From contig CALVNG010000011.1 in NCBI GenBank assembly GCA_944349545.1, forward strand, positions 1-46,049: a DNA stretch of 46,049 bases, read 5' to 3'. Position numbers and translations under genes: made by a program. This document shows, piece after piece, positions 1 to 46,049 of this stretch. The DNA is from an uncultured Eubacteriales bacterium. GTDB taxonomy: Bacteria; Bacillota; Clostridia; Christensenellales; Aristaeellaceae. Position 1 is the stretch's first letter. Each line of letters begins with the position of its first letter. The notes below the pieces were generated by a model, which worked only from the letters and a program-made list of their open reading frames with translations, was not told the origin of the DNA and made no database searches.

Positions 1-560
1 CGCTTCGCGCGCTCAAAGCACAGCCACACGCCCAGCCGCACCAGCGCCACGGCCCACATCAGCGTGTAGGCCACGCCGCCGTTGAACCAGAAAAACGCCT
101 CGCTCAGCTCCGGCACGAACTGGATGATCACAAACGCCACCGCGCAAAACGCCATCCAGAACGCCTGCCGGTCCGCGCCCAGCCCCCGCACCAGCGCCTG
201 CCTCAGGAAAAACCATACCGCAAACAGCAGAAACGTCATCAGCAGCGCCGTCGTCACCCAGTAGAGGTCCTCGCCGAACAGCGCGGGTTGCAGGGCGCTG
301 ATAAAGGACGTGGTGTAGGTGCCCTCCCAGGTGTTTCGGATGCTTACGGTGTTTTGCACGGCGGCGCGCACCGTCTCCCACACGCTGCCGGTTTCGCGCC
401 AGGCGTCGTGGGTGCGGATGGAAAAGCCGAAATCGTCATAGCAGGCGTGGTTGTACGCCGACAGGGCGTACAGCGGCATCAGGCTGAGCAGCAGAGCCGC
501 CACGCACAGCCACGTCAGCGCCCGGCCAGACAGGCGGCGCCGCGCGAGCGCATGTCTCAT
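1..560 (-). CDS. Multi-pass membrane protein, DUF6056-like, partial (3' end outside window)
   Basis: This is the N-terminal part (about 186 codons) of a hydrophobic protein whose gene runs off the left edge. It starts at an ATG at 560 that overlaps the stop of the upstream gene (ATGA). After a first membrane helix there is a YNHACYDDFGFS segment, then further helices and an EAFFWFNGG motif. The same motifs occur at the same positions in the next gene, so the two are tandem paralogs. I place both near the DUF6056 family from memory. The acidic pair just after the first helix resembles the catalytic loop of GT-C membrane glycosyltransferases, but that function is inference. Confidence 0.8.
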   Translation of the reverse strand, partial: MRHALARRRLSGRALTWLCVAALLLSLMPLYALSAYNHACYDDFGFSIRTHDAWRETGSVWETVRAAVQNTVSIRNTWEGTYTTSFISALQPALFGEDLYWVTTALLMTFLLFAVWFFLRQALVRGLGADRQAFWMAFCAVAFVIIQFVPELSEAFFWFNGGVAYTLMWAVALVRLGVWLCFERAK

Positions 561-2068
561 GGCGTCCCCTCCTCTCCCGCGATCCGGATGGCCTCCTTGC
601 CGTAGTAGGCCGCCAGGGAGGGCCGCACGTCGTATTCCGAGCCCGGCACGATCAAATCATCCATGAACACGTCCGGCACGGCGGTGAGCGGGGAGAGCGT
701 GACCACCGGCTGCGCGGGGTCGTTCAGGGCCTCCTCGCGCAGGGTCATCTCCGCGTCGTACTGCGCAGCCTCGCCGCTAAGAAGCGAGAGGGCGGCGCTG
801 GGGCCGCTCAGGTTCTGCACGCCGTAGAGCGCCTCGCCCGCGGGCCTGCACGCCAGGCAGCCCATCCCCAGCAGGCACAGGCTGACCGCCAGCAGCGCGC
901 CGTAGCCCCGCGCCGTGAGCGGCCGGGCGAGCGTCTCCCGGCCGGCCGCCGCGAGCCGCCGCGCCGCAAAGCCCGCCAGGTAGTACACCGCCAGAAACCA
1001 CAGCGCCACAAAGCTGATGTAGTAGGTATCCACGATGCGCCCCGCGCCGATGGAGGCGATGGCGTAGAGCGGCGGGGTCATCTGCGTGCAGTACAGCGCG
1101 CCCATCAGCCCCAGCACCAGCCAGGGGTGTGAAAAGCGCCACGGGCTTTGCCGGGCGGCCCGGTAGAGCGCAGGCAGCACCGCCAGCGTGACCGCGATCA
1201 GCTCAGGGCGCAGATACGTCCCCATCTGCGCCGCGCCGTAAAAGAGCGACTGCAGCACCGCCTTGACCGCCGAGGTCTGATACCCGATCACCCCGGCGCG
1301 CACCGTATTGCCGGGCGCGGACATGCTGTACACAAAGCAGATGAGCAAAAGGGCCGTCAGCCCCGCAAAGCGCCAGCGCCGCGGATGCCGCGCGCGCATC
1401 ATCCACACGAGGCACACCGCCAGCATGCACAGGCTGAACAGTCCGCCGCCGTAGCTGCCGCCGCCCAAAAGCGCCATCAGCACGCACAGCGCCGCCGTCA
1501 GCCCCGCGGCGCGGCCCTTCGCCCCGGCCAGCCGCACCATCAGCGCGGCGGCCAGCGCCATGAGCGAATAGATGAAGGTGTTGCCGATGCCTCCGTTGAA
1601 CCAAAAAAACGCCTCGCCCGCATCCGGCATGAACTGAATCATCAGCGTCACCGCCAGGCACCCCAGCGTCCACCGGCCCGTGCGGTCCATGCCCAGCCGG
1701 CCCAGCACCACCGAAAAAAAGTACAGGAAACACGCGATCAGCGCCGTGAGCAGCACAAACGTGCTGATGAAGTAGAGCCGCTCGGAAAAGATGCCGGGCT
1801 GCACATTGCTTAGCAGCGTGCCCGTATAGGTGCCCTGCCAGCTCTCGCGCGTCACCAGCGCGCTGTCCCAGGCCGCGCGCAGCACCGCGCCCACGCTGCC
1901 CGTGTCGCGCCAGGCCTGATGCGCCCGCGCGGAAAAGCCGTAATCGTCATAATAGGGATGGTTGTACAGGGAGATTGCGTACAGCGGCAGCGCGCCCAAC
2001 ACCAGCGCCGCCACGCTTAGCCACAACAGCGCGCGCCGGATTTTTTCCACCCGGTTCTCTGCCCGCAT
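557..2068 (-). CDS. Multi-pass membrane protein, DUF6056-like (possible GT-C glycosyltransferase)
   Basis: A 503-residue protein with roughly 11 to 13 hydrophobic segments. The start is the ATG at 2068, preceded by GGGAGG with 8 bases spacing; the open frame continues 39 codons further up but without an SD. Visible motifs are YNHPYYDDYGFSARAH after helix 1 (about residues 34-50) and EAFFWFNGG near residue 150, both shared with the downstream paralog at 1-560. The soluble C-terminal tail (from about residue 430) is likely extracytoplasmic. A lipid-linked-sugar glycosyltransferase role is plausible from topology and the DD loop, but no substrate can be named. The two genes overlap by 4 bases and form an operon read from the promoter at 2114-2142. 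Confidence 0.85.
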   Translation of the reverse strand: MRAENRVEKIRRALLWLSVAALVLGALPLYAISLYNHPYYDDYGFSARAHQAWRDTGSVGAVLRAAWDSALVTRESWQGTYTGTLLSNVQPGIFSERLYFISTFVLLTALIACFLYFFSVVLGRLGMDRTGRWTLGCLAVTLMIQFMPDAGEAFFWFNGGIGNTFIYSLMALAAALMVRLAGAKGRAAGLTAALCVLMALLGGGSYGGGLFSLCMLAVCLVWMMRARHPRRWRFAGLTALLLICFVYSMSAPGNTVRAGVIGYQTSAVKAVLQSLFYGAAQMGTYLRPELIAVTLAVLPALYRAARQSPWRFSHPWLVLGLMGALYCTQMTPPLYAIASIGAGRIVDTYYISFVALWFLAVYYLAGFAARRLAAAGRETLARPLTARGYGALLAVSLCLLGMGCLACRPAGEALYGVQNLSGPSAALSLLSGEAAQYDAEMTLREEALNDPAQPVVTLSPLTAVPDVFMDDLIVPGSEYDVRPSLAAYYGKEAIRIAGEEGTP

Positions 2069-2113
2069 GCCGCTTCCTCCCTTCACATCGGGTGCATAGG
2101 TTACCAAGTTTAG

Positions 2114-2142
2114 ATTATAGCATGTTTCGCCGAAAAAAGCCA
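2114..2142 (-). promoter_or_regulatory. Sigma-A promoter of the DUF6056-like pair
   Basis: A perfect TATAAT -10 lies at 2114-2119 on the minus strand, 46 bases before the ATG at 2068. With 17-base spacing the -35 position is 2137-2142 (TGGCTT), which is a weak match. The call rests mainly on the -10. Confidence 0.55.
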
Positions 2143-2150
2143 CACACGCC

Positions 2151-2194
2151 GCGACTTGGGCAAAGATTCCCCGCGACTTGGGCAAAGATTCCCC
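2151..2194. repeat. Exact tandem repeat, 22 bp x 2
   Basis: Two perfect head-to-tail copies (2151-2172 and 2173-2194) of a unit beginning GCGACTTGGG and ending GATTCCCC. It lies between divergent genes, 8 bases upstream of the predicted -35 of the minus-strand promoter. Confidence 0.95.
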
Positions 2195-2196
2195 GC

Positions 2197-2222
2197 ACCC
2201 CGGCTGGGCCGCGTCATAGGAT
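2197..2222 (+). promoter_or_regulatory. Possible sporulation-type (sigma-E/sigma-K) promoter for the LysM gene
   Basis: CATAGGAT at 2215-2222 fits the CATAnnnT -10 class, with AC at 2197-2198 placed 16 bases upstream as in sigma-K promoters. No sigma-A promoter is visible for the LysM gene. The motif is short, so chance is a real possibility. Confidence 0.25.
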
Positions 2223-2282
2223 GGTACAGGCGCGCCCCCGCGGCGCAGCCGAACCGCTCAATCCTGAAAGGAGCGCCTGACC

Positions 2283-2777
2283 ATGATGCTCAACCAGCCC
2301 GCCACCCCCGGCGCGGGACCGGACGGTCTGCCCACGCCCGCTCTGCCGGACGCCAACCAGCCCGCCTCCCCCGGTCCGGGGCCGGACGGCCTGCCCACGC
2401 CTTCCCTGCCCAGCCAGCCGCAGATCACCTGCCCCGGCAGCTTCTGCTGCCCCGCGGGGTATACCGCCGCCATCGTCGGCCGCGGCCAGTCCTTTACCGA
2501 CCTACTGCTTCTCCATAACGTATCCTATCAGGCCCTGAGCGCGGCCAATCCCGGCCTGTCCGTCACAAGGCCGCAGGCCGGCACGCGCTATTGCGTGCCC
2601 CCCGCCGGCAGCCGCCGCCTGTGCCCCACCGGCAGCTACAGCCATGTGATGGGCGCGGGCGAGAACCTCTACACCCTCGCCCAGTCGCTGGGCGTGGCTC
2701 CCGGCGCGCTGCTGGTGATCAACACCTCGCTCGCCCCCGGCGATTTCGTGCCGGGCCGCGTGGTGTGCGTGACCTGA
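2283..2777 (+). CDS. LysM-domain protein without signal peptide
   Basis: A 164-residue protein. The first 42 or so residues are a proline- and glycine-rich segment made of two 21-residue repeats (NQPA-PG-GPDGLPTP). Two LysM-like modules follow, each introduced by a CP or CCP motif: about residues 59-103 and 118-164, the second reading GENLYTLAQSLGVAPGALL. There is no N-terminal hydrophobic signal. LysM binds N-acetylglucosamine-containing glycan such as peptidoglycan or spore cortex. The missing signal plus repeated CP-LysM units is typical of spore-associated LysM proteins in Clostridia, and a weak sigma-K-like motif upstream fits; both are inference. The start could be the ATG at 2283 or 2286, with AAAGGAG upstream. 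It is transcribed towards a shared terminator. Confidence 0.8.
   Translation: MMLNQPATPGAGPDGLPTPALPDANQPASPGPGPDGLPTPSLPSQPQITCPGSFCCPAGYTAAIVGRGQSFTDLLLLHNVSYQALSAANPGLSVTRPQAGTRYCVPPAGSRRLCPTGSYSHVMGAGENLYTLAQSLGVAPGALLVINTSLAPGDFVPGRVVCVT
2292..2417 (+). repeat. In-frame 63-bp direct repeat inside the LysM gene
   Basis: Two imperfect copies (2292-2354, 2355-2417) encode the proline/glycine-rich N-terminal segment, keeping frame. Confidence 0.85.
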
Positions 2778-2792
2778 AAAACGGGGAAGCAA

Positions 2793-2822
2793 AGCGGCCC
2801 GCGCAGGATAGCGCGGGCCGCT
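2793..2822. terminator. Shared terminator of convergent genes
   Basis: Perfect 12-bp stem (2793-2804 with 2811-2822), 6-base loop, T-rich (CTTTGTTT) on the plus-strand side. It lies between the stop of the LysM gene and the end of the minus-strand operon; on the minus strand the T run is weaker. Confidence 0.85.
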
Positions 2823-2832
2823 CTTTGTTTCT

Positions 2833-4251
2833 TCAGTTGTCCAGGCGGCGGGCCACCTCGTCGGCCACGACCATGCCGCTCACGCCCGCCTGCATCAGGC
2901 CGCGCGTGATGCCCGCGCCGTCGCCCGCGGCGAACAGGCCCTTGATGGCCGTTTCCATGTGGCTGTCCACCAGCACCTTGCTGGAGTAGAACTTGACCTC
3001 CACGCCGTAGAGCAGCGTGTTCTGGCTGTAGAGACCGGGCGCCAGATGGTCGAAGGCCTTGAGCGCCTCGACGATGCTGGTCAGGTGCCGCGCGGGCAGC
3101 ACAAAGCTCAGGTCGCCCGGCACGGCGGTGGAGAGCGTGGGGATGGTGGTGGACTTGGCCAGGCGCTTGACGTCCGTGCGGCGGCCCTTGAGCAGGTCGC
3201 CCAGGCGCTGCACCATGATGGGGCCGCCGGTGAGCATGTTGCCCAGCTGGGCGATGTAGCGCCCGTACTCGATGGGCTGGTTGAACGGCTCGGTGAACTG
3301 CGTGGACACCAGCATGGCGAAGTTGGTGTTGCCGGTGCGCTTTTCCGGGTCCTCGTAGCTGTGGCCGTTGACCACGGCGATGCCGCCCTCGTAGTACTCC
3401 TGGCTCACCTCGCCGCCGGGGTTCATGCAGAAGGTGCGCACCTTGTTTTCGTAGGTGTCGCTGTAGTAGACGAGCTTTGCCTCGTAGAGGTCGCGGGTCA
3501 GGTGGTCCATGATGGCGTTGGGCACCTCGACGCGCACGCCGATGTCCACCTCGTTGTTCTGCGTGCGAAGCCCCAGCTTGTTCACCGTCTCGGACAGCCA
3601 CTGCGCGCCGCCGCGGCCGGGGGCCGTCACCACATAGGGCGCGTAGACGATTTCCGGCTCGTGCCCGCGCCGGTGAATCTTCACGCCCGTCACCTTCCCC
3701 CCCTCGCAGAGGATGTCCTCCGCGCTGGTCAGCTCCAGAAAGGTGGTATTGGTCTTGGTGACCAGATAGTCGTGCATCGCGCCAAGCACAGGCCCCGCGT
3801 TCTCCGTGCCCAGGTGGCGCACCGGGCAGGGCACCAGGCGGATGTTGTGGCGGCTGGCCTCGTAGGCGATCTCGTCCACGCGGCTGTTGTTGAGGCCGTG
3901 GACGGTCTTGCTGGCGCCGAAGCCGAGGTAGATGTCGTCGGCCTGATGGATATAGTCCATCGCGCGCTTGTGGCCGATGTAGTCGCTCACATGGCCGCCC
4001 ACCTCGTCGCTGAGCGACAGCTTGCCGTCGGAAAACGCGCCCGCGCCCGCCCAGCCGTGCACGATGGCGCAGGGGTCGCAGTGCTTGCACTGCCCGTCGA
4101 TGCGCGCCGGGCACGCGCGGTGGGAAATCGCCCGGCCCGTATCCACGATCAGCACGCGGCTCTGCGGCCGCTTCCTGGCCATTTCCAGCGCGGCGAAGAT
4201 GCCCGCGGGACCCGCGCCGATGATGATGAAATCAAAATTCTTGTTTTCCAT
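2833..4251 (-). CDS. FAD-dependent dehydrogenase, COG2509-like
   Basis: A 472-residue flavoprotein. The N-terminus has a Rossmann FAD motif GAGPAGIFAALEMA (residues 12-25) and a cysteine-rich CPARIDGQCKHCDPC stretch followed by GAFSDGKLSLS. The C-terminus has an ATRGLMQAG-like FAD-closing segment (GAGITRGLMQAGVSG). This matches the conserved uncharacterised FAD-dependent dehydrogenases of COG2509; substrate and electron partner are unknown. The start at 4251 has GGAGGAG at 7 bases. It is the last gene of the operon, 15 bases after trpS, and ends at the terminator at 2793-2822. Confidence 0.9.
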   Translation of the reverse strand: MENKNFDFIIIGAGPAGIFAALEMARKRPQSRVLIVDTGRAISHRACPARIDGQCKHCDPCAIVHGWAGAGAFSDGKLSLSDEVGGHVSDYIGHKRAMDYIHQADDIYLGFGASKTVHGLNNSRVDEIAYEASRHNIRLVPCPVRHLGTENAGPVLGAMHDYLVTKTNTTFLELTSAEDILCEGGKVTGVKIHRRGHEPEIVYAPYVVTAPGRGGAQWLSETVNKLGLRTQNNEVDIGVRVEVPNAIMDHLTRDLYEAKLVYYSDTYENKVRTFCMNPGGEVSQEYYEGGIAVVNGHSYEDPEKRTGNTNFAMLVSTQFTEPFNQPIEYGRYIAQLGNMLTGGPIMVQRLGDLLKGRRTDVKRLAKSTTIPTLSTAVPGDLSFVLPARHLTSIVEALKAFDHLAPGLYSQNTLLYGVEVKFYSSKVLVDSHMETAIKGLFAAGDGAGITRGLMQAGVSGMVVADEVARRLDN

Positions 4252-4266
4252 GCGCTGTCTCCTCCG

Positions 4267-5280
4267 TCATTTCAGGCGCTCGGCAAAGCCCACCTTGCGC
4301 TGCACCTTGCGCAGGGTGCGCAGGGCCATGCGGTTGGCGATCTCGGCGTTTTCCGTAAGCACGCCCTGCAAATAGGCCTTGTCGGCCATCAGGCGCCTGT
4401 GCTCGCTCTGCAGGGGGGCGAGGGTTTCGATCACGCATTCGCTCACGCGGTCCTTGAGCTTGCCGTAGCCCTGGCCCTGCAGTTCCGCCGCCGCTTCCTC
4501 CACGCTCTGTCCGGTCAGCGCCGCGATGATGCTGAGCAGGTTGCTCACGCCCGGCTTGTTCGCCGGGTCAAAGCGGATGTCCGCCTCCGAGTCGGTCACG
4601 GCGCGCCTGACCTTGCGGCGGATGGCGTCGGGCGGGTCGAGCAGGGAGATGAAGGTGTCCTCGGGGTCGGACTTGCTCATCTTGCGGGTGGGGTCCTGCA
4701 GGCTCATGATGCGGCTGCCCACCTTGCCGAAGTAGCCTTCGGGCACGGTGAACACGTCGCCGTACACGCCGTTGAACCGCTGGGCGATGTCGCGCGTCAA
4801 TTCCAGGTGCTGCTTCTGGTCCGCGCCGATGGGGACCAGGTCCGTCTGGTAGAGCAGAATGTCCGCCGCCATCAGCGTAGGATACGTAAACAGGCCCGCG
4901 TTGATGTTATCGGCGTGCTTCTGCGCCTTGTCCTTGAACTGGGTCATGCGCTGCAATTCGCCCATGTAGGTGAAGCAGTTGAGGATCCAGGCCAGCTCCG
5001 CATGGGCGCTGACGTGGCTCTGGCAGTAGATGACGTTCTTTTTGGGGTCCAGGCCGCAGGCGATGTAGATGGCGGCCAGCTCCAGGCAGCGGCGGCGCAG
5101 GGCCGCGGGGTCCTGGCGCACGGTGATGGCGTGCATGTCCACCACGCAGTAGATGCACCGGTATTCGTCCTCCAGAAGCTTGAAGTTGCGCAGGGCGCCG
5201 ATGTAGTTGCCCAGCGTCAGCGTGCCGGAGGGCTGAATGCCGGAAAAGATGATCTTTTTGGTTTCGGCGGGCGTATCCAT
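4267..5280 (-). CDS. trpS: Tryptophan--tRNA ligase
   Basis: A 337-residue class Ic aminoacyl-tRNA synthetase of normal length. It charges tRNA-Trp with tryptophan using ATP in the cytoplasm. The HIGH-equivalent motif is PSGTLTLGNY (residues 17-26), and KMSKS is intact at 200-204. AAGGAGG lies 8 bases before the ATG at 5280. It sits inside an operon between two small drug-metabolite-type transporters and a flavoprotein. No T-box leader is seen in the 24-base gap upstream, so tryptophan-dependent control would have to act at the distant operon promoter. Confidence 0.97.
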   Translation of the reverse strand: MDTPAETKKIIFSGIQPSGTLTLGNYIGALRNFKLLEDEYRCIYCVVDMHAITVRQDPAALRRRCLELAAIYIACGLDPKKNVIYCQSHVSAHAELAWILNCFTYMGELQRMTQFKDKAQKHADNINAGLFTYPTLMAADILLYQTDLVPIGADQKQHLELTRDIAQRFNGVYGDVFTVPEGYFGKVGSRIMSLQDPTRKMSKSDPEDTFISLLDPPDAIRRKVRRAVTDSEADIRFDPANKPGVSNLLSIIAALTGQSVEEAAAELQGQGYGKLKDRVSECVIETLAPLQSEHRRLMADKAYLQGVLTENAEIANRMALRTLRKVQRKVGFAERLK

Positions 5281-5304
5281 GGGGCCTTCCTCCTTGTTGA
5301 GGTG

Positions 5305-5643
5305 TTACAGAGTCAGCGTGAGCACGATGCCCACCATAATGAGCAGATTGCCGATCAGGCGGCGCGGGGTAATCTTTTCCTTGAGGAACCACCAGCTGAG
5401 CAGCATCACATAGATGTAGCTGGAGGCTTCCAGAATGCTGGACACGCTCAGCTCCAGCGTGCGAAGCGCCACGACGTTGAGCAGCATGCAACCGAAGAAC
5501 AGCGCGTAGGCCGTTATCACAGGCGCGTTGAGATAGGCGCGCACACCCGTGTAGCGGGGGTTGTCGGCGGCCTTTTTGAGAATGAGCTGGCTCGCCGCCG
5601 AAAGCAGGGGGGTGATCAGGTAAATCAGGACGCCGCTATTCAT
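5305..5643 (-). CDS. EmrE/EamA-like half transporter, subunit B
   Basis: A 112-residue protein with four predicted helices and little else, the size of one SMR/EamA half. Near the C-terminus it has SWWFLKEKITPRRLIGNLLIMVGI, the typical EamA ending (E-K/-P-R-x-x-G-x-x-L-I-x-x-G). It overlaps the upstream gene for the other half by 8 bases. The two are therefore probably the subunits of a heterodimer, like ArnE/ArnF or EbrA/EbrB. The substrate is not visible; candidates are a lipid-linked sugar or a cationic drug. Confidence 0.85.
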   Translation of the reverse strand: MNSGVLIYLITPLLSAASQLILKKAADNPRYTGVRAYLNAPVITAYALFFGCMLLNVVALRTLELSVSSILEASSYIYVMLLSWWFLKEKITPRRLIGNLLIMVGIVLTLTL

Positions 5644-6019
5644 GGTCCGTCACCACGAGCGTCACTCCGGCCAGCGCCACCACAAGGCCGGCCGCCTTTC
5701 CCCAGCTAAACGGTTCGCCAATCACAAACACCCCGGCCAGCGTCGTCCACAGCGTACAGATGCCCTTGTTGCTGTAGGCAAAGCTCAGCGGCATGCGCCG
5801 GAGCGCGCGCTGCCACAGAAACGAATAGGCGAGCAGCGTCGCAACGTCCACCGCAAGAAATATCAGGGTTTTTCCCACATTCTGTGCCGCCAGCTGTATC
5901 CCCGCCAGCTTCCCCAGCACACTGGCCACAGCGTAAAGCAAAAGTGTGGCATGCAGCATCAGCAGGTCCTGAACCTTGATTCCGGGCATCTGTACCGTTG
6001 CTTTCCTTTCTTTGCTCAT
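5636..6019 (-). CDS. EmrE/EamA-like half transporter, subunit A
   Basis: A 127-residue, four-helix protein ending GVFVIGEPFSWGKAAGLVV and VTDHE, the EamA-type second-half signature (GE-x-x-x-x-x-x-x-G). The ATG at 6019 overlaps the recJ stop (ATGA) and has GGAGAG inside recJ. It overlaps the second subunit by 8 bases, so both are translated together. Membrane exporter or flippase of unknown substrate. The operon also holds a flavoprotein related to UDP-galactopyranose mutase, which weakly favours a sugar-lipid role. Confidence 0.85.
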   Translation of the reverse strand: MSKERKATVQMPGIKVQDLLMLHATLLLYAVASVLGKLAGIQLAAQNVGKTLIFLAVDVATLLAYSFLWQRALRRMPLSFAYSNKGICTLWTTLAGVFVIGEPFSWGKAAGLVVALAGVTLVVTDHE

Positions 6020-8379
6020 CTTTCACTCTCCAACGCCCGCAGGGCGGACAAAATCGGGCTGTCGCCGAGGCTGCACCTGGCCGCCGGGCGGATCGCGTAA
6101 CGAAACGGCGACGGCGTATAGTCGATCAGCCCCAGCTGGCAGAAGGCATGCAGCCCCGCGCGCGCCTGCGCGGCCTCCATGCCCGCCGCCTGCGCGAGCT
6201 GCCCAAGCGTTCGGTGCGCGCCGCCGCGCAGCGCCCTGTACAGCGTGCGGTACGCCTCGTCCCCCGCATCCACGGCGCGGGCCAAAGCCGCGAGCGCCTC
6301 GCTGCAGGGCAGCACATGCACCCGCGCGTGCGGCAGGCGGCCGCGCCACAGCGCCGCTTCACCCGCGAACGCCTCGCCGTCCAGCAGCCATACGTGCCGC
6401 CAGTGCCCCCCGATCACCGGCAGCGCCGGCGCGGTCAGCAGCGTGGCAAAGCCGCGGGGATCGTCCGGCGCGTGCGCGCACACGTCCAGATCCGCCAGCG
6501 CCAGCGCCCGGCGCGCCGAGGCATGCGTGCGCGCCGCCAGCAGATGGCCGCGTCGCCCCTCCCGGAGCGCGGCTTCCAGCGCGGGCCAGCCGGTTTCCTG
6601 TATGGATTCTGTATCCGAAAGGGGTTTTCCTGCCTGCATGGAAAACGCATCGGCCAGCGCGTCCACCAGCGCGTCCCGCTCCGCCGGGCCGTCGGGCGCG
6701 TCCAGCGCCTGCGCGCACGCCTCGCGCACGGGTTTGAGCGCCTTGACGTCCAGCTGCAGCGACGTCACCCCGCGGAAGGTGTTGCGCCCCAGGCTGAACA
6801 CCGCGTCCACCTCGTCCGGAAGCGTCGCGGCCAGCGCGCCCTGCGAAAAGGCGATGCCGCCCAGCATGCGCCCGCCCTGCCGGAGGGTGAGCTTGAGGTG
6901 CGCGCCCTCCGCGCCCACGGCCCGGCGCTCCTCCGGGTGCAGCCCGCGCGCCAGAAACAGGGGTGCGGGGTTGCCGCAGCCAAAGGGGGCCATGCGGCTG
7001 ATCTCGTCCAGCAGCGCATCCGTGCAGTCCGACAGGGTCAGCTCCGCGTCATAGGGCTGGGCGGGCACGAAGCAGCTTTCCTCCGCCCGCGCCACGGCGG
7101 CCTGCAGGCGCTCGCAAAACGCCCCGTACCGGTCCGCCTCCAGCGTCACGCCCGCGGCCTGCTCGTGGCCGCCGTAGCGCAGCAGCAGATCGTCGCAGGT
7201 CTTGAGGCATTCGTGGATGTGCACGCCGGGGATGCTGCGCAGGCTGCCGTGCAATAGCCCCTCATGCTCGCTGAGCACGCAGGTGGGGCAGTAATACTGC
7301 TGGCACAGCCGCCCCGCCGCCAGGCCGATCACGCCCACGTGCCAGTCCTGCCCGCGCACGATCAGCGCGCGTTCCCCGATGAAGTCGTGCGCCGCGGCCT
7401 GCGCCTGCGCCGCCCTGACCAGCCGCTGCTCGGCGGCGCGGCGCTCGGTATTGAGCGCGTCCAGCTCCTCGGCCAGCCGGTCCGCCTCAGCGGGGTCGTC
7501 CGTCATCATCAGGCGCACGCCCTTGCCCGCGTCGTCCAGGCGGCCCGCCGCGTTCAGCCTCGGCCCCAGCCGGTAGCCCAGCACGTCGCTGTCCACGGGG
7601 TCGGGATCGCCGCTCACCCGGAGCAGCGCGCGCATGCCCTGCCGCTTCCGCCCGGCGATCGTCTTAAGCCCCAGCGCCACCAAGATCCGGTTCTCGTCCT
7701 CCAGCGGCACGATGTCCGCCACGATGGCCAGCGCCGCCAGATCCAGATACTCCCGGCACGCCTCCAGCCCCAGCAGCGCCTGCGCCAGCTTGAAGGCCAC
7801 CCCCGTGCCGCACAGGCGGCGGAAGGGATAGTCCCCCAGCAGCGGGTTGAGCGCCGCGTCGGCGGGGCTGGCCTCCAGCCCCAGGCCGTGGTGGTCGGTC
7901 ACGATCACCCGCATGCCCAGCTGCTGCGCCAGGCGCACCTCCTCGTGATTGGTGATGCCCAGGTCCACCGTGACCAGCACGCGATGGTCTTTGGCCAGCT
8001 GCTCCACCGCCGCCAGGTTCAGGCCGTAGCCCGCCTCGCGCAGCGGCGTATAGGGGTCGGCCCGAAGCCCGTAGCGGCGCAGCGCCTGCGTCATCAGCGC
8101 GCAGGCGCAGATGCCGTCCACGTCGTAATCGCCGTAGACCGCCACGCCAAGGCCGTGCCGCCGCGCGTCCGTGAGAATCGAGAGCGCCTCCGCCATGCCG
8201 TGCATGCGCATGGGGTCATGCAGCCGGTCCGGCGAGGGGCTTAGAAACGCCTCGGCCTGCGCCGCGTCGGTGATGCCGCGCGCGTACAAAAGCCGCGCCG
8301 TTACCCCCTCGTAGGGGCGAAGCGCGGCCGCGGCGCGCCCGTCCAGCGGGCGCGCCTGACGTGGGATGAAACGAAGCAA
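6016..8379 (-). CDS. recJ: Single-stranded-DNA-specific exonuclease RecJ
   Basis: A 787-residue 5'-3' ssDNA exonuclease of the DHH superfamily, acting in recombinational repair and mismatch repair. DHH motif I is GDYDVDG (83-89), the acidic motif II is TVDLGITNHEE (137-147, with Leu where Cys or Asn is usual), and VTDHH is at 160-164. Length matches Bacillus RecJ, including the extra C-terminal domain. The start is TTG at 8379, because AAGGAGG lies 7 bases before it; the open frame further upstream only overlaps the neighbouring flavoprotein gene. It is 40 bases downstream of that gene and overlaps the transporter gene by ATGA. Confidence 0.93.
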   Translation of the reverse strand: MLRFIPRQARPLDGRAAAALRPYEGVTARLLYARGITDAAQAEAFLSPSPDRLHDPMRMHGMAEALSILTDARRHGLGVAVYGDYDVDGICACALMTQALRRYGLRADPYTPLREAGYGLNLAAVEQLAKDHRVLVTVDLGITNHEEVRLAQQLGMRVIVTDHHGLGLEASPADAALNPLLGDYPFRRLCGTGVAFKLAQALLGLEACREYLDLAALAIVADIVPLEDENRILVALGLKTIAGRKRQGMRALLRVSGDPDPVDSDVLGYRLGPRLNAAGRLDDAGKGVRLMMTDDPAEADRLAEELDALNTERRAAEQRLVRAAQAQAAAHDFIGERALIVRGQDWHVGVIGLAAGRLCQQYYCPTCVLSEHEGLLHGSLRSIPGVHIHECLKTCDDLLLRYGGHEQAAGVTLEADRYGAFCERLQAAVARAEESCFVPAQPYDAELTLSDCTDALLDEISRMAPFGCGNPAPLFLARGLHPEERRAVGAEGAHLKLTLRQGGRMLGGIAFSQGALAATLPDEVDAVFSLGRNTFRGVTSLQLDVKALKPVREACAQALDAPDGPAERDALVDALADAFSMQAGKPLSDTESIQETGWPALEAALREGRRGHLLAARTHASARRALALADLDVCAHAPDDPRGFATLLTAPALPVIGGHWRHVWLLDGEAFAGEAALWRGRLPHARVHVLPCSEALAALARAVDAGDEAYRTLYRALRGGAHRTLGQLAQAAGMEAAQARAGLHAFCQLGLIDYTPSPFRYAIRPAARCSLGDSPILSALRALESER

Positions 8380-8419
8380 TGCGGAGCCTCCTTGCACAGG
8401 GACGCGGGAAAGGGAGACG

Positions 8420-9976
8420 TCAGGCCTTCTTTTCCTCGTGATACTCCTGCTCGGTGTTGACGTTCCAGATGTTGTCCTTGGTTTTGATACCGGCCACGAG
8501 GTTGTCCACCGCCTCAAAGGACGTGGCCATGGAGTGGTCCATGTTGTTGTAGCGGTGCTGGCCGTTGCGGCCCACGCAGTAGAGATTTTCAAAGCCGCTC
8601 AGATAGGAAACGACCTTGTCCATCTCGTCGTAGGTGTCGAAGTAGGCGGGGTACGCCTTCTTCACGCGCTCGCGGTGGCTCATGCGCACATGGTCCGGGC
8701 TGTCGATCACGCCCATGGCGCACAATTCGCGCGCCGCCATCGCCACGCACGCCTCCTCGCTCATGTTCCAGAAATCATCGCCCTCGTCGCAGAAGTACTC
8801 CAGCCCGATCCACACGGTATGCTCCGGGTCCTCCACCATGTAGGGCGACCAGTTGTTGAAAATCTGGATGCGGCCCAGCTTCACGTTGGTATCCTGCACG
8901 TAGATCCAGCAGTCGGGCACGATGTTGCCCAGCGTCTTGTGGCTGGTTTCGTTTTTCAGGTTCAGCCGGTCCACCAGAAGGCCCACGGTCACAAAGTCGC
9001 GGTACGGCAGGCCCGCCGCGACGCGCGCCACATCCGCGGGCACGTCGTTCATGCCCGCCACCAGGTCCTTGACCGGCATGGAGGAGAAGAACGCATCCGC
9101 CACGGCCTCATGCTCGCCGCTCCCGTCGCGGTAGCGCAGGCTTTTCACGCGGCTGCCCTCCGTGGTCAGGCCCAGGGCCTCCGCGCCCAGCAGAATCTTT
9201 CCGCCCATCTTCTCCACCTCGGCAGCCACGGTTTCCCACAGCTGGCCGGGGCCGTACTTGGGATAGCGGAATTCCTCGATCAGCGAGGTCTGCACGTGCT
9301 TCATCCGCTGTTCCCTGGAGACGAACACCTTGGAGAACATGTCCCTGAGGATGCCGAAGATGCTCAGCTCCTTGGTGCGCTGCTTGCCCCAGCTGGCGTC
9401 GATCTCGCGGGGATGACGGCCCCAGAGCTTTTCGGTGTAGCCCTCAAAGAACATGCCGTAGAGCTTTTTGCCGAAGCTGTTGATGTAGAAGTTCTCCAGG
9501 TTGTCGTTGGGACGCTTGCGCAGCGTGGCGCAAAGGAAGCTCACGCCCACCTGCATGGTGGTGGCAAAGCCCATGGTCTTGAGCGTTTCCAGCTTGAGGC
9601 TGATGGGATAGTCAAAGAAGTGCTTATCGTAATAGATGCGGCTGACGCGGTTGCGCACCAGCATGACGCGGTCCTCCCTTTCGGGATCGGGGCCGCCGGC
9701 GCACAGCGGCACGGGCCGGCCCAGCGCCTTGTCATCATAGGAGGGCGCGCCCTGCAGCGGCATGATATCCGACCACCAGTCCATCACCCGCTGGTCCTTG
9801 CTGAAAAAGCGGTGCCCGCCGATATCCATGCGGTTGCCCTGATAGCGCACCGTTCTGGAAATGCCGCCGATTTCATGGCTCTGTTCCACAACCGTCACGT
9901 CATAGCCGTGCTTGAGCAGCTCATACGCCGCCGTCAGTCCGGCGGGGCCTGCGCCGATGATCCATACTTTCTGCAT
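8420..9976 (-). CDS. FAD-dependent amine-oxidoreductase family protein (UGM/protoporphyrinogen-oxidase-like)
   Basis: A 518-residue flavoprotein. The Rossmann motif [18 protein letters not shown] sits at residues 7-24, then [14 protein letters not shown] and the GGHRFFSK motif. A central [16 protein letters not shown] matches a motif of UDP-galactopyranose-mutase-like and HemY-like oxidoreductases, usually found with polysaccharide genes. At 518 residues it is longer than classical UGM (about 370-400). The substrate cannot be fixed from sequence. It is the first gene of a six-gene operon, with an SD (ACAGGAG) before the ATG at 9976, and is read from the promoter at 10051-10079. Confidence 0.85.
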
Positions 9977-10015
9977 TTCGTGGCTCCTGTCGCCTTATGG
10001 CACAATATCTTTTTC

Positions 10016-10039
10016 GGAACGGCGCTTTTTCGCCGTTCC
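10016..10039 (-). promoter_or_regulatory. Leader hairpin of the flavoprotein-recJ-trpS operon
   Basis: A perfect 9-bp stem GGAACGGCG/CGCCGTTCC closed by AAAAAG (as RNA from the minus strand), about 40 bases before the first ATG. There is no T run, so it is not a plain terminator. A shorter version of the same hairpin occurs upstream of rplK at 44686-44704. Confidence 0.5.
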
Positions 10040-10050
10040 TGTCACAAACC

Positions 10051-10079
10051 AGTATATATCAGTTGTCTGTATTTTGCAA
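10051..10079 (-). promoter_or_regulatory. Sigma-A promoter of the six-gene operon 9976-2833
   Basis: TTGCAA (10074-10079) and TATACT (10051-10056) with exactly 17 bases between. The start site would fall near 10044, leaving a leader of about 68 bases containing the hairpin at 10016-10039. Confidence 0.8.
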
Positions 10080-10122
10080 AGCCTATTTTCCCGGCGTGAA
10101 CGCCAAAAATGGCGTCTTTCTC

Positions 10123-10153
10123 TTGACAGACCGCCTCCCGCGCGTGGTATGCT
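10123..10153 (+). promoter_or_regulatory. Promoter of the aldo/keto reductase gene
   Basis: Perfect TTGACA at 10123-10128 and TATACT-like TATGCT at 10148-10153. The spacer of 19 is long but a TG extension (TGGTATGCT) precedes the -10. Confidence 0.65.
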
Positions 10154-10201
10154 GGAAACGCATACCGGCCGCGCGCGGCCGTTCAGGGAGGAAAAAGCAT
10201 C

Positions 10202-11329
10202 ATGATGACCCGCAAGTTCCACGATCTCACGCTGCCGCTGCTGGGTTTGGGCGCCATGCGCCTGCCGCTGCTTGCGGACGGCTCCGGCCGGGTGGATGAG
10301 GCCGAAACGCGCAAAATGGTGGCCTATGCCATGCAAAACGGCCTGAACTACTTCGACACCGCCTACCCCTACCACGGGGGCGAGTCCGAGCGCATCATGG
10401 GTCGCATCCTGGCGGATTACCCCCGTGAGAGCTACCTGCTGGCTACGAAGTTTCCCAGCCATGTGGCCGCCGCCGGGCGCAGCCCCGCCTCCATCTTCGA
10501 GGAGCAGCTGGCAAAATGCGGGGTGTCGCACTTCGATTTCTACCTGCTGCACAACGTATGCGAAGCCACGACGCCCACCTTTTTGGACCCGGAGCTGGGC
10601 ATCGTGGACTACCTGCTCAAGCAGCGCCGTCTGGGGCGCATCCGCCACCTGGGCTTTTCCAGCCACGGGAAGATGGACAACCTGCGCGAATTTCTGGACC
10701 GCTACGGCGGGGAGATGGCCTTCTGCCAGATTCAGCTGAACTACCTGGACTGGACGTTTCAAAACGCGCGGGAGAAGTACGAGCTGCTGACCTCGCTGGG
10801 CATTCCCGTATGGGTGATGGAGCCGGTGCGCGGAGGGCGGCTGGCCCGTCTGGAGGCGGCGGAGGCGGCGGCCCTGCGCGCCCTGAATCCGGAAATCAGC
10901 CCCGCCGCGTGGGCCCTGCGCTTCGTCAAGGACCTGCCCAACGTGCGCATGGTGCTCAGCGGCATGTCCGACATGGCGCAGCTGCGCGAAAACATCGAAA
11001 CCTTCTCCCGGCCCGATCCCCTGACCTCCGCCGAGCGCGAGGCGCTTCTGGCCCTGGCCGAGCGCATGAAAAACGCCGTGCCCTGCACCGCCTGCCGCTA
11101 CTGCGTGGACGGGTGCCCCGCCGATCTGGACATCCCGATGCTGCTATCCGCCTACAACGCGTTCCGCCTCTCCGCCTCCGAGGCGGAGCCTGTCGAGGCT
11201 CTGCCCGCGGACAGGCAGCCCTCGGCCTGCGTGGGGTGCGGCCAGTGCGTGAGGGCCTGTCCGCAGGGCATCGACGTGCCCGCGCACCTGAAGGCCTTCG
11301 CCGCGGGACTTGAGCGCCGCTCCCGCTGA
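10202..11329 (+). CDS. Aldo/keto reductase with C-terminal 4Fe-4S domain
   Basis: A 375-residue protein. The N-terminal TIM barrel carries the AKR motifs FDTAYPYHGG (catalytic Asp and Tyr), LATKFPS (Lys) and YLLHNV (His). The C-terminus has two cysteine clusters, CTACRYCVDGCP and CVGCGQCVRACP, a two-cluster ferredoxin-like tail. The family is common in anaerobes; it probably couples NAD(P)H or ferredoxin to reduction of an unknown carbonyl compound in the cytoplasm. The ATG at 10202 or 10205 is preceded by GGGAGG. The stop codon overlaps the first copy of a 22-bp tandem repeat. Confidence 0.92.
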   Translation: MMTRKFHDLTLPLLGLGAMRLPLLADGSGRVDEAETRKMVAYAMQNGLNYFDTAYPYHGGESERIMGRILADYPRESYLLATKFPSHVAAAGRSPASIFEEQLAKCGVSHFDFYLLHNVCEATTPTFLDPELGIVDYLLKQRRLGRIRHLGFSSHGKMDNLREFLDRYGGEMAFCQIQLNYLDWTFQNAREKYELLTSLGIPVWVMEPVRGGRLARLEAAEAAALRALNPEISPAAWALRFVKDLPNVRMVLSGMSDMAQLRENIETFSRPDPLTSAEREALLALAERMKNAVPCTACRYCVDGCPADLDIPMLLSAYNAFRLSASEAEPVEALPADRQPSACVGCGQCVRACPQGIDVPAHLKAFAAGLERRSR

Positions 11330-11371
11330 CCGCCCGGCGGGCCATGGAGGACCGCCCGGCGGGCCATGGAG
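11328..11371. repeat. Exact tandem repeat, 22 bp x 2
   Basis: Two perfect copies (11328-11349, 11350-11371) of a unit beginning GACCGCCCGG and ending GCCATGGAG. The first copy takes in the last two bases of the aldo/keto reductase stop codon; the second ends 8 bases before the -35 of the next promoter. Confidence 0.95.
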
Positions 11372-11379
11372 GATTTGTC

Positions 11380-11408
11380 TTGTCTAAGCGTGGCGCGTTT
11401 GGTATAAT
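11380..11408 (+). promoter_or_regulatory. Sigma-A promoter of the CDF exporter gene
   Basis: TTGTCT (11380-11385), 17-base spacer, perfect TATAAT (11403-11408) with a TG extension. Confidence 0.75.
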
Positions 11409-11462
11409 GTTCAGACATGACCGCATATACCGGCCATATCCGTTCAAAGGAGGCGCTGCGCC

Positions 11463-12626
11463 TTGACCGCATGGCTGATTCGCCGCTTCATCCGGCAGCC
11501 GGACCGCGTGGAGGACCCGGATGTCCGGGCCGCCTACGGCACCCTGGCCGCCGTAACGGGCATCGCCGTCAACCTGCTCCTCTCCGGCGGCAAGTTTCTC
11601 ATGGGGCTGCTCAGCGGCTCGCTGGCCATCATGGCCGACGCCGCCAACAACCTCTCCGACGCGGCCGGCAGCATCGTCACCTTGATCACCACGCGCCTGG
11701 CCCGCAAGCCCGTGGACCAGGAGCACCCCTTCGGCCACGGGCGCATGGAATACCTGGGGTCGCTGGCGGTGGGCGCGCTGATTCTGCTGATGGGATTGCA
11801 GCTCCTGCGCGACGGCATCTCCTCCGTCCTCAGCCCCGAACCGCTCACCCTGTCGTGGGTGGTGGCGGCAATGCTGGCGGCGTCGGTGCTGCTCAAGCTG
11901 TGGCTGTTCTTCTTCTACCGCAGGCTCGGCACGGCCATCCGCAACGGCACGTTGCTGGCCGCCTCCAAGGACAGCCTGGGCGACGTGCTCTCCACCGGTG
12001 CGGTGCTTTTGAGCGTGCTGGCCTGCCTCGCCTTCAACTGGACCATCGACGGCTGGATCGGCCTGCTGGTGGCGGCCGTGGTGCTCAAGGCGGGCTTTGA
12101 GGTCTGCCGCGATACCGTGGACAGCCTGCTGGGCGGCAAGCCGGACCCGGAAAAGATCCGCCAGATCCGCGAGCTGCTGCTTTCGCGCGAGGGCATTGTG
12201 GGGATTCACGACCTGGTGCTGCACGACTACGGACCGGGCCGCTGCATCGCCTCCGTGCACGCGGAGGTCAGCGCGGACGCCAACATCGTGGCCATCCATG
12301 AGGCGATCGACGACGCCGAGCGCGAGATCGGGGAGAAGATGCACATGGCCATCTGCATCCACATGGACCCCGTCGTGACCTCCGACGAAAACGTGAACCG
12401 CGTCCATCAGCAGATGTCGGATTTTCTCAAGAACACCGATCCCTGTCTGAGCCTGCATGATTTCCGCATGGTGCCGGGCCAGGGGCATATCAACCTGATT
12501 TTCGACTGCGTCACGCCCGCCGGCTACAAGGGGCGCGACGAGCTGCTCAAGTCCCTCAACGCCTACGCCCGCTCGCTGGATGACCGCTACCGCCTGGTGG
12601 TGCAGTTCGACACCGACTACACCTGA
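11463..12626 (+). CDS. Cation diffusion facilitator exporter (MntE/FieF-like)
   Basis: A 387-residue CDF antiporter exporting a divalent metal against protons. Six helices occupy about residues 28-210, followed by a cytoplasmic ferredoxin-like domain. The helix 2 site reads ADAANNLSDA (Asn62, Asp66) and the helix 5 site KDSLGDV (Asp-x3-Asp); HPFGHGRMEY is the typical loop. An Asn/Asp/Asp/Asp set is what I recall from Mn-exporting CDFs, whereas Zn exporters have His there, so manganese is a tentative guess. The tail is longer than usual, with a second His/Asp-rich segment at about 270-385. The start is TTG at 11463, with AAAGGAGG 9 bases upstream. Confidence 0.9.
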   Translation: MTAWLIRRFIRQPDRVEDPDVRAAYGTLAAVTGIAVNLLLSGGKFLMGLLSGSLAIMADAANNLSDAAGSIVTLITTRLARKPVDQEHPFGHGRMEYLGSLAVGALILLMGLQLLRDGISSVLSPEPLTLSWVVAAMLAASVLLKLWLFFFYRRLGTAIRNGTLLAASKDSLGDVLSTGAVLLSVLACLAFNWTIDGWIGLLVAAVVLKAGFEVCRDTVDSLLGGKPDPEKIRQIRELLLSREGIVGIHDLVLHDYGPGRCIASVHAEVSADANIVAIHEAIDDAEREIGEKMHMAICIHMDPVVTSDENVNRVHQQMSDFLKNTDPCLSLHDFRMVPGQGHINLIFDCVTPAGYKGRDELLKSLNAYARSLDDRYRLVVQFDTDYT

Positions 12627-12655
12627 CCAAATCCCCCCAGCTGCAACAAAATAGC

Positions 12656-12692
12656 CCTCCTTGGCGTTGCATCAGCGCAAAGGAGGTTTTTT
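12656..12692 (+). terminator. Terminator that contains the ribosome binding site of the next gene
   Basis: CCTCCTT (12656-12662) pairs with AAGGAGG (12680-12686), with an inner GCG/CGC after one G-A mismatch, followed by six T (12687-12692) and then the ATG at 12694. It works as an intrinsic terminator for the CDF gene and also buries the SD of the LCP gene. Confidence 0.75.
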
Positions 12693-12693
12693 C

Positions 12694-13554
12694 ATGAAGC
12701 GTTTGATTCAACGGACCGCGGCGCTGCTATGCGCGGCGCTGATGCTCCTTGCCGTCACGCCCGCGCGCGCGGAGGAATCCGGCCCCTTTACCGTGCTGCT
12801 TATCGGCGTGGACACATCGGGCAGGGCCGGGCGCAGCGACGTGATGATGCTGGCCAGCGTCGATCCCCAAGCGGGCCGCATCCGGCTGGCGTCGTTCCTG
12901 CGCGACCTGTACGTATCCATCCCCGGCCACGGGCGCGACCGGCTCAACGCCGCCTATTTTTACGGCGGCGAGGCGCTGCTTCTGAGGACGCTGGAGGAGA
13001 GCTTCGGCGTCAGCATCGACCATACCGTGACGGCTCATTTTCCCACGCTGGTGACGGCGGTGGACCTGCTGGGCGGCGTGGAGGCGGACATCACCGAGGC
13101 CGAGCGCGTGCAGCTCAACAAGATCCTGGAGGATTACAACCGCCAGGTGGGCCTTGCGGCGGACGACGGCCTGCTGGAAACCGCCGGCGAACACCTGCTC
13201 AACGGGCGGCAGGCCCTGAGCTACTGCCGCATCCGCAAGATCGACAGCGATTTTCAGCGCACCGGCCGCCAGCAGCGGCTCATCCAGAGCGCGGCGGAGC
13301 GGCTGAAGGCCATGAACCTCCTTGCGCTTTTGAAGCTGGCCGTGACGCTGCTTGACGAGGTGGAAACCGACCTGACGCTGGCCGACCTGGCGGCGCTGGC
13401 CCCGCTGCTGGGGTGCGATACGCTGGACATCCAGGGCGCGCACGTCCCCTTTGACGGGACCTACGCGGACGAAACCGTCGGCGACATGATGGTGCTCACC
13501 CCGGACCTTGCCGCCAACCGCTCGCAGCTCCGGCGCTTTCTGGAGGGCGAATGA
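12694..13554 (+). CDS. LytR-CpsA-Psr (LCP) family cell-wall ligase
   Basis: A 286-residue protein that probably transfers lipid-linked glycopolymer to peptidoglycan outside the membrane. Residues 1-26 form a signal sequence ending in an ARA cleavage-like site; most LCP proteins keep an uncleaved anchor instead. LCP motifs: GVDTSGRAGRSDVMML (38-53, metal-binding Asp and conserved Arg), FLRDLYVSIPGHG (68-80) and RDRLNAAYFYGG (81-92). ATG at 12694 with AAGGAGG 7 bases upstream, the SD being held in a terminator hairpin. No promoter of its own is visible, so it may depend on read-through from the CDF gene. Confidence 0.88.
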   Translation: MKRLIQRTAALLCAALMLLAVTPARAEESGPFTVLLIGVDTSGRAGRSDVMMLASVDPQAGRIRLASFLRDLYVSIPGHGRDRLNAAYFYGGEALLLRTLEESFGVSIDHTVTAHFPTLVTAVDLLGGVEADITEAERVQLNKILEDYNRQVGLAADDGLLETAGEHLLNGRQALSYCRIRKIDSDFQRTGRQQRLIQSAAERLKAMNLLALLKLAVTLLDEVETDLTLADLAALAPLLGCDTLDIQGAHVPFDGTYADETVGDMMVLTPDLAANRSQLRRFLEGE

Positions 13555-13585
13555 GCCGCGCAGGTCCTGCCGGAATTACACAACC

Positions 13586-13633
13586 AGGCGCCCTGAGCCT
13601 CGCCGGACGGCGCGAACCCAGGGCGCCTCTTTT
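13586..13633 (+). terminator. Terminator after the LCP gene
   Basis: Perfect 10-bp stem AGGCGCCCTG (13586-13595) with CAGGGCGCCT (13619-13628), a GC-rich inner hairpin, then CTTTT. It also separates the convergent loader operon. Confidence 0.75.
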
Positions 13634-13663
13634 GGGGGCGGTTTCTCTGCCTTCGGCGCGGCG

Positions 13664-14026
13664 TCAGCGCGTCGCCGCTTTTTCCATCTCCACCCAGCGC
13701 TTCCATTCCGCCTCATCCGCGCCCACGGTGACGCGGCTGCCGTTTCTGACGATGGGGCTGACCAGCGCCATGGGGTCGTTCATCAGCTCCGAAAGAATCA
13801 GGCTGTCGGTGGACATGTGGGCCACGGGGCGCTCCAGCGCCTTTTTGCCGGAGCGGTCCACCAGGGCCCTGGCGCCGGCCGCGGCGGCGAACACCTCCAG
13901 CTCCTTTTTGCCCAGCCGGTGCTTTTTGAGGTCCATCATCTGATAGGGGATGCGGCGCTCCTTGAAGAAGCGCTCCGCCTTGAGCACGTCCGGGTTCCTG
14001 CCGGACACATAGATCTGGATGTTCAC
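13664..14026 (-). CDS. ArsC/Spx-family thioredoxin-fold protein without cysteines
   Basis: A 120-residue protein with the ArsC-like layout: NIQIYVSGRNPD at the N-terminus, KAERFFKERRIPYQMMDLKK, and VSPIVRNGSRVTVG near the C-terminus, typical of arsenate-reductase-related proteins. The family normally has a CxxC or single active-site Cys where this one reads SGRNP. There is no cysteine anywhere, so it cannot be a thiol reductase. It overlaps the helicase-loader gene by 4 bases (ATGA) as the last gene of that operon. A binding or regulatory role, as for Spx, is possible but not shown. Confidence 0.8.
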   Translation of the reverse strand: MNIQIYVSGRNPDVLKAERFFKERRIPYQMMDLKKHRLGKKELEVFAAAAGARALVDRSGKKALERPVAHMSTDSLILSELMNDPMALVSPIVRNGSRVTVGADEAEWKRWVEMEKAATR

Positions 14027-15021
14027 GCTTCGCTCCCCTTTCGCCTGCGCCCCCGGCGCACGTCGCCGCCCACGAAACCCACGCGCAGGCAGGCTCCCTT
14101 GTCCAGCAGGCGCGAGGTCACGCGCTCGGTATAGCGCTCCTGCAGCTCGCTCATGCTCAGGTTGGTGCTGAGAATGGTGTGCCGCCCGCTCATCTGCCGC
14201 TCGTTGAGCAGGTTGAACAGCTGCGTCACGGTCACGTTGTTCATCAGCGGCTCGGTGCCCAGGTCGTCAATGAGCAGCAGCTCCGCCTCCATCAGCGGCG
14301 CGAGTTTTGCGCCGTCGTTGTCCAGATAGGCCTGCCGCGCCGTTTCAAAGAACCGGTACGCGCTGATATACGTGGGCAGATGCCCGCGTTCGGCCACGCG
14401 GCGCGCGATGCACTGCATCAGAAACGTCTTGCCCAGGCCGCTCTTGCCCATCAGGAGCAGATCGCGCACCTGGGTTGCGGGAAAGCTGTCGGCATAGCGC
14501 CGGCAGATGTCGCGGTTGGCCGCCATGATGCGGCGCTGGGACCGGCCCCGCTCGTCCGGTTCGTCGGAAAAGACGGTTTCATCATAGGTTTCAAAGGTGG
14601 CCGCACCCGCGCCCAGGCCGCTTTGCTCCATCAGGCGGCGGTTGAGCTCCCGGCGCATGCAGTCGCACATGCGGCGGGAGGGATCGTATACGTACCCCTC
14701 GTCCCGGCAGGCGGCACAGGTGTAGACGGGCTGCAAAAAATCCGGTTCCAGACCGCCCCGGATCAGCTTTTCACGGATCTGCCGGTTCCACTCCGCCATG
14801 CGCGAGGCCAGGCCGGCGTTTGCCTGTGGGTCGCGCCGGGGGCTGATCAGGCTGGAGCGCACGCCCGCCATCACCTCGGCGTGGCGCTTTTCCAGCAATT
14901 CCCCAAGGCCCTCGCACTGCGCGCAGGCCTCCTCGCGCCGCTGCTCGAACAGGCGCAGGTTATCCTCCCGCCGCCGGGCGTAGTCCTGCTCCAGCCGGGC
15001 CAGGATCTGCTCTCGCGTCAT
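14023..15021 (-). CDS. DnaI/DnaC-like replicative helicase loader (AAA+)
   Basis: A 332-residue AAA+ ATPase expected to load the replicative helicase at the origin or at restart sites. Residues 1-90 form a charged helical domain, followed by a Zn-binding module (C102, C105, C119, C121), Walker A GKSGLGKT (192-199) and Walker B LLLIDDLG (248-255). The sequence SAYRFFETARQ and the arginine-rich end fit DnaI/IstB-type loaders. It overlaps the DnaD-like gene upstream and the ArsC-like gene downstream by 4 bases each. Pairing with a DnaD/DnaB-type gene supports a chromosomal replication role rather than a transposon IstB. Confidence 0.9.
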   Translation of the reverse strand: MTREQILARLEQDYARRREDNLRLFEQRREEACAQCEGLGELLEKRHAEVMAGVRSSLISPRRDPQANAGLASRMAEWNRQIREKLIRGGLEPDFLQPVYTCAACRDEGYVYDPSRRMCDCMRRELNRRLMEQSGLGAGAATFETYDETVFSDEPDERGRSQRRIMAANRDICRRYADSFPATQVRDLLLMGKSGLGKTFLMQCIARRVAERGHLPTYISAYRFFETARQAYLDNDGAKLAPLMEAELLLIDDLGTEPLMNNVTVTQLFNLLNERQMSGRHTILSTNLSMSELQERYTERVTSRLLDKGACLRVGFVGGDVRRGRRRKGSEA

Positions 15022-16520
15022 TTGCGGTTCAACTCCTCCAGCTGCTCCTCCGACAGGTCGTCGAACTCGTCGGGGTTGTAGGTCCGCTGCTCATATTGCT
15101 GCTCGATCACGCGCTTGACGGGCTGCGCCGGGCGGGCCGCGTCCTTCTGCGCGGACTGGAAGCGCTCATGCTCGGCTCGCGCCGCCTCCACGGTAAGCGC
15201 ACCCGACTTGCGCCAGCCCTCCAGCAGACGGTTCATGTAGGGCATGGGCTTGTCCACCCCGCGCGCGAACTCCGCCGCCAGATCCACAAGCTCCTCCGGC
15301 AGGCCCCACTGCGCCTGCCAGGTCAGAAGCAGCTCCCGGTTGGCCTGCGTACATCCGCCGCGTTGGCCGCAGCGGTCCATCAGGATGCGGATACGCCGGT
15401 TCAGCGCCCGCACCTGCTCAAGGTGCGCCTCGATAGCCTCCGCCGTGGTCAGGCCCTTGGCGTTCCATGCCTCCAGCAGCGCCGCCACGTTGTCCAGCGA
15501 ATGCGCCCTGCCGCTGGCGGCCACCTCGCGGGCCGCCAGCAGCGCCGCCTCGTGCCCGCCCGCAGCCGTCAGGCTGCGGTACAGCTGCCGCATGCCCTCG
15601 TCCACCACGGCGCGGCTGATGCCCAGCACCTGGAGCAGCTCGCGGATGCGCGCGGTCTCCTCCTGCCCGGCGTCCAGCGTGCGCTCGACCGCCCTGCCGG
15701 TGGTGGCCTGTCCGCCGCTGCGGCTGCGGATGCCTTCCAACACCTTGTCCAGATAGCCGAAGGTGGGCGAGCCCTTGGTGGTTTCGCGGCAGGCGGCTTC
15801 GACGGCCTTTGGCTCAAAGCCCCACTTCTCCGTCCATTTGAGATACAGGTCCACCTCGTCCATGGAAGGGCTGCGGCGCATGCCCAGGCGGCTGAGCACC
15901 CGGCGCGCGCCCTTGATGGCCGCCTCGGACCGCTGGAACACCGCCTCGGCCTCCTCAATGGTGGAAATATGCTCCTGCGCCAGTTCCGCCGCCAGCTTCT
16001 GGGCGGCCTTGAAGCTGAAATTGATCCCGCGCGTGGCGATCATGTGCTGAATGAGCATGAGCACCACCTCGGCGGGCAGTTTCAGCTGCTCCACCCATTC
16101 GTAGGCCAGCACGGTTTCGCCGCCATGGAGCTTGCGCCGCTCGCCGAAGGCGGCGTATACCGCCTGGGCGAAGGCCTCGTAGGCCTCGTCGCGCGGGGCC
16201 TCCCGGCGCTTGAGCATGGCCTGCTGTACGTTCAAAAACCGATAGACGGGCGGGCTGTCCTTCACCCGCTCCACCAGGCGGCAGCGCTCCCAATAGCGCA
16301 TGGCGCTCTCCACCTCGTCGCGGGACAGCGCCAGCGAGCGGGCCACGTCGTCCAGAAGGTCGCCCTCCTCCTGCGCCCCGCCGTGCGCGCACATCAGGCC
16401 GTAGAGATACACCTTGACATGGCTGTCGGGCGCGGCGGGCATGTATTCGCAGAAAAAGGCGTTGGGCACCGCCGTGGCGTCCCACAGCAGGCCGCCGCGC
16501 TCGGCTTCAAAGGTTGGCAT
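15018..16520 (-). CDS. DnaD/DnaB-type replication initiation protein with repeated DDBH2 modules
   Basis: A 500-residue protein. An N-terminal winged-helix-like region (about 1-110, LDDVARSLALSRDEVESAMRYWE) is followed by C-terminal DDBH2-like modules: FEPKAVEAACRETTKGSPTF with YLDKVLEGIRS, a middle copy ending NVAALLEAWNAKGLTT, and a third with PMPYMNRLLEGWRKSGALT. Such proteins remodel DNA and help recruit the loader at origins; Bacillus DnaD is about 230 and DnaB about 470 residues. The start is ATG at 16520, with AAAGGAG 12 bases before; an in-frame TTG at 16544 lies upstream of that SD and is less likely. First gene of the loader operon. Confidence 0.88.
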   Translation of the reverse strand: MPTFEAERGGLLWDATAVPNAFFCEYMPAAPDSHVKVYLYGLMCAHGGAQEEGDLLDDVARSLALSRDEVESAMRYWERCRLVERVKDSPPVYRFLNVQQAMLKRREAPRDEAYEAFAQAVYAAFGERRKLHGGETVLAYEWVEQLKLPAEVVLMLIQHMIATRGINFSFKAAQKLAAELAQEHISTIEEAEAVFQRSEAAIKGARRVLSRLGMRRSPSMDEVDLYLKWTEKWGFEPKAVEAACRETTKGSPTFGYLDKVLEGIRSRSGGQATTGRAVERTLDAGQEETARIRELLQVLGISRAVVDEGMRQLYRSLTAAGGHEAALLAAREVAASGRAHSLDNVAALLEAWNAKGLTTAEAIEAHLEQVRALNRRIRILMDRCGQRGGCTQANRELLLTWQAQWGLPEELVDLAAEFARGVDKPMPYMNRLLEGWRKSGALTVEAARAEHERFQSAQKDAARPAQPVKRVIEQQYEQRTYNPDEFDDLSEEQLEELNRK

Positions 16521-16554
16521 GCGGCATTCCGGCTCCTTTCGCAAGGGTAGGATC

Positions 16555-16563
16555 AGTATACCA
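16555..16563 (-). promoter_or_regulatory. Extended -10 promoter of the helicase-loader operon
   Basis: TGGTATACT (TATACT at 16555-16560) lies 35 bases before the ATG at 16520. No good -35 is seen, which fits an extended -10 promoter. Confidence 0.6.
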
Positions 16564-16589
16564 CATTTTTGCCCGGCGCGGAAGCGCGC

Positions 16590-16622
16590 AAAAAAGGCCG
16601 CCCGGCGAAATGCCGGGCGGCC
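16590..16622 (-). terminator. Terminator of the FbpABC-like importer operon
   Basis: Perfect 11-bp stem (16596-16606 with 16612-16622), 5-base loop, followed on the minus strand by six T (16590-16595). Confidence 0.9.
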
Positions 16623-16646
16623 CCTGTCCGCGCCTTTCCCTGCCCC

Positions 16647-17726
16647 TTACAGCAGGTGCGCGCAGTCCTTGTCAAACGAGATGGCGGCTTGCTCGCCGAC
16701 CTCAAAGACGCGCTTGTTGAGGGGGCAGCTGTCGGTGATCTTGACCAGCGTGCCATCCGTAAGGCGCACATGGTAATTCTGGTAGCTGCCCATGAAGCAG
16801 CTCAGCTCCACCGTGCAGGGCAGCAGGCCCTCCGGGGCGATCCGGATGGCCTCCGGCCGCAGCACGATTTCGCCCTCGGCGCGCGCGGCGCGGGGCGTGT
16901 CGGTTTCCACAGTCACGTCGCGGCCCTCGATGCTGACGACGCAGTCCTTCCCCTGCATGCCCTTGACGGTTCCCTTGATGAAATTGGCCTCGCCGATGAA
17001 GTCTGCCACGAACTCGTCGGTGGGATGGTAGTAGATGTCCTTGGGGCTGCCCATCTGGGCCACGACGCCCTTTTTCATAATGATGATCTCGTCGGAGATG
17101 GACATGGCCTCGGACTGGTCGTGGGTGACGTAGATGGCGGTGATGCCCAGCTTCTGCTGGATGCGGCGGATCTCCGTGCGCATGGTCACGCGCAGCTTGG
17201 CGTCCAGGTTGGACAGCGGCTCGTCAAAAAGCAGCACGCCCGGCTCCACCACCAGCGCGCGGGCCAGCGCCACGCGCTGCTGCTGGCCGCCGGAGAGCTG
17301 GTTGGTCATGCGGCTTTCCATGCCGCCCATCTCCACCAGGTCCAGCATGGTCTTAACCCGCTGCTCGATCTCGGCCTTGGGAACCTTCCTGAGCTTGAGG
17401 CCGTAGGCCACGTTGTCAAAGACATTGTAGTGCGGGAACAGCGCGTAGCTCTGGAACACCATGGCGGTGTCGCGCTTGTTGGGGGTCAGCTCGTTGATGG
17501 GCTGGCCGCCCAGGTAGATCTCGCCCTCGTCCGGGCTCTCAAAGCCGGCCACCATGCGCAGCGTCGTCGTCTTTCCGCAGCCGGAAGGGCCCAGAAGCGT
17601 CACGAAGCTGCCCGGCGCAATGTCCAGCGACACATCATGCACGGCGTAAAAATCCTTGCCGGTCTTGGGGTCCTTGTAGATCTTGGAAATGTGGTCAAGG
17701 CGAACGCCCTTGCTGTCCTTAGGCAT
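16647..17726 (-). CDS. ABC importer ATPase (FbpC/PotA-like)
   Basis: A 359-residue ATPase powering the importer in this operon. Walker A GPSGCGKTT, Q-loop VFQSYALFP, signature LSGGQQQR, Walker B LLFDEPLSNLD and switch His (VTHDQ) are all intact. A TOBE-type regulatory domain follows from about residue 240 (VLRPEAIRI). The family imports ferric iron, polyamines, phosphonates or sulfate; with a fused double permease and an AfuA-like binding protein, iron is the commonest assignment, but the substrate is not proven. It overlaps the permease gene by 8 bases and ends before a strong terminator. Confidence 0.92.
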   Translation of the reverse strand: MPKDSKGVRLDHISKIYKDPKTGKDFYAVHDVSLDIAPGSFVTLLGPSGCGKTTTLRMVAGFESPDEGEIYLGGQPINELTPNKRDTAMVFQSYALFPHYNVFDNVAYGLKLRKVPKAEIEQRVKTMLDLVEMGGMESRMTNQLSGGQQQRVALARALVVEPGVLLFDEPLSNLDAKLRVTMRTEIRRIQQKLGITAIYVTHDQSEAMSISDEIIIMKKGVVAQMGSPKDIYYHPTDEFVADFIGEANFIKGTVKGMQGKDCVVSIEGRDVTVETDTPRAARAEGEIVLRPEAIRIAPEGLLPCTVELSCFMGSYQNYHVRLTDGTLVKITDSCPLNKRVFEVGEQAAISFDKDCAHLL

Positions 17727-19437
17727 CTTCGCTGCCTCCCTTTATCTTTCTGCTGGTGCCAAAATACTTGGTCACGAGGTTCATGATCACGATGGACGCG
17801 TACACGATGGCGATCAAAATGGTCGCGTAGGCGCAGGCCACGCCGTACTTGCCCTTCTCGGCGAACTCGTTGATCTGCGTGGTGATGAGCAGGTACTGCG
17901 GCGTCACCAGCAGGATGATGGCGCTGATGGCGGTGATGGAGCGCACGAAGGTGGTGACCAGGCCGCTTAAGAAGCTGTCCTTGATCAGCGGCAGCGTCAC
18001 GGAGGTGAACACCTTGCCGCTGCCCGCGCCCAGGTCGTAGGCGCTTTCCTCGATGGATTTGTCGATCTGCCGAAGCGCCGAGATGCCGCTGCGCGTGCCT
18101 ACCGGCAGGCTGCGCACGATAAAGACGATGACCAGAATCGCGCCCGTGCCGTAGAGCCCCTGCAAAAAGCCCGTGTGGAACACGCCGTTGGCAAAGCCGC
18201 GGATGTAGCCCACGCCCAGCACCGTGCCGGGCACGGCCATGGCCAGCATGCTGGCAAACTCAATAAGGCCCTTGGTGCGGAACTTCTTTTTGACCACCAG
18301 ATAGCTGATGATCATGGACAGCAGCGCGGTGATGGGCGAGGCGATCAGGCTCAATACGAACGAATCGCGGAACGCCTTGAGGCCGCTGTACTTGAACATG
18401 TATTCAAAATGCTTGAAGGACAGCGAATAGTCGCGGCCCCAGAGGTTGAACAGCGCGCCGAAGGGGATGCTGACATACATCAGGATCACGAACGCGGAAA
18501 ACAGCGAGCACAGGATCGTCAGCGGGCGGGTCACGCTCTTGTCGGCGATGAGCATGCGCGCGCGGCTGGCCTTGCCGGTGAGGGTCGCGTAGGTGCGCTT
18601 CTCCAGATAGTACTTCTGAATCAGGAACAGGATGAGCGTCAGGCTCAAAAGCACCACGGCCATGGCGCTCGCGCCCGCCTTGTCGTAGGCGCCGGTCACC
18701 TGCAAATAGATGGTGGTGGCCAGGGTATCGAAGCTGCCGCCGATCATCATGGGGTTGGCAAAGTCGGCCACGGACTCGATGAACGTGACCAGAAACGCGT
18801 TGCCCAGGCCCGGCAGCAGCAACGGGAACGTCACCGTGGTAAAGACCTTCCAGCGGCTGGCGCCCATGTCGCGGCTGGCCTCCTCCAGCGAGGGGTCGAT
18901 GTTTTTGAGCAGGCCCTTGAGCATCATGTAGCAGACGGGGAAGAACGTCAGGATCTGCACGATGGCGATGCCGTGCAGGCCGTAGATGTTGCTGTCATAG
19001 ATGCCCAGGAGGCTTCGCGTGATGATGCCGCCGCGGCCGAAGAGCAGAATCATGCTCAGCGACAGCACAAAGGGCGGGGACACCACCGGCAGCATGCTCA
19101 CGATATTGAACATCCGGCGCACCACGCGCAGGCGGATGCTCACGTACACGTCCACATAGGCGAACAGAAGGCCCAGCGCCGTGGAGCCAAGGCCCACGAT
19201 GAAGCCCAGCTCCAGCGTGTTGGTAAACGCCGTGCGGAAGCGGCCCATGTCCAGGACGCGGCTGAATACGTCCAGCGTGAGGCGCCCCTCCGATACCACG
19301 CTGTCAATCAGCAGCATGGCCAGCGGATAGAGGATGAACAAAGCCAGGAAAATCAGCAGCACCACGATGGTGGAGACCATCACCGGGTCGCCGAAGAGCT
19401 TTTTGCGGTCCAGTCTTGCGCTCTGCGCCTTGACCAA
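17719..19437 (-). CDS. ABC importer permease, fused double domain (FbpB-like)
   Basis: A 572-residue membrane protein with about 12 helices, made of two BinF-dep-transport-type halves. Each half carries an EAA loop that contacts the ATPase: EEASRDMGASRWKVF and EESAYDLGAGSGKVF. One fused polypeptide thus supplies both channel halves, as in FbpB and AfuB. The start is TTG at 19437 with AAAGGAGG 9 bases upstream; no ATG fits the N-terminus. It lies 82 bases after the binding-protein gene, with a long hairpin in the gap. Confidence 0.92.
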   Translation of the reverse strand: MVKAQSARLDRKKLFGDPVMVSTIVVLLIFLALFILYPLAMLLIDSVVSEGRLTLDVFSRVLDMGRFRTAFTNTLELGFIVGLGSTALGLLFAYVDVYVSIRLRVVRRMFNIVSMLPVVSPPFVLSLSMILLFGRGGIITRSLLGIYDSNIYGLHGIAIVQILTFFPVCYMMLKGLLKNIDPSLEEASRDMGASRWKVFTTVTFPLLLPGLGNAFLVTFIESVADFANPMMIGGSFDTLATTIYLQVTGAYDKAGASAMAVVLLSLTLILFLIQKYYLEKRTYATLTGKASRARMLIADKSVTRPLTILCSLFSAFVILMYVSIPFGALFNLWGRDYSLSFKHFEYMFKYSGLKAFRDSFVLSLIASPITALLSMIISYLVVKKKFRTKGLIEFASMLAMAVPGTVLGVGYIRGFANGVFHTGFLQGLYGTGAILVIVFIVRSLPVGTRSGISALRQIDKSIEESAYDLGAGSGKVFTSVTLPLIKDSFLSGLVTTFVRSITAISAIILLVTPQYLLITTQINEFAEKGKYGVACAYATILIAIVYASIVIMNLVTKYFGTSRKIKGGSEDA

Positions 19438-19464
19438 GCGTACCTACCTCCTTTTCCCCAGAGA

Positions 19465-19502
19465 CGGCGAGGGAGGATGACGCAGCGTCATCCTCCCCGC
19501 CG
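19465..19502 (-). other. Intercistronic hairpin between binding protein and permease genes
   Basis: An 11-bp stem (19471-19481 with 19487-19497), extended by CGGCG/CGCCG after a single bulged A. No T run follows. Such hairpins commonly protect the upstream binding-protein mRNA from 3' decay and lower permease output. Confidence 0.7.
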
Positions 19503-19519
19503 ACACAGAATTCGTTCGG

Positions 19520-20596
19520 TTATTCGGTCTGGAAGCGGTCGTCCGCGGCGGCGCCAAGGGCGTTGAAGTAGTCCTCAACGTACTTGGAGGTGTTGTTCTT
19601 GGCGTCCTCGAAATCGTAGTCAATCACGTTTTCGGGGTCCAGGCCGAAGGCGGTGGCCTCCTCAGGCTGCTCGGCGTTGTCGATCACCAGGAACTGGAAG
19701 CTTTCGTTCTCCTTGGCGATGTTGACGCAATCCGGGCTGAGCGCGAACTCAATCCACAGCTTGGCGGCGTTGGGATGCTTGGCGCCCTTGAAGATGGCGG
19801 TGGCGCCGATCTCAAAGCTGGTGCCGCTGGCGGGGATCACCAGGCTGATGTTGTCATAGCCGTCCAGGATCTGGGTGATGCCGTCATGCAGGAAGCCGAT
19901 GCCGATGACGCACTCGCCGATGCCGACCTTCTTGGAGGGGCCGGAGCCCGACTTGGTGTACTGGGCGATGTTCTTGTCCAGCTCCACGAAGTACTCCATG
20001 GCCTCGTCATGGCCCTTCATCTGCACCATGGTGTTGATGACCAGCTTGGCGGTGCCGGCGGTGTTGGGGTTGGACAGCCAGATCAGGCCCTTGTATTCGG
20101 GCTTGAGCAGGTCGTCCCAGTCCTTGGGCTCTTCCAGGCCCAGGCGCTCCAGCTCCTCGGTGTTGCACATGAAGCCCAGAATGCCCTTGTAGATGCCGTA
20201 CCAGCAGCCGTCCTTGTCGCGGTACATGTCTCCCAGCAGGTGGCTGGCGTTCGCGGCCTCGTAGGGTTCCAGCAGGCCCTTGGCCACGGACTCGTTATAC
20301 GGGTCGGTGGTGCCGCCGAACCACACGTCGGCGCTGGGATTGCCGTTTTCCTCCTCGATCTTGGCGGCAACCTCGCCGGTGGAGAGGCGCTGACGGTTGA
20401 CGGTGATGCCGAAGAGCTCCTGGAACTTGTCGCAGGCGGCGTTGAGGTAGGCTTCCTCGCAGCTGCCGTACACGGTCAGCTCGCCCTCGGCCTTGGCGGC
20501 GTCGATGAGCGCCTGGTCATAGCCCTCGGCCGAAGCCGCGCCGCACAGGCCCATCGCCATCACAGCCACCAGAAGAAGCGCCAACAGTTTTTTCAT
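19520..20596 (-). CDS. ABC importer substrate-binding protein (AfuA/FbpA-like)
   Basis: A 358-residue secreted binding protein. A signal peptide covers residues 1-23 (KK, hydrophobic core, ASA cleavage site). A Cys at 18 is preceded by MGL, which does not fit the lipobox, so it seems to lack a lipid anchor. The mature domain begins GELTVYGSC and contains PSADVWFGG, GLLEPYE and WDDLLKPEYKG, all typical of the FbpA/AfuA family. Substrate: probably ferric iron or a small organic anion; the iron-binding tyrosine pair was not found by eye. First gene of the operon, with AAAGGA 11 bases before the ATG. Confidence 0.88.
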   Translation of the reverse strand: MKKLLALLLVAVMAMGLCGAASAEGYDQALIDAAKAEGELTVYGSCEEAYLNAACDKFQELFGITVNRQRLSTGEVAAKIEEENGNPSADVWFGGTTDPYNESVAKGLLEPYEAANASHLLGDMYRDKDGCWYGIYKGILGFMCNTEELERLGLEEPKDWDDLLKPEYKGLIWLSNPNTAGTAKLVINTMVQMKGHDEAMEYFVELDKNIAQYTKSGSGPSKKVGIGECVIGIGFLHDGITQILDGYDNISLVIPASGTSFEIGATAIFKGAKHPNAAKLWIEFALSPDCVNIAKENESFQFLVIDNAEQPEEATAFGLDPENVIDYDFEDAKNNTSKYVEDYFNALGAAADDRFQTE

Positions 20597-20676
20597 GAGA
20601 AACCACGTCCTTTCTCCAAATTTCCCCTTGGTTATCGATTTGTTTTTCCGCCTTTGCCATTCGAATTCGTGCCCTT

Positions 20677-20706
20677 ATCATAGCACCGGCAAGCCAAGAT
20701 TGTCAA
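20677..20706 (-). promoter_or_regulatory. Sigma-A promoter of the ABC importer operon
   Basis: Perfect TTGACA (20701-20706), 18-base spacer, TATGAT (20677-20682); leader of about 75 bases. A GAACGTTC palindrome (20748-20755), inside CTGAAC/GTTCAG inverted arms (20723-20757), lies about 17-50 bases upstream and could bind a regulator. Confidence 0.8.
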
Positions 20707-20774
20707 TAGTCTCACAAGCGATCTGAACAAAAGAAAGAAATTTTTCCGAACGTTCAGGTTTTTTCTCTCACTCT

Positions 20775-20802
20775 TTGCCACGGCGGCTTCCTGTGTTATA
20801 AT
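20775..20802 (+). promoter_or_regulatory. Sigma-A promoter of the beta-lactamase-fold gene
   Basis: TTGCCA (20775-20780), 16-base spacer, perfect TATAAT (20797-20802). Confidence 0.75.
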
Positions 20803-20861
20803 GGAGCAAAAGGAAAGAAAGCGCCGGGCCGGAGCAGGCCGGGCTTTGGGAGGAAACGCCT

Positions 20862-21917
20862 ATGTGGAAAGCGGTGGACGATCTGTTGGCGCGCGGTGTG
20901 ACGGAGGGCATCTTTCCCGGCTGCGCCATGGCGGCAGGGCAGGGAACGCGGGTTTTGTTCACCAGCGTGCACGGCACGCTGGCGCAGGGGGACGCGCGCG
21001 GTGTGACGCACACCACGCGCTACGACGTGGGCCTGCTGACCGAGGTGATGGCCACGGTGCCGCTCATGCTCTACGCGCTGGAGCGGGGCCTGGTCAGCCT
21101 GGACGACCGGCTGGGCCGCTGGCTGGACGATGTGCCGCAGGACAAGCGCGAGATCACGCTTCTGCACCTTTTGACCCACACCTCGGGCATGAGCGCGTCC
21201 TTCCTGCTGTCGCAGGAGGCCGAAAGCGGCCGGGATGCGCTGGGGGCGCTCATGCGCCACCCGCTGTCGGGAAGTGTGGGCGGCAAGGTGCGCGATTCCG
21301 CGATGGGCTTCATCCTGCTGGGCTTTTTGCTGGAGCGGGTGTTCGGCATGCCGCTGGACGAGGCGGTGAAGCGCTTTGTGACCGCGCCGCTGCGCATGCC
21401 CAGCACCGGTTACCTGCCCGCGGGCGACGACGTGGCTCCCGCCGGCGGGGAAAGCGAGGGAGCGGAGTGGCAGGCGGGGCAGCCGCAGGACGGCAACGCG
21501 CGCTTTCTGCATGGCGTAGCCGGGCACGCGGGCCTGTTTACAGATCTGGAGGATATTATCCGCTACGCCTCCATGCTGGCGGGCGACGGTCGCAATGAGG
21601 AGGGCGTGGTCTTTTCCTACCGCTCCATCCACCTGGCTACCACCGAGCGCACGCGCGGGCTGAACGAGGCGCGGGGGTACGGCTTCCGCATCACCAAGCG
21701 GTCGGACCCGTTTCTGGGGCACCTGTGGCCCAGCGACGGCTATGGCCTGACGGACCCGGCCAGCGGCTCGCTCATCGCGGTCAGCCCGGACGACGGCTTC
21801 TTTGTGGCCCTGCTGCTCAACGGCCACGGCACGACCGACGACCGCCGGGAGATCACGCGCATGCACAAGCTGCTGCTCAACGCGGCCTACGCGGCCTTCC
21901 AGCACGACGAGGAGTAA
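20862..21917 (+). CDS. Beta-lactamase-fold (class C/serine hydrolase-like) protein with degenerate active site
   Basis: A 351-residue protein aligned end to end with the serine beta-lactamase/esterase family (FPGCAMAAGQ, LDDRLGRWLDD, ITLLHLLTHTSGM, GHAGLFTDLEDIIRYASML). The SxxK motif, usually xASLTKV, reads VGLLTEV here: Leu58 replaces the catalytic Ser and Glu61 the Lys. The YxN position reads DSAMGFILLG, also lost. It is therefore unlikely to hydrolyse or acylate anything. No signal peptide is present, so it stays in the cytoplasm. Single gene with its own promoter, GGGAGG before the ATG, and a shared terminator. A binding or sensor role is inference. Confidence 0.88.
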   Translation: MWKAVDDLLARGVTEGIFPGCAMAAGQGTRVLFTSVHGTLAQGDARGVTHTTRYDVGLLTEVMATVPLMLYALERGLVSLDDRLGRWLDDVPQDKREITLLHLLTHTSGMSASFLLSQEAESGRDALGALMRHPLSGSVGGKVRDSAMGFILLGFLLERVFGMPLDEAVKRFVTAPLRMPSTGYLPAGDDVAPAGGESEGAEWQAGQPQDGNARFLHGVAGHAGLFTDLEDIIRYASMLAGDGRNEEGVVFSYRSIHLATTERTRGLNEARGYGFRITKRSDPFLGHLWPSDGYGLTDPASGSLIAVSPDDGFFVALLLNGHGTTDDRREITRMHKLLLNAAYAAFQHDEE

Positions 21918-21934
21918 ACGGCCCACGCGGCCAA

Positions 21935-21970
21935 AAAAAGAAGGGGCCATGGGATGCGCCCCTTCTTTTT
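21935..21970. terminator. Bidirectional terminator
   Basis: 13-bp stem AAAAAGAAGGGGC (21935-21947) with its complement (21958-21970); A and T runs on both sides serve both convergent genes. Confidence 0.92.
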
Positions 21971-21976
21971 GCGTAT

Positions 21977-22879
21977 TCAGCCGTTTCCGCCCGATTCATA
22001 ATCAAACAGCACGATTTCCCCGGTGCAGGCGTCCACGAACGCGCCGCCGCTGATATGCGTATCGCCCAGATCCACCTCCACCGCAAACTCCCACATGCGC
22101 CGGCCCGCATTGTCCTCCACCAGCCGCGCGCCCACCTCGTCAAAATCCTCCGCCGCGCCCACGGCGGCCGCCCCGGCTCCGCTGAGGCCCAGCTCCTCCT
22201 GCGCGGCGGCCCGCATGATCTCCTTGGCCTCGGCCAGGCTGATCTCCCCCGGGCCGGGTTCAACCTCGCGCACATCCATCCATACGCTGGCGTCCTCGTT
22301 CACCGGCGCGGGTGCGGGCGGCGTCTGCATGGGGCCGGAAGCCGCACTTTCCCGGGCCAGCGCCAGCGCCTCCTCCTGCCCCTCGTTCAGGGCGTAGAGC
22401 AGCTGCTCCTGCCCGTAGGCGGGGGCGGTCAGATCTTCGCCGCGCCAAAGCGCGGGGTCAAGGCCATCGTGGCTCCATGCGGCGGTCCTGCCGTCCGCCG
22501 TCTTTTCCACCGTGTACACGCCCGCACGCCCCGGATCGATGTTCGCCAGGGCGCGGAAGGTCACGCGCCAGCCGTCGTCCGTTTCCTCATGCTCCGCGTG
22601 AAACAGACCCATGGTTTCCGCTGTCAGCCCATAGGCGTCCATCACGGCCTGCCGGGCCTGGTATTTTGCCTCCGCCTCGGGCGAGCGGGTCAGGGCATAC
22701 ACCGCCAGCGCGGAAACCGCCGCCAGCGTCAGCGCAACCGCCAGAATCAGTCCGGCGGACATTCTTTTTTTCATTTTGGGTTCTCCTTTCGTCCGGGCAA
22801 GCACCGCGCTGCGGTTCCGCGGCTGCCAGCGCCGGCCGGACAGCTCGCGGTCCACGATCTCCTTCAGGCCGTCACGCAT
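21977..22879 (-). CDS. Membrane-bound ECF partner (putative anti-sigma) with PepSY-like domains
   Basis: A 300-residue single-pass protein. Residues 1-38 are a charged cytoplasmic segment (LSG, RSAVLARTKGEPKMKKR), 41-63 a helix, and the rest extracytoplasmic. Two PepSY-like stretches are visible: AKYQARQAVMDAYGL near 70-85 and ISLAEAKEIMRAAAQEELGL near 215, each followed by strands ending in GEIVLFDYE or similar. It overlaps the ECF sigma gene by 8 bases (ATGCGTGA), the usual layout for a sigma and its anti-sigma. The cytoplasmic segment resembles that of the 742-residue sensor at 25846-28074. Anti-sigma activity is inferred, not shown. Confidence 0.78.
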   Translation of the reverse strand: MRDGLKEIVDRELSGRRWQPRNRSAVLARTKGEPKMKKRMSAGLILAVALTLAAVSALAVYALTRSPEAEAKYQARQAVMDAYGLTAETMGLFHAEHEETDDGWRVTFRALANIDPGRAGVYTVEKTADGRTAAWSHDGLDPALWRGEDLTAPAYGQEQLLYALNEGQEEALALARESAASGPMQTPPAPAPVNEDASVWMDVREVEPGPGEISLAEAKEIMRAAAQEELGLSGAGAAAVGAAEDFDEVGARLVEDNAGRRMWEFAVEVDLGDTHISGGAFVDACTGEIVLFDYESGGNG

Positions 22880-23381
22880 CGTAATACCACTCCTTCAACC
22901 TGTCCCGAAGCCTCCGGTTCGCGCGCTGGAGCCGCTGCTTTACCGCGCTTTGCGATATGCGCAGCGCCTGCGCCGCCTCCGCGATGGTCATCTCCTGATA
23001 GTAGCGCAGCAGCACCGCCTCCCGCTCGCGCAGGGGGAGTGCCATCACGGCCCGGATGACCTCGCCGTCCGGGTGGGCGTCCTCCGCGCCCGCCTCCGGC
23101 AGGGCTTCCAGCGGCGTGCCGCGGTCCACATGCCGCAGCCATGCCGTTCGGTGATAATCGCGGCAGGTGTTGATGGCGATGCGCATCAGCCAGGTGCGCT
23201 CGTCACACTCGCCGCGAAACGTCTCCAGCCTGCGCCACGCCTTGATAAAGGTGTCCTGCGCTGCGTCCTGCGCCAGGGAAGCGTCATGCAGATACAGACA
23301 GCACATGCGCACCAGCGCGTCGCCGTAGCGGCGCATCAGGTCCTCCAGCCTGTCTCCGCCCGGGCCCTTGGCGGTCGTCAT
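22872..23381 (-). CDS. ECF RNA polymerase sigma factor (module 1)
   Basis: A 169-residue ECF sigma factor. Region 2 spans about 12-80 (DAAQDTFIKAWRRLETFRG, then WLMRIAINTCRDY) and region 4 about 105-160 (LPLREREAVLLRYYQEMTIAEAAQAL). It directs RNA polymerase to stress or envelope genes under control of the membrane partner encoded next. The start chosen is ATG 23381, with AAGGGGG 8 bases before; a GTG six codons upstream is possible. CGTCTAA at 23403-23409 suggests autoregulation. Close paralog of the sigma factor at 28067-28582. Confidence 0.92.
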   Translation of the reverse strand: MTTAKGPGGDRLEDLMRRYGDALVRMCCLYLHDASLAQDAAQDTFIKAWRRLETFRGECDERTWLMRIAINTCRDYHRTAWLRHVDRGTPLEALPEAGAEDAHPDGEVIRAVMALPLREREAVLLRYYQEMTIAEAAQALRISQSAVKQRLQRANRRLRDRLKEWYYDA

Positions 23382-23402
23382 GCCGCTCACCCCCTTCACC
23401 TG

Positions 23403-23409
23403 TTAGACG
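23403..23409 (-). promoter_or_regulatory. ECF-type -10 element CGTCTAA of sigma module 1
   Basis: CGTCTAA lies 21 bases upstream of the sigma ATG, giving a very short leader. The same heptamer precedes the second sigma gene at nearly the same distance. No shared -35 could be read. Confidence 0.45.
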
Positions 23410-23440
23410 AGCTTCGCCGCCCCGGCGGATAGCTCCTGCC

Positions 23441-23467
23441 AGAAAAAAGAGCCGCGTGACGCGGCCC
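23441..23467 (-). terminator. Terminator of the metal ATPase gene
   Basis: Short stem GCCGCG/CGCGGC (23451-23456, 23460-23465) followed on the minus strand by CTCTTTTTT. Confidence 0.7.
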
Positions 23468-23489
23468 TCCCGAAAGGCATTTGCGGGGA

Positions 23490-25370
23490 TCACCCCTGCC
23501 TGCGCCGCCACTTGAGCAGCACCGCCGAATTGAGAATCACGGCCACGGAGCCGGCATTGTGCACCAGCGCGCCCACCACCGGGTTGAGCGTTCCCGCCAT
23601 GGCCAGAAAAATCGCCAGAAAATTCAGCCCCATCGAAAAGGTCAAGTTCATGCGGATGGTGGTCATCATCCGCCGGGACAGGGCCATCAGGTGCGGCAGT
23701 TCCTTGACCTCGTCGTCTACCAGCGCGATGTCCGCGGCCTCCACGGCGATGTCGCTGCCCACGCCGCCCATGGCGATGCCCACATCCGCCTTTTTCAGCG
23801 CGGGCGCGTCGTTGATGCCGTCGCCGATCATGCACACGCGCATGCCGTCCCGCTGCCAGCCGTCGATGGCCTCCAGCTTTTCCTCCGGCCGGCAGCCGGC
23901 GCGCACCTCGCGGATGCCCAGCCGGGCCGCGATGGCGTCCGCCGCGCGCTCGTGGTCGCCCGTGAGCAGCACGGGCCGCACGCCCGCCGCCTCCAGCGCC
24001 GCAATCGTGGCGGCGCTCTCCGCGCGCAGCGTGTCGGATAGCGCAAGGTATCCGGCAAAGGCGCCGTCCACCGCCACGTAGATCATCGTGCAGCCTTCCT
24101 CCAGCAGCTTTTGGCGTTGCGCGTCCGCCGGAATGGCCACGCCGTTCTCCGCCAGCAGCTGCGGATTGCCCGCCAGCACGCGCCGCCCGTCCACGGCGGC
24201 GCTCACCCCGCGCCCCGGCAGCATGTCAAACGCCGTGGCCTGAGCGGCTTCGCAGCCGGTTTCCTCGCGGTATCCCGCCGCGACGGCCTTGCCCAGCGGA
24301 TGCTCGGACAGCCGCTCCGCGCCCGCCGCCAGCGCATAGAGCCCTGAGCGGTCCAGGCCGGGGAGGGCGCTTGCGACCGCCACCACCCGGGGCGTGCCCC
24401 AGGTGAGCGTGCCGGTCTTGTCAAAGGCGATTTTGCGCACGGCAGCCAGCCGTTCCAGCGCGTCGCCCTCCCGCACCAGAAAGCCGTGCCGGGTCGCGTT
24501 GCCGATGGCGGCCATGATGGCCGTGGGCGTGGCCAGCACCAGCGCGCAGGGGCAGAACACCACCAGAATCGTAACCGCGCGGATGATCTCGCCCGTGACC
24601 AGCCACGTCAGCGCCGCGGCGGTCAGGGCGATGACCACAATCCAGGTGGCCCAGCGGTCCGCCAGGCCCACGATGCGCGCCTTGCCTGCGTCGGCGGACT
24701 GCACCAGGCGGATCATGCGCTGGATGGAGCTGTCCTCCCCCACCTTGGTGGCCCGCATCTCAAAGGCGCCGTACTGGTTGACCGTGCCGCTGGACACCTC
24801 GTCCCCCGCCGCCTTGTCCACGGGCAGCGATTCGCCCGTCATCACCGCCTGATTGACGGAGGTCTGCCCGGAGAGGATCACGCCGTCGACGGGGATGCTC
24901 TCGCCCGGCAGCACGCGCAGCCGGTCCCCTACCCGCACCTGCTCGGCCGGCACGATTGTCTCGCCGCCGTCCCGCACCACGCGCGCGGTCTGCGGCGTCA
25001 GGCGCACCAGCTTTTCGATGCCGGCCCGCGCGCGGGCCACGGTCACATCCTCCAGCAGCGCGCCCAGCTGCATGATGAAGGCCACCTCGCCCGCGGCGAA
25101 GTCCTCCCCGATGAGCACCGAGGCGATCAGCGCCAGGGACACCAGCACGTCGGCCTTGATGTCAAAGGCCGTAATCAGGCCGATGAGCGCCTCCAGCACG
25201 ATGGGCACGCCGCAGAGCACGATGGCCACCCACGCCGCGTCAAACGGCAGGGGCAGCAGGTCGAAGATGCTTGCCACCAGCGCCGCGCCGGAGACGGCCA
25301 GCAGCGCAATTTCCTTTTGGATGCCGCCCCATTCCAGAAAAGCCTCGGCCTTTTGCACCAGCGTTTTCAT
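23490..25370 (-). CDS. P1B-type heavy-metal-exporting ATPase
   Basis: A 626-residue metal pump in the cytoplasmic membrane. TGES is at 178-181, the metal-binding CPC at 273-275 (VVFCPCALVLATPTAIM), the phosphorylated Asp at 317 (DKTGT), then the P and N domains and a final helix with HNAGSVAVILNSAVLL. It has no N-terminal heavy-metal-binding domain. The CPC context resembles CopA, but the C-terminal helix resembles Zn/Cd pumps with Asp replaced by Asn, so the metal is uncertain. It follows a CsoR gene, and its promoter carries a GGGTATACCC palindrome, which favours copper. ATG at 25370 with GGGAGG. Confidence 0.9.
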   Translation of the reverse strand: MKTLVQKAEAFLEWGGIQKEIALLAVSGAALVASIFDLLPLPFDAAWVAIVLCGVPIVLEALIGLITAFDIKADVLVSLALIASVLIGEDFAAGEVAFIMQLGALLEDVTVARARAGIEKLVRLTPQTARVVRDGGETIVPAEQVRVGDRLRVLPGESIPVDGVILSGQTSVNQAVMTGESLPVDKAAGDEVSSGTVNQYGAFEMRATKVGEDSSIQRMIRLVQSADAGKARIVGLADRWATWIVVIALTAAALTWLVTGEIIRAVTILVVFCPCALVLATPTAIMAAIGNATRHGFLVREGDALERLAAVRKIAFDKTGTLTWGTPRVVAVASALPGLDRSGLYALAAGAERLSEHPLGKAVAAGYREETGCEAAQATAFDMLPGRGVSAAVDGRRVLAGNPQLLAENGVAIPADAQRQKLLEEGCTMIYVAVDGAFAGYLALSDTLRAESAATIAALEAAGVRPVLLTGDHERAADAIAARLGIREVRAGCRPEEKLEAIDGWQRDGMRVCMIGDGINDAPALKKADVGIAMGGVGSDIAVEAADIALVDDEVKELPHLMALSRRMMTTIRMNLTFSMGLNFLAIFLAMAGTLNPVVGALVHNAGSVAVILNSAVLLKWRRRQG

Positions 25371-25393
25371 AAGCGCCTCCCGAACTATACTTA

Positions 25394-25409
25394 TAGGGGT
25401 ATACCCATA
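25394..25409 (-). promoter_or_regulatory. Probable CsoR operator
   Basis: Palindrome GGGTATACCC (25397-25406) extended by TA arms one base out on each side. It sits exactly at the expected transcription start of the ATPase gene, so bound repressor would block RNA polymerase. Confidence 0.7.
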
Positions 25410-25437
25410 CTATAGCACTGGCGGGAGGGCCTGTCAA
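25409..25437 (-). promoter_or_regulatory. Sigma-A promoter of the metal ATPase gene
   Basis: Perfect TTGACA (25432-25437), 17-base spacer, TATAGT (25409-25414), directly followed by the palindromic operator. Confidence 0.85.
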
Positions 25438-25465
25438 GCGGAAGGGCAGCCGGTTTCCGGCTAAT

Positions 25466-25496
25466 AAAAAGAAGCGGGCGTTCATTGCCCGCTTCT
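25466..25496 (-). terminator. Terminator of csoR
   Basis: Perfect 10-bp stem (25470-25479 with 25487-25496), then TTTTTATT on the minus strand. It separates csoR from the ATPase gene. Confidence 0.88.
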
Positions 25497-25512
25497 CTCA
25501 AAGCGCCGTATG

Positions 25513-25788
25513 TCATCCCATGTTGGAAAACCGCTCCACCGCCTTTGTGAAGCTCTCGATGGTCCTGTCCGCATCCCCATGCTCGATGCCGTCGCGTACG
25601 CAGTGGCGGATGTGGCCTTCCAGCACCACCTGCCCGCACTTGTGCAGGGCGGCCTTGGCGGCGTTGAGCTGGGAAAGGATGTCCTCGCAGGGCACGTCCT
25701 CCTCCACCATCCGGTCGATGGCCTGCACCTGCCCGATGATCTTGCGCAGCCTGCGGTGCAGGTTGTCGGCGTCCATGCACTGCTTCAA
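25513..25788 (-). CDS. csoR: CsoR-family metal-sensing repressor
   Basis: A 91-residue all-helical DUF156 repressor. Counting from the chosen start, Cys34, His59 and Cys63 form the Cu(I)-binding C-H-C triad with the spacing of CsoR. It should leave its operator when copper binds, derepressing the ATPase next door. The start is TTG at 25788: a perfect AAGGAGG lies 8 bases before it, whereas the ATG at 25806 would leave a leader of about 8 bases and has no SD. It is transcribed from its own promoter and ends in its own terminator. Other DUF156 members sense nickel, formaldehyde or persulfide; the triad favours copper. Confidence 0.88.
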   Translation of the reverse strand: MKQCMDADNLHRRLRKIIGQVQAIDRMVEEDVPCEDILSQLNAAKAALHKCGQVVLEGHIRHCVRDGIEHGDADRTIESFTKAVERFSNMG

Positions 25789-25820
25789 GGTCCATCCCTC
25801 CTTCATCCTTCCGTAAGCAG

Positions 25821-25849
25821 ATTGTACCGCCGCGCCCCCGCTTTGTCAA
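25821..25849 (-). promoter_or_regulatory. Sigma-A promoter of csoR
   Basis: TTGACA (25844-25849) overlaps the stop codon of the upstream sensor gene; 17-base spacer; TACAAT (25821-25826). The start site near 25814 supports the TTG start. Confidence 0.8.
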
Positions 25850-28074
25850 GGAACGGCCGGAGCGGAGGCCGCGAGGGTCTCCAGCCGCGTGAGGCAGTCC
25901 TCCAGCGCAGCCCCGCCCTCCACATAGTCGCACACGGCCCGGAGCATGCGGGCGTACACGCCGCCGTCCCGCTTCTGCGACCCGGCCAGCAGCGGATGCA
26001 GGCGCAGGTCCACGTAGGGCGCGATCTCCTCGCGGTAGGCCTCCAGCCGGCCCTGCGTCACCGCCCAGGAATCCGGCGCGGCGCGAATGGCGTCCGTGCT
26101 TGCGGTCAGGGCCTCCTCGTCGGTCGCGCGGCCCAGCTCGGCATCCCGGGCGTGCTGGTCCTCGATGATCCACGCGATCCACTCCTCGATCTGGGGGTGC
26201 AGCACGGGGCTGGCGGACGCGGGCTTGATCAGCGCCTCCTCATCCAGCGCACGATGCCCGCAGAGGTATTCCAGATAGGTCATGGCCACGTCGGGATGGC
26301 GCGCGTTGGGGTTGAGCACGTACACCAGCAGGTTGGCCCCGGCGGTCCGTCGCGCGTCCGCCGACAGGGCGGGCGGCAGCTGCCAGTCCGGCGCCGAGGG
26401 CGGCGGGGGCGTGGTCCCCGGCTCATAGGTCCTCTCTCCGGAGAAGGGCATGTCCTGCAAGCCCGAAAGCGAGAGAATCTCGTCCGGGTCCAGCCGCGCC
26501 TCGCCCTCCGTTTCGGGCAGCTTCGCGTCCCGCAGGGCTGTAAGCATGCGCACGAAGGCTTCCTCGCGGAAGTCCACGGCCCTGCCGGCCTGATACGCCT
26601 CCGTGATGCAGGCGGTCAGCAGCAGGTTCGCATAATCGTCCTTCGTCCATGTGCCGCCCTCCCAGGCATGGGCCACAAGCGGCGCCTTCTCCGTCCATGC
26701 AGCCTGCTTTTCCAGCAGCGCCTCCAGCGTAGCGGGCACCTCCTCCGCCCCTTCCCACACGGTCACATGCATAAAGGAGGGCACGGCGTAGAGCGACCCG
26801 TCCTGAAAGATCGCGTCCGCGACCTGCGCAAGCATCCCCTCCGTGTCCGCAAGCAGGAGGTCCGATTCATTCAGCGGCGCAAGTCCTCCCTGCCGCATCA
26901 GCGTGACCAGCTCCCCGTCCATGCGCACATGGAACAGGTCGGTTTCATCCCCGGCGGCGATGGCCTCGGCCACCTGCCGCGCCGTGAGCGAGGGGTCGGC
27001 GGCGCGCGATACGGCCACGCCGGGGCAGGCCTGCTGAAAATCCGCGTCGATGTTGTCCGCGCTGATATAACCGCGGATGGTGAGCGTGGGCAGGCTGCCC
27101 GCCTCCGTGAAGGGCACGTACTGCATGTCGTTCGTGCCAAGGGAGGCGTAGCCCTCGCCCACCACCGCAAAGGCGTAATCCAGATGGCCGGGCGCATATC
27201 CCTGCAGCGCCGTCCAGCCCGTGCCGTTCCACAGGGACAGCGTGCCCTCCACGATGGCGCAGATCGTATCCCCGTCGCAGGCCACGCCCTCGATTCCCTG
27301 CATGGACCGCTCGTCCAGGGTACGGGCCACGCCGCTCTCCGGGTCCACCGACATAAGGCGGCATACGCCTCTGTCCACGTCGCAGGCGACGGCCAGCAGC
27401 CCGCCTTCCCAGGCGCACAGCTCCGTGACGCCCTCCAGCGGCAGGCGCTCCGCCTCGCCCGTCAGGGGATCGGCCCGGTACACGTCCGCCTCATACACCG
27501 TTCCCTCCGGCAGCACGGCACGCAGGAACAGCCAGCCGTCCTGCATCACCGCCGCCCGGTACCGCCTCTGCGGCAGGTCCATCGGCGTACCCGCGTAGTC
27601 CAGCGTACAGACGAGCGCGCCGTCCTGCCATCGCCAGAGCTTCTTCCCGCTCAGGTCCAGCAGGGCAGGTGCGCCCCTATCCGCGTAGATCAGCGTGTCA
27701 AAGCCGATTCCCTGCGCCTGCAGCTCGTCCATGGACACCAGCAGCTCAGGTTCCTCCTGCCCCGGCTTCCATGTGCGCAGGCCGCCGCTGGTGGACAGGT
27801 ACAGCGTCCCGTCCAGCGACACGCAGCCGTGCAGCGCGCCCACATCCTCCTGCCGCACGCGCAGCCATCCGGTCAGCACGCCCGCCGCAAGCGCGGCCGC
27901 CGCCAGCAGCGTCACCAGCAGCGCCACCGCCAGCGCCAGCGAGAGCCGCCTGGGGCCACGCCGCTCTCCCCGCGCACGCGCCAAAACGCGCGTCTGGAGC
28001 GACGGACGGTCATCCATCCCGGACAGGCACTCGTCCACGGCCCGCCGAATCCGTTCCCGGTTGGTCTCACGCAT
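25846..28074 (-). CDS. Membrane-tethered sensor: ECF partner with beta-propeller-like and solute-binding-protein domains
   Basis: A 742-residue single-pass protein. Residues 1-42 are cytoplasmic and charged (RAVDECLSGM, SLQTRVLARARGERR), similar to the partner at 21977-22879; about 43-66 is a helix. Residues 80-325 look like a beta-propeller, with repeated short strands such as VSLDGTLYLST, VMQDGWLFLRA, AWEGGLLAVACD and ACDGDTICAIVEG. From about 330 to 720 the sequence has the pattern of family-1 extracellular solute-binding proteins: DLFHVRMDGELVTLMRQGGLAPL, DGSLYAVPSF, PATLEALLEK and LNPNARHPDVAMTYLEYLCG. The last phrase matches SBPs that bind oligosaccharides. It overlaps its sigma gene by 8 bases (ATGCGTGA). 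Ligand-controlled release of the sigma factor is inference. Confidence 0.8.
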   Translation of the reverse strand: MRETNRERIRRAVDECLSGMDDRPSLQTRVLARARGERRGPRRLSLALAVALLVTLLAAAALAAGVLTGWLRVRQEDVGALHGCVSLDGTLYLSTSGGLRTWKPGQEEPELLVSMDELQAQGIGFDTLIYADRGAPALLDLSGKKLWRWQDGALVCTLDYAGTPMDLPQRRYRAAVMQDGWLFLRAVLPEGTVYEADVYRADPLTGEAERLPLEGVTELCAWEGGLLAVACDVDRGVCRLMSVDPESGVARTLDERSMQGIEGVACDGDTICAIVEGTLSLWNGTGWTALQGYAPGHLDYAFAVVGEGYASLGTNDMQYVPFTEAGSLPTLTIRGYISADNIDADFQQACPGVAVSRAADPSLTARQVAEAIAAGDETDLFHVRMDGELVTLMRQGGLAPLNESDLLLADTEGMLAQVADAIFQDGSLYAVPSFMHVTVWEGAEEVPATLEALLEKQAAWTEKAPLVAHAWEGGTWTKDDYANLLLTACITEAYQAGRAVDFREEAFVRMLTALRDAKLPETEGEARLDPDEILSLSGLQDMPFSGERTYEPGTTPPPPSAPDWQLPPALSADARRTAGANLLVYVLNPNARHPDVAMTYLEYLCGHRALDEEALIKPASASPVLHPQIEEWIAWIIEDQHARDAELGRATDEEALTASTDAIRAAPDSWAVTQGRLEAYREEIAPYVDLRLHPLLAGSQKRDGGVYARMLRAVCDYVEGGAALEDCLTRLETLAASAPAVP

Positions 28075-28582
28075 CGTCCGCCCCTCCTTCCCAGATCAGC
28101 TGCAGACGTTCGCAGGCCCGCTTGAGCCGCTTGGCCACGGCCGTCTCGCTCACGTTCAGGGCTGCGGCCGTCTCCCGGAGCGTCATGCCCTGATAGTAGT
28201 ACAGGATCACCGCGTCGCGCTCCCGGTCGGGAAGGCGCATGATCTCCAGCGTCAGATGGACGCTGTCGGCCGCGGGCGGCGTGGCGGGTTCCGGCAGGCG
28301 GTCCAGCGTCACCCGCCGGTCCACGAAGCGAAACCACGCCGCACGGCGCATGTCTCTGCATGTATTCACGGCGATGCGCACCAGCCAGGTCTTGTCCGCG
28401 CACTCGCCCCGGAAGCGGTCCAGCGCGCGATACGCCTTGAAAAACGTTTCCTGCGCCGCGTCCTCCGCCAGCGTGGCATCCCGCAGGTAGAGGCAGCACA
28501 GCTTGAGGATGTCCTTTTCATAAGCCGCCATCAGACGGCTCAGCTCCGCCGCCCGTCTCTCGTCCGGGCGCTGCTGCGTCAT
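28067..28582 (-). CDS. ECF RNA polymerase sigma factor (module 2)
   Basis: A 171-residue ECF sigma factor with region 2 (DAAQETFFKAYRALDRFRG, WLVRIAVNTCRD) and region 4 (LPDRERDAVILYYYQGMTLRETAAALNVSE). It is very similar to the sigma at 22872-23381, including the CCLYLRDATLAEDAAQ stretch. The start is ATG 28582, preceded by AGGAGG with 8 bases; sixteen upstream in-frame codons lie beyond the SD. It ends inside the start of the sensor gene (8-base overlap) and probably controls its own operon plus unknown targets. Confidence 0.92.
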   Translation of the reverse strand: MTQQRPDERRAAELSRLMAAYEKDILKLCCLYLRDATLAEDAAQETFFKAYRALDRFRGECADKTWLVRIAVNTCRDMRRAAWFRFVDRRVTLDRLPEPATPPAADSVHLTLEIMRLPDRERDAVILYYYQGMTLRETAAALNVSETAVAKRLKRACERLQLIWEGGADDA

Positions 28583-28601
28583 ACGCGTCACCTCCTGCTG
28601 A

Positions 28602-28608
28602 TTAGACG
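28602..28608 (-). promoter_or_regulatory. ECF-type -10 element CGTCTAA of sigma module 2
   Basis: CGTCTAA lies 19 bases upstream of the sigma ATG and just before its SD. It is the same motif and near-same position as at 23403-23409. Confidence 0.45.
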
Positions 28609-28656
28609 GTCCGCGTCCGAAAAAAACCAACCCCGCGCCGATTTTTTGCGCTGAAA

Positions 28657-28691
28657 AGGCCCTCTCCCCGGCATGCCGCGGGAGGGGGCCT
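28657..28691 (-). terminator. Second of two tandem terminators after the transketolase genes
   Basis: 12-bp stem (28657-28668 with 28680-28691, one G-T pair) around a CGGCATGCCG core, then TTTTC on the minus strand. It may also insulate the sigma promoter. Confidence 0.7.
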
Positions 28692-28758
28692 CATGGCAGC
28701 CGGGGCCGCCTGTCTGTTCTCTTCTTTTGCCGCCTGCGCCATGCGGGTTGGCGGATGC

Positions 28759-28791
28759 AAAAGGGCGGCGGAACACCCGGTTCCGCCGCCC
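28759..28791 (-). terminator. Terminator of the transketolase operon
   Basis: Perfect 12-bp stem (28763-28774 with 28780-28791), 5-base loop, then TTTT on the minus strand. Confidence 0.85.
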
Positions 28792-28801
28792 CTGTCTGCT
28801 G

Positions 28802-29719
28802 TCAGCCGGCGATGGTCTGCGCGATCTGCGCGCCGGTCAGGCCGTACTCGGCCAGCACTTCCATGGCCTTGCCGGACTGGCCGAAGCAGTCCTGCACGCC
28901 AATCTTTTTGAAGCTGCACGCCACGCCGCCGCTGAGGAGGACGTCGGCCACGGCGTCGCCCAGGCCGCCGATGACGGAATGCTCCTCCACCGTGTAGACG
29001 CGCTTGCACTTGGCTGCATAGGCGCGCACCAGCTCCGCGTCGATGGGCTTGATGGTATGGAGGTTGACGATGGCGGGGTTCATGCCCTTCTGACGGAGCA
29101 GCTCCGCCGCCTTAAGGCACTCATTGACCATGATGCCGCAGGTAAAGAGCACCGCGTCGCTGCCGTCCACGATCACATTGCCCTTGCCGATGGTGAAGGG
29201 CATGGGATCAAACACGGGGGTCGCCAGGCGGGCCAGGCGCAGGTACACCGGGCCGTCCATCTCGGCGGCGGCCTTCACGGCCTGATAGGTCTCGTTGGCG
29301 TCGCAGGGGCAGATGACGGTCATGCCGGGCAGCACGCGCATGAGCGCGATATCCTCAATGGCCTGATGGCTGCCGCCGTCCTCGCCCACGGTGACGCCCG
29401 CGTGGGTAAAGGCCATCTTGACGTTGAAGTGCGGATAGCAAATGCCGTTGCGGATCTGGTCATAGCTGCGGCCGGCGAACACGGCGAACGTGGAGCAGAA
29501 GGGAATCAGCCCCATGCGGGACATGCCGGCCGCCATGTCCACCATGTTGGCCTCGGCGATGCCGGCGTTGAAGTGACGGTCGGGGAACTCCTTGGCAAAG
29601 GTCAGCGTCATCGTGGCGTGGGAAAGGTCCGCGTCCAGCACCACGATCTTGTCATTCTCATGGCCCAGCTTGGCCAGCGCCTCGCCATAGGCCGCGCGGG
29701 TGGCTTTTGTTTCACTCAT
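28802..29719 (-). CDS. Transketolase, C-terminal subunit
   Basis: A 305-residue protein holding the pyrimidine-binding and C-terminal domains of a split transketolase. FNAGIAEANMVDMAAGMSRMG contains the catalytic Glu that activates thiamine diphosphate; GVTVGEDGGSHQAIEDIALMR is the substrate-channel motif. With the N-terminal subunit it moves two-carbon units between sugar phosphates in the non-oxidative pentose phosphate pathway. The ATG at 29719 comes 3 bases after the stop of the first subunit, and its SD (GGAGGG) lies in that gene's last codons. Confidence 0.94.
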   Translation of the reverse strand: MSETKATRAAYGEALAKLGHENDKIVVLDADLSHATMTLTFAKEFPDRHFNAGIAEANMVDMAAGMSRMGLIPFCSTFAVFAGRSYDQIRNGICYPHFNVKMAFTHAGVTVGEDGGSHQAIEDIALMRVLPGMTVICPCDANETYQAVKAAAEMDGPVYLRLARLATPVFDPMPFTIGKGNVIVDGSDAVLFTCGIMVNECLKAAELLRQKGMNPAIVNLHTIKPIDAELVRAYAAKCKRVYTVEEHSVIGGLGDAVADVLLSGGVACSFKKIGVQDCFGQSGKAMEVLAEYGLTGAQIAQTIAG

Positions 29720-29722
29720 GGT

Positions 29723-30535
29723 TCAACCCTCCAGTTCTTTGAGCGCCTCGGCGCGCTGCTCTTCGTTGGGGGCCTTGCCATGCCAGCCCACCTGATCTTC
29801 CATGAAGCTGATGCCCTTGCCCTTGTGCGTATGGCACAGAAGCAGCGTGGGCTTGCCCTTCATCGGAGGGGTTTTCAGCGCCGCGACCACGGCTTCGATG
29901 TCGTTGCCGTCCTCAAGCTCGATCACGTTGTAGCCGAAGGCGGTGAACTTGGCGTTGAGATCGCCCAGGCTCATGACCTCATCGTTGCTGCCGTCGATCT
30001 GCAGGCCGTTGTTGTCCACCAGCACGGTCAGGTTGTCCAGGCCGTAATGCGCCGCGGCCATCGAGGCCTCCCACACCAGGCCCTCCTGCAGTTCGCCGTC
30101 GCCGCAGATGGCGTATACGTGGCAGGGGTTTTTCGTGGCCTTGGCGCCCAGCGCCATGCCCACGGCAATCGAAATGCCCTGGCCCAGCGATCCCGTCGAA
30201 GCGTCCACGCCCGGGCACTTCTTGGCGTCGGGATGGCCCTGGAGGATGCTGTGCAGCTGGCGGAAGTTCTTGAACTCCTCCGTGCTGAAGTATCCCTTTT
30301 CCCCCAGCACGCCATAGAGCGCAGGCGCCGCGTGGCCCTTGGAGAGCACCAGGCGATCGCGCGCCGGGTCCGAGGGATTCTTCGGATCGACGTTCATCAC
30401 GTCAAAGTACAGCGCCACCAGCATCTCCACCGCCGAAAGCGAGCCGCCCGGATGGCCGGAACCCGCGTTGGCCGTCATGTTGATGATGTCGCGCCGCACC
30501 TGGGTACAGATGTTTTTAAGGGCTGGCGTATCCAT
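29723..30535 (-). CDS. Transketolase, N-terminal subunit
   Basis: A 270-residue protein with the thiamine-diphosphate-binding domain. GSGHPGGSLSAVEMLVALYF, LSKGHAAPALYGVLGEKGYF and the GDGELQEGLVWEA motif that holds Mg and diphosphate are intact. A split transketolase (two genes of about 270 and 305 residues) is normal in many Clostridia and archaea. The start is ATG 30535, with GGGAGG 11 bases upstream; the frame is open for 23 more codons without an SD. Confidence 0.94.
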   Translation of the reverse strand: MDTPALKNICTQVRRDIINMTANAGSGHPGGSLSAVEMLVALYFDVMNVDPKNPSDPARDRLVLSKGHAAPALYGVLGEKGYFSTEEFKNFRQLHSILQGHPDAKKCPGVDASTGSLGQGISIAVGMALGAKATKNPCHVYAICGDGELQEGLVWEASMAAAHYGLDNLTVLVDNNGLQIDGSNDEVMSLGDLNAKFTAFGYNVIELEDGNDIEAVVAALKTPPMKGKPTLLLCHTHKGKGISFMEDQVGWHGKAPNEEQRAEALKELEG

Positions 30536-30619
30536 ACTACACAGTACCTCCCATGCTGATGTTCCTATCCCCGGCGAGGGGGATTTGCTTGTGTGACACG
30601 TCAAAGAATCGTGCCATTT

Positions 30620-30648
30620 ACTATACCACAGCGCGCAATGGTTGTCAA
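30620..30648 (-). promoter_or_regulatory. Sigma-A promoter of the transketolase operon
   Basis: Perfect TTGACA (30643-30648), 17-base spacer, TATAGT (30620-30625) with TG extension. Leader about 78 bases. An imperfect GGGG/CCCC inverted repeat at 30664-30692 lies between this and the divergent promoter. Confidence 0.85.
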
Positions 30649-30693
30649 TTCCAGGCGGCGGCGAGGAAGGGGGAAAATCGCCCCTTCTTCCTA

Positions 30694-30723
30694 TTGATTA
30701 TTCCTCCCATTCCAGCGTATAAT
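30694..30723 (+). promoter_or_regulatory. Sigma-A promoter of the murC operon
   Basis: TTGATT (30694-30699), 18-base spacer, perfect TATAAT (30718-30723). Confidence 0.75.
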
Positions 30724-30802
30724 ATCATCGGTATATTTTGCAGGCGTGTTTCCGCCCCTGTCGAAGCGGGACTGCGCCATGTGAGGAGACGGGGGTTCAA
30801 GG

Positions 30803-32218
30803 ATGACCGTACCGCATATCCGGGACTATCAGGGCAAGCGCATCCACATGATCGGCATCGGCGGGTCCAGCATGAGCGGACTGGCGCAGATGCTTAGGGA
30901 AAAGGGCTACATCGTTTCCGGGTCGGACAATCTGGAAACCTATACGACCCGGCATCTGCGGGACGACCTGCACATTCCCGTCACCATCGGCCACCGCGCC
31001 GAAAACGTACACGGCGCGGACCTGGTGGTCTACACCGTGGCCATTTTGCCCGACAACCCCGAGCGCGTGGAGCTGGAGCGCCTGGGCCTGCCCTCCATCG
31101 AGCGGGCCACGCTGCTGGGCCAGCTGATGGAGGGGTTTGACACCGCCATCGGCGTATGCGGCGCGCACGGCAAGACCACCACCACCTCCATGCTCTCCCA
31201 GGTGCTCATGGAGTGCGGCATGGACCCCTCCATCCACATCGGCGGGTCGCTGGACTTTATCGGCGGCAGCACGCGCATCGGAAGGAGCGGCATGTTCGTG
31301 GCCGAGGCGTGCGAGTTCAACGCCAGCTTCCTCCACCTGCGCCCCACCGTGGCCGTGGTGCTCAACATCGACGCCGACCACCTCGATTTTTACCGCGACA
31401 TCGACCACATCGAGGAAACCTTCGGCAAGTTCCTCGCGCTCCTGCCCCCCGACGGCACCGCCATCGGAAACGGCGACGACCCGCGCATTCTGCGCCTGTT
31501 CTCCGCGCTGTCCGTGCGGCGGCTCACCTTCGGCCTGGGGGCGGCGTGCGACTACACGCCGGGCCGCCTGACCTATGACGAATACGGCCACGCCAGCTTT
31601 GACCTGTGCTTCCATGGCGATGTGCTGGGGCATATCGCCCTTGAGGTGCCGGGCGAGTTCCAGGTCTATAACGCTCTGGCCGCGCTGGCCTGCGCCCACA
31701 GCCAGGGCGCGGACATGGCCATGGCCTGCCATGCCATGAACGAGTTCAAGGGCGCGCACCGCCGCTTTGAGCTGACCGGCGAGGTGGAGGGCGTCAGGCT
31801 CTACCACGACTACGGCCACAACCCCACCGAGATGCGCAACGTCCTCTCCGTGGCCCGCCTCCAGCCGCACGGCCGCCTGTGGGCGGTGATGCAGCCGCAC
31901 ACCTACAGCCGCGTCAAGCGCCTCTTTGACGACTACCTCACCTGCACCGAGGCCGCCGACTTCACGCTGGTAACCGACATCTACGCCGCGCGCGAGAAGG
32001 ACCCCGGCGACATCAAGGCCAGCCAGATCGTCGAGGGCATGCGCGCCCACGGCGTCGACGCCGTGCACACCCCCACCTTTGACGATACCGAGGCCTACCT
32101 GCGCGCCCACTGGCAGCCCGGCGACCTGGTGCTCACCATGGGCTGCGGCAACATCAACCAGCTCAACGACCAGATCTGGGAACACGAACAAGCAAAGGAG
32201 ACAAACCCGAAATGCTGA
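30803..32218 (+). CDS. murC: UDP-N-acetylmuramate--L-alanine ligase
   Basis: A 471-residue Mur ligase that adds L-alanine to UDP-MurNAc in the cytoplasm, the first step of the stem peptide. An N-terminal Rossmann segment GIGGSSMSGLA (18-28) is followed by the ATP site GAHGKTTTT (120-128), EACEFNASFLHL and the NIDADHLDFY motif of MurC. Length and all motifs are normal. GAGGAG is rather far (13 bases) from the ATG at 30803. It overlaps the following ABC-F gene by 7 bases. Confidence 0.95.
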   Translation: MTVPHIRDYQGKRIHMIGIGGSSMSGLAQMLREKGYIVSGSDNLETYTTRHLRDDLHIPVTIGHRAENVHGADLVVYTVAILPDNPERVELERLGLPSIERATLLGQLMEGFDTAIGVCGAHGKTTTTSMLSQVLMECGMDPSIHIGGSLDFIGGSTRIGRSGMFVAEACEFNASFLHLRPTVAVVLNIDADHLDFYRDIDHIEETFGKFLALLPPDGTAIGNGDDPRILRLFSALSVRRLTFGLGAACDYTPGRLTYDEYGHASFDLCFHGDVLGHIALEVPGEFQVYNALAALACAHSQGADMAMACHAMNEFKGAHRRFELTGEVEGVRLYHDYGHNPTEMRNVLSVARLQPHGRLWAVMQPHTYSRVKRLFDDYLTCTEAADFTLVTDIYAAREKDPGDIKASQIVEGMRAHGVDAVHTPTFDDTEAYLRAHWQPGDLVLTMGCGNINQLNDQIWEHEQAKETNPKC

Positions 32219-33813
32219 CCCTCACCGACATCAGCCTCCAGTTTGCCGGCGATCTGCTCTACAAGCACGTGGATCTCATCTTCCAGCCCGATCACTGCTA
32301 CGGCATCATCGGCGCCAACGGCGCGGGCAAATCGACCCTGCTTCGCATCATATCGGGCGAGCTTGCGCCCACCACGGGCAGCGTGTCCATGCGCAAGGAG
32401 GACCGCATGAGCGTGCTGGAGCAGGACCACTTCAAGTACGACGCCTTCCCCGTGATGGACACCGTCATCATGGGCAACCGCCGCCTCTACGACATCATGA
32501 AGGAAAAGGACGCGCTCTACGCCAAGCCGGATTTCAGCGATGCCGACGGCGAGCGCGCGGCGGAGCTGGAGGGCGAGTTTGCCGAGATGAACGGCTGGGA
32601 CGCCGAAACCGAGGCCGCCCAGCTCCTCAACGGCATCGGCATCCCCACCGAGCTGCACTACGCCCAGATGGCCAGCCTCGACGGCCGCCAGAAGGTGAAG
32701 GTGCTGCTGGCGCAGGCGCTGTTTGGCCATCCCAACATCATCTTGCTGGACGAGCCCACCAACGGCCTGGACGTGGAGAGCACCGAATGGCTGGAGGATT
32801 TCCTGGTGGACTGCGACGCCATCGTGATTGTGGTCAGCCACGACCGCCACTTCCTCAACGCCGTGTGCACCAACATCGTGGACGTCGATCACGAGACGTG
32901 CAAGATGTACGCCGGCAACTACGATTTCTGGTACGAGTCCTCCACGCTCATGCAGCAGCTCATCCGCAACCAGAACAAGAAGCGCGAGGAAAAGATCAGG
33001 GATCTGCAGGAGTTCATCCGCCGTTTCAGCGCCAACAAGTCCAAGAGCCGTCAGGCCACCAGCCGCAAAAAGGTGCTCGATTCCATCCAGCTGGAGCAGA
33101 TGCCCGCCTCCAGCCGCAAGTACCCCTTCGTGGGCTTTGAGCCCGAGCGCGAGGCCGGCAAGGACATCCTCTTCGTGGATGGCCTGAGCAAGACCATCGA
33201 CGGCGTCAAGGTGCTCGACAACGTGACCTTCACCGTCAAAAAGGGCGACAAGATCGCCTTTGTGGGCGACAACGAGGCGGGCGCGACCGCGCTGTTCCGC
33301 ATTCTGGTGGGCGAGCTCAACCCCGACGAGGGCAATTTCCGCTGGGGTGTGACGATCTCCCAGAGCTATTTTCCCAAGGACAACACGCGCTTTTTCCAGG
33401 ACTTCGACGGCACGCTCATCGAGTGGCTCAGCCAGTTCTCCCACGACACCACCGAAACCTACCTGCGCGGCTTCCTGGGCCGCATGCTCTTCAGCGGCGA
33501 CGACGTCTACAAGCCCGCCAAGGTGCTCTCCGGCGGCGAGAAGGTGCGCTGCATGCTCAGCCGCCTGATGATGAGCAAGGCCAACGCCCTGATTCTGGAC
33601 CAGCCCACCGACCACCTCGACCTGGAGAGCATCACGGCGCTGTCCAACGGCCTGCAGGCCTATCCGGGCAACCTGTTCTTCGCCTCGCACGACCACCAGT
33701 TCATCGATGAAATCGCCAACCGCATCATCGAGTTCCCGCTGGGCAAGTCCGGCTGCCTGGATTACGAGGGCAACTTCGAGGACTTCCTGCAGTGGAAGCG
33801 GGGGCGCGCGTGA
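32212..33813 (+). CDS. ABC-F ATPase, YkpA-type, with degenerate second ATP site
   Basis: A 533-residue cytoplasmic ABC-F protein (two ATPase domains, no membrane part), a class that acts on the ribosome. PDFSDADGERAAELEGEFAEMNGW and RQATSRKKVLDSIQ are shared with Bacillus YkpA as I remember it. Domain 1 has intact Walker A (GANGAGKST) and Walker B (LLDEPTNGLD), while its signature reads LDGRQ. In domain 2 the P-loop reads GDNEAGATA (Ala358 in place of Lys) and Walker B reads LILDQPTDHLD (Gln464 in place of the catalytic Glu). LSGGEKVRC is kept. It overlaps murC and the next gene. Confidence 0.92.
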   Translation: MLTLTDISLQFAGDLLYKHVDLIFQPDHCYGIIGANGAGKSTLLRIISGELAPTTGSVSMRKEDRMSVLEQDHFKYDAFPVMDTVIMGNRRLYDIMKEKDALYAKPDFSDADGERAAELEGEFAEMNGWDAETEAAQLLNGIGIPTELHYAQMASLDGRQKVKVLLAQALFGHPNIILLDEPTNGLDVESTEWLEDFLVDCDAIVIVVSHDRHFLNAVCTNIVDVDHETCKMYAGNYDFWYESSTLMQQLIRNQNKKREEKIRDLQEFIRRFSANKSKSRQATSRKKVLDSIQLEQMPASSRKYPFVGFEPEREAGKDILFVDGLSKTIDGVKVLDNVTFTVKKGDKIAFVGDNEAGATALFRILVGELNPDEGNFRWGVTISQSYFPKDNTRFFQDFDGTLIEWLSQFSHDTTETYLRGFLGRMLFSGDDVYKPAKVLSGGEKVRCMLSRLMMSKANALILDQPTDHLDLESITALSNGLQAYPGNLFFASHDHQFIDEIANRIIEFPLGKSGCLDYEGNFEDFLQWKRGRA

Positions 33814-34031
33814 GCGGGCCCAGGCCGGGCGTGTACCGGCATTTCAAGGGGAACCTCTATCAGCTCATCTGTACGGCCGTCCACAGCGAAACGCTGGAGC
33901 GCATGGCCGTCTACCGCCAGCTCTACGGCGACCGCACCGTGTGGGTACGCCCGCTGTCCATGTGGGACGAGCCGGTGGAGCGCGACGGCTACTGCGGCCC
34001 GCGCTTCACCTGGGTACGCGAGGAGGAATAA
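33810..34031 (+). CDS. DUF1653 small protein
   Basis: A 73-residue protein with the DUF1653 pattern: PGVYRHFKGNLYQL, HSETLERMAVYRQLYGDR, VWVRPLSMWDEPV and GPRFTWV. Start GTG at 33810 overlaps the ABC-F stop (GTGA), so the two are translationally coupled. Family function is unknown; length matches. Third gene of the murC operon, ended by the terminator at 34034-34073. Confidence 0.88.
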   Translation: MSGPRPGVYRHFKGNLYQLICTAVHSETLERMAVYRQLYGDRTVWVRPLSMWDEPVERDGYCGPRFTWVREEE

Positions 34032-34033
34032 GC

Positions 34034-34073
34034 AACCAGCCCGGCATTTCCCGATGGAAATGCCGGACTGGTT
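34034..34073. terminator. Bidirectional terminator
   Basis: Stem AACCAG plus CCGGCATTTCC (34034-34051, one mismatch) with GGAAATGCCGG plus CTGGTT (34056-34073), loop CGAT. It ends the murC operon and the convergent MATE gene. Confidence 0.9.
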
Positions 34074-34075
34074 AT

Positions 34076-35404
34076 TTAATATCCATATTTTCTGCGCTTG
34101 GCCGAGAAGCAGGCCGCCGCGACCGCCAACGCCAGCGCTTCGGCTGCGGGCACCGCCAGCCACACGCCGTCCAGCCCCATAATCCGGGGCAAAATGAGCA
34201 CTGCCGCCACCTGGAACACCAGCGCCCGCAGGAACGAAATCAACGCCGAAACCGCGCCGTTGTTCAGCGCGGTAAAGAACGCCGAGCCGAAGATGCCCCC
34301 GCCCGCGAACAGGAAGGACAGCGAATAGAGCATGAAGCCGTGCCGTGTCATGGCCAGCAGCGCTTCATCGTAGCCCACGAAGATGCGGGCCAACGGCATG
34401 GCGAGCACCTCGGCCAGCGCCGTCATGGCTGCGCTCATCGCCGCGATGATGCCCAGGCTCCGGCGGTACAGGCCCCGCAGCTCCGCCCGGTTGTCCGCGC
34501 CGAAATGATAGCTGATGACCGGCGCGCTGCCGATGGAATAGCCGATGAACACGCCCAGGAAGATGAAGTTGACATACATGATCACCCCGTAGGCGGCCAC
34601 GCCGTCCTCCCCGGCCAGGCGGATGAGCTGGAAGTTGTAGAGCATGTTGACCAGCGAGAGCGAAAGGTTGGTCATCAGCTCGGAGGAGCCGTTGGTGCAT
34701 ACCTTGCCCAGCGCGCGCAGGTCCCACGCGGGGCGCGACAGCCGCAGCAGGCTTTGATTGGGCGAAAGGAAGTACACAAGCGGAATCCCTCCGCCCACCA
34801 GCTGGCTGATGGCCGTGGCCGCCGCAGCGCCCTCCAGCCCCCAGCCGAAGCCCATGATGAACAGCGCGTCCAGCGCCATGTTGGTCACTCCAGCCGCCAC
34901 CGTGACCATCAGCCCCAGCCGCGGCCGCTCGGCCGTGATAAAGAAGCTCTGAAACACGTTCTGCAGCATGAAGGCGCCCGTGGCGGGCAGCAGAATGCCG
35001 CCGTAGCGCACACAGTCCTCCAGCATCGCCCCCTGCGCGCCCAGCGCCCGTGCCGCGGGCCGCAGCAGCGGCATGCCCGCCGCCGCGACCAGCGCGCCCA
35101 TCGCCAGGGTGACCACGATCAGCATGGAAAACAGCGCGTTGGCTTTCTCCTGTTTTCCTTCGCCCAGGGTTTTGGCCACCAGCGCGCTTCCGCCCGTGCC
35201 GATCATGAAGCCCAGCGCGCCGAAGGCCATCAGAAACGGCATGATCAGGTTGATCGCCGCAAACGGCGTTTTTCCCACAAAGTTGGACACGAAAAAGCCA
35301 TCCACCACGCCGTAGATGGAGGTAAAGATCATCATCACGATGGAAGGCAGCGTAAAGCGCAGGAGTCTTCGGCAGGTGAAGTGGTCCGAGAGGCGAATGC
35401 TCAT
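34076..35404 (-). CDS. MATE-family efflux transporter
   Basis: A 442-residue protein with 12 predicted helices, a cation-driven multidrug or metabolite exporter. The start of each half carries MATE features (TLPSIVMMIFTSIYGVVDGFFVSNFVG; GVAAYGVIMYVNFIFLGVFIGYSIGSAPVISYHFGA). The start is ATG 35404, overlapping the MarR-type stop (ATGA), with GGAGGAAA 4 bases away inside that gene. Co-transcription with the repressor suggests induction by a compound sensed by the repressor. Confidence 0.92.
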   Translation of the reverse strand: MSIRLSDHFTCRRLLRFTLPSIVMMIFTSIYGVVDGFFVSNFVGKTPFAAINLIMPFLMAFGALGFMIGTGGSALVAKTLGEGKQEKANALFSMLIVVTLAMGALVAAAGMPLLRPAARALGAQGAMLEDCVRYGGILLPATGAFMLQNVFQSFFITAERPRLGLMVTVAAGVTNMALDALFIMGFGWGLEGAAAATAISQLVGGGIPLVYFLSPNQSLLRLSRPAWDLRALGKVCTNGSSELMTNLSLSLVNMLYNFQLIRLAGEDGVAAYGVIMYVNFIFLGVFIGYSIGSAPVISYHFGADNRAELRGLYRRSLGIIAAMSAAMTALAEVLAMPLARIFVGYDEALLAMTRHGFMLYSLSFLFAGGGIFGSAFFTALNNGAVSALISFLRALVFQVAAVLILPRIMGLDGVWLAVPAAEALALAVAAACFSAKRRKYGY

Positions 35405-35859
35405 GGCTTTCCTCCATGCTGCAGGTCGGTCAGCGCCTCCACCCGGACACGCAGATCCTCCAGGTATTGCCGGCTCAGGCGCAGATAGGCGCTGCGGTCC
35501 TCCTCCGTCCAGCCGTTCCAGATGCTTTCCTCGGCGGCGGCTATCGGGGCCACGCGCTCGCGGCACAGCGCTTCCCCCGCCTGCGTCAGCCTGACGGGCC
35601 GGCTGCGTCCCGCACCCGTCTCCAGGTACAATACCCCCTGCCGCTCCAGCGCGCGCAGGGCGGAGCTCACCGTCTGCCGGCTCATGCCGCAGAGCCGGGC
35701 GATCTCCGAGGGATACAGCGCATCCTGCGCCATGTGCACGGAATAGAGAATCTGCATCGCGCTGTCCGCCATCCCCATTTTGAACGACGCGTCGTGATAC
35801 GCCCCGTAAATCTCGCCGAAAATGTGCATCAGCTGCTTCCAGCGCATATCGCGCGGCAT
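35401..35859 (-). CDS. MarR-family transcriptional regulator
   Basis: A 152-residue protein with a winged-helix core: YPSEIARLCGMSRQTVSSALRALERQGVLYLE, then the wing GAGRSRPVRLTQAGEAL. MarR dimers repress until a ligand binds. A perfect palindrome (35877-35894) lies at its own start site, so autorepression together with the MATE gene is very likely. SD AGGAG before the ATG at 35859. Confidence 0.92.
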   Translation of the reverse strand: MPRDMRWKQLMHIFGEIYGAYHDASFKMGMADSAMQILYSVHMAQDALYPSEIARLCGMSRQTVSSALRALERQGVLYLETGAGRSRPVRLTQAGEALCRERVAPIAAAEESIWNGWTEEDRSAYLRLSRQYLEDLRVRVEALTDLQHGGKP

Positions 35860-35876
35860 GTCCGACCACTCCTATC

Positions 35877-35894
35877 ATGTACGAAATCGTACAT
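35877..35894 (-). promoter_or_regulatory. MarR-type operator
   Basis: ATGTACG (35877-35883), AAAT, CGTACAT (35888-35894): perfect 7-bp inverted arms over the expected transcription start. Confidence 0.8.
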
Positions 35895-35896
35895 AT

Positions 35897-35925
35897 AGGA
35901 TACCCGCGCAAGAGACGGGTGTCAA
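35897..35925 (-). promoter_or_regulatory. Sigma-A promoter of the MarR-MATE operon
   Basis: TTGACA (35920-35925), 17-base spacer, TATCCT (35897-35902). Confidence 0.75.
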
Positions 35926-35934
35926 GAGCGCGCT

Positions 35935-35980
35935 AAACATTTTGACAGCCTGTTCATAAACATTTTGACAGCCTGTTCAT
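35935..35980. repeat. Exact tandem repeat, 23 bp x 2, each with a TTGACA
   Basis: Two perfect copies (35935-35957, 35958-35980) of a unit beginning AAACATTTTGACA. TTGACA occurs at 35942-35947 and 35965-35970. The array ends 6 bases before the -35 of the GntP promoter. Confidence 0.95.
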
Positions 35981-35986
35981 AGTCTC

Positions 35987-36015
35987 TTGTACTTTTTCGT
36001 AATCTATGTTACAAT
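35987..36015 (+). promoter_or_regulatory. Promoter of the glycerate operon
   Basis: TTGTAC (35987-35992), 17-base spacer, TACAAT (36010-36015). An alternative uses TTGACA at 35965 with TGTACT at 35988, also 17 apart. Confidence 0.6.
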
Positions 36016-36021
36016 GGCAAA

Positions 36022-36202
36022 CAGTTTCAGAGATTTTGTCCATTTCTTATAAGGTTGCCATTGCGGATGCGCATGGCCGCGGGATTTCGGGCGGCCTGCT
36101 GCTTTCTTTCGCAGGGACTTTCCCACCCACGCCGGAACCGCTCAGAGGCGCGCCCACGCCTCTGTCATGGTAAAACCCATATCTTTCAGGAGGTGTCCTC
36201 GC
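36022..36202 (+). promoter_or_regulatory. Leader of about 180 bases with one hairpin, before the GntP gene
   Basis: The region 35860-36202 between marR and the GntP gene has no gene. It holds the operator, two promoters, the 23-bp repeat and this untranslated leader. The leader contains a perfect 8-bp hairpin CAGAGGCG/CGCCTCTG (36143-36150, 36157-36164) without a T run. No known riboswitch was recognised. Confidence 0.4.
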
Positions 36203-37570
36203 ATGACTGGTATCCCACTGGTAATCGCATTCGTCATCGCAATCATCCTCATGATCGTCGCGATCTCCAAATGGAAGATCCATCCGTTCCTCTCCATCAT
36301 GAGCGTGTCCCTGCTGCTGGCCATCGTGGCCGGGATTGACCTGACGCAGATCGCCGACGTCATCGGCGCGGGCTTCAGCGGCACGTTTACCTCCATCGGC
36401 ATCGTCATCATTCTGGGCGCGATGGTCGGCACCCTGCTGGAAAAGACGGGCGCGGCCCTCAAGATGGCGGACTGCGTCGTTAAGCTCGTGGGCAAGAAGC
36501 ATCCCGAAGCCGCCATGATCATCATGGGCTGGATCGTCTCCATCCCCGTGTTCTGCGACAGCGGCTTCGTCATCCTCAACCCCATCCGCAAGGCGCTGGT
36601 GCAGCGCACCCGCAAGTCCTCCGTGGCCTGCACCGTGGCGCTTTCGATGGGCCTGTACATTTCCCACTGCTTCATCCCGCCTACCCCCGGCCCCATCGCG
36701 GCGGCGAACACGCTGTTTGGCGTGGGTGGCCTGGGCACGGACGTCAACCTCCTGCTGGTCATGGCCATCGGCGCGGTGTGCTCCATCCTGCCGCTGATCG
36801 CCGGTTACATCTTTGCGCTCATGATCGGCAAGAAGGTCAAGGCCAAGGATGAGCCCACCAACGCCGAGGCCATCGGACAGACCTACGAGGAGCTGGTGGC
36901 CAGCTACGGCAAGCTCCCCGGCGCGGTCATGTCCTTCGCCCCCATCGTGGTGCCGATCATCCTGATGGGCGTGGCCAGCGCGTTCAGCATGGCCGGCTCC
37001 AATCCCGCGATCATCGTGTTCCTGGGCAAGCCCATCATCGCGCTGGCCGTGGGCCTGATCCTGGGCGTCATCCTCATGGCCCAGTCCGGCAAGATGGGCG
37101 AATTCTACGCCCTCACGGACGATACCCTCAAGACCGTCGGACCCATCCTGTTCGTGACCGCCGCGGGCGGCGTGCTGGGCAAGGTGATCGCCACCACCGA
37201 TCTGGTCAACTTCATCACCGCCCATGCCGCCACGCTGGAAAGCCTGGGCCTGCTCTTCCCGTTCCTGCTGGCCGCCATCCTCAAGACGGCGCAGGGCAGT
37301 TCGACGGTGGCCATCACCACCAGCGCGGGCATTATCGCTCCGCTGATGATGACGCTGGGCTTTGCCACTCCGCTGGACGCGGCGCTGGTCGTCGTGGCCA
37401 TCGGTGCGGGCGCCATGACCGTCTCCCATGCCAACGACAGCTACTTCTGGGTGGTCACCAACTTCGGTGAGATGGAGCCGCAGGACGGCTACAAGACCCA
37501 GACGCTGGGCACGCTGGTTATCGGTATCGCGGCCATCATCAACGTGCTTTTGATCTCCGCCATCTTCTGA
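36203..37570 (+). CDS. GntP-family permease (gluconate/glycerate:H+ symporter)
   Basis: A 455-residue protein with about 12 to 14 helices and GntP hallmarks: the early GFSGTFTSIGIVIILGAMVG, PVFCDSGFVILNPI, SHCFIPPTPGPIAAA, QGSSTVAITTSAGI and TVSHANDSYFWVV. The family imports sugar acids with protons. The next gene is a glycerate 2-kinase, so glycerate is the likely substrate (inference). The start is ATG 36203 with AGGAGG 9 bases upstream; 12 more in-frame codons lie before the SD. Confidence 0.93.
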   Translation: MTGIPLVIAFVIAIILMIVAISKWKIHPFLSIMSVSLLLAIVAGIDLTQIADVIGAGFSGTFTSIGIVIILGAMVGTLLEKTGAALKMADCVVKLVGKKHPEAAMIIMGWIVSIPVFCDSGFVILNPIRKALVQRTRKSSVACTVALSMGLYISHCFIPPTPGPIAAANTLFGVGGLGTDVNLLLVMAIGAVCSILPLIAGYIFALMIGKKVKAKDEPTNAEAIGQTYEELVASYGKLPGAVMSFAPIVVPIILMGVASAFSMAGSNPAIIVFLGKPIIALAVGLILGVILMAQSGKMGEFYALTDDTLKTVGPILFVTAAGGVLGKVIATTDLVNFITAHAATLESLGLLFPFLLAAILKTAQGSSTVAITTSAGIIAPLMMTLGFATPLDAALVVVAIGAGAMTVSHANDSYFWVVTNFGEMEPQDGYKTQTLGTLVIGIAAIINVLLISAIF

Positions 37571-37646
37571 GGCGGCGTTCCCTCCGGGCCGCGGCCGCAC
37601 GTGCCGCGGCCCGCATTCCGTTTTTTCCAAATGGAGGCCAACCCTT

Positions 37647-38876
37647 ATGAACCAAGACGCAAAACGCATTCTCGACGCTACGCTGCGTGAGGCCCTGCCG
37701 GGCGCGGCGGTGGGACAGGCACTCGACCAGATCTCCTTTCAGGCCGGTGGACGGCTGATTCTGGTAGCCGCGGGCAAGGCTGCCTGGGAAATGGCGCGCG
37801 CGGCGCACGAGCGGCTCGGCGAGCGCATCGACGCGGGCGTGGTGGTCACCAAGTACGACCATTCGCGCGGCCCGCTGGGAAATCTGGAAATCTTCGAGGC
37901 GGGCCATCCCGTGCCCGACGAAAACAGCTACCGTGCCACCGCCCGCGCGCTGGAGGCGGTATCGGGCCTGACGGAAAAGGACAGCGTGCTGTTTTTGCTC
38001 TCCGGCGGCGGCTCGGCGCTCTTTGAGCAGCCGCTCATCCCCGCCGACGAGCTGGCCGACATCACGCGCCAGCTGCTGGCCTGCGGGGCCAACATCGTGG
38101 AGATGAATACGCTGCGCAAGCGCCTCTCCGCCGTCAAGGGCGGGCGCTTCGCCCTCTCCTGCGCCCCGGCCCACGTCTACGCCGTGGTCCTCAGCGACAT
38201 CATCGGCGACCCGCTGGATATGATCGCCTCCGGGCCGGCATACCCCGACGCCTCCACCTGTGCGCAGGCGCAGGAGATCGCGGAGCGCTACGGCCTGCGC
38301 CTGTCCGATACGGCGCGCGGGCTGCTGGGGCAGGAGACGCCCAAGGAGCTCACCAACGTGACCACCTTCATCACCGGCAGCGTGCGCCAGCTGTGCCGCA
38401 CCGCCGCCGAAACCTGCCGCGAGCTGGGCTATGAGCCGGTGTTCCTCACCGCCAGCCTCACCTGCGAAGCGCGGGAGGCTGGGGCCTTCCTGGCCGCCAT
38501 CGCCCGCGACCACCAGGATACGGAGCGCTCGCTGGCGTTCCTGGCCGGCGGCGAGACGGTGGTGCACCTGACGGGCAAGGGCCTGGGCGGGCGCAACCAG
38601 GAGATCGCGCTGGGCGCGGCCGAGGGCATCTCCGGGTGCCGCGACACCTGCGTGTTCTCCTTCGGCTCCGACGGCTCGGACGGGCCGACGGACGCAGCGG
38701 GCGGCATCGTGGACGAAGGCTCCGCCGCGCGGCTGGCCGCCGCCGGGCTGGACATCCACAGGGTTCTTCAGGACAACGACGCCTACCACGCCCTCAAGGC
38801 CGTGGGCGGCCTGATCATGACCGGCCCCACCGGCACCAATGTCAACGACCTCTCCGTCGTGCTTATCAGGCGCTGA
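37647..38876 (+). CDS. Glycerate 2-kinase (GckA/TtuD, MOFRL family)
   Basis: A 409-residue kinase that phosphorylates D-glycerate to 2-phosphoglycerate with ATP, feeding lower glycolysis. The N-terminal DUF4147 domain has AAGKAAWEMARAA, HPVPDENS, LLSGGGSALFEQP and NTLRKRLSAVKGGR. The C-terminal MOFRL domain has GGETVVHLTGKGLGGRNQEIAL and FGSDGSDGPTDAAGGIVD. Length and motifs are normal. It lies 76 bases after the GntP gene with no promoter or terminator seen between them; together they form a glycerate-use operon. TGGAGG is the SD. Confidence 0.94.
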   Translation: MNQDAKRILDATLREALPGAAVGQALDQISFQAGGRLILVAAGKAAWEMARAAHERLGERIDAGVVVTKYDHSRGPLGNLEIFEAGHPVPDENSYRATARALEAVSGLTEKDSVLFLLSGGGSALFEQPLIPADELADITRQLLACGANIVEMNTLRKRLSAVKGGRFALSCAPAHVYAVVLSDIIGDPLDMIASGPAYPDASTCAQAQEIAERYGLRLSDTARGLLGQETPKELTNVTTFITGSVRQLCRTAAETCRELGYEPVFLTASLTCEAREAGAFLAAIARDHQDTERSLAFLAGGETVVHLTGKGLGGRNQEIALGAAEGISGCRDTCVFSFGSDGSDGPTDAAGGIVDEGSAARLAAAGLDIHRVLQDNDAYHALKAVGGLIMTGPTGTNVNDLSVVLIRR

Positions 38877-38882
38877 AGATAG

Positions 38883-38932
38883 AAAAAGCCGGTCCGCACG
38901 GGAGCCTCTGCTCCCCTGCGGACCGGCTTTTT
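38883..38932. terminator. Bidirectional terminator
   Basis: Stem of 16 bases (38883-38898 with 38917-38932) with A and T runs on both arms. It ends the glycerate operon and the minus-strand ABC-F operon. Confidence 0.93.
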
Positions 38933-39002
38933 GTTTTGGGCACGCCGTCGCGCCGCATGGCGCCGGACCCTGGCACGGCGCTTCCTCCCGCTCCGGCATT
39001 CG

Positions 39003-40922
39003 TTATTCCGCCGCCTCGGCCTCGGCCTCGGCCGCCTCCAGCGCCTCGTAGAGCGCCTCGCTGCGCGCCTGCTCGGCGCGGTAGCGCTCGCCCAGCTCCC
39101 GCGCGGCCTCCGCGTCCGCGTAGGTGGCCGGGTCGGCCAGCTTCTCCTCCAGCTCCCGGAGGAGGCGCTCGTTCTCCTCGATGGCCTCCTCGGTCCGCTT
39201 CACCTGCGCCTTGAGCTCGCGCAGGCGGGCCGCCTGCTGGCGGTCGCGCTTGCGCTCCCGTGTGGCGGCCGTGCGCGTCACCTCGCCCTCGGCGGCAGGC
39301 GCGGGAGGCTGGGGCCGGTCGCGCTTCTCCACGTAGTCGTCAAAGTTGCCCAGGTACTCGGTCACGCCGTCGGCGTTCATCACCATCACGCGGTCCGCAA
39401 AGCGGTTGATGAAGTACCGGTCATGGCTGATGGCCAGGATCGTGCCCGGGAAGTCCTGCAGCGCGTCCTCCAGCACCTCGCGGCTGTCCATGTCGAGATG
39501 GTTGGTCGGCTCGTCCAGCAGGAGCAGGTTGTCCTTGCGCAGCATCAGCTTGGTCAGCGCCACGCGCCCCCGCTCGCCGCCGGAGAGACTCCCGATGGTG
39601 TCGAACACGTCGTCGCCTGTGAAAAGAAACAGGCCCAGCGCGCCGCGCACCTTGCTCTGTTCCATGGAGGGGAAGCTGTTCCAGACCTCGTCCAGCACGG
39701 TGTTGGCGGGGTTGAGGTTCTGCTGGTGCTGGTCATAGTAGCCCACGTCGATGTTCACGCCGTACTTCACGCTGCCCCGGTCGGGCGTGAGCTGATGGGT
39801 CAGGATCTTGAACAGCGTGCTCTTGCCCACGCCGTTGGGGCCGATGAGCGCCACGCGGTCGCCCGTGCGCAGCTTGAAGCTCACGTTGTCGAACACCGGC
39901 TGGCCGTCGTAGGTCTTGCTCAGGCCCTTGACCTCCAGCGCCTCCTCCCCGCTGCGGCGGCGCGCCTCGAAGCTGAAGCGCACATGCCCCTCCTCGACGG
40001 GCTTCTCCAGCCGCTCCAGCTTGTCAAGCCGCTTCTGGCGGCTCTCGGCTGCCTTGATGCTCTTTTCCCGGTTGAAGCTGCGGTAGCGCTCGATGATGGC
40101 CTTTTCCCGCTCGATTTCCTTCTGCTGCAGGTTGTAGGCCTTCATGCGGGTTTCAAAATCCGCGGTGCGCTTGCGCATGTACTCGGTGTAGTTGCCGGTG
40201 AATTTGATCATGCGGCCGCCGAGAATTTCGCCCATCGTGGTGCAGACGTGGTCCAGAAAATACCGGTCATGGCTGATGAGCAGCAGCGACCCCTTGTATT
40301 CCGTCAGATAGCCCTGCAGCCACTCGATGGCCTCCAAATCCAGGTGGTTGGTCGGCTCGTCCATGAGGATGACGTCGGGCTTCTGCAAGAGCAGCTTGGC
40401 CAGCGAAAGCCGCGTGCGCTCGCCGCCGGAGAGCGTGCCCACCTTGCGCCCGTGCATCTCGGGTCTGAGGCCCAGGCCGCTTAGCACGCCCAGCATCTCG
40501 CCCTCGTAGGCGTAGCCCTCGGCCTCGTTGTAGCGCTCCAAAAGCCGCTGGTAGTCCGCCGTCAGCCGTAGCGCCGCTTCCGGGTCGGCGTTTCGCTCCA
40601 TCTGGGCTTCCAGCTCGCGCAGCCGCCTTTCCATGGCGATGACCGGCTCAAACACGCGCAAAAGCGCCTCCCAGACCGTGTCGGTCAGGGCGATGTCGTC
40701 CACCTGCCTGAGATAGCCGATGCGCAGGTCGCGGTTCTTGTGCACCATGCCGCCGTCCGCCTCGGCCTCGCCGCTGATGATGCGCATCAGCGTGGTCTTG
40801 CCGCAGCCGTTGACGCCCACCAGGCCCATCTTCTCGCCCTTTTGCAGGCTGAAGCTGACCCCCTTGAGCACCTCATGGGTGCCGAAGCTCTTTTGCACAT
40901 CCTGTGCCGAAATCAAAATCAT
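39003..40922 (-). CDS. ABC-F ATPase (YdiF/Uup-like)
   Basis: A 639-residue ABC-F protein with two fully intact ATPase domains: GVNGCGKTT, LSGGERTR and LMDEPTNHLD; then GPNGVGKST, LSGGERGR and LLDEPTNHLD. A charged linker of about 80 residues (KRTADFETRMKAYNLQQKEIERE) joins them, and a C-terminal coiled coil (from about 555) ends in an Ala/Glu repeat. This is the YdiF/Uup type, probably acting on ribosomes. ATG 40922 overlaps the upstream gene (ATGA). Confidence 0.93.
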   Translation of the reverse strand: MILISAQDVQKSFGTHEVLKGVSFSLQKGEKMGLVGVNGCGKTTLMRIISGEAEADGGMVHKNRDLRIGYLRQVDDIALTDTVWEALLRVFEPVIAMERRLRELEAQMERNADPEAALRLTADYQRLLERYNEAEGYAYEGEMLGVLSGLGLRPEMHGRKVGTLSGGERTRLSLAKLLLQKPDVILMDEPTNHLDLEAIEWLQGYLTEYKGSLLLISHDRYFLDHVCTTMGEILGGRMIKFTGNYTEYMRKRTADFETRMKAYNLQQKEIEREKAIIERYRSFNREKSIKAAESRQKRLDKLERLEKPVEEGHVRFSFEARRRSGEEALEVKGLSKTYDGQPVFDNVSFKLRTGDRVALIGPNGVGKSTLFKILTHQLTPDRGSVKYGVNIDVGYYDQHQQNLNPANTVLDEVWNSFPSMEQSKVRGALGLFLFTGDDVFDTIGSLSGGERGRVALTKLMLRKDNLLLLDEPTNHLDMDSREVLEDALQDFPGTILAISHDRYFINRFADRVMVMNADGVTEYLGNFDDYVEKRDRPQPPAPAAEGEVTRTAATRERKRDRQQAARLRELKAQVKRTEEAIEENERLLRELEEKLADPATYADAEAARELGERYRAEQARSEALYEALEAAEAEAEAAE

Positions 40923-41587
40923 CGGGATTCTTCCCCTCTATCCGGTTGCTGTGAATCACGCGGCGCTATCCAGCGCGCCTCCAGCTCGCGCGCCGACAGC
41001 CGCAGCTCATGCGCGGAGGTCCGGCCAAAGGCCAGGTCCTGTGCGGGTGCGCGCGCCGCCTCGCGCAGCATGCACACCCCTTTGCGCACGCACGCTTCCC
41101 GCTCCTGCGGCGAACACCGCTCCGCCGCCTCGAACAGCGCGTCCTCCATATCCGCATAGGCCCCGCCCTGCCTGAGGAACGCGGCGCAGGCCATCAAATC
41201 CTCCGGCAAAAGCAGGTCCGCCAGCTCCAGCTTGAGCGCCTGCACGCGCGGCGCGCGCAGCTCGCACAGCGGCCCTTCCTGCGCCAGCGTGAGCAAAAGG
41301 CGCAGGCTCTTGAGCCGGAGCATGCGGCTCTCCTCCCAGGGCGCCGTCAGGGCCGTGGCGCGAAGGTAGATAAGCTCGCTGGCAAACAGGCGCGGCGCGG
41401 GCGAGAGCAGCTCCGTCAGGCTTTCGGCGCTGAGCGTCTCAAGCGCCGAAAGCGGCAGGCCGCATCGCTTGCGGCTAGCCCCATCCAAAAGGCGCATCTG
41501 CGCTAGCTCGTCCATCAGCTCCTTGACGCGCCGCATCAGATCGCCCATCATTTCAATCATGCGCAGGATATAGTCCCGCTGAAACAC
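40919..41587 (-). CDS. Uncharacterised helical protein, DUF6483-like
   Basis: A 222-residue, mostly helical, soluble protein beginning MFQRDYILRMIEMMGDLMRR; that opening resembles DUF6483 proteins as I remember them. The rest has leucine-rich helices and TPR-like spacing but no catalytic motif. The start is GTG 41587, with GGGAGG 9 bases upstream. It is translated just before the ABC-F gene (4-base overlap), so the two may act together. Function unknown. Confidence 0.78.
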   Translation of the reverse strand: MFQRDYILRMIEMMGDLMRRVKELMDELAQMRLLDGASRKRCGLPLSALETLSAESLTELLSPAPRLFASELIYLRATALTAPWEESRMLRLKSLRLLLTLAQEGPLCELRAPRVQALKLELADLLLPEDLMACAAFLRQGGAYADMEDALFEAAERCSPQEREACVRKGVCMLREAARAPAQDLAFGRTSAHELRLSARELEARWIAPRDSQQPDRGEESR

Positions 41588-41616
41588 CGCCGCTCACCTC
41601 CCGCACGCCACGTTCT

Positions 41617-41644
41617 AGTATAGCATGTTTTGCGAGGGTGGCAA
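41617..41644 (-). promoter_or_regulatory. Promoter of the DUF6483-like/ABC-F operon
   Basis: TTGCCA (41639-41644), 16-base spacer, TATACT (41617-41622). Confidence 0.7.
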
Positions 41645-41663
41645 GGGGAGGGGCGCCGCGCTG

Positions 41664-43415
41664 TCACTCCCTTCGGCGCGCGGTCAGCGCGACGCCCACG
41701 TACAGCGGCATGCATGCGACCACGCCGTACATATAGCGAAACTCCGCGTAAACCGGCGAAGCCATGGACGTGAGCCACACACCCGCCAGCAGCAGCCACG
41801 GCGAGGCCAGCCGCGCCCTGCGCTTGCACACCAGCGCCGCAAACGCAATCAGCGCCGCCCATACATAGGGTGCGGGACGACACAGGGCGCCGAGCACGGG
41901 CGCGCGCTCCACGGCGTCGTACACATCGCATAGCAGCTGCCTTACAGAGCTCCCTCGCTGCTGCAGGCCATATGCGTTACTCACGATTTTTCGCTCAATG
42001 GCCCAATAGGGTACGTCCGGATACCAATACCCATGCGTATGGTACAAGAACGCATCCAAATACACCAGCGGATGCTCCATCCCGATTTGCGCCCATACCT
42101 TGAGATAGCGCAGGGGATTGCTCATGAGGACATCGTTGTTGAGCAGATCCTTTACGGGATCTGATAATTCTGGACTATAGGCCCAGCGCACCTCCTCCAC
42201 CGACGTGAAGATTTCCTCCAGCGCCTCCATTTCATCCTGGCTAAGCTCCCGGTTGTATTCGCGCACCGTTTTCGCAATCTGCTGCAGCGGCAGCGCGAGC
42301 GCCTCGCCCGCATTGGACTTCTTCGCGCCCAGCACGTCGAAAATCAGCGCCTGATACGCGCCTACCAGCAAAAGCACAACGGCGCCCAGCGCCAGCAGCG
42401 GCTTCCACAGCCTGCGGTTACACAGCAGAAACACCGGAAAGCAGAGCAGGAACGCATAGTAGCCGTTATTGCGGTATACGCAAAACAGAAACAGGACAAC
42501 CGCCAGCAGCACCCAGTTTTTCCGGCCGAACGGCTCGCTCGCAGGGGCTTCCACGCACATTACCAGCCGTGTCAGCATCATGACCGCAATCACCGTGATG
42601 CCGCCAAACAGCACGTCCTTCCACATGGTAACGCTGTAAAAGGCGTGCACGCTCACCAGCGCGTAGAACACAAGGACCGCCGCTGTCAGCCCGCGCCCCG
42701 CGCCCTCAGTCATCAGCCGGTGCACCACCGCCGCGAAAATCGCGGACATCGCCATCATCTGAAACAGGCTGTACAGCCCCACGCCCCACGCCACCGAGCC
42801 CAGGGCGCGCCCAAGCAGCACAAAGGGGGCGACGGTCCATTGATGGATGAGCGGATGATGGTTGCTCAGCGGCGCGCCCCCCAGAATCATGTCAAGCTCG
42901 CTGATGGAGTCGGGGCTGAGACAGCCGGGGAAGAAAAAAACATAGTACGGCATCCAGCACACGAGTATCGCCAGCCAGATCTTCCAGAAGGCCGGTCCGC
43001 CGCACCTGTCCGTGGCGTGCATACGAACGGCCCAGCGCAACACAATGCGCAGCACCGCCCAGCAAAGCGCCGTGAGTCCGACGATACGAAACAGCGCCTT
43101 GATGGAAGCAGACCATGTCAGCAGCGCCTCGATGGTCTGCTCCTGATGAATCTCCCGGCCGATCACCAGCATCACCGCAAAAACCGCGCCCAGCGTCAGC
43201 GCGACCCTGTTCAGGCGCTTTTCAGCCGGTCGGCGCACAGCCCACCACGCTACCATCGCGCACGCGCACCACAGCGCAAGCAGCGCCAGAGGCTGCCTGT
43301 CGGTCAGATTGGCAGCGCCCGCAGTGGACAGCGCTGACAACGCCGCCGCTTTTGCAACCGTCATCGCACTGTCCCTCCGGCTTTTGTTCTCCATAGCTTC
43401 TCTCCTCCGTTTCAT
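41664..43415 (-). CDS. Multi-pass membrane protein, DUF6020-like
   Basis: A 583-residue protein with about 12 helices and a large extracytoplasmic domain near residues 380-500. The segment FFPGCLSPDSISELDMILGGAPLSNHHPLIHQ (about 160-190) is typical of DUF6020 proteins, which look like GT-C-type glycosyltransferases or wall-polymer enzymes; activity is inference. Start uncertain: ATG 43415 (GAGGAG, 8 bases) and ATG 43394 (GGAGGAG, 7 bases) are both plausible. Codon use and base composition (more AT near the middle) differ slightly from the neighbours. No strong terminator follows. Confidence 0.82.
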   Translation of the reverse strand: MKRRREAMENKSRRDSAMTVAKAAALSALSTAGAANLTDRQPLALLALWCACAMVAWWAVRRPAEKRLNRVALTLGAVFAVMLVIGREIHQEQTIEALLTWSASIKALFRIVGLTALCWAVLRIVLRWAVRMHATDRCGGPAFWKIWLAILVCWMPYYVFFFPGCLSPDSISELDMILGGAPLSNHHPLIHQWTVAPFVLLGRALGSVAWGVGLYSLFQMMAMSAIFAAVVHRLMTEGAGRGLTAAVLVFYALVSVHAFYSVTMWKDVLFGGITVIAVMMLTRLVMCVEAPASEPFGRKNWVLLAVVLFLFCVYRNNGYYAFLLCFPVFLLCNRRLWKPLLALGAVVLLLVGAYQALIFDVLGAKKSNAGEALALPLQQIAKTVREYNRELSQDEMEALEEIFTSVEEVRWAYSPELSDPVKDLLNNDVLMSNPLRYLKVWAQIGMEHPLVYLDAFLYHTHGYWYPDVPYWAIERKIVSNAYGLQQRGSSVRQLLCDVYDAVERAPVLGALCRPAPYVWAALIAFAALVCKRRARLASPWLLLAGVWLTSMASPVYAEFRYMYGVVACMPLYVGVALTARRRE

Positions 43416-43439
43416 GCGAGCCGCTCCTCGCCGCAACAG

Positions 43440-43468
43440 AAAAGCCCTCCGTTTGCGAAGCGGAGGGC
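43440..43468 (-). terminator. Terminator of rplA
   Basis: Stem GCCCTCCG/CGGAGGGC (43444-43451, 43461-43468) followed by TTTTCTG on the minus strand. Confidence 0.85.
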
Positions 43469-43482
43469 ATGAGTCGGACCCT

Positions 43483-44172
43483 TTAGAACTTCAAGGGATT
43501 GACCTTGATCGCGGGGCCCATGGTGGCGCTGAGGTACACGCTGCGCACATAGGTGCCCTTGGCGGCAGCGGGCTTGGCCTTGTTGATGGCGTCCATGAGG
43601 ACCTGCAGGTTCTCGCCCAGCTTTTCGGGGCCGAAAGAGGCCTTGCCGATGGGGCAGTGAACGATGGAGGTCTTGTCCACGCGATACTCGACCTTACCGG
43701 CCTTGATGTCGGTGATGGCCTTGGCCACGTCCATGGTCACGGTGCCGCTCTTGGGGTTGGGCATGAGGCCCTTGGGGCCCAGGATGCGGCCGATGCGGCC
43801 GACGACGCCCATCATGTCGGGGGTGGCGATCATGACGTCGAAGCCAAACCAGTTTTCGGTCTGGATCTTGTGGATCATTTCCTCGCCGCCGACGATATCC
43901 GCGCCCGCGGCCTCGGCTTCCTTGACCTTGTCGCCCTTGGTGACCACCAGCACGCGCACGGTGCGGCCGGTGCCGTGGGGCAGAACCACCGCGCCGCGGA
44001 CCTGCTGGTCGGCATGGCGGGGATCGACGCCCAGGCGGACGGAGATCTCGATGGTTTCGTCAAACTTGGCCTTGCTGGTCTTGCAGGCCAGCTCGCAGGC
44101 CTCGGCGGGCTCGTAGGCGTTGAGATGGTCGATCAGCTTCGCGCTGTCCACATATTTCTTTCCGTGTTTCAT
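43483..44172 (-). CDS. rplA: 50S ribosomal protein uL1
   Basis: A 229-residue protein of the L1 stalk. Recognised from [49 protein letters not shown] and the C-terminal [12 protein letters not shown]. It binds 23S rRNA and in many bacteria represses its own operon. Last gene of the tuf-to-rplA cluster, 55 bases after rplK. Confidence 0.98.
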
Positions 44173-44227
44173 GCTACTGTCCTTCCTGTGGTGCTAACGG
44201 CACAATGTCCTCCCACAAATGGTCGTC

Positions 44228-44653
44228 TTATTCCTCAACCGTGATGCCCATGGAGCGGGCGGTACCCTTGATCATGCTCATGATGGCCTCGATATCGGTG
44301 GCGTTGACATCGGGCTTTTTGATCTCGGCGATCTTGCGGACCTGCTCCTGGGTGAGCTTGCCAACCTTGTCGCGGTTGGGGCGGCCGGAAGCGGTCTGCA
44401 GGTTCAGCTCCTTCTTGATGAGCACGGGAACCGGCGGCGTCTTGGTGATGAAGGAGAAGGTGTTGTCGGTGTACACCGTGATGACGACGGGGATGATCAT
44501 GCCCGCGTCCTTCTGGGTACGCTCATTGAACTCCTTGCAGAAACCGGGGATGTTCACGCCATGCTGGCCCAGCGCGGGACCGATCGGCGGCGCGGGCGTC
44601 GCCTTGGCGGCGGGAACCTGAAGCTTGATCATGGATTTGACTTTCTTTGCCAT
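44228..44653 (-). CDS. rplK: 50S ribosomal protein uL11
   Basis: A 141-residue protein of the GTPase-associated centre. [40 protein letters not shown] and the C-terminal [10 protein letters not shown] are typical. The ATG at 44653 has GGAGG; the frame is open 19 codons further upstream but that stretch is the leader. Confidence 0.98.
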
Positions 44654-44685
44654 GGGAATGGCACCTCCTTCGATGTGGTCATGGC

Positions 44686-44728
44686 GGAACGGCTTTTCCG
44701 TTCCTCCCACAGCTCCCCGGAGGGAGCT
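44686..44728 (-). promoter_or_regulatory. Two-hairpin leader between nusG and rplK
   Basis: The 93-base gap holds GGAACGG/CCGTTCC (44686-44692, 44698-44704; loop AAAAG as RNA) and AGCTCCC/GGGAGCT (44711-44717, 44722-44728). Neither has a T run. L1 autoregulation of rplK-rplA acts in such leaders in other bacteria, so this is a candidate site. Confidence 0.5.
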
Positions 44729-44746
44729 TTGCGGCGCTCAGGCGCC

Positions 44747-45292
44747 TTATTTGGGCTGGACCTTTTCGACGTCCTGCAGGTCCACCTCAACGGGCATTTC
44801 GCGCCCCAGGAACATTTTGACCTTCACGGTCAGCTTCTGGCGCACAGTATCGACGTCCTCCACCACGCCGGTGAAATTCTCCAGCGGGCCGGAGAGAATG
44901 CGCACTTCCTCGCCGATGGCGATGCCAAATTCCACGCTGTTTTGCTGCGTGGAAAGCATCATGTCCACTTCGGCGGGGGTGAGGGCGACGGGCTTGGAGT
45001 CGGGTCCGACGAAGCCGGTCACGCCGCGCGTGTTGCGCACCAGGTACCAGCTTTCGCTGGTTTCGATCATATGCACCAGCACGTAGCCGGGATAGACCTT
45101 CCGCTGGGATTTCACGCGCTTGTTCCCCTTGATCTCCACCACGTCCTCCACGGGCACGCGCACGTCGAAGATCAGGCGCTGCATCTCGGGGTTGTTCTCA
45201 ACGGACTTTTCGATGTTATCCTTGACCTTGTTCTCATAGCCGGAGTAGGTATGCACGACATACCAGCACGGCTCTTTGCTGTTTTCGGCCAT
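44747..45292 (-). CDS. nusG: Transcription termination/antitermination factor NusG
   Basis: A 181-residue protein with the NGN domain (WYVVHTYSGYENKVK, YPGYVLVHM) and a C-terminal KOW domain (GEEVRILSGPLENFTGVVEDVD). It binds RNA polymerase and Rho or the ribosome. AAGGAG at the ATG 45292 overlaps the secE stop codon region. Confidence 0.98.
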   Translation of the reverse strand: MAENSKEPCWYVVHTYSGYENKVKDNIEKSVENNPEMQRLIFDVRVPVEDVVEIKGNKRVKSQRKVYPGYVLVHMIETSESWYLVRNTRGVTGFVGPDSKPVALTPAEVDMMLSTQQNSVEFGIAIGEEVRILSGPLENFTGVVEDVDTVRQKLTVKVKMFLGREMPVEVDLQDVEKVQPK

Positions 45293-45302
45293 GGCTGTCT
45301 CC

Positions 45303-45560
45303 TTACGCGCTCATGATGAGGCTCACAAGCTGCGTAGCCCCGGTATCCAGCAGGCCGATAATGACCATCATGAACAGCATGAAGAGAACCACGATCACCG
45401 AGTAGTTGACCAGCTTCTCGCGCGTGGGCCATGTGACCTTGCGAAGCTCGTGCCACATGTTTTTGAACGCCAGGCCGATGCGCTTGAAGAAGCCAACGAA
45501 TCCCTGCCCGAAGCGAACGAAGAAGTTCGGCTTCGCGCTCTTGGTCTTCTTTTCCGTCAT
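45303..45560 (-). CDS. secE: Preprotein translocase subunit SecE
   Basis: An 85-residue single-helix SecE: amphipathic helix with NMWHELRKVTWPTREKL, then one membrane segment. Part of SecYEG. The start ATG 45560 (MTEKKTK) has GGAG upstream; the longer frame overlaps the gap after rpmG. Confidence 0.95.
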   Translation of the reverse strand: MTEKKTKSAKPNFFVRFGQGFVGFFKRIGLAFKNMWHELRKVTWPTREKLVNYSVIVVLFMLFMMVIIGLLDTGATQLVSLIMSA

Positions 45561-45595
45561 GGTTTTCACTCCATTCGCAAGTTGACGTTTCCGGC

Positions 45596-45757
45596 TTACT
45601 TGGTCTCGCGGTGGACGGTGTGCTTTTTGCAGAAACGGCAATACTTGTTCAGCTCAATGCGGTCGGGGGTGTTTTTCTTGTTCTTCATGGAATTGTAGTT
45701 CCGCTGCTTGCATTCGGTGCAGGCCAGCATCACTTTGTTACGGGCAACGCTTGCCAC
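45596..45757 (-). CDS. rpmG: 50S ribosomal protein bL33
   Basis: A 53-residue protein read from a GTG at 45757, with GAGGAGG 8 bases upstream. Its sequence includes [37 protein letters not shown] and a final HRETK. Two CxxC pairs (C13/C16, C40/C43) mark the zinc-binding (C+) form of bL33. It is followed by secE 35 bases later. Confidence 0.95.
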
Positions 45758-45798
45758 GTTCGCCACCTCCTCGTCGATGTGGGAAAGGCCGCCTCCGC

Positions 45799-45816
45799 CC
45801 GCCCGCTGACGGGCGG
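45799..45816 (-). other. Hairpin between tuf and rpmG
   Basis: CCGCCCG (45799-45805) pairs with CGGGCGG (45810-45816), loop of 4. The T-rich stretch follows only after about 13 bases, so it is a weak terminator candidate. No tRNA gene is seen in this 136-base gap. Confidence 0.4.
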
Positions 45817-45893
45817 AAGGGCCGCTGCATGTCTATTCCCTGCTTCGCATCCAGGCTGCCGAGGCATCGCCGCGGACGCGAAGCGGATGGAAA

Positions 45894-46049
45894 TTACTCG
45901 ATCACCTTGGACACGACGCCGGAGCCGACCGTGCGGCCACCCTCGCGGATAGCGAAGCGCAGGCCCTGCTCAATGGCGATGGGGGTGATCAAAGTGATTT
46001 CCATGTCGATGTTGTCGCCGGGCATCACCATCTCAACGCCCTCGGGCAG
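45894..46049 (-). CDS. tuf: Elongation factor Tu, C-terminal end (partial)
   Basis: The last 51 residues of EF-Tu before the stop at 45894; the rest lies beyond the right edge. [31 protein letters not shown] and the final SGVVSKVIE are characteristic of domain III. EF-Tu delivers aminoacyl-tRNA to the ribosome. Confidence 0.98.

Follow-up and report, generated by a model that had tools for sequence, protein, structure and literature searches.

RsgI of Clostridium thermocellum is an anti-sigma factor with an extracellular substrate-sensing part; its partner is SigI, not an ECF factor, and we know of no solute-binding-protein (SBP) ectodomain on RsgI anti-sigmas. RsiV is described as being cut by signal peptidase at an AxA-like site on ligand binding (PMC6066255), AxA being given elsewhere as the usual signal-peptidase motif (PMC8844934). 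In Thermoanaerobacter tengcongensis the gene for the sigma factor Tt-RpoE1 is followed by that of an anti-sigma factor annotated as TolB, described as having ~39 cytoplasmic residues, one helix (39–61) and a large ectodomain, and residues 1–39 of this protein, Tt-TolB, are reported to bind the sigma factor in yeast two-hybrid (PMC3397946).

The locus described here lies in a window of 46,049 nucleotides (the whole stretch of DNA that was analysed) from an uncultured Eubacteriales bacterium, and consists of a sigma factor gene followed by the gene for a fusion of an anti-sigma-like segment, a beta-propeller and an SBP-like domain (Table 1). The original prediction, made from the letters of the sequence, had proposed an ECF sigma factor with a membrane-tethered propeller-SBP partner, and both open reading frames exist as it described them, with an 8 nt overlap between the start of the fusion gene and the end of the sigma gene. 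The sigma protein has both regions 2 and 4 by Pfam, as an ECF factor should, and its start at 28582 has AGGAGGTGA upstream. There is one strongly hydrophobic stretch in the fusion, 19-residue means exceeding 1.6 only where averaging starts at residues 41–55. The fusion gene of Candidatus Limiplasma pullicola is 99% identical to the window gene, and we rejected a chance open reading frame on the grounds that full-length relatives with 36–45% identity occur in other assemblies in the same gene order.

Table 1. Features of the sigma factor and fusion genes, in window coordinates
Feature	Position	Strand	Basis
ECF sigma factor, 171 aa	28067..28582	-	Pfam Sigma70_r2 1.8e-14, Sigma70_r4 4.4e-14
Anti-sigma::propeller::SBP fusion, 742 aa	25846..28074	-	Open reading frame, conserved gene order
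Fusion residues 1-42, cytoplasmic anti-sigma-like segment	27949..28074	-	Segment common to sigma-paired open reading frames
Fusion residues 43-66, single membrane helix	27877..27948	-	Hydropathy peak; model helix 42-68, low confidence
Fusion A61-L62-A63, signal-peptidase-I-like site at outer end of helix	27886..27894	-	AxA conservation; cleavage inferred
Fusion residues 80-325, beta-propeller, probably six-bladed	27100..27837	-	AlphaFold2 and Foldseek
Fusion residues 330-737, SBP-like domain	25864..27087	-	Foldseek, family profile, Pfam on relatives
Promoter-like GGTT-N20-CGTCTAA, upstream of sigma gene	28602..28632	-	Possible autoregulation; weak

AlphaFold2 modelling of the whole fusion (11 sequences) gave a mean pLDDT of 79.5 and a pTM of 0.75. 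Residues 1–80 are poorly modelled (pLDDT 40–55), the propeller blocks score mostly 82–94 (67–76 in two blocks near residues 291–320), and the SBP part scores mostly 75–95, with poor loops (34–60) near residues 461–480 and 521–560. Modelled as a cut-out, the propeller region reaches a pLDDT of 88.4 and a pTM of 0.88 with 23 strands, in a predicted ring of four-stranded blades, and its Foldseek search is headed by propellers, the best match being the designed Pizza6 (E 8e-9, TM 0.6), which we take to be six-bladed, followed by LRP6 and NHL-type propellers. Searched with the whole fusion model, Foldseek ranks ABC solute-binding proteins and MBP fusions highest, and the SBP part, predicted to have an SBP fold, matches the ABC sugar/oligonucleotide-binding proteins 7c0l, 7qhv and 1eu8 at E 2e-10 to 3e-10 (TM-score by target 0.54–0.59, overall rmsd ~9 Å). 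The architecture and domain boundaries first put forward are thus borne out by a single hydropathy peak and by the structure-prediction check, in which both the propeller and the SBP folds were predicted and matched.

The window fusion alone reaches no Pfam or NCBIfam cut-off, including those for SBP, propeller and DUF4179 families, and its assignment as an SBP therefore relies on related sequences that align with it and on structure prediction. Of 20 family members, which include 5 fused ones, 10 match Pfam SBP_bac_8 and 6 match SBP_bac_1 (E up to 0.01), and a profile of these 20 matches solved sugar-binding proteins over the SBP half (3zkk at 1.9e-13); its match to a WD40 protein is weak and covers part of the propeller, with no individual stretch there passing. 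Curated cut-offs are exceeded by the fused relative L113, a member of the same clade as the window protein (SBP_bac_1, 34.2 bits against 26), and by the secreted protein L110:10484-12784 (SBP_bac_8). The proposed profile check gave matches above cut-off for some family members and left the window protein itself below it.

We propose, with a probability of about 0.7, that the fusion is a membrane-anchored anti-sigma factor that senses a solute and frees its sigma factor by regulated proteolysis, a gut bacterium seemingly having joined the outer part of an importer's binding protein to a membrane switch that restrains a sigma factor. Residues 1–42 would keep the ECF sigma factor at the membrane, and outside the cell the lobes of the SBP would close on a solute, probably a sugar or another small organic molecule. 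Through the propeller, which might relay the signal or also bind, this closure would alter how accessible the A-x-A site at the helix end is. Signal peptidase and then an RseP/RasP-type protease would cut the fusion, and the freed sigma factor would transcribe its own operon and its targets.

The genome encodes one RseP-type protease over cut-off and two signal peptidases I. At the putative cleavage site, A63 is the second most conserved position, present in 46 of the 52 anti-sigma rows compared (among which two or more loci appear twice), and A61 is present in 38; strict A-x-A at 61–63 is found in 36 of the rows, and 9 of the 16 that lack it there have A-Y-A two residues further on. A-x-A can occur uncut in an alanine-rich helix. 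Read by eye, the promoter-like GGTT-N20-CGTCTAA keeps its spacing in the orthologues L028 and L009, and CGTCTA is absent from the 170 nt upstream of the sigma gene in L007 and L008. The exact motif occurs in 1 place in the genome, compared to 3 for the reversed control, and with two mismatches allowed in 2 places compared to 1, yielding no regulon; as this search does not rise above its control, the motif only suggests that the sigma factor may be autoregulated.

The genus contains many proteins of ~730–830 aa that have the same propeller and SBP and a signal-peptide-like start in place of the anti-sigma segment. An N-terminal profile run on 44 distinct full-length propeller-SBP proteins matches 10, of which 6 were among its own building rows, and none of the other 34. 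A sigma gene lies directly upstream in 10/10 of the fused form (the window and near-copies included, and L059 counted though a stop interrupts its sigma gene) compared to 0/33 of the secreted form (the 34 rows minus one without enough upstream sequence), bearing out the claimed sigma pairing. One secreted row, L052, is 464 aa long, and its propeller is largely or wholly missing.

In the window's own genome, locus L110 carries two secreted propeller-SBPs in tandem before two BPD_transp_1 permeases, and an HlyD-like protein and a MacB_PCD protein also follow the tandem pair. By Pfam, BPD_transp_1 permeases lie beside secreted relatives at six loci (L110, L118, L115, L045, L053 and L051, the last being the L. 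pullicola counterpart of L110). That the same genome encodes secreted paralogues next to ABC permeases lends weight to the idea, already present in the original prediction, of an SBP as the sensing end of a sigma switch. In a 43-row tree, in which the anti-sigma columns should fall below the 30% fill limit, the fused rows form one group (SH-aLRT 99) adjoining a permease-linked protein of genome G235 (98; long branch). In an SBP-only tree the window clade has a support of 74, and importer-linked L118 lies with it at 98. The ectodomain of the fusion was thus probably recruited from a secreted propeller-SBP encoded beside ABC permeases in the same lineage; because the tree is unrooted, we infer secreted-to-fused as the likely, not proven, direction of this recruitment.

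No permease adjoins the fusion in the window, where the nearest ABC cassette (16647–20596; an SBP_bac_6 protein by Pfam, with an ATPase and a permease by the look of the sequence) is ~5 kb away with other genes between. The early observation that no importer stands beside the sensor therefore holds for the window but does not extend to two of its relatives. At L113 the sigma gene is preceded by a co-oriented permease/SBP operon, one gene intervening. At L163 (genome G002), a sigma gene (5338–5841) is followed by a 697-aa anti-sigma::SBP fusion (5834–7927) and then, in the same operon, by two BPD_transp_1 permeases, the first of which starts 3 nt past the fusion. These two loci and the six permease-linked loci of secreted relatives speak for a transceptor, in which the tethered SBP would also feed an ABC importer and the anti-sigma segment would report whether substrate is bound or in transit; this is a stronger form of the proposed switch, compatible with it, and we regard it as possible but doubtful. 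It has to contend with the lack of an adjoining permease in the window and of any BPD-type permease noted beside other window-clade members (a subset of whose neighbours was checked by Pfam), as well as with the separate SBP that the L113 importer has of its own and the standing of L163 as a distant relative on a long branch. It is likewise rather unlikely that SBP-type anti-sigmas are sigma-coupled transceptors whose bound or transporting state gates proteolytic sigma release, with SBPs recruited more than once in the family.

A more distant locus, L164 (genome G012), pairs a sigma gene with a 693-aa fusion carrying an SBP (SBP_bac_8, 26.3 bits against a cut-off of 27), with no profile match over a propeller. 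Direct phmmer searches of PDB sequences with the L163 and L164 fusions returned nothing. Both lie outside the window clade in the SBP tree, and the AU test does not reject a single clade of fused kinds (p 0.18 with all three, 0.21 with L163, 0.44 with L164), so that more than one origin for the three kinds (window clade, L163 and L164) is suggested, not shown. As to other neighbours, a secreted-looking protein is encoded 3' of the fusion in 3 of 9 loci (L037, L038 and L039), and the one that was checked has no Pfam match. The window fusion is followed by a metal repressor and a P-type ATPase, found again among the fused loci examined only in L054, the near-identical Ca. Limiplasma pullicola locus.

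On the evidence of sequence comparison, the N-terminal ~70 residues of the fusion are a modular anti-sigma-like segment that carries many ectodomains. Residues 4–70 recur in other proteins of the window's own genome, and the window holds a second sigma/anti-sigma pair on the same chassis (22872–23384 and 21977–22879). There are 57 segment matches in 17 genomes of the genus, at least 10 of them on proteins with an SBP-profile match (part of the 57 having been opened), and the segment is matched in 60 of a sample of 100 family genomes. All 26 segment-bearing open reading frames in loci L001–L033 (the window and near-copies included; 8 SBP fusions and 18 with other ectodomains) have an overlapping same-strand sigma gene directly upstream. 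A sigma neighbour is also present for 30 of a second set of 32 open reading frames sharing the segment, and of the remaining two, one is truncated where its contig stops and the other is a weak fragment at the margin of its locus; this set, picked mostly for length from the genus and family matches, contains no match to a propeller or SBP profile at E 0.01.

The ectodomains found by Pfam on 27 long chassis members include PepSY (9), DUF4179 (7) and YycI (6), at E up to 0.001; DUF4179 is matched in 7/25 chassis proteins at E up to 0.01, and 2/10 scanned singly exceed its cut-off. Exchange of ectodomains is displayed within a single locus, L059, where two sigma/anti-sigma pairs lie in tandem and the anti-sigmas have their first ~32 residues in common before diverging, one towards a propeller-SBP and the other towards a PepSY-like end (0.0011, below the Pfam cut-off). 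Since the chassis bears ectodomains of such other kinds, and since RsiV is described as sensing lysozyme (PMC6066255), the fusion might instead be a sensor of envelope stress or of a protein ligand, its propeller and SBP scaffold binding a protein or cell-wall fragment, not a small nutrient. A paralogue, C34, points in this direction, being ~60 residues shorter with several gaps, mostly in the SBP half, so that ligand binding is perhaps not kept everywhere. However, the SBP part is still 358–419 aa long in eight window-clade tree rows and the secreted relatives are permease-linked, and we consider such a sensor somewhat improbable. That the N-terminal segment is a mere membrane anchor and the sigma gene an accidental neighbour would fit the lack of a Pfam anti-sigma domain match in the window protein, but is very hard to credit given the sigma neighbours of 26/26 and 30/32 chassis open reading frames compared to 0/33 for the secreted form, and the conserved overlap of the sigma and fusion genes.

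We found the window clade's fused form in 7 of 308 family genomes (G000, G001, G002, G006, G009, G114 and G319). Among 396 sampled genomes of the order, family included, three matched, all of them from the family, and among 398 sampled from the phylum the window's genome was the only one that the propeller-SBP profile picked up at E 1e-40. The family, order and phylum searches scored only two or three candidates per genome and may therefore have overlooked cases; L163 and L164 emerged from separate searches. In the genomes sampled, the SBP-type anti-sigma is seen in one bacterial family only.

A solute-sensing anti-sigma factor of the kind we propose would add a ready-made small-molecule sensor to the ECF sigma/anti-sigma toolkit, and its origin is indicated by secreted propeller-SBPs that the genome still encodes next to permeases. 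If ligand binding is borne out, the fusion would link a solute outside the cell directly to transcription, with no kinase involved, and the modular chassis, with its ~70-residue segment and many ectodomains, would offer a way to find or build extracellular biosensors. If the fusion is in addition a transceptor, uptake and transcription would be read from one molecule.

Among known systems, identity with RsgI was rejected, neither Pfam nor NCBIfam giving an RsgI match up to E 1 and the partner being of ECF type. The C-terminal half of the fusion belongs with the SBPs of ABC importers (SBP_bac_1/SBP_bac_8) in fold and sequence family; the fusion differs from them in its anti-sigma tether, in the propeller preceding the SBP and in having no permease adjoining. 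SigV/RsiV, as described, resembles the window pair in its single-helix anti-sigma with an AxA-like site at the outer end of the helix, and DUF4179, the domain of the RsiV/DUF4179 anti-sigmas of Firmicutes, is found on relatives that share the window's chassis; however, the window fusion itself has no DUF4179 match, and its ectodomain is a propeller-SBP in place of a lysozyme-binding domain. Tt-TolB, compared by its description, agrees with the fusion in the order of the sigma and anti-sigma genes, a short cytoplasmic part, one helix and a large ectodomain, which is presumably a propeller, and differs in that no SBP domain is mentioned in the available text of its description. An anti-sigma factor with a solute-, substrate-, sugar- or periplasmic-binding domain was not among the matches listed in a search of open-licence full-text literature (titles and starts of abstracts). 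The impression that the arrangement was unfamiliar is therefore upheld as regards the SBP and has to be qualified as regards the rest, a TolB-type ectodomain on an anti-sigma factor being already described (PMC3397946). Compared to this known TolB-type topology, the SBP ectodomain on an anti-sigma factor appears to be new, and its origin is both unusual and traceable.

The chassis of the fusion, an anti-sigma-like N-terminal segment of ~70 residues that includes the single membrane helix, recurs in the window in a second sigma/anti-sigma pair, whose anti-sigma factor shares it but carries a different ectodomain, for which a Pfam scan returned no match. The repressor gene begins 39 nt past the end of the fusion gene and is followed by the P-type ATPase gene, all on one strand.

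Features of the window and of related loci
Feature	Location	Strand	Remarks
Second ECF sigma/anti-sigma pair	window 22872-23384 and 21977-22879	-	N-terminal chassis as in fusion
Metal-sensing repressor, then P-type ATPase	window 23490-25806	-	Repressor: Trns_repr_metal, 5e-26
Distant sigma, anti-sigma::SBP, two ABC permeases, consecutive	L163:5338-9528 (G002:C45)		
Distant sigma with anti-sigma::SBP fusion	L164:6444-9028 (G012:C99)		IF-3 gene downstream
Operon, contig C2 of own genome	L110:8167-17288		Two tandem propeller-SBPs, two permeases, HlyD-like + MacB_PCD protein

Among the distant loci, the row of genes in L163 is possibly a sigma-coupled importer. No propeller match was found in the L164 fusion. 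At locus L059, where the pair occurs twice in tandem, each of the two sigma genes (5484-6002 and 8237-8479) ends at a stop after an identical 80 residues.

The composition of the L110 operon is unusual, and no ATPase gene was noted within it. A profile search gave 13 propeller-SBP matches on a single 50-kb contig (G005:C54; L044, L045), a large, lineage-specific expansion. Relatives of ~395–495 aa with the SBP alone, without propeller (L120, L121, L049, L061), look like additional secreted forms of the family.

Close to the C34-type fusion, a shorter paralogue of the window fusion, lies a putative ABC-ATPase ORF on the opposite strand (L034:153-1889 (+), L036:4437-6964 (+)); the latter interval also holds a small membrane protein which, from its sequence appearance, resembles an ECF-transporter S component.
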